Assembly (NCBI GenBank): GCA_947624005.1
Contig: CANQHV010000008.1
Span: 1-45,413 of the forward strand
From: an uncultured Clostridia bacterium
Lineage (GTDB): Bacteria > Bacillota > Clostridia > Christensenellales > Borkfalkiaceae
DNA: 45,413 nt
Direction of reading: 5' to 3'
Made by a program: the position numbers and the translations under genes
The notes under the pieces: generated by a model
What the model was told of the DNA's origin: nothing
Databases searched by the model: none
What the model saw: the letters and a program-made list of their open reading frames with translations, nothing else
Shown here: in pieces, positions 1 to 45,413 of the stretch
Layout of the letters: every line of letters begins with the position of its first letter
Numbering within the stretch: position 1 is the first letter of the stretch

Positions 1-248
1 TGCTCGTCGAAATATTTCCCGCAACCTGCACAGTAGTAGTGCGCTTTAACGCCCTTTTGCGCACAAGTTGACGGAACTGCGGCTTGCAGCGTGCCGTAGT
101 CGTGAGTGTGTTTATCGCTCGGGGTTTGTGTGGTATCGGGCTGTTTTTTATCGTCGCCCGAATCGCCATTGTCGCACGCAGAAAGTCCGAAAACAAAACA
201 GAACGCGGCTATTACGGCAAGAAGTACCGAAAAAATCTTTCTTTTCAT
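1..248 (-). CDS. Surface lipoprotein, N-terminal part (cut by window start)
   Basis: The ATG at 248 follows a clear GGAG ribosome binding site, and the frame stays open to base 1 (82 codons). The protein starts with a Lys/Arg-rich n-region and a hydrophobic stretch (residues 5-22), then the lipobox LSAC with Cys25 as the lipid anchor. An Asp/Gly/Thr-rich linker follows, then a segment with the spacing C-x9-YYC-x2-CGKYFD (about residues 61-81). Paired CxxC-type Cys modules of this kind recur in large Clostridia surface proteins; that comparison is from memory. Role unknown; probably exported and membrane-anchored. The C-terminal part lies outside the window. It is preceded by a long structured leader (265-539). 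Confidence 0.8.
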   Translation of the reverse strand, partial: MKRKIFSVLLAVIAAFCFVFGLSACDNGDSGDDKKQPDTTQTPSDKHTHDYGTLQAAVPSTCAQKGVKAHYYCAGCGKYFDE

Positions 249-264
249 AAGCTTCTCCTTTTTT

Positions 265-539
265 GCGGTAAAAAAATAAGGTGTACTCCCGAAAGAGTAC
301 ACCGCATGGTATCTCTTACGGTTACCACACCATAGAAATTTACTGTACGAGTCGATATAAATATTTCGTCGTTAATAAAACGGAAAGAGATACACAATGC
401 CTGATTGCGTCCGTTTTATTCCCTCTTACGAAAAAATTTATACCGAAAAAACGATATAAATACCGCCCCCACGCCAAAAGACGAAAAAAGGCATAAAAAT
501 ACCGTACAGCAAATATTAAAATTTCTATAATGTGGTATC
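265..539 (-). ncRNA. Structured leader RNA with pseudoknot-like pairing, unidentified class
   Basis: About 270 nt separate a consensus promoter (543-571) from the lipoprotein start. On the minus-strand RNA, 519-537 (at the 5' end) can pair with 323-341 over 19 bp (17 Watson-Crick, 2 G-U), closing the domain. Inside are an 11-bp hairpin (374-384 with 410-420, 25-nt loop) and a hairpin at 436-461. Nine loop bases (385-393) are perfectly complementary to 309-317, which lies 3' of the closing stem, giving a pseudoknot. Next comes a 9-bp hairpin (280-303) followed by TTATTTTTTT, an intrinsic terminator just before the lipoprotein ribosome binding site. I do not recognise the class; a transcription attenuator or a stand-alone small RNA both fit. 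Confidence 0.55.
280..303 (-). terminator. Terminator/attenuator ahead of the lipoprotein gene
   Basis: Arms 280-288 and 295-303 are perfectly complementary (9 bp, 6-nt loop). On the minus strand they are followed by TTATTTTTTT. It lies between the promoter and the start codon, so it would stop transcription before the gene unless prevented. Confidence 0.65.
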
Positions 540-542
540 AAT

Positions 543-571
543 AATATATCATCTATAAAAAATTTTGTCAA
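543..571 (-). promoter_or_regulatory. Sigma-A promoter for leader RNA and lipoprotein
   Basis: TTGACA (566-571), a 17-bp spacer and TATATT (543-548) read leftward. The predicted start, near 538-539, coincides with the first base of the 19-bp closing stem of the leader RNA. Confidence 0.75.
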
Positions 572-663
572 GGGAAGCCGTTCACAAAAAATTTTGCCCG
601 CCTGCCCCGCCGCACGCGCTGAATTTTAATATGAAATTTAAATAATTCGGAATAATAAATAAT

Positions 664-1132
664 ATCCCTCTTTCCGCCCCGTATCGGGGCGGAAAGAGGG
701 ATGAAGTAGGGTGTGTGGCGCGTTTCTATATTATAATTATTTGTGCGTGCGCCCGCGGTTTTCAACCGCGGGCGCACGCACTCAACGGTCATTTACTATC
801 CGCCGCGCGCAACGCGCGCGGCGGATAGTAAGATTTTTATATTACAATATAACACATAATGTATGCCGCGGCGTTTATTATATATAAATAATTATTTTTT
901 GATTATTTAAAGTTAAATAAATTGCTACCCCTCCCTATATTGCCGCCGAGGCTTTCAGCCTCGGCGGCAATATAAAACACAGTTGTAAACGTATTTTTAC
1001 CTTTCACTTTATGGGGCGCGCGTTTGCAAAACGCGCGCCGCATAATATTCTTCTCATTTTTCTTTTTGCTTGCAATCACACTCAACTACCACTTTCCCCC
1101 CTCCGCGCGCGTTGCGCGCGGAGGGGGGAAAG
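664..1132. repeat. Array of six ~39-bp palindromes (18-3-18 geometry)
   Basis: This lies in the gene-poor stretch 572-1258, where no credible ORF is seen. Palindromes: 664-702 (18-bp arms, loop TAT), 743-781 (18, TTC), 793-831 (18, AAC), 936-974 (18, TTC), 1009-1045 (17, GCA, one mismatch) and 1092-1132 (19, GTT). Five are perfect. The stems are GC-rich and differ from each other in sequence, while arm and loop length are almost constant. AT-rich spacers of 10-105 bp separate them. They lack the T-tracts expected of terminators, and no cognate gene ends beside them. A second array with the same geometry is at 19563-20474. Confidence 0.8.
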
Positions 1133-1164
1133 ATTTTTAATACAAAGTGAGCCGCGCGGGACAA

Positions 1165-1277
1165 TTTTTTATGTTTGATTGGAACGCAAGTCGGACAAGA
1201 ACGGAAGCCGAAAAGATACGCCGTCAAACATTTGGTTTGCCGCCAAGCGTAAGGCTTGTCAAACATTCGGTTTGTAG
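1165..1277 (-). repeat. Dispersed AAAC/GTTTGA repeat, copy 1
   Basis: On the minus strand this begins with CAAACCGAATGTTTGACAAG, continues with a second AAACC-AAAT-GTTTGACGGCGTATCTTTT motif and the word TTCCGTTC, and ends AATCAAACATA. The same words recur at 13605-13890, 19446-19515, 19711-19783 and 20185-20213. Seen as a unit, the element has terminal inverted repeats (TATGTTTGA and TCAAACATA), like a small non-coding mobile repeat. This copy overlaps the 3' end of the regulator gene and provides its TGA stop inside GTTTGA. Confidence 0.65.
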
Positions 1278-2575
1278 GAAGAATAGTTGAGGACGGCGGC
1301 GCCCGAAAAGCCGTCGGCGGGCGCGAGCAGGTAATCGGACAGGCACCTGACATTTGCGCCTTTGAGTTCGGCGGCGGCGCGGATTCGGTCGTCGGACATA
1401 CCGTGGCATCTGACGATAATATGCAATCCCGAGCCCGTATCGCAGACCTCGCAGTTTTTTTCTTCCGCGAGCTTTGAAAACAGGCTTGCGCGCACGCCCC
1501 TGTAATAATTTTTAAGCCTTGCCAGATGCCTTTCGAAATAGCCGCCGTCCAGCATTAACGCCAGCGTTTTCTGTTCGAAAAGCGGCACGACGCACGCGGT
1601 TTCGGAAAAAATCCCGACATACTTCCGATAGAGTTTTTCGGGCAGAACCATATATCCCATTCTCATCGACGGCGCGAGGCTTTTCGAGAAAGTGTTCATA
1701 TAAATTACGCGGTCGGGGCAGAGGCTGTACGCGCTTTCGAGCGGCTTTCCCGACAGTCTGAACTCGCTGTCGTAGTCGTCCTCGATAATGTAAGCGTCGT
1801 TTGCCTTTGCGTAAGCGATAAGCCGCGCGCGTTCGGAAACGGGCATAACCGCGCCCGTTGGGAACTGGTGCGACGGCGACACGTGCACCGCCCTCGCCCC
1901 GCTTTTTTCGACCGCCGCGCAGTCGATTCCCGCCCCCGTGACGGGGATATATACGCAGGTTGCGCCGCCGCGTTTATAGCTCTGCGAAATAACGTTATAG
2001 CCGGGGTTTTCGACGGCGATAAGCGAACGGTCGGCAAGTTCCGCGATAATCCCGTACAAGTATTCCGCGCCCGCGCCTATTACAATGCGCCGCGGGTCGG
2101 CGTCGATTGCGCGCGCGCGGTAAAGATAGTCGGATATGGCGCGTTTAAGCTCGAAATCCCCGTCGCACGGCACGCGTTCGAGAAGGTGCTCGGCGCAGTC
2201 CGAAAGCACCTTTCGCGTAAGTTTTGCCCACACCGAAAAGGGGAAAATTTCCGCGGGCGCGCTGCCGCGCACGAAATCAAGCGCGTACTTTTGCCGCGCA
2301 GGCTCGGGTTCGTATTTTACGGTGCGCTCGGGCACGTAAACCTGCGCCACTTCGCACACGTAATAGCCGCTCCTTTCGCGCGAAACGATATACCCCTCGG
2401 CGAGCAGTTGTTCGTACGCCGTCTGCACGGTGACAACGCTTACCCCGAGCGCCGAGGCAAGCGCGCGCTTTGACGGCAGTTTCGTCCCCGCCGCAAGCTT
2501 CCCCGACAGCACGTCCCCGCGCACGCTCGAATACAGCGCGCGGTATTTATCCTTTTCGGGCAATTCCGACAGCAT
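1259..2575 (-). CDS. MocR/PdxR-type GntR regulator with aminotransferase domain, 3'-truncated
   Basis: Predicted 438 aa. Residues 8-75 form a GntR winged helix (KLPSKRALASALGVSVVTV). Residues 95-430 are a fold-type-I PLP aminotransferase domain with SPSHQFPTG (233-241), EDDYDSEF (265-272) and the PLP lysine K298 in NTFSKSLAP. Proteins of this family control vitamin B6, GABA or related amino-compound genes using PLP as sensor. The last residues, YKPNV and the stop, come from a dispersed repeat, so roughly the last 15-25 family residues appear lost; whether it still works is uncertain. ATG start with AGGAGG. Divergent from the ECF S component at 2682, its likely target. Confidence 0.85.
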   Translation of the reverse strand: MLSELPEKDKYRALYSSVRGDVLSGKLAAGTKLPSKRALASALGVSVVTVQTAYEQLLAEGYIVSRERSGYYVCEVAQVYVPERTVKYEPEPARQKYALDFVRGSAPAEIFPFSVWAKLTRKVLSDCAEHLLERVPCDGDFELKRAISDYLYRARAIDADPRRIVIGAGAEYLYGIIAELADRSLIAVENPGYNVISQSYKRGGATCVYIPVTGAGIDCAAVEKSGARAVHVSPSHQFPTGAVMPVSERARLIAYAKANDAYIIEDDYDSEFRLSGKPLESAYSLCPDRVIYMNTFSKSLAPSMRMGYMVLPEKLYRKYVGIFSETACVVPLFEQKTLALMLDGGYFERHLARLKNYYRGVRASLFSKLAEEKNCEVCDTGSGLHIIVRCHGMSDDRIRAAAELKGANVRCLSDYLLAPADGFSGAAVLNYSSYKPNV

Positions 2576-2616
2576 ATACGCCTCCTAATCTGATATTATA
2601 AAAAATAATCGTTTTG

Positions 2617-2648
2617 GGTATTCCAATAATACCATAACGCGCTATAAT
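2617..2648 (+). promoter_or_regulatory. Divergent control region: inverted repeat plus -10 box
   Basis: GGTATT-CCAAT-AATACC (2617-2633) is a perfect 6-bp inverted repeat overlapping the expected -35 of the rightward promoter, whose -10 TATAAT lies at 2643-2648. A leftward TATAAT facing the regulator lies at about 2597-2602. The repeat is a plausible site for the MocR-type regulator; binding is inferred. Confidence 0.45.
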
Positions 2649-2681
2649 AGTCAACGTATTCCACAAGCAAGGAGAAAAAAT

Positions 2682-3263
2682 ATGAAGAAAAGAGCATTAT
2701 TTACAACAAAATGGATAGCGTACACGGCAATGCTGACGGCGCTTGTAACCGTTACGGGCTTTATACCGCCCGTACCTATGCCCCCGTTGGGCAGTCTGTA
2801 TTGGTGCGACGGCGTAATTTTTATCGCGGCGTATCTTATGGACCCGCTTGCGGCGTTTATTTCGGGCGGGCTCGGAACGTTTTTATACGACGTCATACAC
2901 GGCAACTCGGCGATGATGTTCGCGTCGCTTATAATACACGGTTTGCAGGCGGCGACCGTTTCGGCGCTTTTGCGCTACATACTCCCCAAAAAAGCCGAGG
3001 CGTTGTTTGCGTTTATCGCCTCGATTGCGGGCGCGGCTGTGGTTATCGCGGGGTACTTTATTCTGCGTTACTATATTCAGGGCAACGTTTTGGAGTATTG
3101 CGGACTGCGCGCGGTGGCGAACGTAATACAGGAAGCCGTGGGTATTGCCGTCGCAATGATAATATGCTACGCCACCACCTTCAAACGCCGGCTTGAAAAG
3201 GCGCGGCTTCTGCCCGATTTCAGGCGCGAAGTTATGACTGACGAAAAAGAGCAAAAGGCGTAA
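2682..3263 (+). CDS. ECF transporter S component (substrate-binding membrane protein)
   Basis: 193 aa with about six hydrophobic segments (roughly 9-27, 42-58, 60-78, 82-101, 106-130, 148-167). A short basic N-terminus precedes the first; the small conserved residues in PPVPMPPLGSLYWCDG and GPxxG-like turns resemble the RibU/HmpT-type S-component superfamily. Such proteins capture a vitamin and dock with a shared EcfA-A'-T module, not encoded here. The AAGGAG site sits well before the ATG. Its divergent MocR-type neighbour suggests a vitamin B6-related substrate, but this is inference; riboflavin or a pyrimidine/thiazole precursor cannot be excluded. A terminator follows at 3285-3313. Confidence 0.8.
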   Translation: MKKRALFTTKWIAYTAMLTALVTVTGFIPPVPMPPLGSLYWCDGVIFIAAYLMDPLAAFISGGLGTFLYDVIHGNSAMMFASLIIHGLQAATVSALLRYILPKKAEALFAFIASIAGAAVVIAGYFILRYYIQGNVLEYCGLRAVANVIQEAVGIAVAMIICYATTFKRRLEKARLLPDFRREVMTDEKEQKA

Positions 3264-3284
3264 AATATTAAGCGGTTATATTTC

Positions 3285-3313
3285 AAAGACCGACGGAAAA
3301 TCCGTCGGTCTTT
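3285..3313 (+). terminator. Terminator of the ECF S-component gene
   Basis: Perfect 13-bp hairpin (arms 3285-3297 and 3301-3313, loop AAA) ending in TTT and followed by ACTTTATAATTT, 22 bp after the stop codon. Confidence 0.75.
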
Positions 3314-3344
3314 ACTTTATAATTTCGCCGCAAAAGGCGAGGGC

Positions 3345-3373
3345 AAAAAAATAAGGCGGCGCGCCGCGCCGCC
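3345..3373 (-). terminator. Terminator of the isocitrate dehydrogenase gene
   Basis: Perfect 9-bp GC hairpin (3355-3373). On the minus strand it is followed by TTATTTTTTT (3345-3354), shortly after the idh stop. Confidence 0.75.
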
Positions 3374-3391
3374 CCGAAATATCGGAATATA

Positions 3392-4597
3392 TTACAACTT
3401 TTCGGCAATTTTCAGTAAAAACTCTTCGCTGTCGAGCTTTACGGGCGTAATGTTTTCCCGCTTGAAAAGGGGTATCAGGTCGCCCGTCATAAAGCCCGCT
3501 TCGATGGTCGAGATAGTCGCCCTTTCAAGCTTTTTTGCAAAGTCGCACAGCTCGGGTATGCCGTCGAGTTCGCCGCGCTTGCAAAGCGCGCCCGTCCACG
3601 CCCAAATGGTCGCGACGGAGTTTGTCGAGGTCTTTTCGCCGTTCAGATATTTATAGTAATGGCGCGTGACGGTGCCGTGCGCCGCCTCGTATTCGTACTT
3701 TCCGTCGGGGGAAACAAGCACCGAACTCATCATTCCGAGCGAACCGTACGCGGTCGCCACCATATCGCTCATTACGTCGCCGTCGTAGTTTTTGCATATC
3801 CAAAGTAATCCGCCGTCGCTCCGCATAACGCGCGCAACCACGTCGTCGATAAGCGTATACATAAAGTATATGCCCGCTTTTTCGAATTTTTGCTTATACT
3901 CCCGCTCGTAAATTTCGTTGAAAATATCCTTAAAGCGGTGGTCGTAAGTCTTGGAAATTGTGTCCTTTGCGCCCAGCCATGCGGGAACGCCCGCGTCGAG
4001 GGCATAGTTGAAACAGCTCCGCGCGAACGCCGAGATAGACTTGTCGAGGTTGTGCATACCCTGAATTATTCCCTCGCCGTCCGCAAAGTCGTGAATAAGC
4101 GTTCTGGAAATTTCCGCGCCGTCCTTTTCGACGACGAGATACGCCTTTTCGCCCTCATTTACCCTGCATTCGACCGAGTTGTATATATCGCCGTAGGCGT
4201 GACGCGCAATGGCGATGGGCTTTACCCACCCGGGGACATACGGGGTTATGCCCTTTGCGAGAATGGGCGCGCGGAACACCGTGCCGTCCATAATTCTGCG
4301 GATTGTGCCGTTCGGACTTTTCCACATTTTTTTAAGCTTGTATTCCTCGACGCGCTGGGCGTTGGGGGTTATGGTGGCGCATTTTACGGCGACGCCGTAT
4401 TTTAAAGCCGCTTCCGCGGCGCGCACCGTGACGTCGTCGTCCGTTCTGTCGCGCTCGCAAAGTCCCAAATCGTAGTAATCGGTTTTCAAATCGACGCGCG
4501 GAAGGATAAGAATTTCCTTTATCCACTTCCACAATATGCGCGTCATTTCGTCGCCGTCCATCTCGACGACGGGCGTTTTCATCTTAATTCTGGACAT
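3392..4597 (-). CDS. icd: NADP-dependent isocitrate dehydrogenase (eukaryotic-type subfamily)
   Basis: 401 aa. Oxidatively decarboxylates isocitrate to 2-oxoglutarate with NADP+, in the cytoplasm. It matches the homodimeric subfamily usually called eukaryotic-type: SPNGTIR at 94-100 (substrate), GTVFR with R109, R132, Y139, K211, LIDD (249-252) and YDGDVMSD (271-278) for the divalent metal, AAHGTVTRH at 305-313 for NADP. The start chosen is the ATG at 4597 behind GAGGAG; a longer frame to 4627 would put ten poorly conserved residues on top of the promoter. Single gene with its own promoter and terminator; no other TCA gene is nearby, so it probably supplies glutamate and NADPH. Confidence 0.93.
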   Translation of the reverse strand: MSRIKMKTPVVEMDGDEMTRILWKWIKEILILPRVDLKTDYYDLGLCERDRTDDDVTVRAAEAALKYGVAVKCATITPNAQRVEEYKLKKMWKSPNGTIRRIMDGTVFRAPILAKGITPYVPGWVKPIAIARHAYGDIYNSVECRVNEGEKAYLVVEKDGAEISRTLIHDFADGEGIIQGMHNLDKSISAFARSCFNYALDAGVPAWLGAKDTISKTYDHRFKDIFNEIYEREYKQKFEKAGIYFMYTLIDDVVARVMRSDGGLLWICKNYDGDVMSDMVATAYGSLGMMSSVLVSPDGKYEYEAAHGTVTRHYYKYLNGEKTSTNSVATIWAWTGALCKRGELDGIPELCDFAKKLERATISTIEAGFMTGDLIPLFKRENITPVKLDSEEFLLKIAEKL

Positions 4598-4618
4598 ACA
4601 GTTCTCCTCTTTTGTATT

Positions 4619-4647
4619 ATTATACATTTTTACCGCCCCGTTTTCAA
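4619..4647 (-). promoter_or_regulatory. Sigma-A promoter for icd
   Basis: TTGAAA (4642-4647), 17-bp spacer, TATAAT (4619-4624), placed between the end of ddl and the icd start. Confidence 0.75.
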
Positions 4648-4657
4648 GCGTTTTAAA

Positions 4658-5749
4658 TCACTTCGCGCCCCTTTTGCACGCGTTTTGCGGAATATTATTG
4701 AGGATGCCCGTGTGCAGTACGCGTTTTTTACCCTCCTTTTCAAAGCGCGCGCGCTCGTCGGCTATAACCGCTTTCAGAACGGGTGCGAACGACTTGTAGT
4801 CACGCGAAAACAGGTACCATGCGAGCGAACCGGGCACGGTATTGACTTCGAGCAGATATATATCTCCGCCCGAAAGTATGTAGTCGAAGCGCACCACCCC
4901 GCGGGTATTCAGCCGCCCGTACACGTCGCGCGTGATTTTTTTTATTTTATCGGAGATATCGGCGGGGATTTCGGCGGGAAAGACCGAACGCCCGCCGCCC
5001 GCGTACTTGTCTTCGAAGCTTAAAAGCTCGCCCGAGCTTTTTGCCTCTTCGCACTCGCTTACGTAAATTACGTCGCCCGCGCGGTAGGCGGCGCAGTTTA
5101 TCTCGCGCCTCGGCGAAAGATATTTTTCGACTATAACCGCGCTGTCGTACACGACGGCGGCGGCGAACGCCTCGCGCAGTTCGTCGCGCGTGCGGCAGAC
5201 CGTAACGCCTATGCTCGAACCGAGGCGGGCGGGCTTTAAAACGGCGGGCAGAAGTCTGAAAGCCGCCGATATATCCCCGTCCTCTCGCACGTATACGTAG
5301 GGCGGGGTGCGCACCCCAAGCCCCTTTAACACTATTTTGGTAAGATATTTGTCGATAAACGCCGCCGAGGGGAATATGCCCGCGCCCGCAAGGGGTATGC
5401 CGTTGAACGCGAACAAGCCTTCAAGCCCGCCGCCTTCGCCAAGCCCGCCGTGACAGCAATTGAGCGCCGCCGAAACGGGCAGAAATTTTTTACATTTGCC
5501 CCTTTTCGAAAGCACGCAAATACCGCCGCGCGCGATTGCGGCTTTCGGACAGGTTTTATACCCGCCGTCCGAAAACGAGCGGATATCGAGGAGTTTGTCG
5601 CCCGTGTAAAATTCGCCGTCGGGCGAAATATACAGGGCGACGATATTTTCGCCGCCCTTTTTCAGTATGTTTGCCGCCATCGTTCCCGTTACGGCGGAAA
5701 TTTCGTTTTCGTTCGACTTGCCGCCGAAAACTACCGATATATATTGCAA
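4658..5749 (-). CDS. ddl: D-alanine--D-alanine ligase
   Basis: 363 aa ATP-grasp enzyme. It joins two D-Ala using ATP to make the dipeptide that MurF adds to the peptidoglycan precursor. Motifs: GGKSNENE with E14, HGGLGEGG (100-107), the ATP-binding KPARLGSS (172-179), EKY (208-210), RFDY with D289, and EVNTVPG with metal ligands E301 and N303. The start is TTG at 5749, six bases after a perfect GGAGG; the frame has no better ATG. Last gene of the tsaE-to-ddl operon and directly downstream of murF, the usual pairing. A D-Ala-D-Lac type ligase cannot be fully excluded from sequence, but no vanH/vanX lies nearby. Confidence 0.92.
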   Translation of the reverse strand: MQYISVVFGGKSNENEISAVTGTMAANILKKGGENIVALYISPDGEFYTGDKLLDIRSFSDGGYKTCPKAAIARGGICVLSKRGKCKKFLPVSAALNCCHGGLGEGGGLEGLFAFNGIPLAGAGIFPSAAFIDKYLTKIVLKGLGVRTPPYVYVREDGDISAAFRLLPAVLKPARLGSSIGVTVCRTRDELREAFAAAVVYDSAVIVEKYLSPRREINCAAYRAGDVIYVSECEEAKSSGELLSFEDKYAGGGRSVFPAEIPADISDKIKKITRDVYGRLNTRGVVRFDYILSGGDIYLLEVNTVPGSLAWYLFSRDYKSFAPVLKAVIADERARFEKEGKKRVLHTGILNNIPQNACKRGAK

Positions 5750-5789
5750 CTTTCACCTCCATACATCTTTTGTGAGGCGCGCGCAAAAC

Positions 5790-7382
5790 TCAATAGACGT
5801 CGGGCAAATCGTTTAAAAACAATACCGCGTCGCCGCAAGTTACAATTTCTTTAAGCTTTTCCTGCGCGCAGAAAAGCGTTGGGCAGACGCAGATTTTTTC
5901 CGCGTCGCCGCCGTTGTCCAGATACCCGCGCCTGACGGGCGAGATAAGCGTGTCGCCCACGAGTATGACGAAATCAAGCCCCGCAAGCGCCGCGCCGAGT
6001 TTGTAATTTTCTTTCTCTTCGAGTACGCCCAGCTCGACAAGCCCGGGAGTTACGACCGTTTTTTTGCCGCCGAAAAGTTTCAATACGTCCAGTGCGCAAC
6101 GCGCGCCGAGGACGTTGGAATTGTAGCCGTCGTCCAGAATATTCACGCCGTTCGACTTTATAAGCTGTAACCTATGTTCGATATAATCTATTTGAGGTAT
6201 AGCCGCGGCTATTTCGTCGGCGGTCATTCCGAGGACGGACGCGATTTTCGCCGCAAGCGCGATATCCGCCGCGGCGTGCGCGCCCAAAAGCCTGCTTTTT
6301 ACGTGCACGCGCTTTTCGAGCGCGAGGTCGAACTCGACGCCGTCCGTCGTACACACGATATTTTCCGCGCCGTCGCACTTCAACGTGCGGGGGTATTCGG
6401 CGTAGTACGGGTACGCTTCGGGCGCTATTACGGTGCAATGCCGCGTGCCCTCGATAATCTCGCCCTTGGCTTTTACGATAGCTTCGAGCGTGAAAAAGGT
6501 TTCGAGGTGCTGGGGGCATATCCCCGTAATAACCGAATAATCGGGGTTGCACACGCCGCAAAGTTCGGCGATGTCGCCGGGGTGCCGCGCGCCCATTTCG
6601 GCTATGAATATATCGTAGTTTTCAAGCTCGGCGCCGTTCACCGTAAGCGCGATTCCCATAGGAGTATTATGCGACCTCGGGGTCGAAAGCACGCGGAATC
6701 TGCTTTTTAAAATTTCCGAAAGAATAACTTTTGTGCTCGTCTTGCCGCAGCTCCCCGTAATGCCCACGACGGTAAGCTTTGCCTCCGCAAGCTTTTTCTT
6801 CGCCATTTTCAAAAACCGCGCGTTGTGCGGGGTTTCGTAGATTTTGTCAAGCGCGTTTGAAAGCAATAAAACGGGAATGATAAGAAGGGGCGTTACGGCA
6901 AGCGGAACATACCTTACCGCCGTAAAAAACGCGCTGTCCCACACGTGCGCCGCGAAGTTCAAAAGGGTTATAAGAATATACGAAATTATCGCAAGCAGCA
7001 GAAAATCAAGCGCGAACAGCCGCATAAATCTCGGGGTTTTAGCCACGGGAGAGCGCAAAGCCGTCTTTCTGTCGGCGATAATATAAAGAACGAAGAACAC
7101 GGCGTAGCCCGCGATTCCGCAAAGCGCCGCCCACTCGCCCGCGAACGAAAACGCAAGCGAGAGCACAAGGCAGGAAAAAAGGCACAAAAGGCTTAACAGC
7201 ACGAGTCTGCCGAGGGCGAGATTGTTTTTCCGCCGCAGCCACTTTGCAAATTTTTTCGCGCCGTAGCCCGAGGACTGCAAAATCCCCGTAAGTTTGTACG
7301 ACGAAAGCGCCAGCATTACGGCAAACGCCAACGCCAGCGCGACGCATTCTGCGGTTTTTCCTGCGGATATGAAAATTCCCAT
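5790..7382 (-). CDS. murF: MurF-type UDP-MurNAc-tripeptide--D-Ala-D-Ala ligase with membrane N-terminus
   Basis: 530 aa. Residues 1-180 hold about five transmembrane segments (about 11-29, 57-80, 85-104, 121-142, 155-176) in place of the usual soluble N-domain. The Mur ligase core follows: ATP loop GITGSCGKTST (207-217), the MurF-type TPRSHNTPMG and AEMGARHPGD segments, the GICPQHLETF region, and a C-terminal domain with ILDDGYNSN. It would add D-Ala-D-Ala to the UDP-MurNAc peptide at the membrane. The ATG overlaps the TGA of the upstream hydrolase by one base, so translation is probably coupled. Membrane-tethered MurF forms are known in Clostridia; the exact peptide substrate is inferred from ddl next door. 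Confidence 0.88.
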   Translation of the reverse strand: MGIFISAGKTAECVALALAFAVMLALSSYKLTGILQSSGYGAKKFAKWLRRKNNLALGRLVLLSLLCLFSCLVLSLAFSFAGEWAALCGIAGYAVFFVLYIIADRKTALRSPVAKTPRFMRLFALDFLLLAIISYILITLLNFAAHVWDSAFFTAVRYVPLAVTPLLIIPVLLLSNALDKIYETPHNARFLKMAKKKLAEAKLTVVGITGSCGKTSTKVILSEILKSRFRVLSTPRSHNTPMGIALTVNGAELENYDIFIAEMGARHPGDIAELCGVCNPDYSVITGICPQHLETFFTLEAIVKAKGEIIEGTRHCTVIAPEAYPYYAEYPRTLKCDGAENIVCTTDGVEFDLALEKRVHVKSRLLGAHAAADIALAAKIASVLGMTADEIAAAIPQIDYIEHRLQLIKSNGVNILDDGYNSNVLGARCALDVLKLFGGKKTVVTPGLVELGVLEEKENYKLGAALAGLDFVILVGDTLISPVRRGYLDNGGDAEKICVCPTLFCAQEKLKEIVTCGDAVLFLNDLPDVY

Positions 7383-8098
7383 CAGTTCCTCAAAAAATCA
7401 AGCGCGTATTTATTGAATTCGGCGGGACGCTCGCAAAAACAGAAGTGTCCGCCAGACATAACTTTAAGTCTGCTGTTTTTTATCTGCGCGCGGAACACCT
7501 CTCCCTCTTCGGCGGCGGGGGTCGTTTTGTCCTCTTCGCCGTAAATAAGCAAGGTTTCCGAGCGGATTTTCGCCGCCTCGCCGCGCAGGTCCTCGTTGAC
7601 TATTTTTTTATAGCTTTCGCGCATTTCGGGCGAAAGGGCGCGGTATTCCGCGCTCCCGAACTTTTTGTCGGCGAGTTTGGGGAAAAACTTCTTTACGCGC
7701 CTGTACGCGCGCACCCTTTTAAAATACTTATTGTCGCGCTTAACAAGCCCCGCGCCGCCCGTTATTATAAGCTTTTTTACAAGCTCGGGTCTGTTCGCCG
7801 CAAGCTTTATCGCCACCCGCGCGCCGAAAGAATGTGCAAGTATATGCGCACTTTTGATTTTCTGCGCCCGCATAAACTTTTCAAGCCAATCGCAATAATC
7901 CCCGACCGACCACGCGGACGTTATGGGCGCGCTCGCCCCGAAAGCGGGAAAATCTGGCGCGGTCACGGAAAAATAGTCGCAAAAACAGTTTATCTGATAG
8001 TAAAAACTCTCCTTTTTCGACATATACCCGTGCAAAAGCAACAGATTTTCGCCCTCGCCGCGCCGTAAAAAGGAAACAAACTCGCCGTCTATTAAAAT
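7382..8098 (-). CDS. Alpha/beta hydrolase, probable non-canonical ATT start
   Basis: About 238 aa if started at ATT 8098, right after the rimI stop codon and six bases past GGAG. A later TTG at 8041 (219 aa) would remove the first beta strand (residues about 1-19, ILIDGEFVSFLRRGEGENL), which belongs to the fold, and it has no ribosome binding site. No ATG/GTG/TTG exists between the in-frame stop at 8101 and 8041. Fold motifs, numbered from the TTG: LLHGY oxyanion region (2-6), nucleophile S71 in AHSFGAR, acid D171 in GEEDKTTP, base H199 in GGHF. Substrate unknown. It sits inside the t6A/cell-wall operon, overlapping murF by one base. Confidence 0.8.
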   Translation of the reverse strand: MLIDGEFVSFLRRGEGENLLLLHGYMSKKESFYYQINCFCDYFSVTAPDFPAFGASAPITSAWSVGDYCDWLEKFMRAQKIKSAHILAHSFGARVAIKLAANRPELVKKLIITGGAGLVKRDNKYFKRVRAYRRVKKFFPKLADKKFGSAEYRALSPEMRESYKKIVNEDLRGEAAKIRSETLLIYGEEDKTTPAAEEGEVFRAQIKNSRLKVMSGGHFCFCERPAEFNKYALDFLRN

Positions 8099-8530
8099 TC
8101 AAAGCTCCTTTGCCATAACAAGGCAGTCCTCGCCGTCCGCGTAATACCTCGTGCGTGCGTAAACCCCCGCATATCCGAGGTTCAGATACATTTTCATCGC
8201 GGCGAAATTCGAAACGCGCACTTCGAGAAATATCTTTTTTACGCCCTGTTTGCGCGCGATATCTTCAAGCCCGCGCATAAGCGACGTGCCTACGCCCGCG
8301 CGCCTGTACTGCTCGGCAACGGCAATGTTTTCGATATCCGCGCTGTCGGCGGCGACGGTTATCCCGCCGTAGCCCGCGATTTCGCCGCCGTCCTCCGCCG
8401 TAAGTCCGAAAAACGCGGGCGAGGCGAAAGTAGAGGCGAGCGTTCTGAACGACCACGGCTCTTTGAAACATTCGCGTTCGAGTTCGGAAATTGCCAATAT
8501 ATCCTGATATTTCCACCCGCGTACAGTCAT
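8099..8530 (-). CDS. rimI: Ribosomal-protein-alanine N-acetyltransferase (GNAT family)
   Basis: 143 aa GNAT enzyme, using acetyl-CoA to acetylate protein N-termini, classically ribosomal protein S18. The start ATG at 8530 follows GAGGAGG and overlaps the tsaB stop by four bases (ATGA). A longer upstream frame runs over tsaB and is discarded. Features: IENIAVAEQYRRAGVGTSLM (motif A with the CoA-binding RRAGVG), EVRVSNFAAMKMYLNLGY (motif B) and the C-terminal YYADGEDCLVMAKEL typical of RimI. The order tsaE-tsaB-rimI is common in bacteria. Confidence 0.9.
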   Translation of the reverse strand: MTVRGWKYQDILAISELERECFKEPWSFRTLASTFASPAFFGLTAEDGGEIAGYGGITVAADSADIENIAVAEQYRRAGVGTSLMRGLEDIARKQGVKKIFLEVRVSNFAAMKMYLNLGYAGVYARTRYYADGEDCLVMAKEL

Positions 8531-9126
8531 TTGCGCGCCTCCTCGGCTTGCGATTTTCTGACGTACAGCGCCGCGATATCGTCCGAAAGGCAATCCTCCT
8601 TTTTTGCGACCGCGCGCGCAAGGCATTTTTCGGGCGAAAGACGGGTATAGTCCTTTAAATCGAGGTCCTCGAAGCCGTAAATTTTTCTGCCGTAGCCCTC
8701 GGCTTGCGCGCGGGTAACGTACGAGGGCGGAATATCGCACTTGCCGTCCGAATAGCCCGCGGCGTAAAAATTGCCGTGCATTGCGTCTATGGCTATTAAA
8801 AATTCCTTATCGTCAACATTATATGCAAGCATTTCGAATGTAGTGACCCCCAAAAGCGGCTTGCCGCAGGCAAGCGCCATTCCCTTTGCGGTCGAAACGC
8901 CTATGCGTATGCCCGTAAACGACCCCGGTCCCGTCACCGCGCCGAAAAAACCGCACTCGGCGCAGGTAAGACAGGCTTCTTTCATCGCGCGGTCTATTTC
9001 GTCCATAAGCGTAACGGAATGACGCGCGGCGCAGTCGGGAATATAGCGCACAACGCTTTTTTCTCCTTTTTGCGCGAGCACCGTAAGATAGCGCGACGAA
9101 GTGTCGATAACGAGGAAATTACTCAT
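8527..9126 (-). CDS. tsaB: tRNA t6A synthesis protein TsaB
   Basis: 199 aa. Non-catalytic partner of TsaD in forming N6-threonylcarbamoyladenosine at A37 of ANN-decoding tRNAs. ASKHA-type fold: IDTSSRYLTV at the N-terminus, DCAARHSVTLMDEI, and the family signature GPGSFTGIRIGVSTAKGMA. Shorter than many homologues (about 220-240 aa) at the C-terminus. The ATG overlaps the end of tsaE, and the stop overlaps the rimI start. tsaD and tsaC are not in the window. Confidence 0.93.
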   Translation of the reverse strand: MSNFLVIDTSSRYLTVLAQKGEKSVVRYIPDCAARHSVTLMDEIDRAMKEACLTCAECGFFGAVTGPGSFTGIRIGVSTAKGMALACGKPLLGVTTFEMLAYNVDDKEFLIAIDAMHGNFYAAGYSDGKCDIPPSYVTRAQAEGYGRKIYGFEDLDLKDYTRLSPEKCLARAVAKKEDCLSDDIAALYVRKSQAEEARK

Positions 9127-9523
9127 ATATAATCTCTCTTTTGCCGTCGGGCGTAATATTTATGAATACGCGGCGGCAGTTTTCGGGCAGCGCGGACGAG
9201 ATATTTTCCGCCCACTCGACAAGGCAGACGCCGCCCGCGTAAAAGTAGTCGCAAAGCCCCAGCGCCTCGGCTTGTTCGCCCGAAGAAAGGCGGTAGCAGT
9301 CGAAGTGATAAAGCTTGCCCGAATAATCGTTCATATACGCATAAGTCGGGCTTAAAACTTCGTCCTCTATGCCCATACCTTTCGCAACTCCCTTTGAAAA
9401 CACGGTTTTTCCCGCGCCCATTTCGCCGTATAAAAGCACGACGTCGCCCGCGCGCAGGGTCTTTGCGTATTCTTTTGCGAAGTCGAAGGTGTCGCTTGCG
9501 TTTTCCGACAAAAATACCGCCAT
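9119..9523 (-). CDS. tsaE: tRNA t6A synthesis ATPase TsaE
   Basis: 134 aa P-loop ATPase that drives turnover of the TsaB-TsaD complex. Walker A GEMGAGKT (33-40), SPTYAYMNDY, the HFDCYRL strand and EWAENI, all hallmarks of the YjeE family. First gene of a six-gene operon running to ddl. A consensus promoter (9530-9558) places the transcript start at, or within a base of, the A of the ATG, and no ribosome binding site is visible, so the message looks leaderless. It overlaps tsaB by eight bases. Confidence 0.93.
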   Translation of the reverse strand: MAVFLSENASDTFDFAKEYAKTLRAGDVVLLYGEMGAGKTVFSKGVAKGMGIEDEVLSPTYAYMNDYSGKLYHFDCYRLSSGEQAEALGLCDYFYAGGVCLVEWAENISSALPENCRRVFINITPDGKREIIYE

Positions 9524-9529
9524 AAGATT

Positions 9530-9558
9530 ATTATAAACCTTACGGCGGCAATTTGCAA
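9530..9558 (-). promoter_or_regulatory. Promoter for leaderless tsaE operon
   Basis: TTGCAA (9553-9558), 17-bp spacer, TATAAT (9530-9535). Only six bases separate the -10 box from the tsaE ATG (9521-9523). Confidence 0.7.
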
Positions 9559-9637
9559 TAGTTTTACGTCTTTTTAAACGCGCGCCTACGCATTTACGGG
9601 CAAAATAAACTGTAAATGTGCGAATATATGCGCGGTT

Positions 9638-10378
9638 TCAATTATTTTCTTTGTGCTTTTTCGGCTTTTCGCGCTTTTCCCCCGTGCCGACCGTTTTCAC
9701 AAGCCGCGAAACGGTTTTGTACATAAGACAGCATATAACCGATATAATCGCGCCCTTTGCGAGGTTGAAATAGATTATAAACGGCCACAGCGACTTAAAC
9801 GCCGCCGCCGCGCCGCCGCCCATAAACAGCGGGAAAGTTATATAACGGTTGCACACAAGCGAAGCCGCAATCTGCAAAACAATGCCGAAAATCAGCGAGG
9901 GTATGACCACGAAAAATCTCCGTCTGAATTTGTAAACGGTGGACGGCACGACGATAAACGCCGTAGTCATACAGATATTCGCAAGCTCGCCCACTCCCCC
10001 CGTCGTGCCCATCGGGATTCGTATAAGCTCTTTTATCACGCAGGCGATAAAGCCCTCGACGGGACCGTACAGAAAGCCCGCAAGCATTATGAACACGTTG
10101 CCGAAATCGAGTTTCAGAAAGCTTGCCTGCGGGAAAAGCGGGAAGTCGAACAGACTGACCACAAACGCCAGCGCCGTCATAACCGCGACGACCGCTATTT
10201 TTTTAGCCGAGAAAAACTCTTTCGCGCGGCTTTTCGCCTTTTTTTCGGCTACGGGTTGCGCGCCGTCGTCACGCGCGTATGCCGCTTGCCCGTCCTCTTT
10301 CAAAACGTCCGCCGAGCTTTCCGCCGCCTTTGCCTCTTCTTCTTTGCGCGCATATTCGCGCGCGGTTTCCTTTTCCAT
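9638..10378 (-). CDS. ribU: ECF transporter S component RibU (riboflavin)
   Basis: 246 aa. Residues 1-55 are a charged, Lys/Glu/Ala-rich tail; about six membrane segments follow from residue 60 (AVMTALAFVVSLFDF, then KLDFGNVFIMLAGFLYGPVEG, characteristic of RibU). It captures riboflavin and works with an ECF energising module encoded elsewhere. The FMN riboswitch directly upstream strongly supports riboflavin as substrate. The long acidic/basic N-terminal extension is unusual for RibU. The ATG at 10378 has a modest GAGG-like site (AAAGAGGCGTTCC) upstream. Confidence 0.9.
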   Translation of the reverse strand: MEKETAREYARKEEEAKAAESSADVLKEDGQAAYARDDGAQPVAEKKAKSRAKEFFSAKKIAVVAVMTALAFVVSLFDFPLFPQASFLKLDFGNVFIMLAGFLYGPVEGFIACVIKELIRIPMGTTGGVGELANICMTTAFIVVPSTVYKFRRRFFVVIPSLIFGIVLQIAASLVCNRYITFPLFMGGGAAAAFKSLWPFIIYFNLAKGAIISVICCLMYKTVSRLVKTVGTGEKREKPKKHKENN

Positions 10379-10422
10379 AGGAACGCCTCTTTAAGTTTAT
10401 TTTCAACCGTTCCTTGTAAATC

Positions 10423-10446
10423 AAAAACCCCGAAAAAATTTCGGGG
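10423..10446 (-). terminator. Expression-platform terminator of the FMN riboswitch
   Basis: CCCCGAAA/TTTCGGGG hairpin (arms 10428-10435 and 10439-10446, 3-nt loop) followed on the minus strand by TTTTT. It lies between the aptamer and ribU, as expected for transcriptional shut-off when FMN is bound. Confidence 0.8.
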
Positions 10447-10485
10447 CGTTAAACGAATATATGCGGAAAATCCGCTTTTCGCTTT

Positions 10486-10600
10486 CGTCTTTTTCCATCC
10501 GGACTATACCGTCGGTACGGGAATTTCACCCGTTCGGGAGCATTGCTCTTCGCAGACTTTACTGCCGGTGGGGAATTGCGCCCCGCCCCAAAGAACGACT
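10486..10600 (-). promoter_or_regulatory. FMN riboswitch (RFN element)
   Basis: The minus strand carries the conserved FMN aptamer words in order: GGGGCGGGGCGCAATTCCCC, ACCGGCAGTAAAGTC, CCCGAACGGGTGAAATTCCC, GTACCGACGGTATAGTCCGG and ATGGAAAAAGACGA. The closing stem pairs about 10486-10492 with 10592-10600. The transcript would start at about 10606, just before the aptamer. A small hairpin (GCGGATTTTCCGC) lies between aptamer and terminator and may belong to the switching region. FMN binding should terminate transcription ahead of ribU. Confidence 0.95.
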
Positions 10601-10612
10601 TGAATTTATTAC

Positions 10613-10641
10613 ATTATATATGCGCTTACCCGCTTTGTCAA
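10613..10641 (-). promoter_or_regulatory. Perfect consensus promoter for riboswitch-ribU
   Basis: TTGACA (10636-10641), 17-bp spacer, TATAAT (10613-10618): both boxes match consensus. Confidence 0.85.
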
Positions 10642-10809
10642 GCGTTTTGAAAAACTTGCCCTTTATAACTTTCCGCGCCGCGTTTACCGCTTCGGAACGC
10701 CCGCGATTATAAATTCAGCCGAACGCAATTTTTATTTTGAAATAAAAGCGTGCGCGGCGGATTATCAAACGCGCCTTTTCCGCTTGCCGCGTACGTTGAA
10801 TTTTAAGTT

Positions 10810-10839
10810 GCGCCCCGCCGAAATTTTTCGGCGGGGCGC
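10810..10839 (-). terminator. Hairpin after the degV-family gene
   Basis: Perfect 11-bp GC hairpin (10810-10820 with 10829-10839) shortly after the DegV stop. The T-tract is poor, so it may be a weak or bidirectional terminator. The rest of 10642-10861 shows nothing else recognisable. Confidence 0.5.
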
Positions 10840-10861
10840 TTAAAAGTCGCAATATATTCCG

Positions 10862-11719
10862 CTATTTACTTGCTTTTTCGTAGATAAACAGCACGCCGAG
10901 GGTATTCTTCCCGCAGTGCCCCGACACCACGCTGCCCGCCCGCGTTTCAAGCACTTCGTTAAACTCGAACAGCTCTTTTACCTGCGCGCGCACCTCTTCT
11001 ACCACCTCCGGCTCGCACGAGGAATGGGTGATAAAGCACCGCGTGCGGTCGTAAAAGGGGTATTCCCGCGCCAAATCGCACACATAATTTTTAAGGCAAC
11101 GCCTTAACCCGCCCATATACTTTTTGGCGGCTTTGAGCTGCCCGTCTTGCATAGCGACGAGCGGGTGCAGTTTAAGCGCTTTCGCGCCCATAAGCGCCGC
11201 AAGCGAACATCTGCCGCCCTTGTGCAGATAGTCAAGACGGTCGGGCACGAAAGACGTGTTTACCCGCCCGCGCAGCTCTTCCAGAAGGGCGACCGCCTCT
11301 TCGGGCGACTTGCCCTCGCGCACGAAATCGCAGGCTTTCAGAACAAGCAGGCCCTGACCCGTCGAAAGCGCGCGGGAATCGAACGCCGTCACCCTTTTGC
11401 CGAATTCTTTCGCCGCCATAACGGCGTTTTGGTGCGAGGACGACGCCTTGTCCGAAATGTTTATGTGTATTACAGCGTCCGCGCTTTTAAGCCGCTCGGC
11501 GAAAAATTCGCCGTATTCCTCTGCCGACGGCGCGCTCGTTTTGGGCAGTACGCCCGTTTCTTTTACATACGAAAATATTTTTTCGGGCGTTATATCCACC
11601 CCGTCCGAATAGGTTTGCTCACCCAAAATTACTTTGAGCGGCATTATCGCAACGCCGTATTTGTCGGCAAGTTCGCCGCCCAAATCGCACGTGGAATCAG
11701 ACGAAATCAAAATTTTCAT
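10862..11719 (-). CDS. DegV family fatty-acid-binding protein
   Basis: 285 aa. Start at ATG 11719, five bases after GGAGG, rather than the in-frame TTG at 11731 that would overlap the ribosome binding site. DegV/FakB-like fold: SSDSTCDLGGELADKYG at the N-terminus, TSAPS, the hydrophobic INISDKASSSHQNA loop, DSRALSTGQG and DRLDYLHKGGRCS. FakB homologues bind a fatty acid for phosphorylation by FakA; no fakA is nearby, so the ligand is unknown. Monocistronic, with a promoter at 11744-11772. Confidence 0.9.
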   Translation of the reverse strand: MKILISSDSTCDLGGELADKYGVAIMPLKVILGEQTYSDGVDITPEKIFSYVKETGVLPKTSAPSAEEYGEFFAERLKSADAVIHINISDKASSSHQNAVMAAKEFGKRVTAFDSRALSTGQGLLVLKACDFVREGKSPEEAVALLEELRGRVNTSFVPDRLDYLHKGGRCSLAALMGAKALKLHPLVAMQDGQLKAAKKYMGGLRRCLKNYVCDLAREYPFYDRTRCFITHSSCEPEVVEEVRAQVKELFEFNEVLETRAGSVVSGHCGKNTLGVLFIYEKASK

Positions 11720-11743
11720 AACAGCCTCCAAGCTCCGTTTTTT

Positions 11744-11772
11744 ATTATAGCACCCGTTTAAGTAAATTTCAA
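11744..11772 (-). promoter_or_regulatory. Promoter for the DegV-family gene
   Basis: TTGAAA (11767-11772), 17-bp spacer, TATAAT (11744-11749). Confidence 0.7.
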
Positions 11773-11858
11773 GAAAGCAAAGTGAAAATTTCCGTCAACG
11801 CGTTAAAAATAATGTTACATTTTATCATATTTACATATTTTGCGGTTCGGGGGCAGGT

Positions 11859-11901
11859 AAAACACTAAATATAGTGTTTTATAGGGTCTAAAAGTTATAA
11901 T
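11859..11901 (+). promoter_or_regulatory. Promoter with overlapping operator-like palindrome
   Basis: Arms AAAACACTA (11859-11867) and TAGTGTTTT (11872-11880) form a perfect 9-bp inverted repeat with a 4-bp centre. It covers the expected -35 position; TATAAT lies at 11896-11901, 27 bp before the lipoprotein ATG. No good -35 consensus is present, consistent with a regulated promoter. A repressor or activator dimer site is inferred. Confidence 0.5.
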
Positions 11902-11927
11902 TTAGGCATAAACAGAGGAGAAAACAA

Positions 11928-13457
11928 ATGAAAAATTTTTGGTTTACGATTCTTTTATGCGTTTTCGGCGCTGTCGTGCTATGCGCTTCGTGCGCCGTCT
12001 TGCCTCAAAGTTCGGGCGTAAGCGTGCAAAGCGCGGACGAAAGCGCTCGCCCCGCCTCGACTCCCGACTCTTTCACTGTACAATATATGGACGGAAACCT
12101 GACCCTGTATTCGGGTGTTGTCCAAAAATATACCGCCGCAACCTACGTATATCCCGCCGAAAAAGCGGGATATTCTTTTTTATATTGGGCATACGGCGGA
12201 AACGCATACGACTTTTCTTCACCCGTCACGCATGACATTACGCTTTGCGCGGTTTGGTCGCCCACCGAATTCGATATAAACTACGTCGCCGACGGCAAGA
12301 CCGTAAAAACGCAGACCTGCACTGTGGAATGCGTGCCCGAACCGCCCGACATTCCCCAAAAAACGGGCTATGACGCGCATTGGAACATTCCCGACTTCAC
12401 GGGCGAGGATATCACCGCCGTCGCCGTTTACGAACCGAAAACCTACCCCGTGGTTTTCCGCCTCAACGGAAAAATTTACGCCCGAAGCACTCGGGTTTAC
12501 GGCGAACAATCGGAAATTATCCCGCCCGAAGAGCGCGAGGGCTACCGCATAGTCTGCGAAGAAACGTTCACGGGCGAATATTTCGCAGTTGACGTAAGAT
12601 ACGTCGCGCGCACCTATACCGCAACCTGCGTGGTGGACGGCGGAATTTTTGCCTCCGTTCCCTTTACCGTCGATATGCCGCCCGTCTTGCCCGACGTGCC
12701 CGAAAAAGAGGGCTTCGACGGGCATTGGTCGGACTTTGAAATCGGCGCGCACGATATAACCGTTTACGCAGTTTACGTCGCGCGTTCCGCGGAAGACGGC
12801 GAAGCGCCCGACAATCAGGGCGAAAGCGGCGGAAACCCCGAAAGCGGCGAAACGTCCGACAATAAGGGCGGCGAGGGCGTCGGCGGCAACGGCTTCGACG
12901 GTAACGGCGGCGGCTTTGACGACGAAAAAAGCGGCGGAAAACCCGACGGCGGTTCCGAAAGCGAAAACGAAAGTAAACCCGAAAGCGGCTCTGCAAGCGA
13001 AAGCGAAGACAGCGAATACAGCGCGGGGCTGATTTTTGCGGACTGCGAGGGCGGCGTGGAGGTCACGGGCTATACGGGAGAAGATACCGACGTGGTAATT
13101 CCGGCATATTACGGGGGCAAAGCCGTTGTTAGCGTTGCGCAGAACGCGTTTGCAAAGAACGGAAACATCGTTTCGGTGCGCGTGCCGAATACCGTTAAAA
13201 GCATAGGAAAAAGCGCGTTTAAAATGTGCGCGGCGCTGGCTGCGGTTTATCTTTCGGAGGGGCTTGAAAGCATTGGCAATTCGGCGTTCGCGTATTGTCA
13301 GAACATTGCCGAAATACGACTGCCCGCCTCGGTCCGCGAAATAGGCGCGAGCGCGTTTACGGGAATTAAACCCGACGCGAAAATTTATCTCGCCGCGGGG
13401 TCGGAACTTACGCCCGACAAGTTTCCGCAATCGGTCGAGGTCGTAAAAGAATACTGA
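11928..13457 (+). CDS. Secreted lipoprotein with InlB-type repeats and LRR_5 repeats
   Basis: 509 aa. A signal peptide (about 1-21) ends in CASC, a passable lipobox with Cys22. Residues about 48-280 hold three or four repeats of the Listeria/Bacteroides (InlB B) type: hydrophobic strand, AGYSFLYW or GYDAHW or GFDGHWS, then YAVY/CAVW. Residues about 283-365 are a low-complexity Gly/Glu/Ser/Asp linker (EGEAPDNQGESGGN style). Residues about 370-505 are BspA-like leucine-rich repeats (SIGKSAFKMCAALAAVYL, SIGNSAFAYCQNIAEIRL, EIGASAFTG). Such proteins are cell-surface adhesins or binding proteins; the ligand is unknown. AGAGGAG site before the ATG. Single gene with a terminator at 13476. Confidence 0.88.
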   Translation: MKNFWFTILLCVFGAVVLCASCAVLPQSSGVSVQSADESARPASTPDSFTVQYMDGNLTLYSGVVQKYTAATYVYPAEKAGYSFLYWAYGGNAYDFSSPVTHDITLCAVWSPTEFDINYVADGKTVKTQTCTVECVPEPPDIPQKTGYDAHWNIPDFTGEDITAVAVYEPKTYPVVFRLNGKIYARSTRVYGEQSEIIPPEEREGYRIVCEETFTGEYFAVDVRYVARTYTATCVVDGGIFASVPFTVDMPPVLPDVPEKEGFDGHWSDFEIGAHDITVYAVYVARSAEDGEAPDNQGESGGNPESGETSDNKGGEGVGGNGFDGNGGGFDDEKSGGKPDGGSESENESKPESGSASESEDSEYSAGLIFADCEGGVEVTGYTGEDTDVVIPAYYGGKAVVSVAQNAFAKNGNIVSVRVPNTVKSIGKSAFKMCAALAAVYLSEGLESIGNSAFAYCQNIAEIRLPASVREIGASAFTGIKPDAKIYLAAGSELTPDKFPQSVEVVKEY

Positions 13458-13475
13458 ATACCTTTGAAATACTTC

Positions 13476-13513
13476 AAAAGGCGGCGCGCCGATTCTTCGG
13501 CGCGCCGCCTTTT
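13476..13513 (+). terminator. Bidirectional terminator, lipoprotein / tRNA-Leu
   Basis: Perfect 16-bp hairpin (13476-13491 with 13498-13513), A-rich on the left and T-rich on the right. It can end both the rightward lipoprotein transcript and the leftward tRNA transcript. Confidence 0.8.
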
Positions 13514-13521
13514 AAGGGTTA

Positions 13522-13604
13522 TGGTGCGGATAACAAGACTTGAACTTGCACGGTTGCCCACAGGATTCTAAGTCCTGCGCGTCTGCCAATTCCGCCATAT
13601 CCGC
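13522..13604 (-). tRNA. tRNA-Leu (anticodon UAG)
   Basis: 83 nt including an encoded CCA. Acceptor GCGGATA pairs with TATCCGC, discriminator A. Anticodon stem CAGGA/TCCTG with loop CTTAGAA gives anticodon UAG (reads CUN). The D-loop carries GGCAGAC, the long variable arm is of class II type, and the T-arm is GCAAG-TTCAAGT-CTTGT. The 5' end abuts a nested repeat block with no clear tRNA promoter. Confidence 0.95.
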
Positions 13605-13890
13605 AAACCGTATGTTTGACGGTGTATCTTTTCAACTTCCGCTCCAAACCATATGTTTGACGGCGTATCTTTTTAACTCCCGCTCTTATCCTATTTCCGC
13701 TCCAATCAAACATACATTATCTGCGCAATACTTCCGCTCCAATCAAACAAACCTTACGTTTGACGGCGCATCTTTTCAACTCCCACTCCAAACCATATGT
13801 TTGACGGTGTATCTTTTCAGCTTACGCTCTTATCCTATTTCCGCTCCAATCAAACATAAATTATTTGCGCAATACTTCCGCTCTTACCCG
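13605..13890 (+). repeat. Nested tandem AAAC/GTTTGA repeats next to tRNA-Leu
   Basis: Two ~145-bp units (about 13605-13748 and 13749-13890). Each holds two copies of a ~45-bp motif (AAACCNTATGTTTGACGG, GTATCTTTT, AACTTCCGCTCC) followed by TCTTATCCTATTTCCGCTCC, AATCAAACATA and TGCGCAATACTTCCGCTC. The two units are near-identical. They fill the region upstream of the tRNA, where its promoter should be. No coding frame with gene-like features is seen. Confidence 0.75.
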
Positions 13891-13920
13891 ACTTCCGCTC
13901 CGTAAAAGCGGAAATCGGGT
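13886..13920 (-). terminator. Hairpin after the ABC ATPase-permease gene
   Basis: ACCCGA-x-TTCCGCT (13886-13899) pairs with 13907-13920 with one mismatch, about 20 bp after the stop. The left arm shares words with the neighbouring repeat, so the hairpin may be repeat-derived. No strong T-tract. Confidence 0.45.
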
Positions 13921-13939
13921 ATACGAGCGAAAAGCTTTA

Positions 13940-16900
13940 TTACAGTGCGCGTATGGAATCGACGGGCTTTTTGCGCGCCGCGAAGAATACGGGCAGGAAC
14001 GTTGCGATTACCGCAACCGCAAGCGCCAACGCAATCATCATAACGGGCGTCAGCCAGCCGAACGCGAATATCGTTATAGTCGCGCCGAGGGCGTTTGCCA
14101 TTGCTTTATTGATAAAGCCGCACGCGATTACGGTGCCGATAAGCGCAAGCACAAGGCATATAAGCACGATTATGCCCGACTCTGCGAAGAATATCTTGAA
14201 CACGTCCGTGCCTCTTGCGCCGACCGCACGCAGAATACCTATCTCCTTTTTCTTGTTCGATATCGACATCGACAGGAAGTTGAAAAGAAGCAACGACGAG
14301 AACACCGCGAACACTATGCCCACTATTAAAAATACGAGTTTAAGCGCGCTGACCATATCGTTTACCGTATCGACTTCCTGATACAGCGAGTTGTTTACGA
14401 CAAAGAATACGTCGTTTTCGTTTTTGTTGTCAAACCCGATTGTTTTAAGAATGTCCTGCATCATTGCGCGCGAGCCGTCGTATTTTACCATCGCGCCCGC
14501 GTATACCGCATCCGATTCGGGCTTGTAATTTGTTTCGGAATTGTTTGTATCTTCGTTCATCTGACAACCGTCATACACGCTCTGCGAAACAAACATACCG
14601 CCGTAACTTCCGATATATATGCCAACCACTTTACCCGTACCTTCGGAAATTCCGTCAAGCTTCAAATCGAATGTAATTTCTCCGTTGCCAAGCGCTTTGT
14701 TTACAATTTCTTTTATCCCTTGCATAGCCTCGGTTATCTGCTCTTCTTCCGCGTCATACTTCGTTATATCGTTTATCAGTTGCACTATATTAGACGAACC
14801 TTCATAACCGAGCTTCTCATTGTAGAAAGTATATTCTTCCGACGGCACGGAAAGGGGCAAATTTACGCTTTCGAGATATTTTGAGCGAAGATAATCTATA
14901 AACATGCTCAGATTGCTCGCGCTCAAAATCACTTCGCCGTCCGAAAGCGAAGTCTTTTCGTCGCCGAAAAACATAACATTGTCCAACTGCTCGGCTTTTT
15001 CGGAAGAATAAACCGCAATCTCGTTCGACAAATTATACTTTTCATCCCATTGGTTGCCGTAGTCGTCAATTGTCGGGTTGCTGTAATTTTTATAAGATAT
15101 ATCTGCGGAAATAGTCGTGTTTGTGTACTCGAACACACGGAAATAATAATTATCGGTAAACGTTTCGAAAAGACCTTTGTTTTTATAAGCCTTATAGAAG
15201 CCGTCCGCCACTATTCCCGCCGTACAAGGCGTTTCGGTTAAGCTGTTGTAATACTTTGCTTGCAGTTTCTTTTCGCCGTCGTCGAGGTTGTCCTGCTTTC
15301 TTTTGCTTTTCAGCGAATCGTACTTCGACGGTAACTCGCCGCTGTCGAAAACGCCGCATATCCTGAAAACGCTGCTGTTATAATCTCTGCCGTAAACTAT
15401 TTTTTCGCCTGTAAGGTGGTCGTAATCGGAATACTCCGTAGCGGTGGTTTCGTAGTTGATATTATCCGAACCGCCGGTCGTTTGTATTTTATGAATACCG
15501 TATTTAAGAATGGTATCGGCAAGATATTTTGATATGCAAATTTGGTCTTTTGCCGTAGGTAAACCGCCCGCAATCGTCGTCCACATACCTTCCGCCGCCG
15601 AACTTTCGACAAATTTATCGGTATAAGGCGTCCAATACAGCGCGCCCTCGTCCGAATCTTCCGCGCGCACATTCTGCCACGAAGAGGGGGTCGAGGATAT
15701 ATAATTGTAAGTATAGCCGTAATATCCGACGACGGGAGCGCCGTAAGCCTTTTCCAAACTTTCTATATCGGCGGGCGTAAATCCCGTCCTGTTATACGAA
15801 TTTGACGTATAATCGTCATACGTATAGGTTATATTAAAATTTTTGCCAATATCTATATATCGGGTATCGCTGTCGGCGAAAGACGCGGCGACGACGTTTT
15901 TCGAATTATAGAACATAACCGTCGAAAAAAGCCCGAACATTGTAAAGGCTACAAACGAAAGAAGTATGGTAAATATAAGCCTTACGGGTTTAAGTTTAAG
16001 CCCCGACGCGCCTATCTTTATCGCCTTTGCCGCGGGCAGGCGGCTCTTTATAAAGCCCGACTCTTCCGCCGTATATTCGCGCGAAACTATTTTCGACGTA
16101 TCGGTTGCGTCGAATTTTTCGGTTTCGCCCGCCTCGGTCATTCTCGTAGCCGTGCGGAACGCCTTTTTTTCGCGCTCGCCCTTGGTTATGATTACGTCGC
16201 CGTCGGCAGACGATATAAACTTCTGAATATCGTCGATATTCTTTTTGGTAAGCTTCGCGCCGCTCTTTACGGAAAGCGTGTTGTCCGCGATTATGCTTAC
16301 GTTTTCGTCTATTTCCTGCGGCTTGGCATAACTTTTCGTGACGTCGGAAATTATCTTGCCGTCGGCAAGTTCGACTATTCTGTCGCCGTAAATTTCGGCA
16401 AACTCCCTGTCGTGCGAAACGACTATGACAAGACGGGTTTGAGAAAGCTTTTTAAGCGTTTCGAACACCTGCTTGCCCGTAGCCGAATCGAGCGCGCCCG
16501 TCGGTTCGTCCGCCATTATTATCTGCGGGTCTTTGACAAGAGCGCGGGCGATGGCTATACGCTGTTTCTGTCCGCCCGAAAGCGTGTTGGGCTTGCGCTT
16601 TGCAAACTTCGCCATATCGACTTCTTCAAGCAGCGCGGCGATTTTTTCCTTGTCCTTTTTCTTGCCCTGCAAGTCGAGCGCGAGGGCTATGTTGTCCTCT
16701 ACGTTGAATTCGTTTAAAACGTTGTATTCCTGAAAGATAAACCCGACGAAAGTGTTGCGGTAGCTGTCGAAATCCGAACCAGAAAAGTCCTTGCTGGATT
16801 TGCCCTTGACTATCACTTCGCCGCTTGTAGGCTCGTCAAGTCCGCCCGACACGTTTAGAAGGGTGGATTTGCCCGAACCCGATTTACCCAAAAGGAAAAC

Positions 16901-17002
16901 CATTCCCGTTTCGCCGAAAGTTATCGAAACGTCGTCGAGGGCGCGGGTTTCGACCCCGCCCTTGGTCTTGTAAACCTTTGTTACGTTGCGTATTTCAAGC
17001 AT
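13940..17002 (-). CDS. ABC transporter, fused ATPase and FtsX-like permease (MacB type)
   Basis: 1020 aa. Residues 1-225: ATPase with Walker A GKSGSGKST, Q-loop FQEYNVL, signature LSGGQKQR, Walker B IIMADEPTGALD and the H-loop VVSHD. After a ~110-residue cytoplasmic linker come TM1 (about 340-372), a very large extracytoplasmic region (about 375-880) and three C-terminal TM helices with the FtsX-type NKKKEIGILRAVGARG. MacB-family proteins act mechanically on extracytoplasmic substrates (antimicrobial peptides, lipoproteins) rather than moving substrates through a pore. The large external domain resembles the peptide-resistance branch, but the substrate is unknown. AAGGAG before ATG. Second gene after 17787, separated by 44 bp. 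Confidence 0.85.
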   Translation of the reverse strand: MLEIRNVTKVYKTKGGVETRALDDVSITFGETGMVFLLGKSGSGKSTLLNVSGGLDEPTSGEVIVKGKSSKDFSGSDFDSYRNTFVGFIFQEYNVLNEFNVEDNIALALDLQGKKKDKEKIAALLEEVDMAKFAKRKPNTLSGGQKQRIAIARALVKDPQIIMADEPTGALDSATGKQVFETLKKLSQTRLVIVVSHDREFAEIYGDRIVELADGKIISDVTKSYAKPQEIDENVSIIADNTLSVKSGAKLTKKNIDDIQKFISSADGDVIITKGEREKKAFRTATRMTEAGETEKFDATDTSKIVSREYTAEESGFIKSRLPAAKAIKIGASGLKLKPVRLIFTILLSFVAFTMFGLFSTVMFYNSKNVVAASFADSDTRYIDIGKNFNITYTYDDYTSNSYNRTGFTPADIESLEKAYGAPVVGYYGYTYNYISSTPSSWQNVRAEDSDEGALYWTPYTDKFVESSAAEGMWTTIAGGLPTAKDQICISKYLADTILKYGIHKIQTTGGSDNINYETTATEYSDYDHLTGEKIVYGRDYNSSVFRICGVFDSGELPSKYDSLKSKRKQDNLDDGEKKLQAKYYNSLTETPCTAGIVADGFYKAYKNKGLFETFTDNYYFRVFEYTNTTISADISYKNYSNPTIDDYGNQWDEKYNLSNEIAVYSSEKAEQLDNVMFFGDEKTSLSDGEVILSASNLSMFIDYLRSKYLESVNLPLSVPSEEYTFYNEKLGYEGSSNIVQLINDITKYDAEEEQITEAMQGIKEIVNKALGNGEITFDLKLDGISEGTGKVVGIYIGSYGGMFVSQSVYDGCQMNEDTNNSETNYKPESDAVYAGAMVKYDGSRAMMQDILKTIGFDNKNENDVFFVVNNSLYQEVDTVNDMVSALKLVFLIVGIVFAVFSSLLLFNFLSMSISNKKKEIGILRAVGARGTDVFKIFFAESGIIVLICLVLALIGTVIACGFINKAMANALGATITIFAFGWLTPVMMIALALAVAVIATFLPVFFAARKKPVDSIRAL

Positions 17003-17046
17003 TGAAATCTCCTTTTATACTTTAATATTTTAAATTTTACGCCTTG

Positions 17047-17787
17047 TCAGCGCAGTTTTACGTCCTTGAAATCGAGTTTCCATCTGCCGTAGCTTTTGAC
17101 GAGTTTATCGTATACGAACAGCAGATATCCCAACGCCGCGAACACGAAAAACAGTATTACGACCCATACGGCGACCCCGCCGTAGCCTATCGCGTCATCG
17201 GCTATTTTTTCGCCCGAATAGGTTATGCCGTCCACGTTCAGAAAGAAATACGGGTATTCGAAACGCGCGCCGACCGCGCGGCAAACCGCGCCGTATATCA
17301 GTATGTACGCGACGTACAAAAGCGGCATAATCGTGGCTTTCAGCGGGTCGAGTATTTTTATCGACTTATGCTTGTCGAAAAGCAGAAAGTCGAATATGAA
17401 TAAAAGCGGCGCGATAACGTGATAGCACAGATTGCCTATATTGTTCCAGAAATTCGGCTGCCATACCTTGCCCAAAAGGCTTATATATACCAAAAACGTG
17501 ACCAGAATCATCACGACCCCGCAGAATTTCAGCGTGGGCGCGCATGTGTTGTAGCCCCGCCGCTCGCCCCTGCGCACCTTGTCCACGGTCGAGGCGCACA
17601 CCGCGACGCCTATGCCGAAACAATAGTAATTCGAAAGGTTGGTGTAATACTGCCAGAAATCGTGAGATATCGTGAAATGGTCGGCGCCGCCTACCGAGAA
17701 AAACCCCAGCGACAAAACTACCGCGAACGCCGAAATAACGCAGAATATTACCCTGTATATCGTCTGTGTTATTAAATTATCGCACAT
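17047..17787 (-). CDS. Pr6Pr-like multispanning membrane protein
   Basis: 246 aa with about six or seven hydrophobic segments. It carries the FWQYYTNLSNYYCFG segment (TNxSN-type motif), a GxxCYHVIAPLLFIFDFLLFD helix and Y-P-Y-FFLNVDG before the last helices, all typical of Pr6Pr/FAR-17a-like membrane proteins. Biochemical role unknown. Promoter at 17817-17845 and AGAGG before the ATG. It heads a two-gene operon with the ABC ATPase-permease, so a shared role in envelope stress or export is possible but unproven. Confidence 0.7.
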   Translation of the reverse strand: MCDNLITQTIYRVIFCVISAFAVVLSLGFFSVGGADHFTISHDFWQYYTNLSNYYCFGIGVAVCASTVDKVRRGERRGYNTCAPTLKFCGVVMILVTFLVYISLLGKVWQPNFWNNIGNLCYHVIAPLLFIFDFLLFDKHKSIKILDPLKATIMPLLYVAYILIYGAVCRAVGARFEYPYFFLNVDGITYSGEKIADDAIGYGGVAVWVVILFFVFAALGYLLFVYDKLVKSYGRWKLDFKDVKLR

Positions 17788-17816
17788 AATTTACCTCTTT
17801 TACCCGTTACAACGAA

Positions 17817-17845
17817 ATTATAACCAAAACGTATAAAAAGGTCAA
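17817..17845 (-). promoter_or_regulatory. Promoter for Pr6Pr-like / ABC operon
   Basis: TTGACC (17840-17845), 17-bp spacer, TATAAT (17817-17822). Confidence 0.75.
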
Positions 17846-17899
17846 TTGCTTTTAAACAGTTTTGCCGATTTCGCCGCATAAATCGCCCCCGCCGCGCCC

Positions 17900-17980
17900 T
17901 TTTACGCCTTTTGCGACCCTTGAACCATTGCGACATTTTACGACATTTGCGACCTTTGCGCCTTTTACGACATTAGCGAC
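17900..17980. repeat. Degenerate 9-bp tandem repeat
   Basis: About nine units of the form TTTTACGAC / ATTTGCGAC / CTTTGCGCC. Together with the IS end this fills 17846-18111, which holds no credible gene. Confidence 0.55.
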
Positions 17981-18111
17981 CCGCCGCCGCAAAACCGAAA
18001 GCGCAAAAAAGATACCCGCCGGCGTAGCCGGCGGTTCTTCATTTTCGGGCATAGCCCTTGTTTACTAGCCGCGAGCAACGCTCGCGTATGACGACCTGGC
18101 GGTCTTTGCGT

Positions 18112-18573
18112 TTATCGCTTGCTACCCGTAAACGGGTCCTCGGCATAATCTATGCTTAATTGCATTGCCTCTTTATCTTGTTTTAACTGGTTGGCTATGT
18201 AATTCTTTATTACCTCGGTATTCTTGCCCGTCGTGTCTACATAGTAGCCACGACACCAAAATTCTCGACATCTGTACTGAAACTTTGCCTGCCCAAATTT
18301 TTGATATAGCATTAAACTGCTTTTCCCTTTCAAATATCCCATTACTCCCGAAATAGAAAATTTGGGTGGTATACTTAACAACAGATGTACGTGGTCTATT
18401 GCCATTTCTCCCTCTATTATTTCTATCCCTTTCCACGTGCATAATTCTTTTATTATTTTCATTATTGCTTCACGTTGTTCGGCATAAAACATTTTGCGCC
18501 TATATTTCGGTGCGAAAACTATGTGATACTTGCAATTCCACTTCGTATGTGCTAAAATTTTACTATCATTCAT
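18112..18573 (-). CDS. tnpA: IS200/IS605-family Y1 transposase
   Basis: 153 aa, full length for the family (about 140-155). HUH nuclease: the HVH motif at 61-63 binds the metal, and Y125 in NYIANQ is the expected catalytic tyrosine. KYHIVFAPKYRRK at the N-terminus and FWCRGYYVDTTGKN are family hallmarks. It cuts and joins single-stranded DNA at hairpin ends, without target duplication. The ATG follows GGAGG, but that site lies inside an 11-bp stem, implying tight translational control. The frame is intact, so the copy could be active. Confidence 0.95.
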   Translation of the reverse strand: MNDSKILAHTKWNCKYHIVFAPKYRRKMFYAEQREAIMKIIKELCTWKGIEIIEGEMAIDHVHLLLSIPPKFSISGVMGYLKGKSSLMLYQKFGQAKFQYRCREFWCRGYYVDTTGKNTEVIKNYIANQLKQDKEAMQLSIDYAEDPFTGSKR

Positions 18574-18582
18574 TTGAATGTC

Positions 18583-18641
18583 CTCCGTTTGTGTTTTTTA
18601 TTACAACCGCCAAGTCGTAATTCTATTTTACACAAACGGAG
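18583..18641 (-). promoter_or_regulatory. tnpA leader stem hiding the ribosome binding site
   Basis: In the tnpA mRNA, CTCCGTTTGTG (18631-18641) is perfectly complementary to CACAAACGGAG (18583-18593). The latter contains the first bases of the Shine-Dalgarno site, seven to ten bases before the ATG. Sequestration of the start site by leader structure is an established feature of IS200 tnpA; here it is read from sequence only. Confidence 0.7.
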
Positions 18642-18717
18642 TGATTATGTCATCTTTAACGGCATTAGCCTTTACTGAACCCCCAGACTATCTGGGGGTT
18701 TTCGTTATACAAAAAAA

Positions 18718-18740
18718 TTGCAGGTCGGAAAGACCTGCAA
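18718..18740 (-). terminator. Terminator of the KDPG aldolase gene
   Basis: Perfect 9-bp hairpin (18718-18726 with 18732-18740). On the minus strand it is followed by a run of T (18711-18717), 14 bp after the eda stop. Confidence 0.85.
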
Positions 18741-18754
18741 TCTTACGCGGTTAT

Positions 18755-19375
18755 TTACGCATTTTTTACTTTTGCAACTGCCGCCGCCGTTGCCGCTTTG
18801 ATTTCTTCGGGCGTGCCCTTCATCATCCAGCTGCCGCCGCAAGCAATGATTTTGTCGTATGCGAGATATTCGAGTATGTTGTCCTCGTTTACGCCGCCCG
18901 TAGGCATAATTTTGAGGTACGGGAACGCCGCGCATATAGCCTTTATGGTTTTAAGTCCGCCGTAGTTCGACGCGGGGAAGAATTTGAGGGTCGTAAGACC
19001 TTTCGCTATCGCCGCCATTGCCTCGGTCGGCGTTACTATGCCGGGCAGATAAAGCATATCGTGCTTTTTGCAGCAGTCCGCAACTTCTTCCGAAAAGCCC
19101 GGGGAAACGATGAATTTCGAGCCGACTTTAATAGCCTTTTCGCACTGCTCTTTGTTTATAACCGTGCCCGCGCCGACAAGCATGTCGGGAAAATTCTTGA
19201 CCGTAAGCGCTATCGCGTCGGCAGCGCAGGGCGTGCGGAACGTTATCTCCGCACAAGGCAGACCTCCGTCTACAAGCGCCTGCATTTTGGGCAGCGTTTC
19301 GTCTATCGAGTTTAACACTACGACGGGGACTATCTTGGTTTGCTTGATTTTTTCAATCATCTGTTCCTGTGTCAT
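18755..19375 (-). CDS. eda: KDPG/KHG aldolase
   Basis: 206 aa class I aldolase of the Entner-Doudoroff and uronate pathways, splitting 2-keto-3-deoxy-6-phosphogluconate into pyruvate and glyceraldehyde-3-phosphate. Key residues: E43 and R47 in AEITFRT, GAGTV (68-72), SPGF (91-94), the Schiff-base lysine K131 in LKFFPAS, and the phosphate-binding PTGGV. GGAGG before ATG, own promoter at 19417-19445, own terminator. No sugar-acid genes adjoin it, so its pathway here (uronates or KDPG) cannot be told from context. Confidence 0.95.
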   Translation of the reverse strand: MTQEQMIEKIKQTKIVPVVVLNSIDETLPKMQALVDGGLPCAEITFRTPCAADAIALTVKNFPDMLVGAGTVINKEQCEKAIKVGSKFIVSPGFSEEVADCCKKHDMLYLPGIVTPTEAMAAIAKGLTTLKFFPASNYGGLKTIKAICAAFPYLKIMPTGGVNEDNILEYLAYDKIIACGGSWMMKGTPEEIKAATAAAVAKVKNA

Positions 19376-19416
19376 TTTATTTCCTCCAATTTGATTTTTT
19401 TAATTGTCCGATTTTT

Positions 19417-19445
19417 ATTATATCACACCCCGTTTCAAAAATCAA
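19417..19445 (-). promoter_or_regulatory. Promoter for eda
   Basis: TTGATT (19440-19445), 17-bp spacer, TATAAT (19417-19422). Confidence 0.7.
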
Positions 19446-19515
19446 TACCAAACCTAATGTTTGACGTGGTATCTTTTTGACTTTCGCTCCTTTCCAACTT
19501 CCGCTCTAATCAAAT
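19446..19515 (+). repeat. Dispersed AAAC/GTTTGA repeat, single copy beside eda
   Basis: CCAAACCTAATGTTTGACG, GTATCTTTTTGACTTTCGCTCC, TTCCGCTC and AATCAAAT in the same order as the copies at 13.6 kb. It begins immediately behind the eda promoter -35 box. Related copies follow at 19711-19783 and, as a fragment, 20185-20213. Confidence 0.65.
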
Positions 19516-19520
19516 GAAAA

Positions 19521-20474
19521 TTATTTTACCGAAACTAACTGCACACTCGTCTTTATAATTATAATGAGAGGCGCGCGGCAGTTGCCGCGCGCCTCTCATT
19601 GTTATGTCATAATAAAAATCTCTTTAAATTTAATTCCCTTCCTAACTTTAACAACCACCCACCGCCCGCAAACTACGGGCGGTGGGTGGTTGTTAATATT
19701 TATTTTAATTCCAAACCTTACGTTTGACGTTGTATCTTTTTAACTGCCGCTCCTGCCCCGCTTCCGTTCAAATCAAACATAAGTAAAATAGTTACCCGCT
19801 CTACCGAATTTAACATCCACCCACTACTCTCCTTTACCCCCCCTCCCGCCCGCAGCTTGCGGGCGGGAGGCGGGGTATTTATTAAAAAATATATCTACAC
19901 TCTATTCAGCGAAAACAAAGATTTTTATACATTCACACCAAACATAAAAAATTGTGTACCGCGCGGGCAATTTGCCCGCGCGGTACACAGTTATCCGTAT
20001 TCAAAACGCAGTCCACTCTGTTTATTTTACCGAAACTAACTGCACACTCGTCTTTATAATTATAATGAGAGGCGCGCGGCAACTGCCGCGCGCCTCTCAT
20101 TAAACAAGGTTCTACCTTTTACCCTTTTTCCGCCCGCAGTTTGCGGGCGGAAAAAGGGTTCTGTAAAGTCAGAAATATGCCAACGTTCCCTTTCGTTCAA
20201 ATCAAACATAAATAAAATAATCACTTCTCTCTACCTCTAATTTACCCCCCCCTCCCGCCCGCAAACTGCGGGCGGGAGGGGGGGGGTAAATTTAAGAAAT
20301 ATATCTACACTCTATTCAACGAAAACGAGGATATTATACATTTAAATCTAATAAAAAACTTGTGTACCGCGCGGGCAATTTGCCCGCGCGGTACACAGGT
20401 ATCCGTATTCAGAACGCAGTCCGCACTGCTTCAAGCCCCCGAACGCCGCGCGCGTTGCGCGCGGCGTTCGGGGG
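19521..20474. repeat. Palindrome array and ~0.4-0.5-kb imperfect tandem duplication
   Basis: No credible gene lies between 19376 and 20605. Palindromes (arm-loop-arm): 19563-19600 (18-2-18), 19648-19696 (23-3-23, one mismatch), 19835-19877 (20-3-20, one mismatch), 19953-19989 (18-1-18), 20064-20101 (18-2-18), 20121-20159 (18-3-18), 20239-20292 (about 23-bp arms, one bulge), 20361-20397 (18-1-18) and 20436-20474 (18-3-18). Flanks are repeated: 19521-19600 matches 20022-20101 except at the palindrome centre, and about 19835-20010 matches about 20241-20420. Four palindromes share the core CCGCCCGCAGTTTGCGGGCGG-like centre or its reverse complement but carry different, still complementary, outer arms. 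Confidence 0.8.
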
Positions 20475-20541
20475 AGCGAAAATATAGACGCTTACAAGGT
20501 AAATTTTCACCGCCGCTACTGCACCGCTTCCTTTACAACCA

Positions 20542-20579
20542 AAAAAGTCGCAGGGTCTGCGAAGAACCTGCGACTTTTT
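20542..20579 (-). terminator. Terminator of glyA
   Basis: Perfect 13-bp stem (20542-20554 with 20567-20579), A/T-rich at the base, followed by T on the minus strand, 27 bp after the glyA stop. Confidence 0.8.
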
Positions 20580-20605
20580 ATAAACTTTCCGCAATAACAA
20601 ACTTT

Positions 20606-21856
20606 TTATTTTACGCAGTCGGCGTAAAGGGGGAACGCCTTGCAGAGTTTCGCTACGCGCGCGGATACGTCGTCGAACGCCTGTTCGCGCTTTGCGATTA
20701 TTTCAGATATGCAACGCGCGATTTCGCGCGCCTCTTCCGTCTTCATTCCGCGCGAGGTCATAGCGGGCGTGCCTACGCGTATACCCGAGGTCACAAACGG
20801 CTTCTGCGGGTCGTTGGGAATCGCGTTTTTGTTTACCGTTATATGCACTTCGTCCAAAAGGTGTTCAAGCTCTTTCCCCGTCATACCCTTGTCCGTAAGA
20901 TTTAAAAGTATAAGGTGGTTATCCGTGCCGCCCGACACCATTTTTACGCCGAGCTTTTTGAATTCGTCCGCCATCGCCGCCGCATTTTCGACTATCTGCT
21001 TCTGATAAGCCGCGAACTCGGGGGAAAGCGCCTCTTTGAACGCAACCGCCTTTGCCGCGATAATATGCATAAGCGGACCGCCCTGAATACCGGGGAATAT
21101 CGCCTTGTCGATAATCTTTCCGTATTCTTCCTTGCACATTATTACGCCGCCGCGGGGACCGCGCAACGTCTTGTGCGTCGTCGAGGTGACAAAATCGGCG
21201 TACGGCACGGGCGAGGGATGAAGCCCCGTGGCGACCAAACCCGCAATATGCGCGATATCGACCATCATAAGCGCGCCGCACTTGTCGCAGATTTCGCGTA
21301 TGCGCTTGAAATCTATTACGCGCGGGTACGCCGACGCGCCCGAAATTATAAGCTTGGGCTTACATTCGAGGGCGATGCGCTCCATTTCGTCGTAATCTAT
21401 CGTTTCCGTGCCGTCGGCAACGCCGTAAGGTACGATATTGAAGTATTTTCCCGAAATGTTTACGGGTGAACCGTGGGAAAGGTGACCGCCGTGGGCAAGG
21501 TTCATACCCATAACCGTGTCGCCGGGTTGGCAGGTTGCAAACAGCACCGCGAGGTTCGCGCTTGCGCCCGAGTGCGGCTGTACGTTGCAGTATTCGCAGC
21601 CGAAAAGCTGTTTAAGCCTGTCGCGGGCAAGGTCCTCGGCGATATCGACGAACTGACAGCCGCCGTAATATCTGTGCCCGGGGTATCCCTCGGCGTATTT
21701 GTTGGTGAGGTGGCTCCCCGCCGCCGCCATAACAGCGCTCGATACGAAGTTTTCGCTTGCGATAAGCTCGATATTGTTCTGCTGGCGCGAAAGTTCGAGC
21801 TTTAACGCCTCGGCAATTTCGGGGTCGGTCTTTTCAATCAACGAGATGTCTATCAT
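20606..21856 (-). CDS. glyA: Serine hydroxymethyltransferase
   Basis: 416 aa PLP enzyme interconverting serine and glycine with tetrahydrofolate, the main source of one-carbon units. [13 protein letters not shown] at the N-terminus, [11 protein letters not shown] (91-101), H123/H128 region [10 protein letters not shown]200 and H203 in [11 protein letters not shown], the PLP lysine K229 in [13 protein letters not shown], and [12 protein letters not shown] near the C-terminus. Full length. Own promoter (21886-21914) and terminator, so a single-gene unit. Confidence 0.97.
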
Positions 21857-21885
21857 AAAACTTTTTCCTTATTCAGTTTTTTACA

Positions 21886-21914
21886 ATTATACCATAACTT
21901 TGCGCAATATACAA
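21886..21914 (-). promoter_or_regulatory. Promoter for glyA
   Basis: TTGTAT (21909-21914), 17-bp spacer ending in an extended TGG, TATAAT (21886-21891). About 25 nt of untranslated leader; no purine or folate riboswitch is apparent. Confidence 0.7.
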
Positions 21915-21932
21915 GCGTTTGCGGGCAAAATA

Positions 21933-21966
21933 AAGCCGCCCGCGCAAAACCTTGCGCGGGCGGCTT
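21933..21966 (-). terminator. Terminator downstream of trxA
   Basis: Perfect 15-bp GC stem (21933-21947 with 21952-21966), followed on the minus strand by TATTTTG. It lies about 125 bp after the trxA stop and would separate the long upstream operon from glyA. Confidence 0.7.
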
Positions 21967-22090
21967 AAAAAATTTACCGTTTTATTCCGCCGCAGACAGA
22001 AAACAGAGCGGAATTTTCCGTCGTTTTCCGAAAATAAACCTCCGCGGACGCGCTGTCTTTACGCGTCAGGCGGGGCATATGCGGGGGTAT

Positions 22091-22402
22091 TTACAGATTT
22101 TCGCTTAAAAATTCTTCGGTTTCGGAGGGCGTTGTATACCCGAGCGACTTCGCCGCGACCTCGCCGCCCTTGAATATACATACGAGCGGAATACTCGCGA
22201 CGTTGTACCTTGCCGCTAGCTCGAAATCGTCGTCCACGTTTACTTTGACGAACGTCGCCTTTTCGGCGAATTTTGCGCTTGCCGCTTCGAGTACGGGCGA
22301 AAGCATTCTGCAAGGTCCGCACCAATCCGCGAAAAAGTCGCATACCACGGGCTTATCGCCCTTTAAAAGCTCGTCAAACCGAGCGGTGTTTACTTTTTCC
22401 AT
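22091..22402 (-). CDS. trxA: Thioredoxin
   Basis: 103 aa with the redox centre WCGPC (C28, C31), FADWCGPCRML, the cis-Pro loop SIPLV and a GGE turn. General thiol-disulfide reductant in the cytoplasm. GGAGG before the ATG. 22 bp downstream of hisS, so probably co-transcribed at the end of the long operon. No thioredoxin reductase nearby. Confidence 0.95.
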   Translation of the reverse strand: MEKVNTARFDELLKGDKPVVCDFFADWCGPCRMLSPVLEAASAKFAEKATFVKVNVDDDFELAARYNVASIPLVCIFKGGEVAAKSLGYTTPSETEEFLSENL

Positions 22403-22424
22403 AATATTTCCTCCAAAGGCGCGC

Positions 22425-23690
22425 CTAAACGCCCGCGCCAGCTTTTTTACAGTATTCGCAAATTCCGCTTAAATTTACGCGTTCGGACGTGCCGTCGGAC
22501 ATATTTTTTATATCGACGAACCCCGTTTCAAGCTCGTTGCCGCCTATCGCCGCGACAAATTGCGCGCCGAGCTTGTCCGCGTATTTGAACTGCGCCTTTA
22601 CGGAACGCTCCATAAGGTCCACCTCGCAGGGAACGCCGTTTGCGCGCAGAGAAAGCGCGATATCGAACGCCACCGCGCGGCATTTTTCGTCCAAACCTGC
22701 AATATATATGACGGGTTTTTGCTCTTCGGGGAATGTAACGCCCGTATTTTCCATAAGCAGTAACAGCCGTTCAAGCCCCGCCGCAAAGCCTATTGCGGGC
22801 GTGGGCGCGCCGCCGAGGCTTTCGACAAGCCCGTCGTATCTGCCGCCGCCGCACACCGTGCCCTGCGCTCCTATTTCGTCGGACACGAACTCGAATACCG
22901 TGCGGGTGTAATAGTCCAGACCGCGTACTATGTTGGGGTTTACCTCGAATTTTTCGCCGCGGACGGACAAAAGGCTTTGCACGCGCGCGAAATGCGCGCG
23001 GCAGTCGTCGCACAGGCAGTCTACGATTTTCGGAGCGCCCGCCGTTATCTTTTTACAGCCCTCTTCCTTGCAGTCGAGAATCCTCAACGGGTTTTTGTCG
23101 AAGCGCGAACGGCAGTCGGAGCACATACCGTCAAGGCGCGGGCGCAGAAAGTCCTTTAATTTTTTGTTGTACTCCGCGCGGCAGTCGGGACAGCCGATTG
23201 AGTTGAGTTCGAGGCGTACGTTTTTTATGCCCGACTTTTTAAGAAAAGTCGAGGCGGCGAAAATCACTTCGGCGTCGGCGTCGGCGGATTTCGCGCCGAA
23301 AACTTCGATGCCGAATTGGTGAAATTCGCGAAGTCTGCCCGCCTGCGGTCTTTCGTAGCGGAACGCGGGGGTTATGTAAAAGGTTTTTACGGGCATAGGA
23401 AGCGACGACATACCGTTTTCGATAAACGAACGCACCACGCCCGCCGTGCCCTCGGGTTTGAGGGTCACGCTTCTGCCGCCCTTGTCCTCGAAAGTGTACA
23501 TTTCCTTATTTACGACGTCCGTGGTTTCACCCACACCGCGCAGAAACAGTTCGGTGTGTTCGAATACGGGCGTGCGCGTTTCTTTAAGTCCGAAAAGTCG
23601 GGCGGTTTCCCTCGCGCAGTCCTCGATATATTGCCATTTGTAACTTTGTGCGGGCAGAACGTCTTTCGTGCCCTTGGGTGCGTTAATCAT
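22425..23690 (-). CDS. hisS: Histidyl-tRNA synthetase
   Basis: 421 aa class II synthetase charging tRNA-His. The N-terminus INAPKGTKDVLP, motif 2 (ITPAFRYERPQAGRLREFHQ), the RGLDYYTRTVFEF histidine loop, GGGRYDGLV and motif 3 (IGFAAGLERLLLL) are all present. A Cys-rich insertion (CPDC, CSDC, CLCDDC, about 165-225) is seen in several Clostridia enzymes and may bind zinc. GAGGG before ATG. 54 bp after hslU. Confidence 0.96.
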   Translation of the reverse strand: MINAPKGTKDVLPAQSYKWQYIEDCARETARLFGLKETRTPVFEHTELFLRGVGETTDVVNKEMYTFEDKGGRSVTLKPEGTAGVVRSFIENGMSSLPMPVKTFYITPAFRYERPQAGRLREFHQFGIEVFGAKSADADAEVIFAASTFLKKSGIKNVRLELNSIGCPDCRAEYNKKLKDFLRPRLDGMCSDCRSRFDKNPLRILDCKEEGCKKITAGAPKIVDCLCDDCRAHFARVQSLLSVRGEKFEVNPNIVRGLDYYTRTVFEFVSDEIGAQGTVCGGGRYDGLVESLGGAPTPAIGFAAGLERLLLLMENTGVTFPEEQKPVIYIAGLDEKCRAVAFDIALSLRANGVPCEVDLMERSVKAQFKYADKLGAQFVAAIGGNELETGFVDIKNMSDGTSERVNLSGICEYCKKAGAGV

Positions 23691-23744
23691 ATATCCCTCG
23701 CAATTTTTTTTGCCTTGCCGACGCGCGGCAAGCGTGAAAGTCCG

Positions 23745-25058
23745 TCAAAGGACGTACTTTTTGAGGTCCCTGTCTTTATAAATGTTGGAAAGGTGCTCCT
23801 CGACGTATTTCGCGTTGACCTCGACCGTGATAAGGGGGTAATCGTTGCCCCCCGCGTTGAACGAAATATCTTCCAAAAGATATTCCATTACGGTATGCAG
23901 GCGGCGCGCGCCGATATCTTCGCTTGTGAGGTTTATATCCACCGCAATTTTCGCGATTTTTTCTATTGCGTCCGCGGTGAAGTGCAAATCTATGTTATCC
24001 ACCGCAAGCAGCGCGGAATATTGCGTGGTTATCGCGTTCTGAGGCTGGGTGAGAATGTTTACGAAGTCCTCTTTCGAAAGCGATTTAAGCTCGACCTGAA
24101 TGGGGAAACGCCCTTGAAGTTCGGGTATAAGGTCTTCGAGCTTGGAAACGTGGAACGCGCCCGCCGCGATAAACAGTATATAGTCGGTTTTGACGGGACC
24201 GTACTTGGTCATTACCGTACAGCCCTCGACGATGGGCAATATGTCGCGTTGAACGCCCTCGCGCGAAACGTCCGCGCCCTGATTGCCCTTGCCCGCGATT
24301 TTATCTATTTCGTCTATGAAAATTATGCCGTCGTTTTCGGCGCGGCGCACGGCTTCGGCGGTAACCGCGTCGTTGTCGATAAGTTTGTCCGCCTCTTCGG
24401 CGATTATAAGGTTTTTCGCCTCGCGTACGGTTATCTTGCGCTTTTTCTTCTTTTTGGGAAGCCCCATTCCTCCGAAAATCGAGCCGAGGTCTATCGCCGC
24501 GCCCGAACCGGGCGAAAGCTCTAACGGCTTGGGCATATCGTCCACTTCGATTTCGATTACCGTTTTGTCGTACTTGCCGTTGTGTATTTCTTCGGCAATG
24601 CGCTGTTCGAAAAGCTCTTTCGGGGTTTCGCCGCGCTCGTCCTTTTTGATTTCGGCAAGCACCTTTGCTATGCGCCTTTCGGCGACCGCCGAGGCTTTAT
24701 AGCTGACTTCCGCCGTCTTTTCTTCCTTGACAAGGCGAATGGCGCATTCGGCGAGGTCGCGAACCATCGATTCGACGTCCCGCCCGACGTAGCCCACTTC
24801 GGTATACTTCGTGGCTTCCACCTTTATAAAGGGCGCCTTCACAAGCTTTGCAAGCCTTCTTGCTATCTCGGTTTTGCCCACGCCCGTGGGGCCTTTCATT
24901 ATAATGTTTTTTGGCGTGATTTCGTCCTGCAACTCGGGCGAAAGACAGCTTCGGCGGTAACGGTTGCGGAGGGCGATTGCAACCGCCCTTTTCGCGTCGT
25001 CCTGACCTATGATGTATTTATTGAGTTCGTGTACTATCTGTTTGGGCGATAAATCCAT
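23745..25058 (-). CDS. hslU: ATP-dependent protease ATPase subunit HslU
   Basis: 437 aa AAA+ unfoldase of the HslUV protease, feeding substrates to Hsl[18 protein letters not shown] at the N-terminus, Walker A GPTGVGKT (56-63), the pore loop [13 protein letters not shown], Walker [10 protein letters not shown], a charged I-domain (about 110-240) containing PKKKKKRK, sensor residues and the C-terminal DLKKYVL tail that docks into HslV. GGAG before the ATG. 59 bp after hslV; usual order hslV-hslU. Confidence 0.97.
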
Positions 25059-25117
25059 AATATCTCCTTTCTTTTCGCCGCAGGCGTTCGCGCCCGCGGG
25101 TCGGATTGTTTTTTATG

Positions 25118-25654
25118 TCAAACCACTTCGCATTTAATGTTGTCGTTGGTAAACACGCATATTTCGCTTGCTATTTTAAGCGACTTTCTGGCGATTTCCT
25201 CGGCGGTGTATTCGGTATTCTGTACGAGGGCGCGCGCGGCGGCGAGCGCGTAATTGCCGCCCGAACCTATCGCCGCTATGCCGTCGTCGGGTTCGATTAC
25301 CTCGCCCGTGCCCGAAACTATCAAAAGCGTGTCTTTGTCGGCGACTATCATAAGCGCTTCGAGCTTTCTGACCATCTTGTCCGTCCTCCAAAGCTCGGCA
25401 AGCTCGACGGCGGACCTCATTAAGTTGCCCGAAAATTTGTTTAGCATACCCTCGAACTTTTCCGAAAGCGAAAAGGCGTCCGAAACCGAGCCCGCAAAGC
25501 CGAGAATGACTTTGCCACCGTAAATTCTGCGCACTTTCTGCGCGCCGTTTTTGAAAATTACGCTTTCTCCCATGGTTACCTGACCGTCGCCGGCAATAGC
25601 CGTCGCGCCGTCGCGTTTTACGGCGCATATGGTGGTTGCGTGAAATTCCGTCAT
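25118..25654 (-). CDS. hslV: ATP-dependent protease peptidase subunit HslV
   Basis: 178 aa Ntn hydrolase related to proteasome beta subunits. The mature catalytic threonine is expected to be T7 in [13 protein letters not shown], after removal of six residues. GDGQVTMGE and the [14 protein letters not shown] segment are family hallmarks. The ATG overlaps the trmFO stop by four bases, so translation is coupled. codY, often next in Bacillus, is absent; hisS follows hslU. Confidence 0.97.
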
Positions 25655-26943
25655 ATATCTGAATTCTCCTTATATTTTCGCATTACGTCCAGCGCCCTTT
25701 CCGAAAGTTTTTTATATCTTTCGCGCTTGTCGCGCACTTCTTCGTCAAGCGGCGGAAGCAGTCCGTAGTTTGCGTTCATCGGCTGAAAATCTTCGCGTTT
25801 TGTGCGAATATATGCGCATAATGCGCCCAGCATCGTCCGCGGGTCGGGAGGAATAAACTCCTCTTTCCGCAATTTTTTAAGCGCCGCGACGGCGGTGATA
25901 ATGCCCGAAGCCGCGCTTTCGACGTACCCCTCGACCCCCGTTATCTGCCCCGCGAAAAACAGTTCGGGGCGGGCGGCGAGCGAGCCGTCGCAATTCAGGC
26001 ACTGCGGCGAATTTATGTACGAGTTCGCGTGCATTACGCCGTAGCGCAGAAATTCTGCGTTTTTCAGGGCGGGTATCATCGAAAACACCCTTTTCTGTTC
26101 GGAAAATTTCAGATTGGTCTGAAATCCCACCAGATTATAGGCGTTCCCCGCCGCGTCCTCTTTTCTTAACTGCAATACCGCGTAAAATTTTTTGTTCCCG
26201 TCGCGCAGTCCGACGGGTTTAAGCATTGCAAACCTTAAACTGTCTTTGCCGCGAGCGGCAAGCACTTCGACGGGCATACAGCCCTCGAAAATTTCGCCCT
26301 TTTCGAAGTCGTGCAAGCGCACCCTTTCGGCTTTGACAAGCTCGCCGACAAATGCGTCGTACTGTTCTTTGTCAAGCGGGCAGTTTAAATAATCGTCGCC
26401 GCCCTTGCCGTATCTGTCGCCCGCAAAGCAATGGTCAAAATCTATGCCGTCGCGCGCGACTATGGGGGCGGAAGCGTCGTAAAATTTCAATTGCCCCCCG
26501 CATATAGCCGAAATACCGTCCGCAAGCGCGCCTTGGGTAAGCGGACCCGTCGCTATAATCGCAAAGCCGTCGGGCAACTTTTCCACCCGCTCGCAGACCA
26601 CTTCGATATTTTTGTGATTCGTTATTTTCCGCGTCGCGTATTCGGCGAATTTTTTTCTGTCCACCGCAAGCGCGCCGCCCGCGGGCGTTTCGCTTGCCGC
26701 CGCCGCGGACATGACAAGCGAGCCGAGAATACGCATTTCCTCTTTCAGAAGTCCGCAGGCGTTAGAGTACGGGTCCTTGCCTTTAAGCGAATTGGAACAC
26801 ACGAGCTCGCAGAAATTTTTATCGCTGTGCGCGGGCGTAAATCCGCGGGGCTTCATATCGTACAGGCGCACCTTTTCGCCGTGCTCGGCAAGGAAATACG
26901 CCGCCTCGCACCCCGCCAGCCCCGCGCCGATAACTTTAATCAT
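25651..26943 (-). CDS. trmFO: tRNA m5U54 methyltransferase TrmFO (folate/FAD-dependent)
   Basis: 430 aa. Makes ribothymidine at position 54 of tRNAs using methylenetetrahydrofolate and FADH2, the Gram-positive alternative to TrmA. Rossmann [10 protein letters not shown] (6-15), [10 protein letters not shown] with a conserved cysteine, [12 protein letters not shown] and [20 protein letters not shown], NxxSPQCL are typical. It overlaps topA upstream and hslV downstream by four bases each, placing it mid-operon. Confidence 0.97.
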
Positions 26944-29258
26944 TTTTTATCTTCGGGCGCGTCCGCCGAGTATTTGCAATCTTTGGACGAACACTTTATT
27001 TTGTCGCCCTTTCGGACGAGGAATTTGCCGCATATCGGGCACTTGTCGCCCGTGGGGATATCCCAGCTTAAAAACTTGCAGTCGGGGTAGCCCGTGCAAC
27101 CGTAATATATCTTGCCGTTTTTCGAGCGCATTCTGCGCATAGGCTTGCCGCATTCGGGGCATTTACCCGCCGTAGCCTCGCCCTCGCGCGCACTGCCCGC
27201 GGGCGCGGTTTTGGGGCGTTTCGCGCCGCACTTCGGACATTCGAGATATTGCCCGTACCTGCCCTTTTTCAAAAGCATTTCGTGCCCGCACTCCCTGCAT
27301 TTTTCGCTTGTAACCTGCGCGTCCACGGGGAGTATCGCCGAGCAGGCGGGGTAGTTGGGGCAGGCGAGGAACTTGCCGTACTTGCCGCTTTTAACCACCA
27401 TCATCGCGCCGCACTTGGGGCAGGGCGTACCCGAAATTTCCGTTTCGGATTCGCTTACTATGTTTGAACATTTGGGGTAGTTCGAACAAGCGAGGTATTT
27501 TCCGTACTTGCCCGTCCGCCTTATCATGGGCGAGCCGCATTTTTCGCATATAATGTCCGTCTTTTCGTCGCCGTCGGTCGAGGCGAAACGCAGTTGTTCG
27601 GCAAACCCGGGGTAAAAGTCCGCGATTATTTTATGCCAATCCACGCCGCCGTCCTCGATTTTGTCGAGGTCGTCCTCCATTCTCGCCGTAAAGCCCACGT
27701 CCATAATGTCCTTGAAGTACTTTACAAGCATATCGGTAATCTTGTACGCGACGGGCGTGGGCGCCATATATTTGCCGTCCTTTTCGACGTATCTGCGCTT
27801 TGTAAGCACTGAAATTATAGACGCGTAGGTAGACGGTCTGCCTATGCCCTTTTCTTCCATCGCCTTGACAAGCGACGCGTCGGTATAGCGGGCGGGCGGG
27901 CGGGTGAACTTCTGCTCTTTTTGAAGTTCGCGCAATATAAGCGCGTCGCCCTCGGAAAGGGGAGGCAGAAGCTTCGTGCTTTCCTCTTCTTCCGCGGGCT
28001 GCGTTTCCTGATAAGCCGCGGTATAGCCCGCAAAAATCAACGCCTTGCCCGACGCCTTGAATACGTAGCCGCCGCTTTCCGCCTCGGTCTGCATCGAATT
28101 GTATTTTGCCGCCGCCATCTGCGAAGCGATAAATCTGTCGTATATAAGCTTATATACGTTGTAGTGCTTTCTGTCGAGAAACTGTTTTACGCTTGCGGGC
28201 GTAACCGAAAGGTTGATGGGGCGAATAGCCTCGTGCGCGTCCTGCGCGCCCTTTTTGGTGGCGTAATAGTTGGGCTTTTCGGGGGCGTATTCCGCGCCGT
28301 ATGTGTTTTTTATGAATTCGAGCGCGTTGAGCTGCGCCTCGCGCGCGACCCTTACCGAGTCGGTTCGTATATAGGTTATAAGCGCGATATGGTCGCCGCC
28401 CACGTCCATACCCTCGTACAGATGTTGCGCCACAAGCATAGTTTCGGGCGAGGACATACCGAACTTATTCGACGCGTCCTGTTGAAGCGACGACGTGGTA
28501 AAGGGCGCGGGGGCGTGCCTCGACGCTATTTCCTTTTTGACCTTCGTCACATAAAAGGGCGCGCCTTTTACCGCGCGTTCAACCTCGTCGGCTTTTTCCG
28601 CGGGCACGCTTTTGCCCGTCGCTTTCAATTGCAGGCTCGCCTTGAACGGCTGGAATTTTTCAGCCGCGTCCTGCAAAAATGCGGTAAACACCCAATATTC
28701 GTCGGGCTTGAAAGAGGTAATCTCGCGCTCTCTGTCCACGATAAGCCTCAACGCCACGGACTGCACTCTGCCCGCGGAAAGCCCGTTTTGTATTCTGTTG
28801 TTCAAAAGCGGCGAAAGTTTGTAGCCCACAAGTCTGTCAAGCACCCTGCGCGCCTGTTGCGCGTCCACAAGGTTATAGTTTATCTTCCTCGGGTGCTTTA
28901 AGGCGTACTGCACCGCCGCGGGCGAAATTTCGTTGAACTCTATACGGTTTTCGCCGTTTTCGTCCAGCCCGAGAACGCTTTGCAGATGCCAGCTTATCGC
29001 CTCGCCCTCGCGGTCGGGGTCGGTGGCAAGATATATTCTATCTACTTTTGCCGCCTCGTCCGAAAGCCGCTTTATAATCTCCTTTTTCGAGGGCGTTATC
29101 TCGTAAGTCGGCTCGAAATTCTGCGTTATTTTAACGCCCAACGTCTTTTCGGGCAAATCGCGGACGTGTCCGCCCGAGGCGTCTACCTTGTACTTGCCTT
29201 TAAGATACTTCGAAATCGTTTTTGCCTTCGAGGGCGATTCCACTATAATCAAATCCAT
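26940..29258 (-). CDS. topA: DNA topoisomerase I
   Basis: 772 aa type IA topoisomerase relaxing negative supercoils. TOPRIM domain at the N-terminus (IVESPSKAKT, DPDREGEAISWH), the catalytic tyrosine in ITYIRTDSVR, and SAGRVQSVALRL. The C-terminus carries five zinc-ribbon-like modules (CEKCGSPM..., CPKCGAMM..., CRECGHEM..., CPECGKPM..., CPICGKFL...), each with four cysteines or nearly so, more than the three or so usual in Bacilli. This explains the length. Third-to-last position in the conserved dprA-topA-trmFO order. Confidence 0.97.
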   Translation of the reverse strand: MDLIIVESPSKAKTISKYLKGKYKVDASGGHVRDLPEKTLGVKITQNFEPTYEITPSKKEIIKRLSDEAAKVDRIYLATDPDREGEAISWHLQSVLGLDENGENRIEFNEISPAAVQYALKHPRKINYNLVDAQQARRVLDRLVGYKLSPLLNNRIQNGLSAGRVQSVALRLIVDREREITSFKPDEYWVFTAFLQDAAEKFQPFKASLQLKATGKSVPAEKADEVERAVKGAPFYVTKVKKEIASRHAPAPFTTSSLQQDASNKFGMSSPETMLVAQHLYEGMDVGGDHIALITYIRTDSVRVAREAQLNALEFIKNTYGAEYAPEKPNYYATKKGAQDAHEAIRPINLSVTPASVKQFLDRKHYNVYKLIYDRFIASQMAAAKYNSMQTEAESGGYVFKASGKALIFAGYTAAYQETQPAEEEESTKLLPPLSEGDALILRELQKEQKFTRPPARYTDASLVKAMEEKGIGRPSTYASIISVLTKRRYVEKDGKYMAPTPVAYKITDMLVKYFKDIMDVGFTARMEDDLDKIEDGGVDWHKIIADFYPGFAEQLRFASTDGDEKTDIICEKCGSPMIRRTGKYGKYLACSNYPKCSNIVSESETEISGTPCPKCGAMMVVKSGKYGKFLACPNYPACSAILPVDAQVTSEKCRECGHEMLLKKGRYGQYLECPKCGAKRPKTAPAGSAREGEATAGKCPECGKPMRRMRSKNGKIYYGCTGYPDCKFLSWDIPTGDKCPICGKFLVRKGDKIKCSSKDCKYSADAPEDKK

Positions 29259-29319
29259 AATATACCTGCTTTGAAATTGCCTTTGCCCGCCGCACGGCGG
29301 AATTTTGCGGCTTTGCCGC

Positions 29320-30393
29320 CTACACCGCCCCGTAGCGATTGCCGCCGAGGCGGACTATAAGTCCTTTTATTTCGAGTTTTGAAAGCGCGGGCAGAAGTTC
29401 GAACTGTTTGCAATCAAGCCGCGCCGCAAGCTCTCCCGCGAAGATTTCGCCCGCTTCCCTTATTATGCCGAGAACTTCACGCTCCCTTTCCGAAAGCTCC
29501 GCGTCCCCGCTTTTTTTAAGCTCCACGCCCAAAACCGACGATATATCCGCACTGTTTTCGCAAAGTTGCGCGCCGCACTTCAAAAGCGAATTGCAGCCCG
29601 CGCCCGCAACCGAGTTGGGCTGATAGGGAAACGCGAAAATCTTTTTCGAGTACTCTTCGAGGTACCCCGCGGTTATAAGCGCGCCGCTTTTTTCGCCCGC
29701 GGAAACTATAAGCCCCGCCTCGGCAAGACCCGCGATTATTCTGTTACGCACGGGAAACTGAAACGACCTGACGGGCACGTCGGGGAAATACTCGCTTATC
29801 ACAAGCCCCTTTTTTGCAACCTCACTTAAAAGCGCCGAATTGCAGGCGGGATATACGCAGTCCGCGCCGTTTGCGAGAACGCATATTACGTTTCCCGTCG
29901 CCAGCGCGCCCGTAACCGCCGCCGCGTCCGCTCCCTCCGCAGTGCCCGTAACAACCGCAAAGCGGCGGGCGATATCGGCTGAAACCGACTTTGCAAGCGC
30001 GGCATACGCGGGCGGGGTTCTGCGCGAACCTACTATCGCGAACTTTCTGTCTTTTAAAAGTTCTTTTCTGCCGCGGCAGAAAAGGGTTATCGGCGGCGCG
30101 GGAATTTTGCGCAGTTCCCCGGGGTAATCGCGGCTTGCGTACGTCACGCAGAACATTCCGCGTTTTTCCAGCCCGTCGAAAACTTTTTCTCTGTATTCGC
30201 GCGAAAGAAATTTATCCCTCGCTTTATTATATACGCCCGCGGTAAGCGTTTTAATCAGTTTTTGCTCGCCTTTCGCAAAATCGGGGGCGTAAGATTTCAG
30301 GTTTGACAAAAGATACGCGCGCTGGCTGTACGAAAATTCGTCCAGCGAGCAAAGCGTTATCAGATTTTCTTCATCCTCGGTATAAACGGGCAT
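29320..30393 (-). CDS. dprA: DNA processing protein DprA
   Basis: 357 aa. Loads RecA on incoming single-stranded DNA during natural transformation. The Rossmann-like core has AIVGSRRTPPAYA, ADCVYPACNSAL, ISEYFPDVPV, and FPVRNRIIAGLAEAGLIVSAGEKSGALITA in place of the more usual RRNRIIAGLS...EA..KSGSLITA. The normally SGxARGID motif reads TGTAEGADAAA, a divergent form. A C-terminal winged helix lies at about 297-357. Near-conserved length. 11 bp after comM; both are competence-type genes. Confidence 0.92.
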   Translation of the reverse strand: MPVYTEDEENLITLCSLDEFSYSQRAYLLSNLKSYAPDFAKGEQKLIKTLTAGVYNKARDKFLSREYREKVFDGLEKRGMFCVTYASRDYPGELRKIPAPPITLFCRGRKELLKDRKFAIVGSRRTPPAYAALAKSVSADIARRFAVVTGTAEGADAAAVTGALATGNVICVLANGADCVYPACNSALLSEVAKKGLVISEYFPDVPVRSFQFPVRNRIIAGLAEAGLIVSAGEKSGALITAGYLEEYSKKIFAFPYQPNSVAGAGCNSLLKCGAQLCENSADISSVLGVELKKSGDAELSEREREVLGIIREAGEIFAGELAARLDCKQFELLPALSKLEIKGLIVRLGGNRYGAV

Positions 30394-30404
30394 ATATGCC
30401 TCAA

Positions 30405-31928
30405 CTAAACGGCGTCGGGGTCGTAACTTCTGTACGACGCCGCTTCAAGAACGTGTTCGGGTTTTATCTCTTCCGAAAGGTCCAAATCGGCTATCGTGCG
30501 CGCGACTTTTATTATTCTCGAACGTGCGCGCGCGGACAGTTTCAGACTTTCGAACGCCTCGCGCAATATCGAGTCGCATTCCTCCGAAAGCGCGCAATAC
30601 TTTTTAATCTGCTTTTCGCCCATATTCGCGTTTACCGATATTTGCTCGTCCGCAAAGCGCACGCGCTGTACGGCGCGCGCCCTTTCTACCCTTTCTTTGA
30701 CGGCGGCGGAACTTTCTTCCTCGACCTTTGAAGAAAGGTCGTCGTAACTTACGCCGTCCACCTCGACCTGCAAATCTATTCTGTCGAGGAGCGGGCCCGA
30801 AACCTTGCTTCTGTACCGCCGTATCTGGGCGGGCGTGCAGGTGCAGGTCTGCGTCGCCGAACCGTAGTTGCCGCAGGGGCAGGGGTTCATACTCGCGCAG
30901 AGTATGAAGTCCGCGGGGAAAGTCACCGCGCCGCCCGCGCGCGTGACGGTAATCACGCGGTCTTCGAGGGGCTGGCGCAGGGCTTCGAGCGCCTGCCGCG
31001 AATACTCGGGCAGTTCGTCGAGGAACAGCACGCCTTTGTGCGCTTTCGCAACTTCGCCCGCGCGTATCTTGTTGCCGCCTCCGCACAGCGACACGACGGT
31101 CGCCGTATGGTGGGGCGTGCGGAAAGGGCGCAGGCTTACTATGCCGTCCTCCGACAGCTCGCCCGCGACCGAATGTATCTTTGTAACTTCAAGCGCCTCT
31201 TCGAACGTCATATCGGGCATAATCGTTGGGATACAGCGCGCAAGCATTGTCTTGCCCGTGCCGGGAGGTCCGAACAGCAATACGTTATGACCGCCCGCCA
31301 CCGCTATTTCCAAAGCGCGTTTGGCAACTTTCTGACCTTTTACAAGCGAAAAATCGCAATTGTACGACCTCGTCTTTTTAACGCTTTCGAAATCGCGCTC
31401 TTCGACGGGCTTCAATTCGGTTGCGCCCGTTATGAAATTAACGCATTCGGTAAGCGACGAAACGGCGTACACCTTTATCCCGCTTATATAGCTCGCCTCG
31501 TTGGCGTTTGCGGCGGGGACGATAAAGCGTGAAAAGCCCTTCGCCTTTGCCGAAATCAGTATGGGCAGAATACCCGCGACCGCGCGCACCGAGCCGTCCA
31601 GCCCGAGTTCGCCCAAAAATACCGTGCCGTCCGTTCGTGCGGTTATTCTGCCGCACGCTATAAGTATCGAAACCGCGATGGGCAAGTCGAAGTGCGAACC
31701 CTCTTTTTTTATATCGGCGGGCGCAAGATTAATGGTTATCTTGCTTACGGGAAAGGGAAACGCGCTGTTTTTTATTGCGGCGCGCACGCGCTCTTTGCTC
31801 TCTTTTACGGCGGCGTCGGGAAGCCCTACCATATCGAAAGCCACAAGCCCCTTGTTTATATCGGTCTGGATTTCCACAGCCACGCCTTCAAGTCCCGAAA
31901 GCGTAAAACCCGTTATCGCAGACAGCAT
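30405..31928 (-). CDS. comM: YifB/ComM family Mg-chelatase-like AAA+ ATPase
   Basis: 507 aa. ComM-type helicases promote branch migration during natural transformation. N-terminal S5-like domain (VEIQTDINKGLVAFDMVGLPDAAVKES), Walker A GPPGTGKTMLA, Walker B VLFLDELPE, sensor region MNPCPCGNYG, a DLQVEV segment and a C-terminal Mg-chelatase subunit. AGGAGG before ATG. A terminator lies between rplS and this gene, so it may be read through or have its own weak promoter. Confidence 0.94.
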   Translation of the reverse strand: MLSAITGFTLSGLEGVAVEIQTDINKGLVAFDMVGLPDAAVKESKERVRAAIKNSAFPFPVSKITINLAPADIKKEGSHFDLPIAVSILIACGRITARTDGTVFLGELGLDGSVRAVAGILPILISAKAKGFSRFIVPAANANEASYISGIKVYAVSSLTECVNFITGATELKPVEERDFESVKKTRSYNCDFSLVKGQKVAKRALEIAVAGGHNVLLFGPPGTGKTMLARCIPTIMPDMTFEEALEVTKIHSVAGELSEDGIVSLRPFRTPHHTATVVSLCGGGNKIRAGEVAKAHKGVLFLDELPEYSRQALEALRQPLEDRVITVTRAGGAVTFPADFILCASMNPCPCGNYGSATQTCTCTPAQIRRYRSKVSGPLLDRIDLQVEVDGVSYDDLSSKVEEESSAAVKERVERARAVQRVRFADEQISVNANMGEKQIKKYCALSEECDSILREAFESLKLSARARSRIIKVARTIADLDLSEEIKPEHVLEAASYRSYDPDAV

Positions 31929-31953
31929 ATATTCCCTCCTTTGTGTGCATATT

Positions 31954-31980
31954 AAAAAACTCCCGCGCGCATAGCGGGAG
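31954..31980 (-). terminator. Terminator between rplS and comM
   Basis: CTCCCGC/GCGGGAG stem (31960-31966 with 31974-31980), followed on the minus strand by TTTTTT (31954-31959), directly after the rplS stop. It probably reduces expression of comM-dprA relative to the ribosomal protein. Confidence 0.75.
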
Positions 31981-31988
31981 CTTTTTTA

Positions 31989-32333
31989 TTATTTCTGTTC
32001 GGTAATCTTTGCCGCTTTGCCGGTGAGTCCGCGCAGGTAATAGAGCTTTGCGCGCCTTACCTTGCCCTTTTTGACCACCGTAATCGAGGCGATTTTGGGC
32101 GAGTGCAAAGGGAACGTCCTTTCCACGCCTACGCCGAACGAAAGTCTGCGCACGGTGAAACTTTCGCGTATGCCGCCGTGCTTGCGGGCTATTACCACGC
32201 CCTCGAAATTCTGTATTCTTTCTTTCGTTCCTTCGATTACCTTGAAGCCTACTTTTACCGTATCGCCTACGCTGAACGCGGGCGTTTCGGCTTTCATATT
32301 CTCTTTTTCGATAGCTTCAACCAAACCTTTCAT
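31989..32333 (-). CDS. rplS: 50S ribosomal protein L19
   Basis: 114 aa. The start ATG at 32333 has GGAGG eight bases upstream. A longer frame from 32348 would start inside that ribosome binding site. Contains [47 protein letters not shown] and [11 protein letters not shown], the conserved L19 core. In most Bacillota rplS directly follows trmD; here rbgA and rnhB come between. Confidence 0.97.
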
Positions 32334-32593
32334 TGACTTTACCTCCATAAACGTAGCGTTCTTGAAAATCAGAGGACCGCCCGAAGTCGCAATTTATCAT
32401 AACAGATACCGTTCCAAAAATCAACTGATTTTCGGGGGTGTATCGCAAATTTCACAAACAATTTTTCCGCGCCGCGCGCCGTATGCGCCTTTTTACCGCT
32501 TTTTATCCCCGCGCGGCTTTAAAATAAAGCCGCCCCGCCCGACCTTATATATTTTATATATATGGTATAGCCGAACGCGCCAAAAAGCCCTTT

Positions 32594-33187
32594 TCAAGTA
32601 AAATTTTTGGTAAAACTTTTACGGTGTTCGGGGCAAACGCCCAATTTTTTTATCGCCTTTATATGTACCTGCGTGCCGTAGCCCTTGTTTTTTTCGAAAG
32701 CGTAACCGGGGTAAGCCGCCGCGATTTCTTCCATAAGCCTGTCGCGGTAAACCTTCGCCACTATCGACGCCGCGCCTATAAGATAACTTTTTGCATCGCC
32801 CTTTACTATGCTTTTGTACGGCGTCGCGATATCGAGGGTCATATTCCCGTCGCACAGCACGAAGTCGGGTTTGGGCGTAAGGCTTTCGACTGCCTTTTTC
32901 ATACAAAGGCGCGTGGCTTGCAGTATGTTTATTTCGTCTATCTGCTGCGCTTCAACGCGGCATATTGCCGCTCCAATCGCCTTTTCGAGAATTTTTTCGG
33001 ACAGCAATTCGCGTTTTTTGGGGGAAAGTTTTTTGCTGTCGTCCACGCCCTCTATCAAATCGTCGAGCGGCAGAATAACCGCCGCGCACACCACGGGTCC
33101 CGCAAGCGGTCCCCTGCCTACTTCGTCCACGCCGCATACAGTCGCGTAATCTTTTAGCGCTTCGCGCTCGTAAAAAAGTTTATCCAC
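32594..33187 (-). CDS. rnhB: Ribonuclease HII
   Basis: 197 aa. Removes ribonucleotides from DNA. VDEVGRGPLAGPVV with the acidic pair D21/E22, and DGNMTLD and AASIVAKVYRD further on. Start is GTG at 33187, seven bases after GGGAGG, overlapping the rbgA stop by eight bases. The intergenic stretch 32334-32593 before rplS shows no recognisable gene. Confidence 0.96.
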   Translation of the reverse strand: MDKLFYEREALKDYATVCGVDEVGRGPLAGPVVCAAVILPLDDLIEGVDDSKKLSPKKRELLSEKILEKAIGAAICRVEAQQIDEINILQATRLCMKKAVESLTPKPDFVLCDGNMTLDIATPYKSIVKGDAKSYLIGAASIVAKVYRDRLMEEIAAAYPGYAFEKNKGYGTQVHIKAIKKLGVCPEHRKSFTKNFT

Positions 33188-34028
33188 GGAACGCCTCCCG
33201 CACGTCCTCAGCCGAATCGAGGGTGATTTTGCCGAGCTTTCCCTTTCGGAAGTCGTCTATTACCGCGCGCACGCCCCTGTCGTAGTCGTATTCGCCGCCG
33301 CGCGTTAAAAACCCGCGCGCCGCGCACACGCCGCCGAGCATTGCGAGAGGCTCGCCCGTTTCGGTTTTATACCGCTCTTTAAGCCTTTGGGGGTATTTTT
33401 CGGAAAGTTCTGCCAAAAGCAGCAGGCATATGTCGTCGATATCGAGTATATCGTCGTTTATTCCGCCGCAGAACGCAAGGCGCGCGGCGAAAGTCTGGTT
33501 TGCGCACGACGGCGGCATAGTGCCCGGGGTGTCCAGAACCTGAAAATCCCCGCAGTCCACCCACTGTTTGCCGCGGGTTACCCCCGCCTTATCGCCCGTC
33601 TGCGCCCTCTTCGAACCCGCAAGCAGGTTTATAACCGTGCTTTTTCCCGTATTCGGAACGCCCGCTATCATAAATCTGAAAACCTTGTCGTAGCCTTTTC
33701 CGAGGTTTTTTTCGCGCTTTTTTTCGACGAGCGCGCGCATAGCTTTCACCACGGCGTTTCTGCACGACGGCGAATTTCCGCTTACTGAAAGCGCCGCGCC
33801 GCCCGCGTCCGCGACCGCGCGCGAAAGGTCGGTATCGGCGAGGTCGGACTTGTTCAAAAGGTATAAAACGGGCAAAGACCCCATAATATCTTTGAGTTTC
33901 GGATTATACGACGAGGCGGGGCAGCGGGCGTCGAGCACGAAAACGACGCCGTCGCAAAGCGATACGTTTTCGCGCATCATTCGCACGGCTTTTGTCATAT
34001 GCCCGGGATACCACTGTATAATCTTCAA
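33180..34028 (-). CDS. rbgA: Ribosome biogenesis GTPase RbgA/YlqF
   Basis: 282 aa circularly permuted GTPase needed for late 50S assembly. Motif order is G4 (NKSD), then G1 (GVPNTGKST), then G3 (DTPG), the permuted arrangement. It starts KIIQWYPGHM. The start is TTG 34028, five bases after GGAG, overlapping the trmD TGA (TTGA). A longer frame to 34091 lies wholly inside trmD and is rejected. Confidence 0.95.
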   Translation of the reverse strand: MKIIQWYPGHMTKAVRMMRENVSLCDGVVFVLDARCPASSYNPKLKDIMGSLPVLYLLNKSDLADTDLSRAVADAGGAALSVSGNSPSCRNAVVKAMRALVEKKREKNLGKGYDKVFRFMIAGVPNTGKSTVINLLAGSKRAQTGDKAGVTRGKQWVDCGDFQVLDTPGTMPPSCANQTFAARLAFCGGINDDILDIDDICLLLLAELSEKYPQRLKERYKTETGEPLAMLGGVCAARGFLTRGGEYDYDRGVRAVIDDFRKGKLGKITLDSAEDVREAFRG

Positions 34029-34696
34029 TTTTTCTCCTTTAAGTCGGGGCGGAGTTTTTCCGTGAGTTCTTCGCTTTTTTTCCTTCTCCACTCGTCGATT
34101 TTGCGGTGGTCGCCCGAAAGCAGAACTTCGGGAACCGCCTCGCCCTCGAATACGGCGGGACGGGTATACTGCGGGTATTCGAGCTTGCCGTCCGAAAAGC
34201 TTTCGTCCACAAGCGAGCCGTCGGAAATGACCCCCTCGACGTACCTTGCAAGGCAGTCGCAGACGACCATCGCGGGCAGTTCGCCGCCCGTCAGCACGTA
34301 GTCGCCTATCGAAATTTCCTCGTCGATGTATTTATCGAGCACGCGCTGGTCCACGCCCTCGTAATGCCCGCATAAAAGCGTAAGCTCGCCGTACTCCAAA
34401 AGTCTGAAAACGTCGCTCTGTTTAAACGTTCTGCCCTTGGGCGAAAGGTAAACGCGCCTCGACTTATGCTCGGGGTCCACGGCGCGTATGCACGACGCGA
34501 CGGGCTGGGGCGTCATCACCATTCCCGCGCCGCCGCCGAACGGGTAGTCGTCGGTTTTTTTATGCTTGTTTTCGGCATAGTCGCGTATGTTTATAATTTC
34601 GAGCCGCAATTTTCCGCCGTCTACCGCCCTGCCTATTATGCTTTCGCGAAGGGGGGCGAACATCTCGGGGAAAAGCGTCAATACATTGATTTTCAA
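34025..34696 (-). CDS. trmD: tRNA (guanine-N1)-methyltransferase TrmD
   Basis: 223 aa SPOUT enzyme making m1G37. TLFPEMF at the N-terminus, DYPFGGGAGMVM, and the knot with LLCGHYEGVDQRV and SIGDYVLTGGELPAM. Start TTG 34696 after AAGGAAG, overlapping the rimM stop (TTGA). Shorter at the C-terminus than many homologues (about 240 aa). Confidence 0.96.
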   Translation of the reverse strand: MKINVLTLFPEMFAPLRESIIGRAVDGGKLRLEIINIRDYAENKHKKTDDYPFGGGAGMVMTPQPVASCIRAVDPEHKSRRVYLSPKGRTFKQSDVFRLLEYGELTLLCGHYEGVDQRVLDKYIDEEISIGDYVLTGGELPAMVVCDCLARYVEGVISDGSLVDESFSDGKLEYPQYTRPAVFEGEAVPEVLLSGDHRKIDEWRRKKSEELTEKLRPDLKEKN

Positions 34697-35187
34697 AACG
34701 AAACTTCCTTGAACCGCGCCTTGTCCACGATTATTTTTCCGCCCTCGACGTCCACGCTTTTTATAACGCCCTCCGCCGCCGCGAACGTTATCTCTTTTTT
34801 GTCCGAAATCACCGTATATATATCGGTTTTCGCGGGCGTTATCGACGTTACCTCGCCCACCTTTTCGCCGTTTTCGTACACGACGGAACAGCCCAGAAGG
34901 TCGGCGATATAATGCCTGCCCTCGGGCAAGGGCGGCAGGTCGGCGCGGTCGGCTTCGACTTCCTGCCCGCGCAGCAGTTCGGCGGCGTTTCTGTCGGCAA
35001 TTCCGCGCAGCGAAAGGTATGCGAACTCGCCGAAAGCGCGCCCGCCCATAACCTCGTACTCCTTGCCGCCGATATACAGTTTTGCAACGGACAGAATATC
35101 GCCGCCGTTGTCGAGATATACTTTAAGTTTTACTTCGCCGCGCACGCCTTGCGGCTTTAAAACAGTCGCTACGGGTAATCTTTGCAT
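34693..35187 (-). CDS. rimM: Ribosome maturation factor RimM
   Basis: 164 aa 16S processing factor binding S19. N-terminal RimM domain (VATVLKPQGVRGEVKLKVY) and a C-terminal PRC barrel (YIADLLGCSVVYENGEKVGEV). ATG at 35187. There is no clear ribosome binding site; the bases before the ATG follow a terminator-like hairpin (35200-35219) and a T-run. Confidence 0.95.
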   Translation of the reverse strand: MQRLPVATVLKPQGVRGEVKLKVYLDNGGDILSVAKLYIGGKEYEVMGGRAFGEFAYLSLRGIADRNAAELLRGQEVEADRADLPPLPEGRHYIADLLGCSVVYENGEKVGEVTSITPAKTDIYTVISDKKEITFAAAEGVIKSVDVEGGKIIVDKARFKEVSF

Positions 35188-35199
35188 CTTTAAAAATTA

Positions 35200-35219
35200 C
35201 GCCGCGGAAACCGCGGCGC
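35200..35219 (-). terminator. Terminator-like hairpin between khpA and rimM
   Basis: CGCCGCGG/CCGCGGCG stem, followed on the minus strand by TAATTTTT and then the rimM ATG 12 bases later. It may tune expression of the rimM-trmD part of the operon. Confidence 0.5.
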
Positions 35220-35224
35220 AAAGG

Positions 35225-35461
35225 TTAAACCTTTTCCTTTATTTCTATTATATACCGCTTGCCGCCGCGGGGGGTCGCGGAAGCCACGAGGGTGCGCATC
35301 GCCTTTGCGATTTTGCCCTGCTTGCCTATTACCTTGCCCATATCGGACTCGGCAAGAAGCACGCAGACCTCGACCGTCGTTTCTTTTTCCTCGACCTTAT
35401 ATTCTATTTCGTCCTTTTTCTCGGCGAACGTTTCGACTATATACTTGATTAAATCCAACAT
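35225..35461 (-). CDS. khpA: KH-domain RNA-binding protein KhpA
   Basis: 78 aa single KH domain with the GxxG-type loop in GKVIGKQGKIAKAMRTLV. A partner of KhpB in RNA chaperone and cell-division roles in Gram-positives. Its ATG immediately follows the rpsP TAA stop, so translation is coupled. Confidence 0.94.
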   Translation of the reverse strand: MLDLIKYIVETFAEKKDEIEYKVEEKETTVEVCVLLAESDMGKVIGKQGKIAKAMRTLVASATPRGGKRYIIEIKEKV

Positions 35462-35761
35462 TTACTCGCCCTTCTTCTTTTTGTCGTTGGTCTTGGGAGC
35501 GGAAAGCTTTTTGCTCGGCTCCATCGCGCCCGCCTTTACAAGATAGCTTTTAACCGTTTCGGTGGGCTGAACGCCTTTCGAAAGCCAATCTTTCGCCTTT
35601 TCGACGTCGATATTGATTTCGGCGGGGTTTTTAAGGGGATTGACGTAACCTATTTTGTCGATATACTCCCCCGACTGCGCCTTTCTCGAATCGATTACCA
35701 CGATACGGTAGAAGGGGCTTTTTTTGTCGCCCATTCTTGTAAGTCTCATTTTAACTGCCAT
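35462..35761 (-). CDS. rpsP: 30S ribosomal protein S16
   Basis: 99 aa. VKMRLTRMGDKKSPFYRIVVIDSR at the N-terminus and DWLSKGVQPTETV are characteristic. A short Lys/Glu-rich tail ends the protein. AAGGAG before ATG. Confidence 0.97.
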   Translation of the reverse strand: MAVKMRLTRMGDKKSPFYRIVVIDSRKAQSGEYIDKIGYVNPLKNPAEINIDVEKAKDWLSKGVQPTETVKSYLVKAGAMEPSKKLSAPKTNDKKKKGE

Positions 35762-35888
35762 AATTATACTCCTTTTTATAGTGCGTTTATACCAAACCGC
35801 AAACTGCGGTTTTTATCTTGTAAACGACTCTTTCGCGGGCTGTTCGCCCCGAAATGTCGATATATATGCCCGTTTTTCGGGCGAGGCT

Positions 35889-37202
35889 TTAAAACGGCAG
35901 TTTCCTTTTTCCGTTTTTAAGCTGCTTCATAAGCTGTTTTGTCTGTTCGAACTGCTTTAAAAGTTGGTTTATTTCCTGCACGGACGTTCCGCTTCCCGCG
36001 GCGATGCGCTTTTTGCGCGAAGCGTTTATAATCGTCGGGTCGGTGCGTTCGCGGCGGGTCATCGAAAGTATAATAGCTTTCGTGCGCTCGATTCTGCCCT
36101 CGTCCACGTCCTCGGCGCGCACCTTGCCGCCCATATTGCCCGGCATCATCGAAAGGAGCGCCTGCGCGCCGCCCATCTTTTTCATACTTTCGAACTGCGT
36201 CAGGAAATCTTCGAGCGTAAAGGTGTTTTCAAGCATTTTTTTCTGCATCGCCTTCGCCTGCTCTTCGGTCACCGCCTCCTGCGCCTTTTCGATAAGCGTT
36301 AAAACGTCGCCCATTCCGAGAATACGCGAAGCCATTCTGTCGGGGTAGAACGGTTCGAGGTCCGAAAGCTTTTCGCCCACGCCTATAAACTTTACGGGCT
36401 TGCCCGTAACCGCGCGCATCGAAAGGCACGCGCCGCCGCGGGTGTCGCCGTCGAGCTTGGTAAGTATAAGCCCCGTGATTTCAAGCCGCTCGTTAAAGGT
36501 CTTTGCGACCTGCACCGCCACCTGTCCCATCATCGAATCGACGGTAAGCAGAATTTCGCTTACCTCGACCGCCTTTTTTATTTCTTCGAGCTCGCGCATA
36601 AGCGGCTCGTCTATTTCAAGCCGCCCCGCGGTGTCGATAATCACCGTGTCGAAGCCCATTTTGCGTGAGTATTCCACCGCCTCCGCCGCGGTTTTGACGG
36701 GGTTCTGGGTTCCGCGTTCGAAAACTTCGCACGCGGCGTTCGCGCCCACGACTTTAAGCTGGTTTATCGCCGCGGGACGGTATATGTCGCACGCGACAAG
36801 CAGGGGCTTTTTGCCGCTCTTTTTCAAAAGCACGCCCAATTTTCCGCACAGCGTGGTTTTGCCCGCGCCTTGAAGTCCGCACATCATTATAACCGTGGGC
36901 GGCTTGGGCGCGACGGCAAGTTTCTGGTTCGACGACCCCATAAGGGCGATAAGTTCGTCGTTTACTATCTTTATAACCTGCTGAGCGGGGTTAAGACTTT
37001 TCAAAATCTCCTGCCCGACCGCTTTTTCCGATACGTCGGCGCAGAATTTTTTCGCGACCTGAACGTTTACGTCGGCTTCGAGCAACGCCACGCGCACTTC
37101 GCGCATAGCCGTCTTTATTTCGAGTTCGGTAAGCCTGCCGCGCTTTGTCAGTTTCGAAAATATGTGGTTCAATCTCTCGGCAAGAGAAGCAAAAATCGCC
37201 AT
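35889..37202 (-). CDS. ffh: Signal recognition particle protein Ffh
   Basis: 437 aa SRP GTPase targeting nascent membrane proteins. N domain (FASLAERLNHIFSKL), G domain with GLQGAGKTT, DTAGR and TKLDGDTRGG, then the Met-rich M domain (about 295-425) including MPGN and GSGTSVQEINQLLKQF. Start ATG 37202, eight bases after the ylxM stop. A longer frame to 37328 overlaps ylxM and is rejected. Confidence 0.97.
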   Translation of the reverse strand: MAIFASLAERLNHIFSKLTKRGRLTELEIKTAMREVRVALLEADVNVQVAKKFCADVSEKAVGQEILKSLNPAQQVIKIVNDELIALMGSSNQKLAVAPKPPTVIMMCGLQGAGKTTLCGKLGVLLKKSGKKPLLVACDIYRPAAINQLKVVGANAACEVFERGTQNPVKTAAEAVEYSRKMGFDTVIIDTAGRLEIDEPLMRELEEIKKAVEVSEILLTVDSMMGQVAVQVAKTFNERLEITGLILTKLDGDTRGGACLSMRAVTGKPVKFIGVGEKLSDLEPFYPDRMASRILGMGDVLTLIEKAQEAVTEEQAKAMQKKMLENTFTLEDFLTQFESMKKMGGAQALLSMMPGNMGGKVRAEDVDEGRIERTKAIILSMTRRERTDPTIINASRKKRIAAGSGTSVQEINQLLKQFEQTKQLMKQLKNGKRKLPF

Positions 37203-37210
37203 ATATCTAC

Positions 37211-37600
37211 CTATTTTACTCCGCGCGAAGCGTCCGCCCCGCCCGAAAGTCCGTTTGAAAGGATATTTAAAAGGTCGTCCGTTTCCGCCGAAAATTCGGG
37301 GTGCGCGGCGGCGAAATTTTCCGCCCAACGCGCCGCCGCCGAAAGCGTGCGCGACGCTTCGTCGGACGATTTGTCCGCTGTTTCGAGAACGCGCAACGCG
37401 CCCTCGTACTCTTCAAGCTGACCTTTCGATTTTTTAAGGCACTCCTGCACGCCCTGCCGCGAAATGCCCTTGCTTTCGGCGATTTCCGAAAGCGAAAGGT
37501 CGCAGTTGTAATACAAATCGAAAATTTCGCGCTGCGTCGGAGTTAAAAGCGCGCCGTATAAGTCCCTAAGGCGCAAAACGCGCAAATCGACTTTGGTCAT
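37211..37600 (-). CDS. ylxM: YlxM/p13-family HTH protein
   Basis: 129 aa. A sigma-70-region-4-like HTH (residues about 15-62: LTPTQREIFDLYYNCDLSLSEIAE, then SRQGVQECLKK), then a variable acidic C-terminus. Linked to the SRP pathway by its constant place before ffh; its direct role is not settled. First gene of the long operon. The AGAGG ribosome binding site lies inside a 7-bp inverted repeat. Confidence 0.92.
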   Translation of the reverse strand: MTKVDLRVLRLRDLYGALLTPTQREIFDLYYNCDLSLSEIAESKGISRQGVQECLKKSKGQLEEYEGALRVLETADKSSDEASRTLSAAARWAENFAAAHPEFSAETDDLLNILSNGLSGGADASRGVK

Positions 37601-37603
37601 AGC

Positions 37604-37627
37604 GTGTCAACCTCTTTTACTTGACAC
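37604..37627 (-). promoter_or_regulatory. Inverted repeat enclosing the ylxM ribosome binding site
   Basis: GTGTCAA (37604-37610) and TTGACAC (37621-37627) are perfect inverted copies with a 10-bp centre. In the mRNA they form a hairpin with the AGAGG site in the loop. Either a protein operator between -10 and gene or an RNA switch is possible. Confidence 0.4.
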
Positions 37628-37628
37628 C

Positions 37629-37657
37629 ATTATAAACCCGCCGCCGCGCCCCGTCAA
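37629..37657 (-). promoter_or_regulatory. Promoter of the ylxM-ffh operon
   Basis: TTGACG (37652-37657), 17-bp spacer, TATAAT (37629-37634). Confidence 0.8.
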
Positions 37658-37761
37658 GCGTTTTTACACGCTTTTTTTAAGGCGGGCGTTGTAAATTTCG
37701 GATACAAAACTTATATTTTTTAACATTATTGCGCCGCCGTGAAACAAATATTATTATTTGT

Positions 37762-37790
37762 TTGACACAACGCCGCAATTTTGATAAAAT
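37762..37790 (+). promoter_or_regulatory. Promoter of the 76-aa orphan gene
   Basis: TTGACA (37762-37767), 17-bp spacer, TAAAAT (37785-37790), followed by an 18-nt leader with AAAGGGAG. Confidence 0.8.
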
Positions 37791-37814
37791 TTCACAAGAA
37801 AAAGGGAGTAACTT

Positions 37815-38045
37815 ATGGTTAAAGTAATTGATGGGGTATGTTACGATACTCTGAACGCTACTGTTGACAAGAAGTTCACTTACGGTGCTCCCGGCGACCC
37901 TTGCGGCTATGAAGAGACCTTGTATGTTACGGCCGACGGCAGATTTTTCGTATACACTTACGGTGGAGTGAACTCCAAATACCCGCATGAAGACATAAAT
38001 CCGATTCCGCGCGATAAGGTACGCGATTGGATAATGTCCAAATAG
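37815..38045 (+). CDS. Small orphan protein, 76 aa
   Basis: A real gene by its strong promoter, GGGAG site at proper spacing and following terminator. 76 aa, soluble, slightly acidic, two Cys. Visible segments are VIDGVCYDTLNATVDKKF, PGDPCGYEETLYVTADGRFF and VYTYGGVNSKYPHEDI, suggestive of a small all-beta fold with a basic C-terminal helix (PRDKVRDWIMSK). No family recognised. It is transcribed alone, opposite to its neighbours. High promoter quality suggests strong expression. Confidence 0.8.
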   Translation: MVKVIDGVCYDTLNATVDKKFTYGAPGDPCGYEETLYVTADGRFFVYTYGGVNSKYPHEDINPIPRDKVRDWIMSK

Positions 38046-38119
38046 AATAAAAACGAACGCGGCGCGACGGTAATTTTACCGCCGCGCCGCGCCCGTATTC
38101 TCGGTTTTACCCGACAAAG

Positions 38120-38152
38120 GGCGGGGCGGACTTCAAGTCCGCCCCGCCTTTT
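38120..38152 (+). terminator. Terminator of the orphan gene
   Basis: Stem of 13-14 bp (38120-38133 with 38135-38148) followed by TTTTAT. It may also end the antiporter transcript from the other side. A weaker GC hairpin lies at about 38060-38092. Confidence 0.75.
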
Positions 38153-38159
38153 ATATCAA

Positions 38160-39638
38160 TTACCCGCCGTCGGCATTGCCGTCCGCCGTTCCGCTTTCCG
38201 CGGAGTCGGAACCTGCGCGCGCGGCTGCGGGCGCATTTGCGTTTTCGGGCGTTCCGTTGCCGCCCGAGCCGTCCGCACTTCCGTCCGCGCCGCTATCCGA
38301 GCTGCTGTCTGCGCCGCCCGAGTCCGCGGGCAGGCGCGAATACATTACTTTTAAAAGCACGGGCGTAAGAATCGACGAAATGAGTATCAGAAATACCGTC
38401 ATAATCATAAATTCCGAGCCGAGCGAATACGCCCCAAGCCCCGCGCCCGTAACGGTTGTGGTGACGATAAGCGCGACTTCGCCGCGCGCCATCATTCCCA
38501 CACCGCCTATCGCGCTCTCTTTCCAATTATAGCCGAACGCCTTGCACACGCCGCCGCAGCCCACGATTTTGCCCGCAAGCCCCGCCAGCACCGCGACGAA
38601 CGCAAACAGCAGTATAGCGGGGTCAAGCCCCTCGAAATGTATGCTCGAAATACCGATATTCGCAAAGAACACGGGCGCGAACACCGAATATGTCGCCACC
38701 TCTACCTTTTTGTCGGCGTAAACGCTTGCCCTGTGCGCCGTTGACAGAATAACTCCCGCGAGAAACGCGCCCGTTATATCCGCGACCCCGAAAACCTCTT
38801 CGGCTATCCACGAATACCCGAAGCACACCGCAAGCGAGAAAACGGGGATACGGTGAGTCTGAGGCCAACGCCTATCCATCCACCTGAAACCTTTCGAAAT
38901 AACAAAACCGCACGCAATCGCGAACACGAAGAAAGCGATTATCATTATTATCGTGCCGTATATGGTGGTTTTGAACGCGTCGAAAGCGTTTAAATTTTCA
39001 GCGACGTTCGCCTTGCCTTTCGCAATGCCCGTCACAACCGACAGCACGACTATGCCTATAACGTCGTCGATAATCGCCGCCGATACTATGGTCGTGCCGA
39101 GCTTTGTATTGATTTTACCGAGCTCCTTTAAAACCGAAACGGTAATCGCGACGCTTGTCGCGGTCAGAATTGTGCCTATGAAAATACTGCGGAAGATATT
39201 TACTTCGCTTGCAAAGCCCAAACCGATATTGCCGAAAGGAAGCGACACAAGAAAGCCCAACGCCATAGGCACTATAACGCCGCACAGCGCGATAAGCGAG
39301 GCGCACGCGCCCGTTTCCTTTATCGCTTTAAGGTCGGTTTCCATTCCCGCGGAGAACATAAGTAAAAGCACGCCGACTTTCGCGAAGATATCGAGGGCGT
39401 TGCTGTATTCGCCGCTTACGGGAAGCACGATAAACGCCTTGTAATCTGCGCCCTCGAAGCCGATAAGCGAAACGCCGCACATACCGAAAATCGCGGGTCC
39501 TATAAGTATGCCCGCAATTATAAAGCCGAGTACCTGCGGTAAACCTATTTTTCTGAAAACAAGTCCCAAAACTTTGGTCGAGAACAATATGATGGCGAGT
39601 ACCATCGCAAAGCCCAACGCGGAATTACCTTCAAACAT
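38160..39638 (-). CDS. CPA2-family cation:proton antiporter (NapA/KefB type)
   Basis: 492 aa; start ATG 39638 after AAGGTGG, rather than a longer frame to 39704 over the promoter. About 12-13 membrane helices to residue 430. The ion-binding pair DD lies in VSAAIIDDVIG. LPQVLGFIIAGILIGPAIFG near the N-terminus is typical of Na+/H+ exchangers. Electrogenic exchange of Na+ (or K+) for H+ is inferred from the DD motif. No TrkA-N domain follows; instead the last 60 or so residues are a low-complexity Ser/Asp/Gly/Ala tail (SGGADSSSDSGADGS style) of unknown role. Confidence 0.9.
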   Translation of the reverse strand: MFEGNSALGFAMVLAIILFSTKVLGLVFRKIGLPQVLGFIIAGILIGPAIFGMCGVSLIGFEGADYKAFIVLPVSGEYSNALDIFAKVGVLLLMFSAGMETDLKAIKETGACASLIALCGVIVPMALGFLVSLPFGNIGLGFASEVNIFRSIFIGTILTATSVAITVSVLKELGKINTKLGTTIVSAAIIDDVIGIVVLSVVTGIAKGKANVAENLNAFDAFKTTIYGTIIMIIAFFVFAIACGFVISKGFRWMDRRWPQTHRIPVFSLAVCFGYSWIAEEVFGVADITGAFLAGVILSTAHRASVYADKKVEVATYSVFAPVFFANIGISSIHFEGLDPAILLFAFVAVLAGLAGKIVGCGGVCKAFGYNWKESAIGGVGMMARGEVALIVTTTVTGAGLGAYSLGSEFMIMTVFLILISSILTPVLLKVMYSRLPADSGGADSSSDSGADGSADGSGGNGTPENANAPAAARAGSDSAESGTADGNADGG

Positions 39639-39659
39639 AAACCACCTTTTTACGTTAAA

Positions 39660-39688
39660 ATTATACTCTGCGCAAAAAAAATTGTTAA
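39660..39688 (-). promoter_or_regulatory. Promoter of the antiporter gene
   Basis: TTAACA (39683-39688), 17-bp spacer, TATAAT (39660-39665). Confidence 0.7.
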
Positions 39689-39869
39689 GCGAATTTCGCC
39701 GCAAAGTTTTTAAAAATTTCTTATGCGCCGCATAAACAAAATTTAACAGAATTTAACTTTCCGCGCCGCGCGCGAAAAACCCCGCCCCCGCGCGGCGGAA
39801 ATTCCGCGCAAAAAAAAGGCGATTGCGGCAAGAAATCAAGTCAAATGCGGCGAAATCAATGGCAAAATT

Positions 39870-39901
39870 GCGGCGCGGCGGAAAACTTTCCGCCGCGCCG
39901 C
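39870..39901. repeat. GC palindrome downstream of the ABC exporter
   Basis: Perfect 15-2-15 palindrome, resembling the long-palindrome class of the arrays. It lies in the gene-free stretch 39689-40028, which otherwise holds G/C-rich low-complexity DNA and the 38-bp tandem repeat. Confidence 0.6.
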
Positions 39902-39944
39902 GCCGTAATCGGACGTCGCCGAATATTTAAACCCTTTTATAAAA

Positions 39945-40034
39945 CTTCTTTGTTAAGCACTTTATTAAGCCCTTTTATCAAGCTTTTTTGTTAAGCACTT
40001 TATTAAGCCCTTTTATCAAGCTTTTTTGTTAAGC
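39945..40034. repeat. 38-bp tandem repeat at the end of the permease gene
   Basis: Two full units (39945-39982 and 39983-40020, one base different) of CTTNTTTGTTAAGCAC-TTTATTAAGCCCTTTTATCAAG, and a partial third from 40021. The third unit runs into the stop codon of the permease gene at 40029, so the repeat seems to have grown from the gene end. Confidence 0.8.
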
Positions 40035-41075
40035 CTTTTTGTCATACCGCTTCAAAATTATAAATTTCCCCGCGACAAACGGCGCGGCATAAATCAAATC
40101 GACAAAAAGAGGCAAACACAAATCTACCCATAAATCGTGGTCGAAAGCGCTGTATTGAAGAAATGCATATTTACCCACTATCGGAAAATAAGCCAACCGC
40201 CTTTCCGCCTCTTCGTAATAAACAGGCGTAAATTGTTTAAACAAATACGCCGACAATATTAAAGCCGCGAATAAGGCAAGAGTACAGAAAACGGCAACCC
40301 AAATATTTTTTATTACTGTGGCGAAGAACGAGGCGAGGGCGGACGCAATAAACATAGCCGCAAGCAAACCGAGCATATGTACGGTATAGACCGCAAACGA
40401 CGATATCGCTCTGTATTGTCCGTCGGCATAGTACAAGACGTCCTGCACGCCGCACGCCGCCGCGGCGGAGCCCCATGCGAACAAAACGAGCCAAAACGCG
40501 CCGAGTACCGTCCAGAGCGCGGCGAATCTGCCCGCCGACAGGCTTGTGCCCGAAACCCCCGCCGCAAGATAATTTTTCAGCGTGCCGTCGTGGTTATGGT
40601 TTTCGCACATAAAAAACGTGAGGACGAAAGTTATCATTACCGCCGCCAGAAACGTCACGCGCGGAACGCCGAACATAACGTAAGTCGCCGCGTGGTGTAT
40701 AACGTCTAACTTATCTACATTCAATACGTAATGCGCGTAAGTTGTTCCGTTTTCGAGAAAAAAAGAAAACAATTGCATTTGCTTCAAGCAATATTCGGCA
40801 GTTTCGTTCGCCCAACCTATGGGATTTTCATTTTCGGGGGAAAGCGCGCCGTAGACGAGATAATCGTAACGCGCCTTATATTGTGCGAACTGCCGCGCAT
40901 AATTCTGCTGTTCGGCGTCGATATATTGCCGACTTATCGTATAAACCTCGCATATACTCAGAAAATACGCCGTTATAATAACGATTAAAAGCGCGAGGAT
41001 GACGACCGAACATATTATCGTCGCGCGATGCGAAAGTATGCGCTTTATTTCGCTTTTGAAAACCCTGAAAGTCAT
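40029..41075 (-). CDS. ABC-2-type exporter membrane subunit 2
   Basis: 348 aa; start ATG 41075, overlapping the upstream permease stop by four bases. One N-terminal membrane helix (about 22-44), an external loop of about 120 residues, then five or so helices (about 145-165, 185-210, 225-255, 260-285, 315-340). SEIKRILSHRATIICSVVI is typical of ABC-2 permeases. A paralogue-like partner of the next gene, with the same one-plus-five topology. Substrate unknown (peptide, lipid or drug). Confidence 0.82.
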   Translation of the reverse strand: MTFRVFKSEIKRILSHRATIICSVVILALLIVIITAYFLSICEVYTISRQYIDAEQQNYARQFAQYKARYDYLVYGALSPENENPIGWANETAEYCLKQMQLFSFFLENGTTYAHYVLNVDKLDVIHHAATYVMFGVPRVTFLAAVMITFVLTFFMCENHNHDGTLKNYLAAGVSGTSLSAGRFAALWTVLGAFWLVLFAWGSAAAACGVQDVLYYADGQYRAISSFAVYTVHMLGLLAAMFIASALASFFATVIKNIWVAVFCTLALFAALILSAYLFKQFTPVYYEEAERRLAYFPIVGKYAFLQYSAFDHDLWVDLCLPLFVDLIYAAPFVAGKFIILKRYDKKA

Positions 41076-42082
41076 TTTATATCCCGCCTTAAAAATACCG
41101 CGAACGCGGCAAAAACCATTGCCGCCGCCAGCAATATGTTTAGCGCCCACACGACCCAAAACACCACGTTAAGCCCCGCGGTATAGTTCTGTATTCCTAC
41201 CGCCGGAAAACAGTAAAAATTTTCAAGTTTTTGCACCTTTAGTTTCACGAATTCCACTTTATGCCCCACCAACATTCCCGAGATAAGCAAAACGAAATAA
41301 CCGACGGCGCAAAACAGCGCGGACGGAAGTCTGCCGAAACACATTCCCGAAAACAACGCAGCGGAAAACAGTATAGCGAGCGCGGCAAAATTGCCCAGCG
41401 TAAGCTGCCAGAACAGCTCGTATCCGTTCAAAACCGCGTACCCCGTGCCGTACACCAGAAAATCGGTATACGGCAGGAAAGCGCCGACAGCTCCGAACGC
41501 CGCCGAAAACAGCGCCCACGGCGCAAAAGCCGCAACCGTACCAACCGTAAGTTTTGCCGAAAACACCGTTTTTCTGCCTACGTCCGAAGCAAAAACGTTT
41601 TTATCCGTACCCGCACGCCGCTCGGCGGCGAAAAGATACAGCGCAACCGCAACGACCCAGACCGCAAACGGGAAAAACGACCAATAAGCGCAGTGCAACG
41701 TGAACCCGCCCCGCATATATCCCTTTACCTTATCGGTAAAATTATCTATATCCGTATAATCCTCGATTACGGTGCCCGTTTCCAACAAGAATTCGTACTT
41801 CTCGATTTCCTGTTCGCGCCACGCGCGTTCGTCAAAGGTCATTTCATCGCCGAAGTTGTCAAGTTGGTATCTTAATTCCTCCAGCCCCTGTTCGTACAAC
41901 ACCAGCTCGTGCGCTCTCTGTTCGTCGCTTATCGCCTTCTGTCCGTCGCTTACGGACTGCGCCGCGTACAGCGCTCCGATGACAAGAAACGCTATCAAAA
42001 GCGCGCCTATGCACGCCAAAACCTTTATTTTGCAATCTTTAAGGCGGGCAAGTTCGTATGCCGTCATCCGTCCGAATTTCAT
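41072..42082 (-). CDS. ABC-2-type exporter membrane subunit 1
   Basis: 336 aa. Starts MKFGRMTAYELARLKDCKIK, then a membrane helix (about 23-43), an extracellular helical segment rich in Glu/Gln (about 45-115) and five further helices. Same topology as the following gene but low sequence similarity. ATG one base after the ATPase stop, with AGAGGA upstream, so coupled. Likely forms a heterodimer with the second permease. Confidence 0.82.
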   Translation of the reverse strand: MKFGRMTAYELARLKDCKIKVLACIGALLIAFLVIGALYAAQSVSDGQKAISDEQRAHELVLYEQGLEELRYQLDNFGDEMTFDERAWREQEIEKYEFLLETGTVIEDYTDIDNFTDKVKGYMRGGFTLHCAYWSFFPFAVWVVAVALYLFAAERRAGTDKNVFASDVGRKTVFSAKLTVGTVAAFAPWALFSAAFGAVGAFLPYTDFLVYGTGYAVLNGYELFWQLTLGNFAALAILFSAALFSGMCFGRLPSALFCAVGYFVLLISGMLVGHKVEFVKLKVQKLENFYCFPAVGIQNYTAGLNVVFWVVWALNILLAAAMVFAAFAVFLRRDIK

Positions 42083-42083
42083 T

Positions 42084-42770
42084 TCAGTCCTCTAACAGCC
42101 GTAAAATTCTGTCTTCCGTGTCGCCGCTTTTCAAATCGTCCACGGTTTTTATCAGCTTGCCCGACTTCATAACAAACACTTCCGAGCAAACCGAGGCGAT
42201 ATCCGCTATCGAGTGCGAAGATATAAGCACGCTTTTGCCCCTTTTCGCCTCCGTCGTAATAATATCCTTGAACAGTCTTACAGTTATCGGGTCTACGCCG
42301 TTGAACGGCTCGTCCAAAATAAGCGCGTCGGGTTCGTTTATCAGCGCGTACGCAAAGTGCAATCTCTGCTTCATACCCGTGGAATACTTTCCGAATTTTT
42401 TATCGCCGTGTTCGTAAAGCCCTACTCTTACGAGGGCGGCTTCGACGTCGTCGTCGGTCAGATTTTCGTACAGCCTTACAAGAACGCGCAGATTATCCCT
42501 GCCCGAAAGATTTTTGAAAAACGCGGGTTCCTCTATCATATACCCGAGTTTAAACGAATTTTTCCGCGCTTTTTGTACGGGTTCGCCGTTCCATAGAATT
42601 TCGCCGCCGTCGAGGCGGGCAAGCGAGCAGATAAGCTTCATAAGCGTGGATTTACCCGCGCCGTTCAACCCGACAAGCCCGTAAACTTTACCCTCGCCGA
42701 GCTTAAAACTTACGCCGTTTACCGCATACGCGCCCTTATATTTTTTTTCTGCGTTTATAACTTCCAACAT
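42084..42770 (-). CDS. ABC-2-type exporter ATPase
   Basis: 228 aa ATP-binding subunit. Walker A GLNGAGKST (34-42), Q-loop region YMIEEPAFFKNLSGRDNLR, a weak signature YSTGMKQRL, Walker B ALILDEPFNGVD and H-loop SSHS. This branch (CcmA/BcrA-like) powers export or resistance against peptides such as bacitracin or lantibiotics, though the substrate here is unknown. No ribosome binding site precedes the ATG: it begins three bases after the T-run of a terminator hairpin, at the end of a ~400-nt leader RNA. First gene of a three-gene operon. Confidence 0.9.
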   Translation of the reverse strand: MLEVINAEKKYKGAYAVNGVSFKLGEGKVYGLVGLNGAGKSTLMKLICSLARLDGGEILWNGEPVQKARKNSFKLGYMIEEPAFFKNLSGRDNLRVLVRLYENLTDDDVEAALVRVGLYEHGDKKFGKYSTGMKQRLHFAYALINEPDALILDEPFNGVDPITVRLFKDIITTEAKRGKSVLISSHSIADIASVCSEVFVMKSGKLIKTVDDLKSGDTEDRILRLLED

Positions 42771-42773
42771 AAT

Positions 42774-42814
42774 AAAAAAATCAACCCCCGCGAACGGTAC
42801 GTCGCCGCGGGGGT
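42774..42814 (-). terminator. Attenuator terminator touching the exporter start codon
   Basis: ACCCCCGCG (42806-42814) pairs with CGCGGGGGT (42784-42792), followed by TTGA and seven T (42774-42780). The exporter ATG lies at 42768-42770. Confidence 0.75.
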
Positions 42815-43190
42815 ATATATATTTATTTAATTTTAATTTCGAGGTCGCCTCCCCACGGTACGCTATGCGCCAAGGTGGTTATTAAAACCGTTGCAAACCC
42901 AAGTTTGCGAAATTAAAACCGTGTTCCGGAATCAGACCTCCACGTCCGAATAGTACATTGGAGTTTACCTTTCCTTTTAATTAATCGTCCTTGCAAAGTA
43001 AAGTCTTTTCATAACTCTACCTCCAAACAATTAAATTTTAGTTCCCTTATCATATAGAGGCGGTGCAATTGCTAACCGTACTCTGAAAAATTTAACCTTG
43101 TCCCGCTTTCGCGGCTACTTATATTTCATAATAGCTCACCGTAAATTAATGTTGGTACCTAACATTTTTTGTAAGTTATTTTCTTTTTGT
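42784..43190 (-). ncRNA. Long structured leader RNA of the ABC exporter, unidentified class
   Basis: About 400 nt between a strong promoter and the exporter. Features in RNA order: hairpin AATGTT-AGGTACC-AACATT; CCGC-GAAA-GCGG tetraloop (43114-43103); a long helix TTAAATTTT (43095-43087) with AAAATTTAA (43039-43031) enclosing AGAG/CTCT and CGGT/ACCG helices; TTGGAG pairing with CTCCAA around a mini-ORF; GCAAAC/GTTTGC; and GAGGTC pairing with GACCTC about 95 nt apart. It ends in a terminator (42784-42814). It holds short ORFs, some with ribosome binding sites (MKYK, MKRLYFARTIN, MYYSDVEV). I do not recognise the family; attenuation control of the exporter is the simplest reading. Confidence 0.55.
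42977..43012 (-). CDS. Leader peptide candidate MKRLYFARTIN
   Basis: 11-codon ORF, ATG at 43012, stop TAA, with a perfect GGAGG (43020-43024) seven bases upstream. It lies inside the exporter leader RNA. The GGAG can pair with CTCC just after the ORF, so ribosome movement could alter RNA folding. Neighbouring mini-ORFs: 43129-43115 (MKYK) and 42958-42932 (MYYSDVEV). Translation is unproven. Confidence 0.4.
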   Translation of the reverse strand: MKRLYFARTIN

Positions 43191-43196
43191 ACTTTC

Positions 43197-43224
43197 ATTA
43201 TAGCACGGTTTTTTGCCTTGTCAA
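43197..43224 (-). promoter_or_regulatory. Promoter of the exporter leader RNA
   Basis: TTGACA (43219-43224), 16-bp spacer, TATAAT (43197-43202), both perfect. Start near 43190. Confidence 0.8.
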
Positions 43225-43275
43225 TACTTTTTTTTAAAATTTTTTAAAAATTTTTTTCCGAGGCTTGCAAGGGGG

Positions 43276-43310
43276 AAAAAGCGCGGCGCGCCCCGAAAGG
43301 AGCGCGCCGC
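43276..43310 (-). terminator. Terminator of the HTH/coiled-coil gene
   Basis: 12-bp GC stem (about 43283-43294 with 43299-43310, one mismatch) closed by a GAAA loop, followed on the minus strand by TTTTT. Confidence 0.75.
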
Positions 43311-43314
43311 CTTT

Positions 43315-43920
43315 TCAGTCTTTGAGGTTGCGCAATTGAAGTTTTAAAAGCGCGTTTTCGTCGGTAAGTTTTTTGATAAGCGCGGTAAGCCGTTTGTTTT
43401 CGTCTTTAAGGGCAAGCGCAAGCCTGTCGTAAAGCCCGTTTATCTCCGCTTCGAGCCGTTTTTGCCCCTCGTCGGGCGAGGACGATATAATGCCGCACTC
43501 ACGCATCAGCCGCTGTATGCGCTCGGGCTGTTTATTCAGAACGTTTCTGTACTTGTTCTGGTACCGAAGCATAAGCTTGTCGTCGCCCGCCGCAAGGTTA
43601 AGCACGGCGCGGCGCACGGATATTCCCCGTTGCTTCTGGGTAAGTATTTCTTTGAGAATCCTGTCCGTTTCCTCCTCGGAAAACTGTACTATTTTTTCCG
43701 CCTTCAAGCCCGTGCCGCGCAGCATATTTTTTACCCTTTTGTCGCCCGTGGACCGCAAAAGCGCGTAATAGTAATTTCTTACGCTCCCCTTTGCCCTGCC
43801 CGTCTTTTCCGCATAGCCCGAAAACAGCTTCGAAAGCGTTTGCCCGCTCTCTCGTCCGCGGGTTATATAATCGACAAGCGATTTAGCCTCTTCTTCGGTA
43901 TAGCCGTTTATTTTATTCAT
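43315..43920 (-). CDS. Putative HTH DNA-binding protein with C-terminal coiled coil
   Basis: 201 aa, strongly basic. Residues about 5-70 (EEEAKSLVDYITRGRESGQTL, then KTGRAKGSVRNYYYALL) look like a SANT/Myb- or RsfA-like helical DNA-binding unit. Residues about 78-125 (FSEEETDRILKEILTQKQRG, then SVRRAVLNLA) look like a second copy. Residues about 155-200 form a heptad-rich coiled coil ending in ALLKLQLRNL. GGAGG before ATG. Likely a sequence-specific regulator acting as a dimer; no named family can be assigned with confidence. Divergent from the orphan at 43985. Confidence 0.7.
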   Translation of the reverse strand: MNKINGYTEEEAKSLVDYITRGRESGQTLSKLFSGYAEKTGRAKGSVRNYYYALLRSTGDKRVKNMLRGTGLKAEKIVQFSEEETDRILKEILTQKQRGISVRRAVLNLAAGDDKLMLRYQNKYRNVLNKQPERIQRLMRECGIISSSPDEGQKRLEAEINGLYDRLALALKDENKRLTALIKKLTDENALLKLQLRNLKD

Positions 43921-43945
43921 ATTTTTTCCTCCAACGGGCTATATA

Positions 43946-43973
43946 TTGACATAAATTTTTAAGCGTATACATT
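43946..43973 (+). promoter_or_regulatory. Promoter of the 309-aa orphan, near-leaderless
   Basis: TTGACA (43946-43951), 16-bp spacer, TACATT (43968-43973). The start would fall near 43980, about five bases before the ATG at 43985. No ribosome binding site is present. Confidence 0.55.
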
Positions 43974-43984
43974 AAATAATAGAA

Positions 43985-44914
43985 ATGCGTATTTATTTTT
44001 TGTCGTGCGCGGCGGCGGCGCTTAAACTCAACGGGCTGTACCTAGGAACCATCGACAGATTCGAACGTCACGTCGAGGTGAACTTAAAAGACAAAATTTT
44101 CTGCGAGGCCGTGCCGGGGGACGGACTGCTTCCCGCCGCGTTTTTCCTCGACGAAAAGCTTTTAAGCGACCCGCCCGCCTGTATGGACGTATACCGTCTG
44201 GGCGGCGACGCGCTTATTTATTTAAGGGATTACGCGCCCGCAAACGGCGAAATCAAGGTCATAGACCAACGCAGATTTTACGGTATTCTCGTCACGGTTT
44301 TTTCGCAGGGCAGAGTATATCTGTCGGCGGACGGCGGCTCTTTTTGCCTTACGCCGCTTCCGCCCGAATTTTCTTCGCCCGAGTTCGAAGAAATTACGCT
44401 TGCGGGGCTGCCCGTATTGAAAATCACCGCGGGCGAACAGGCGGTGATACTGTCGTCGCACGGCGATATCCTTTATAAAAACCGCGCCGCTTCGGTAAAA
44501 GCGGGCAGATATCTCGAAATTTCCGCGCCCTTCGAAACCTGCGCGAAAGTTTTTGCCGACTGCACCTATTCTTTCGACGGGCAATCGCTTACGCTGATAA
44601 AAAGCGTGACGCGCGAAACTCAAACGCCGCCGCCCGAAGTTATGCACTTCGCCTTTTTCGAGGCGGTGCTTACCCGCGGGCAGTACGCAAAATACCTTTC
44701 GCCCGAGCTTCGCGAACGCGCCGCCGACCTGCCCGGGTTTTTGGGCGATTTTGTGGGCGTATGCGTTCCGCCCGCCCGCTTTTACGAAACGCACGACGCG
44801 CCCCTCGCCGCAGGGCTTATTTACCCCGCGGGGGAAAACATATACGACGTCGGCTTTTTCGCCGTCGAAATCTCTTCGGGACTTATTTCGAATATCTTCC
44901 CCGTTGAGAAATAG
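43985..44914 (+). CDS. Orphan protein, 309 aa
   Basis: Codon use and composition match neighbouring genes, and the frame is open for 309 codons with a promoter in front. It starts MRIYFLSCAAAALKLNGLYLGTIDRFERH and shows alternating strand-like segments (LPAAFFLDEKLL, YGILVTVFSQGRVYLSADGG, LPVLKITAGEQAVILSSHGD), suggesting a beta-rich protein. It has no obvious signal peptide or membrane helix. Family not recognised. Divergent from the HTH gene, sharing a 64-bp control region. Its TAG stop is the first part of the linker that begins the short-hairpin array. Confidence 0.75.
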   Translation: MRIYFLSCAAAALKLNGLYLGTIDRFERHVEVNLKDKIFCEAVPGDGLLPAAFFLDEKLLSDPPACMDVYRLGGDALIYLRDYAPANGEIKVIDQRRFYGILVTVFSQGRVYLSADGGSFCLTPLPPEFSSPEFEEITLAGLPVLKITAGEQAVILSSHGDILYKNRAASVKAGRYLEISAPFETCAKVFADCTYSFDGQSLTLIKSVTRETQTPPPEVMHFAFFEAVLTRGQYAKYLSPELRERAADLPGFLGDFVGVCVPPARFYETHDAPLAAGLIYPAGENIYDVGFFAVEISSGLISNIFPVEK

Positions 44915-45318
44915 TTATATTGCTGGCGCAGTGATATTGCTTACGCAGTGATATTTTGCCTTACGGCAAAGTGAGATTGCTATCGCAGTGATATTTTGCC
45001 TTACGGCAAAGTGAGATTGCTATCGCAGTGATATTGCTTCGCAGTGATATTTTGCCTTACGGCAAAGTTTTTAACTTTCGCTTCGCGAAAATCTCACTTT
45101 CGCTTTGCGAAAATCTAACTGTTTGCAACGCAAACAATCTAACTTCGGCTCTGCCGAAATATAACTTCCGCTTGCGGAAATCTCACTGTCCGCACCGCGG
45201 ACACTCTCACTGTTTGCAACCGCAAACAATATAACTTCGGCTCTGCCGAAATCTCACTTCCGCTTGCGGAAATCTCACTGTCCGCAACGCGGACACTCTC
45301 ACTGTTTGCAAAGCAAAC
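44913..45318. repeat. Mosaic array of short 3-nt-loop hairpins with 8-nt linkers
   Basis: Twenty or so small palindromes, e.g. TTTGCC-TTAC-GGCAAA, TTCGC-TTC-GCGAA, GTTTGC-AAC-GCAAAC, TTCGGC-TCT-GCCGAA, TTCCGC-TT-GCGGAA and GTCCGC-AAC-GCGGAC, are joined by linkers AGTGATAT/AGTGAGAT (left part) or ATCTCACT/ATATAACT/ATCTAACT (right part). The right linkers are reverse complements of the left type, switching at about 45066-45080. A 40-bp block repeats exactly at 44950 and 44990. The array starts at the stop codon of the 309-aa gene and ends at the IS200 boundary. No coding frame is credible. Confidence 0.85.
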
Positions 45319-45413
45319 AAAAGATACCCGCCGGCATAGCCGGCGGTTCTTCATTTTCGGGCATAGCCCTTGTTTACTAGCCGCGAGCAACGCTCGCGTA
45401 TGACGACCTGGCG
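45319..45413 (-). mobile_element. Second IS200 copy, tnpA-downstream end (cut by window end)
   Basis: Bases 45319-45413 match 18007-18101 at 94 of 95 positions; the one difference (A at 45336 for G at 18024) lies in the 3-nt loop of the first hairpin. The same orientation as the first copy; tnpA would lie just beyond the window. Confidence 0.9.

Follow-up and report, generated by a model that had tools for sequence, protein, structure and literature searches.

Upstream of an ABC exporter gene in an uncultured member of the Clostridia lies a consensus promoter followed by some 420 nt of DNA, and the question raised by this locus is whether the transcript serves the exporter or is the product of a gene in its own right. 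The stretch analysed, here called the window, is 45,413 nt long and makes up contig C8 of a genome that is 77% complete in 18 contigs. We assign this genome to the genus Candidatus Coproplasma (Clostridia), a name that rests on one record.

A preliminary description had proposed a heavily folded attenuator leader with mini-ORFs that controls the exporter. All of the features it reported at 42771-43224 are present on the minus strand, including mini-ORFs encoding MKYK*, MKRLYFARTIN* (with GGAGG) and MYYSDVEV* and a further AUG at 43053. The overall reading was only partly supported. Three properties become visible only when relatives are compared, namely a self-complementary hairpin loop, a site complementary to a small RNA (sRNA) and the standing of the unit as its own gene. 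We consider the anatomy of this RNA and its independence as a gene to be very probable. Its anatomy is well supported, and its mechanism and purpose we infer from sequence; we read it, with confidence a little short of even, as a translation-gated switch formed by a stand-alone structured RNA of ~420 nt.

The RNA gene in the genus

The limits of the transcription unit in the window are as follows.

43197..43224, minus strand: promoter, TTGACA-16-TATAAT (read 43224-43197), with a predicted transcription start near 43191
42772..42813, minus strand: intrinsic terminator, with two-sided changes in 6 of 8 stem pairs and 96.5% of cells paired

When 200 relatives were searched at the DNA level, 90 matched, chiefly from the same genus, the match being confined in some cases to a 25 nt sRNA site. 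Reading identified the RNA itself in 74 of the 93 genus genomes (loci L002-L075), many of which are incomplete. A pattern taken from the 5' end of the RNA matches 25 named contigs, one from Candidatus Coproplasma excrementipullorum. Locus L076 was a chance match and is left out of the homologue counts, and it is still within the 76 loci of the ATPase and antiporter surveys. The query used in the homology search excluded the promoter. A promoter with no more than one mismatch from TTGACA/TATAAT and a spacing of 16-18 nt was found at all 73 testable loci (43 exact), two loci cut by contig ends having been left out. The length of the RNA ranges from about 290 to 770 nt, usually ending in a terminator. 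The RNA is very probably a stand-alone gene and, judging by its promoter, probably an abundant transcript.

A covarying structure

The segment 43191-42771 folds at -111.6 kcal/mol, which agrees with the heavily folded leader described earlier, but the z score is -2.68 and 3 of 100 shuffled sequences folded equally well, so folding energy alone lends modest support. The comparative evidence is far stronger. It concerns these elements, together with the terminator.

43103..43114, minus strand: hairpin CCGC-GAAA-GCGG, in the same module as mini-ORF 0, with two-sided changes in 4 of 4 pairs and 96.3% of cells paired
42841..42940, minus strand: 3' domain, helices P1-P6, supported by covariation and found by model R1 (below) in three other genera
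42940-42935 with 42846-42841, minus strand: helix P1, supported by covariation
42908-42893, minus strand: P4 hairpin, part of the 3' domain with P2, P3 and P6
42889-42877, minus strand: P5 hairpin, part of the 3' domain

An RNAalifold consensus guided the structure, which was fitted to the window sequence and evaluated on A1. This MAFFT alignment comprises 46 loci out of the 75 that are homologous, namely those with distinct sequence and an automatically located terminator ending within 500 nt. Such a terminator was found in 57 of the 73 loci tried, some of them probably wrong, and A1 left out L011, L017, L036 and L077. On A1, where the pairing counts are inflated because the structure was derived from the same, related sequences, 89.2% of cells are paired (80.0% when shuffled), two-sided changes occur in 35 of 53 pairs (26.0 shuffled), 264 cells are two-sided (87.8 shuffled) and the covariation is 0.318 (0.168 shuffled). 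None of 500 shuffles did as well on any of these four measures, and sliding the partner strand left 37-45% of cells paired. Counts on a further alignment, A3, lean to the model and were kept out of the evidence.

The strong helices are P1 (two-sided changes in 6 of 6 pairs), the module hairpin and the terminator. P1 is the GAGGTC/GACCTC helix of the preliminary description, and 94.2% of its cells are paired. P2, P5 and P6 are weaker, at 76%, 76% and 68% of cells, respectively. RNAalifold applied to A1 alone retained the terminator, the module hairpin, P1 and a 2 bp helix and nothing else, so the support for P2-P6 comes from the counted structure and the other alignment. A UUUUAAUUUCG/CGAAAUUAAAA pseudoknot that is perfect in the window was dropped, as no more than 275 of its 455 cells are paired in A1. 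RNAalifold also suggested a long-range UUAC/GUAA helix, whose bases pair in 175 of 184 cells and hardly vary, so this helix is neither supported nor excluded.

Mini-ORFs within the RNA

The RNA carries three located mini-ORFs.

43115..43129, minus strand: mini-ORF 0, MKYK*, 4 codons, which opens a module repeated in some relatives
43019..43024, minus strand: Shine-Dalgarno GGAGGU of mini-ORF A, which can pair with 43056-43061
42977..43012, minus strand: mini-ORF A, MKRLYFARTIN*, with coding selection and a GGAGG-like site ahead
42932..42958, minus strand: mini-ORF B, MYYSDVEV*, whose last codons form the 5' strand of P1

The module made up of mini-ORF 0 and its hairpin is present in 56 of 75 loci, with two or three copies in L010, L055 and L057. 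The helix that would sequester the Shine-Dalgarno of ORF A is paired in 88.5% of cells and covaries weakly, with two-sided changes in 2 of 6 pairs.

The products of ORF A in relatives resemble [KR]L[YF]F[AS][RK]T[IN]ExKGR. The test for coding selection covered 62 loci with 58 distinct sequences. Of 3794 single-base codon differences in the ORF A frame, 1315 are synonymous (35%) vs 453 of 3119 (15%) and 549 of 3180 (17%) in the other two frames, the counts being made over sequence pairs that are not independent events. Loci where the ORF B anchor failed or fell on A, or where the gap between A and B was not 6, 15 or 18 nt, were left out. By this measure ORF A is under coding selection, which bears out the importance given to the mini-ORFs at the outset; the prospect that they would turn out not to be conserved was not realized for ORF A. 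A short ORF under coding selection ahead of a terminator is the arrangement of a leader-peptide attenuator.

The stop codon of ORF A and the AUG of ORF B are separated by 6 nt in 54 of 73 loci and by 18 nt in the window. In 45 of 46 aligned RNAs, the ORF B stop falls 3-9 nt past the 5' strand of P1, and translation of ORF B, ending just beyond that strand, must therefore disturb P1. In other genera the same layout was seen by reading, with different peptides such as MYRSDLRKLA. At one of those loci, L231, reading also revealed at least five start-site modules resembling AAAGGACGGUANNCUCCRAUG, as if mini-ORF starts duplicate.

The coding selection on ORF A and the predominant 6 nt spacing would also suit a messenger for functional micropeptides (ORF A and perhaps B), in which the structures protect the RNA and set its translation. 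However, peptide A varies between genera, on reading, while the layout and the 3' domain persist, and ORF B is short and tied to P1. We therefore regard a micropeptide messenger as unlikely. A translation-gated switch would give ORF B a part in the fate of the 3' domain, and its upstream control would involve a second RNA.

A partner sRNA

A 25 nt part of the large RNA matched a second place in many genomes. These matches turned out to mark an sRNA encoded on the opposite strand.

L087:4741-4632 (G000:C11), minus strand: sRNA gene, ~105 nt, trans-encoded
43044..43065 of the window, minus strand: sRNA-complementary site, including the anti-Shine-Dalgarno GCCUCU at 43056-43061, with a duplex energy of -41.5 kcal/mol

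On reading, the sRNA has its own promoter and terminator, together with a 5' hairpin and a C-rich seed that hardly varies. It was read in 70 genus genomes; the search counted 82 of 93, some of these being the complementary site in the large RNA. Across 35 sequences the terminator stem is 100% paired, with two-sided changes in 9 of 15 pairs. Allowing at most one mismatch, the 19 nt seed, UCAUUUUCCCCCUUAUCAU, is present in 231 of the 301 genomes of the family, spanning 15 of its 18 genera, and a control in which it was read backwards gave one match. The sRNA has no Rfam match. At L226, the one locus outside the genus where the surroundings of the seed were examined, the core of the large RNA is followed by the seed 110 nt downstream on the same strand.

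In the window's genome the duplex of the two RNAs has a z score of -7.6, and none of 100 shuffles was as strong. The AUG at 43053 sits inside the sRNA site. From the 74 loci of the large RNA and the 70 of the sRNA, 58 genomes with both RNAs were available, and duplex energies were calculated ignoring the fold of each RNA on its own. The duplex was stronger than all 100 shuffles in 29 of the 58, and in 28 of these the site lies just ahead of the Shine-Dalgarno of ORF A; the best site in L041 is elsewhere. L025 has a site before the Shine-Dalgarno that was matched by 1 of 100 shuffles. Pairing beyond that of shuffles was not found in 28 of the 58 genomes. In L058 the site and the sRNA of the same genome differ together. 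With its promoter, terminator, seed and complementary target, the small transcript has the make-up of a trans-acting base-pairing sRNA. As the site includes the segment that pairs with the Shine-Dalgarno of ORF A, binding of the sRNA should free it.

The spread of the seed over 15 of 18 genera indicates that the sRNA has a role beyond the large RNA. The window's own genome contains six near matches to the seed complement. The near match L187 (G000:C6:37649) falls on the start site of an ORF that is long and begins like a secreted protein, and is a possible sRNA target. Another, L184, looks like a T-box leader.

This wider role of the sRNA, the nearly perfect pairing over about 20 nt in many genomes and the consensus promoter would all be in keeping with the large RNA acting mainly as a target mimic or sponge, taking the sRNA out of circulation and keeping its C-rich seed off mRNAs, with mini-ORF translation tuning only the lifetime of the RNA. 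But the 28 genomes where both RNAs occur without pairing beyond shuffles tell against a sponge, which would also fail to explain why ORF A is under coding selection and why the 3' domain is conserved, and we give it little credence. For a translation-gated switch, the sRNA would be one input, in this clade.

A self-complementary 5' loop

Close to its 5' end the RNA forms a hairpin that presents a palindrome.

43149..43165, minus strand: 5' hairpin AUGUU-A-GGUACC-AACAU, with a 7 nt loop and a nearly constant stem
43154-43159, minus strand: self-complementary hexamer, the proposed kissing-loop dimer contact

A loop with an exact 6 nt palindrome was found in 70 of 74 genus loci, compared with 63 of 3700 mononucleotide-shuffled leaders. 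There are 11 different palindromes, including GGTACC, GCGCGC, AGCGCT, GACGTC, GGCGCC and GCTAGC. Among the four loci that have no exact palindromic loop, three retain GGTACC but have a mismatch in the stem, and the fourth carries a G-U variant. On A1 all three loop pairs have two-sided changes and 95.7% of cells are paired. Since the bases of the hexamer cannot pair together inside one small loop, two molecules must meet, and we propose that the hairpin is a kissing-loop dimer contact. The covarying self-complementary loop that marks homo-oligomeric ornate RNAs was thus found, in this genus only; in the other genera no palindromic loop was seen on reading, and a different 5' hairpin is present there.

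The palindrome lies just downstream of the promoter and its arms, TGTT/AACA, are nearly constant, as might be expected if it were an operator in the DNA and not a kissing loop in the RNA. However, the axis of the hexamer is half a base off that of the arms, on one side in 58 loci and on the other in 12, whereas a dyad operator would share one axis with its arms. The hexamer also varies yet stays self-complementary. A DNA operator is accordingly very unlikely, and we retain the kissing-loop contact of a structured RNA.

Neighbouring genes

Two genes near the RNA bear on its independence.

42084..42770, minus strand: ABC ATPase gene (PF00005), abutting the terminator, a local neighbour outside the RNA system
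38160..39704, minus strand: Na+/H+ antiporter gene (PF00999), a divergent neighbour in most relatives, displaced here

As first described, the T-run of the terminator adjoins the ATG of the ABC ATPase gene at 42770, which has no Shine-Dalgarno nearby. The ATPase is nearest to lantibiotic-protection ATPases, below the cut-off (185 vs 310 bits), and its PADLOC matches look like general ATPase similarity. The downstream survey reached 638-2214 nt past the start of the RNA. An ATPase that is 28% identical to that in the window is found in L009, about 1 kb from the RNA start. The commonest co-oriented downstream ORF encodes a membrane protein (15 of 75 loci, 536-1595 nt after the RNA start), a convergent gene lies downstream in up to 21 of the 75 loci, and among these 75 loci no gene is directly and consistently downstream. 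A leader-peptide attenuator of the exporter, for which the abutting terminator, the mini-ORFs with good ribosome-binding sites and the nearest relatives of the ATPase might speak, is therefore rejected on synteny, as the exporter follows the RNA in just 1 of 75 homologous loci, there is no consistent downstream gene and the alignment, on reading, offered no antiterminator partner for the terminator; such control is most improbable, though in the window's genome it may still occur as a local by-product.

The commonest neighbour is the Na+/H+ antiporter gene, which is upstream and divergent in 55 of 76 loci (the copy at L055 is only 27% identical). In the window it is three genes downstream of the RNA in the same direction, and the window's genome has therefore been rearranged here. 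At none of the 15 homologues from other genera was the antiporter found as a neighbour, so this link is not general. Upstream of the RNA in the window, 43315-43920 (minus strand) encodes a 201 aa protein with no Pfam or NCBIfam match. Further on, at 44930-45330, dense short repeats and inverted repeats, such as GATATTTTGCCTTACGGCAAAGTGAG, were seen on reading.

A BoxA-like motif before the terminator

Between the 3' domain and the terminator lies a short A/U-rich motif.

42824..42834, minus strand: BoxA-like motif, AAAAUUAAAUA, before the terminator

The pattern A[AC]AA[CT][TA][TGA]AATA, drawn up after the data had been seen and itself A/U-rich, is found before the terminator in 46 of 46 aligned RNAs and in 4 of 4600 shuffled 3' ends. 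The form of BoxA in the rRNA operons of Firmicutes is CUUUGAAAACUGAAUA. A 16S rRNA gene was found in 7 of the 93 genus genomes, and none in the window's own metagenome-assembled genome. In all seven, UUAAAAAUUGAAUAG / AAAAUUGAAUA is present upstream of 16S, and in three of the seven ACAACUGCAUA follows it. The RNA, too, has versions of the motif starting AAAA and ACAA, and UUAAAAAUUGAAUAG of the rRNA leaders fits its BoxA-like motif. The likeness to the rRNA leaders was thus seen with a post hoc pattern, and for this reason the BoxA reading is only suggestive. At L246, three similar promoter-like units were seen, by reading, in a row ahead of 16S. Letters similar to CUUUGAAAACUGAAUA appear as PCR primers in PMC3019172 and PMC4739695, in passages that do not mention BoxA.

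Homologues in other genera and novelty

When R1, a covariance model of the 3' domain, was used to query 301 family genomes, 54 gave a match, namely 39 of the 53 that belong to the genus and 15 of the remaining 248, the latter in three other genera. Matches outside the genus had E values from 9e-6 to 0.007, with two or three chance matches expected there. All 15 homologues have a promoter-like site 182-488 nt upstream (one mismatch allowed per hexamer, spacing 16-18 nt); such a site was present in 28 of 600 shuffles and, on the opposite strand, at 5 of the 15 loci. The AUG of ORF B is kept in 14 of the 15 and the BoxA-like motif is present in 14 if its last base may be C, or in 12 with the stricter pattern. 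These three features speak against chance as the source of the 15 matches. R1 misses many family genomes, including G100, whose homologue L077 was read. At the level of the order, 11 of 396 genomes matched, all from the same genus, under stricter filters that lose weak matches.

Searching the window against Rfam 15 gave three matches at the gathering cut-off, none of them at the RNA locus. No match was returned for the 15 loci in other genera, four sRNA-seed loci or 12 varied homologue loci, and a permissive scan of the leader yielded sub-threshold matches only. A known RNA family, which would have ended the matter, is thereby ruled out, and with its strong covariation the RNA suits the new structured RNA that had been put forward as the alternative to an attenuator. 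Both the large RNA and the sRNA are new relative to Rfam. No description of either was found in the literature, judged from titles and the openings of abstracts and with few subscription papers covered; an unnamed entry for the RNA in a survey such as PMC8040213 is possible. Phage or plasmid origin was rejected at blastn sensitivity, with no match among 50,697 phage or 72,556 plasmid records. Elsewhere in the window are an FMN riboswitch (10483-10600, minus strand, 103.1 bits) and a match to STnc490 (18586-18700, minus strand, 62.8 bits) just ahead of an ATG. The STnc490 structure occurs in the leaders of IS200 transposase genes, and 18586-18700 is probably part of an IS200-like element.

A proposed mechanism

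The elements described above could act together as follows. Two copies of the RNA would join through their 5' kissing loops. In the resting state, the Shine-Dalgarno of ORF A would be held by the upstream CCGCCUCU and, in this clade, the sRNA would pair with CCGCCUCU and release it. Ribosomes would then read ORF A and restart at ORF B, and a ribosome finishing ORF B would sit on one strand of P1, so that the 3' domain would open. Opening would alter what the 3' domain and the BoxA-like motif present, most likely to NusB-S10, and the RNA would in this way report or titrate the state of the translation machinery in trans. The steps from ribosome entry onwards are inferred from geometry. That translation opens the 3' domain seems to us an evenly balanced proposition, and Nus factors as the readout are a tentative and rather doubtful suggestion. 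The same caution applies to the fullest form of the proposal, a speculative one, in which a dimeric RNA machine uses sRNA-licensed translation of throw-away mini-ORFs to open a Nus-site domain and so senses translational capacity in trans, with no attached gene.

Relation to known systems and significance

Parts of this RNA have counterparts elsewhere. RNAIII of Staphylococcus aureus is a dual-function RNA, a structured regulator that also encodes a small peptide. The RNA described here likewise combines structure with a small coding ORF, but it has a pair of adjacent mini-ORFs, of which the second overlaps a structural helix, and comes from different organisms. In the leader-peptide attenuators of trp, erm and cat, the position of a ribosome on a short ORF selects the fold of the RNA. 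A ribosome on a short ORF would choose the fold here too; unlike in those systems, the RNA is a stand-alone transcript with no consistent downstream gene. The motif before the terminator resembles the BoxA of the genus rRNA leaders, and BoxA outside rRNA operons is known at suhB (PMC5725501). In contrast to both settings, the putative motif here directly precedes the intrinsic terminator of a small RNA gene. OLE, ROOL and GOLLD are large structured bacterial RNAs that form homo-oligomers with kissing loops, and for OLE and GOLLD a change from one palindrome to another served as evidence of the contact (PMC12286853). We likewise propose a kissing-loop homo-oligomer and argue from palindrome changes, here with sequence as the sole source. 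The RNA differs from OLE, ROOL and GOLLD in being separate from them by Rfam and in having mini-ORFs, one under coding selection, and a partner sRNA.

Bacterial transcripts are usually classed as messengers, leaders or non-coding RNAs. This RNA mixes a stand-alone promoter and fold with a selected mini-ORF and has no consistent target gene. Whether translation can gate an RNA that acts in trans could be tested directly with it, and its 11 natural self-complementary loops provide a series for testing RNA dimerisation. The analysis also reveals a second RNA, an sRNA whose 19 nt seed is shared by most genera of the family.
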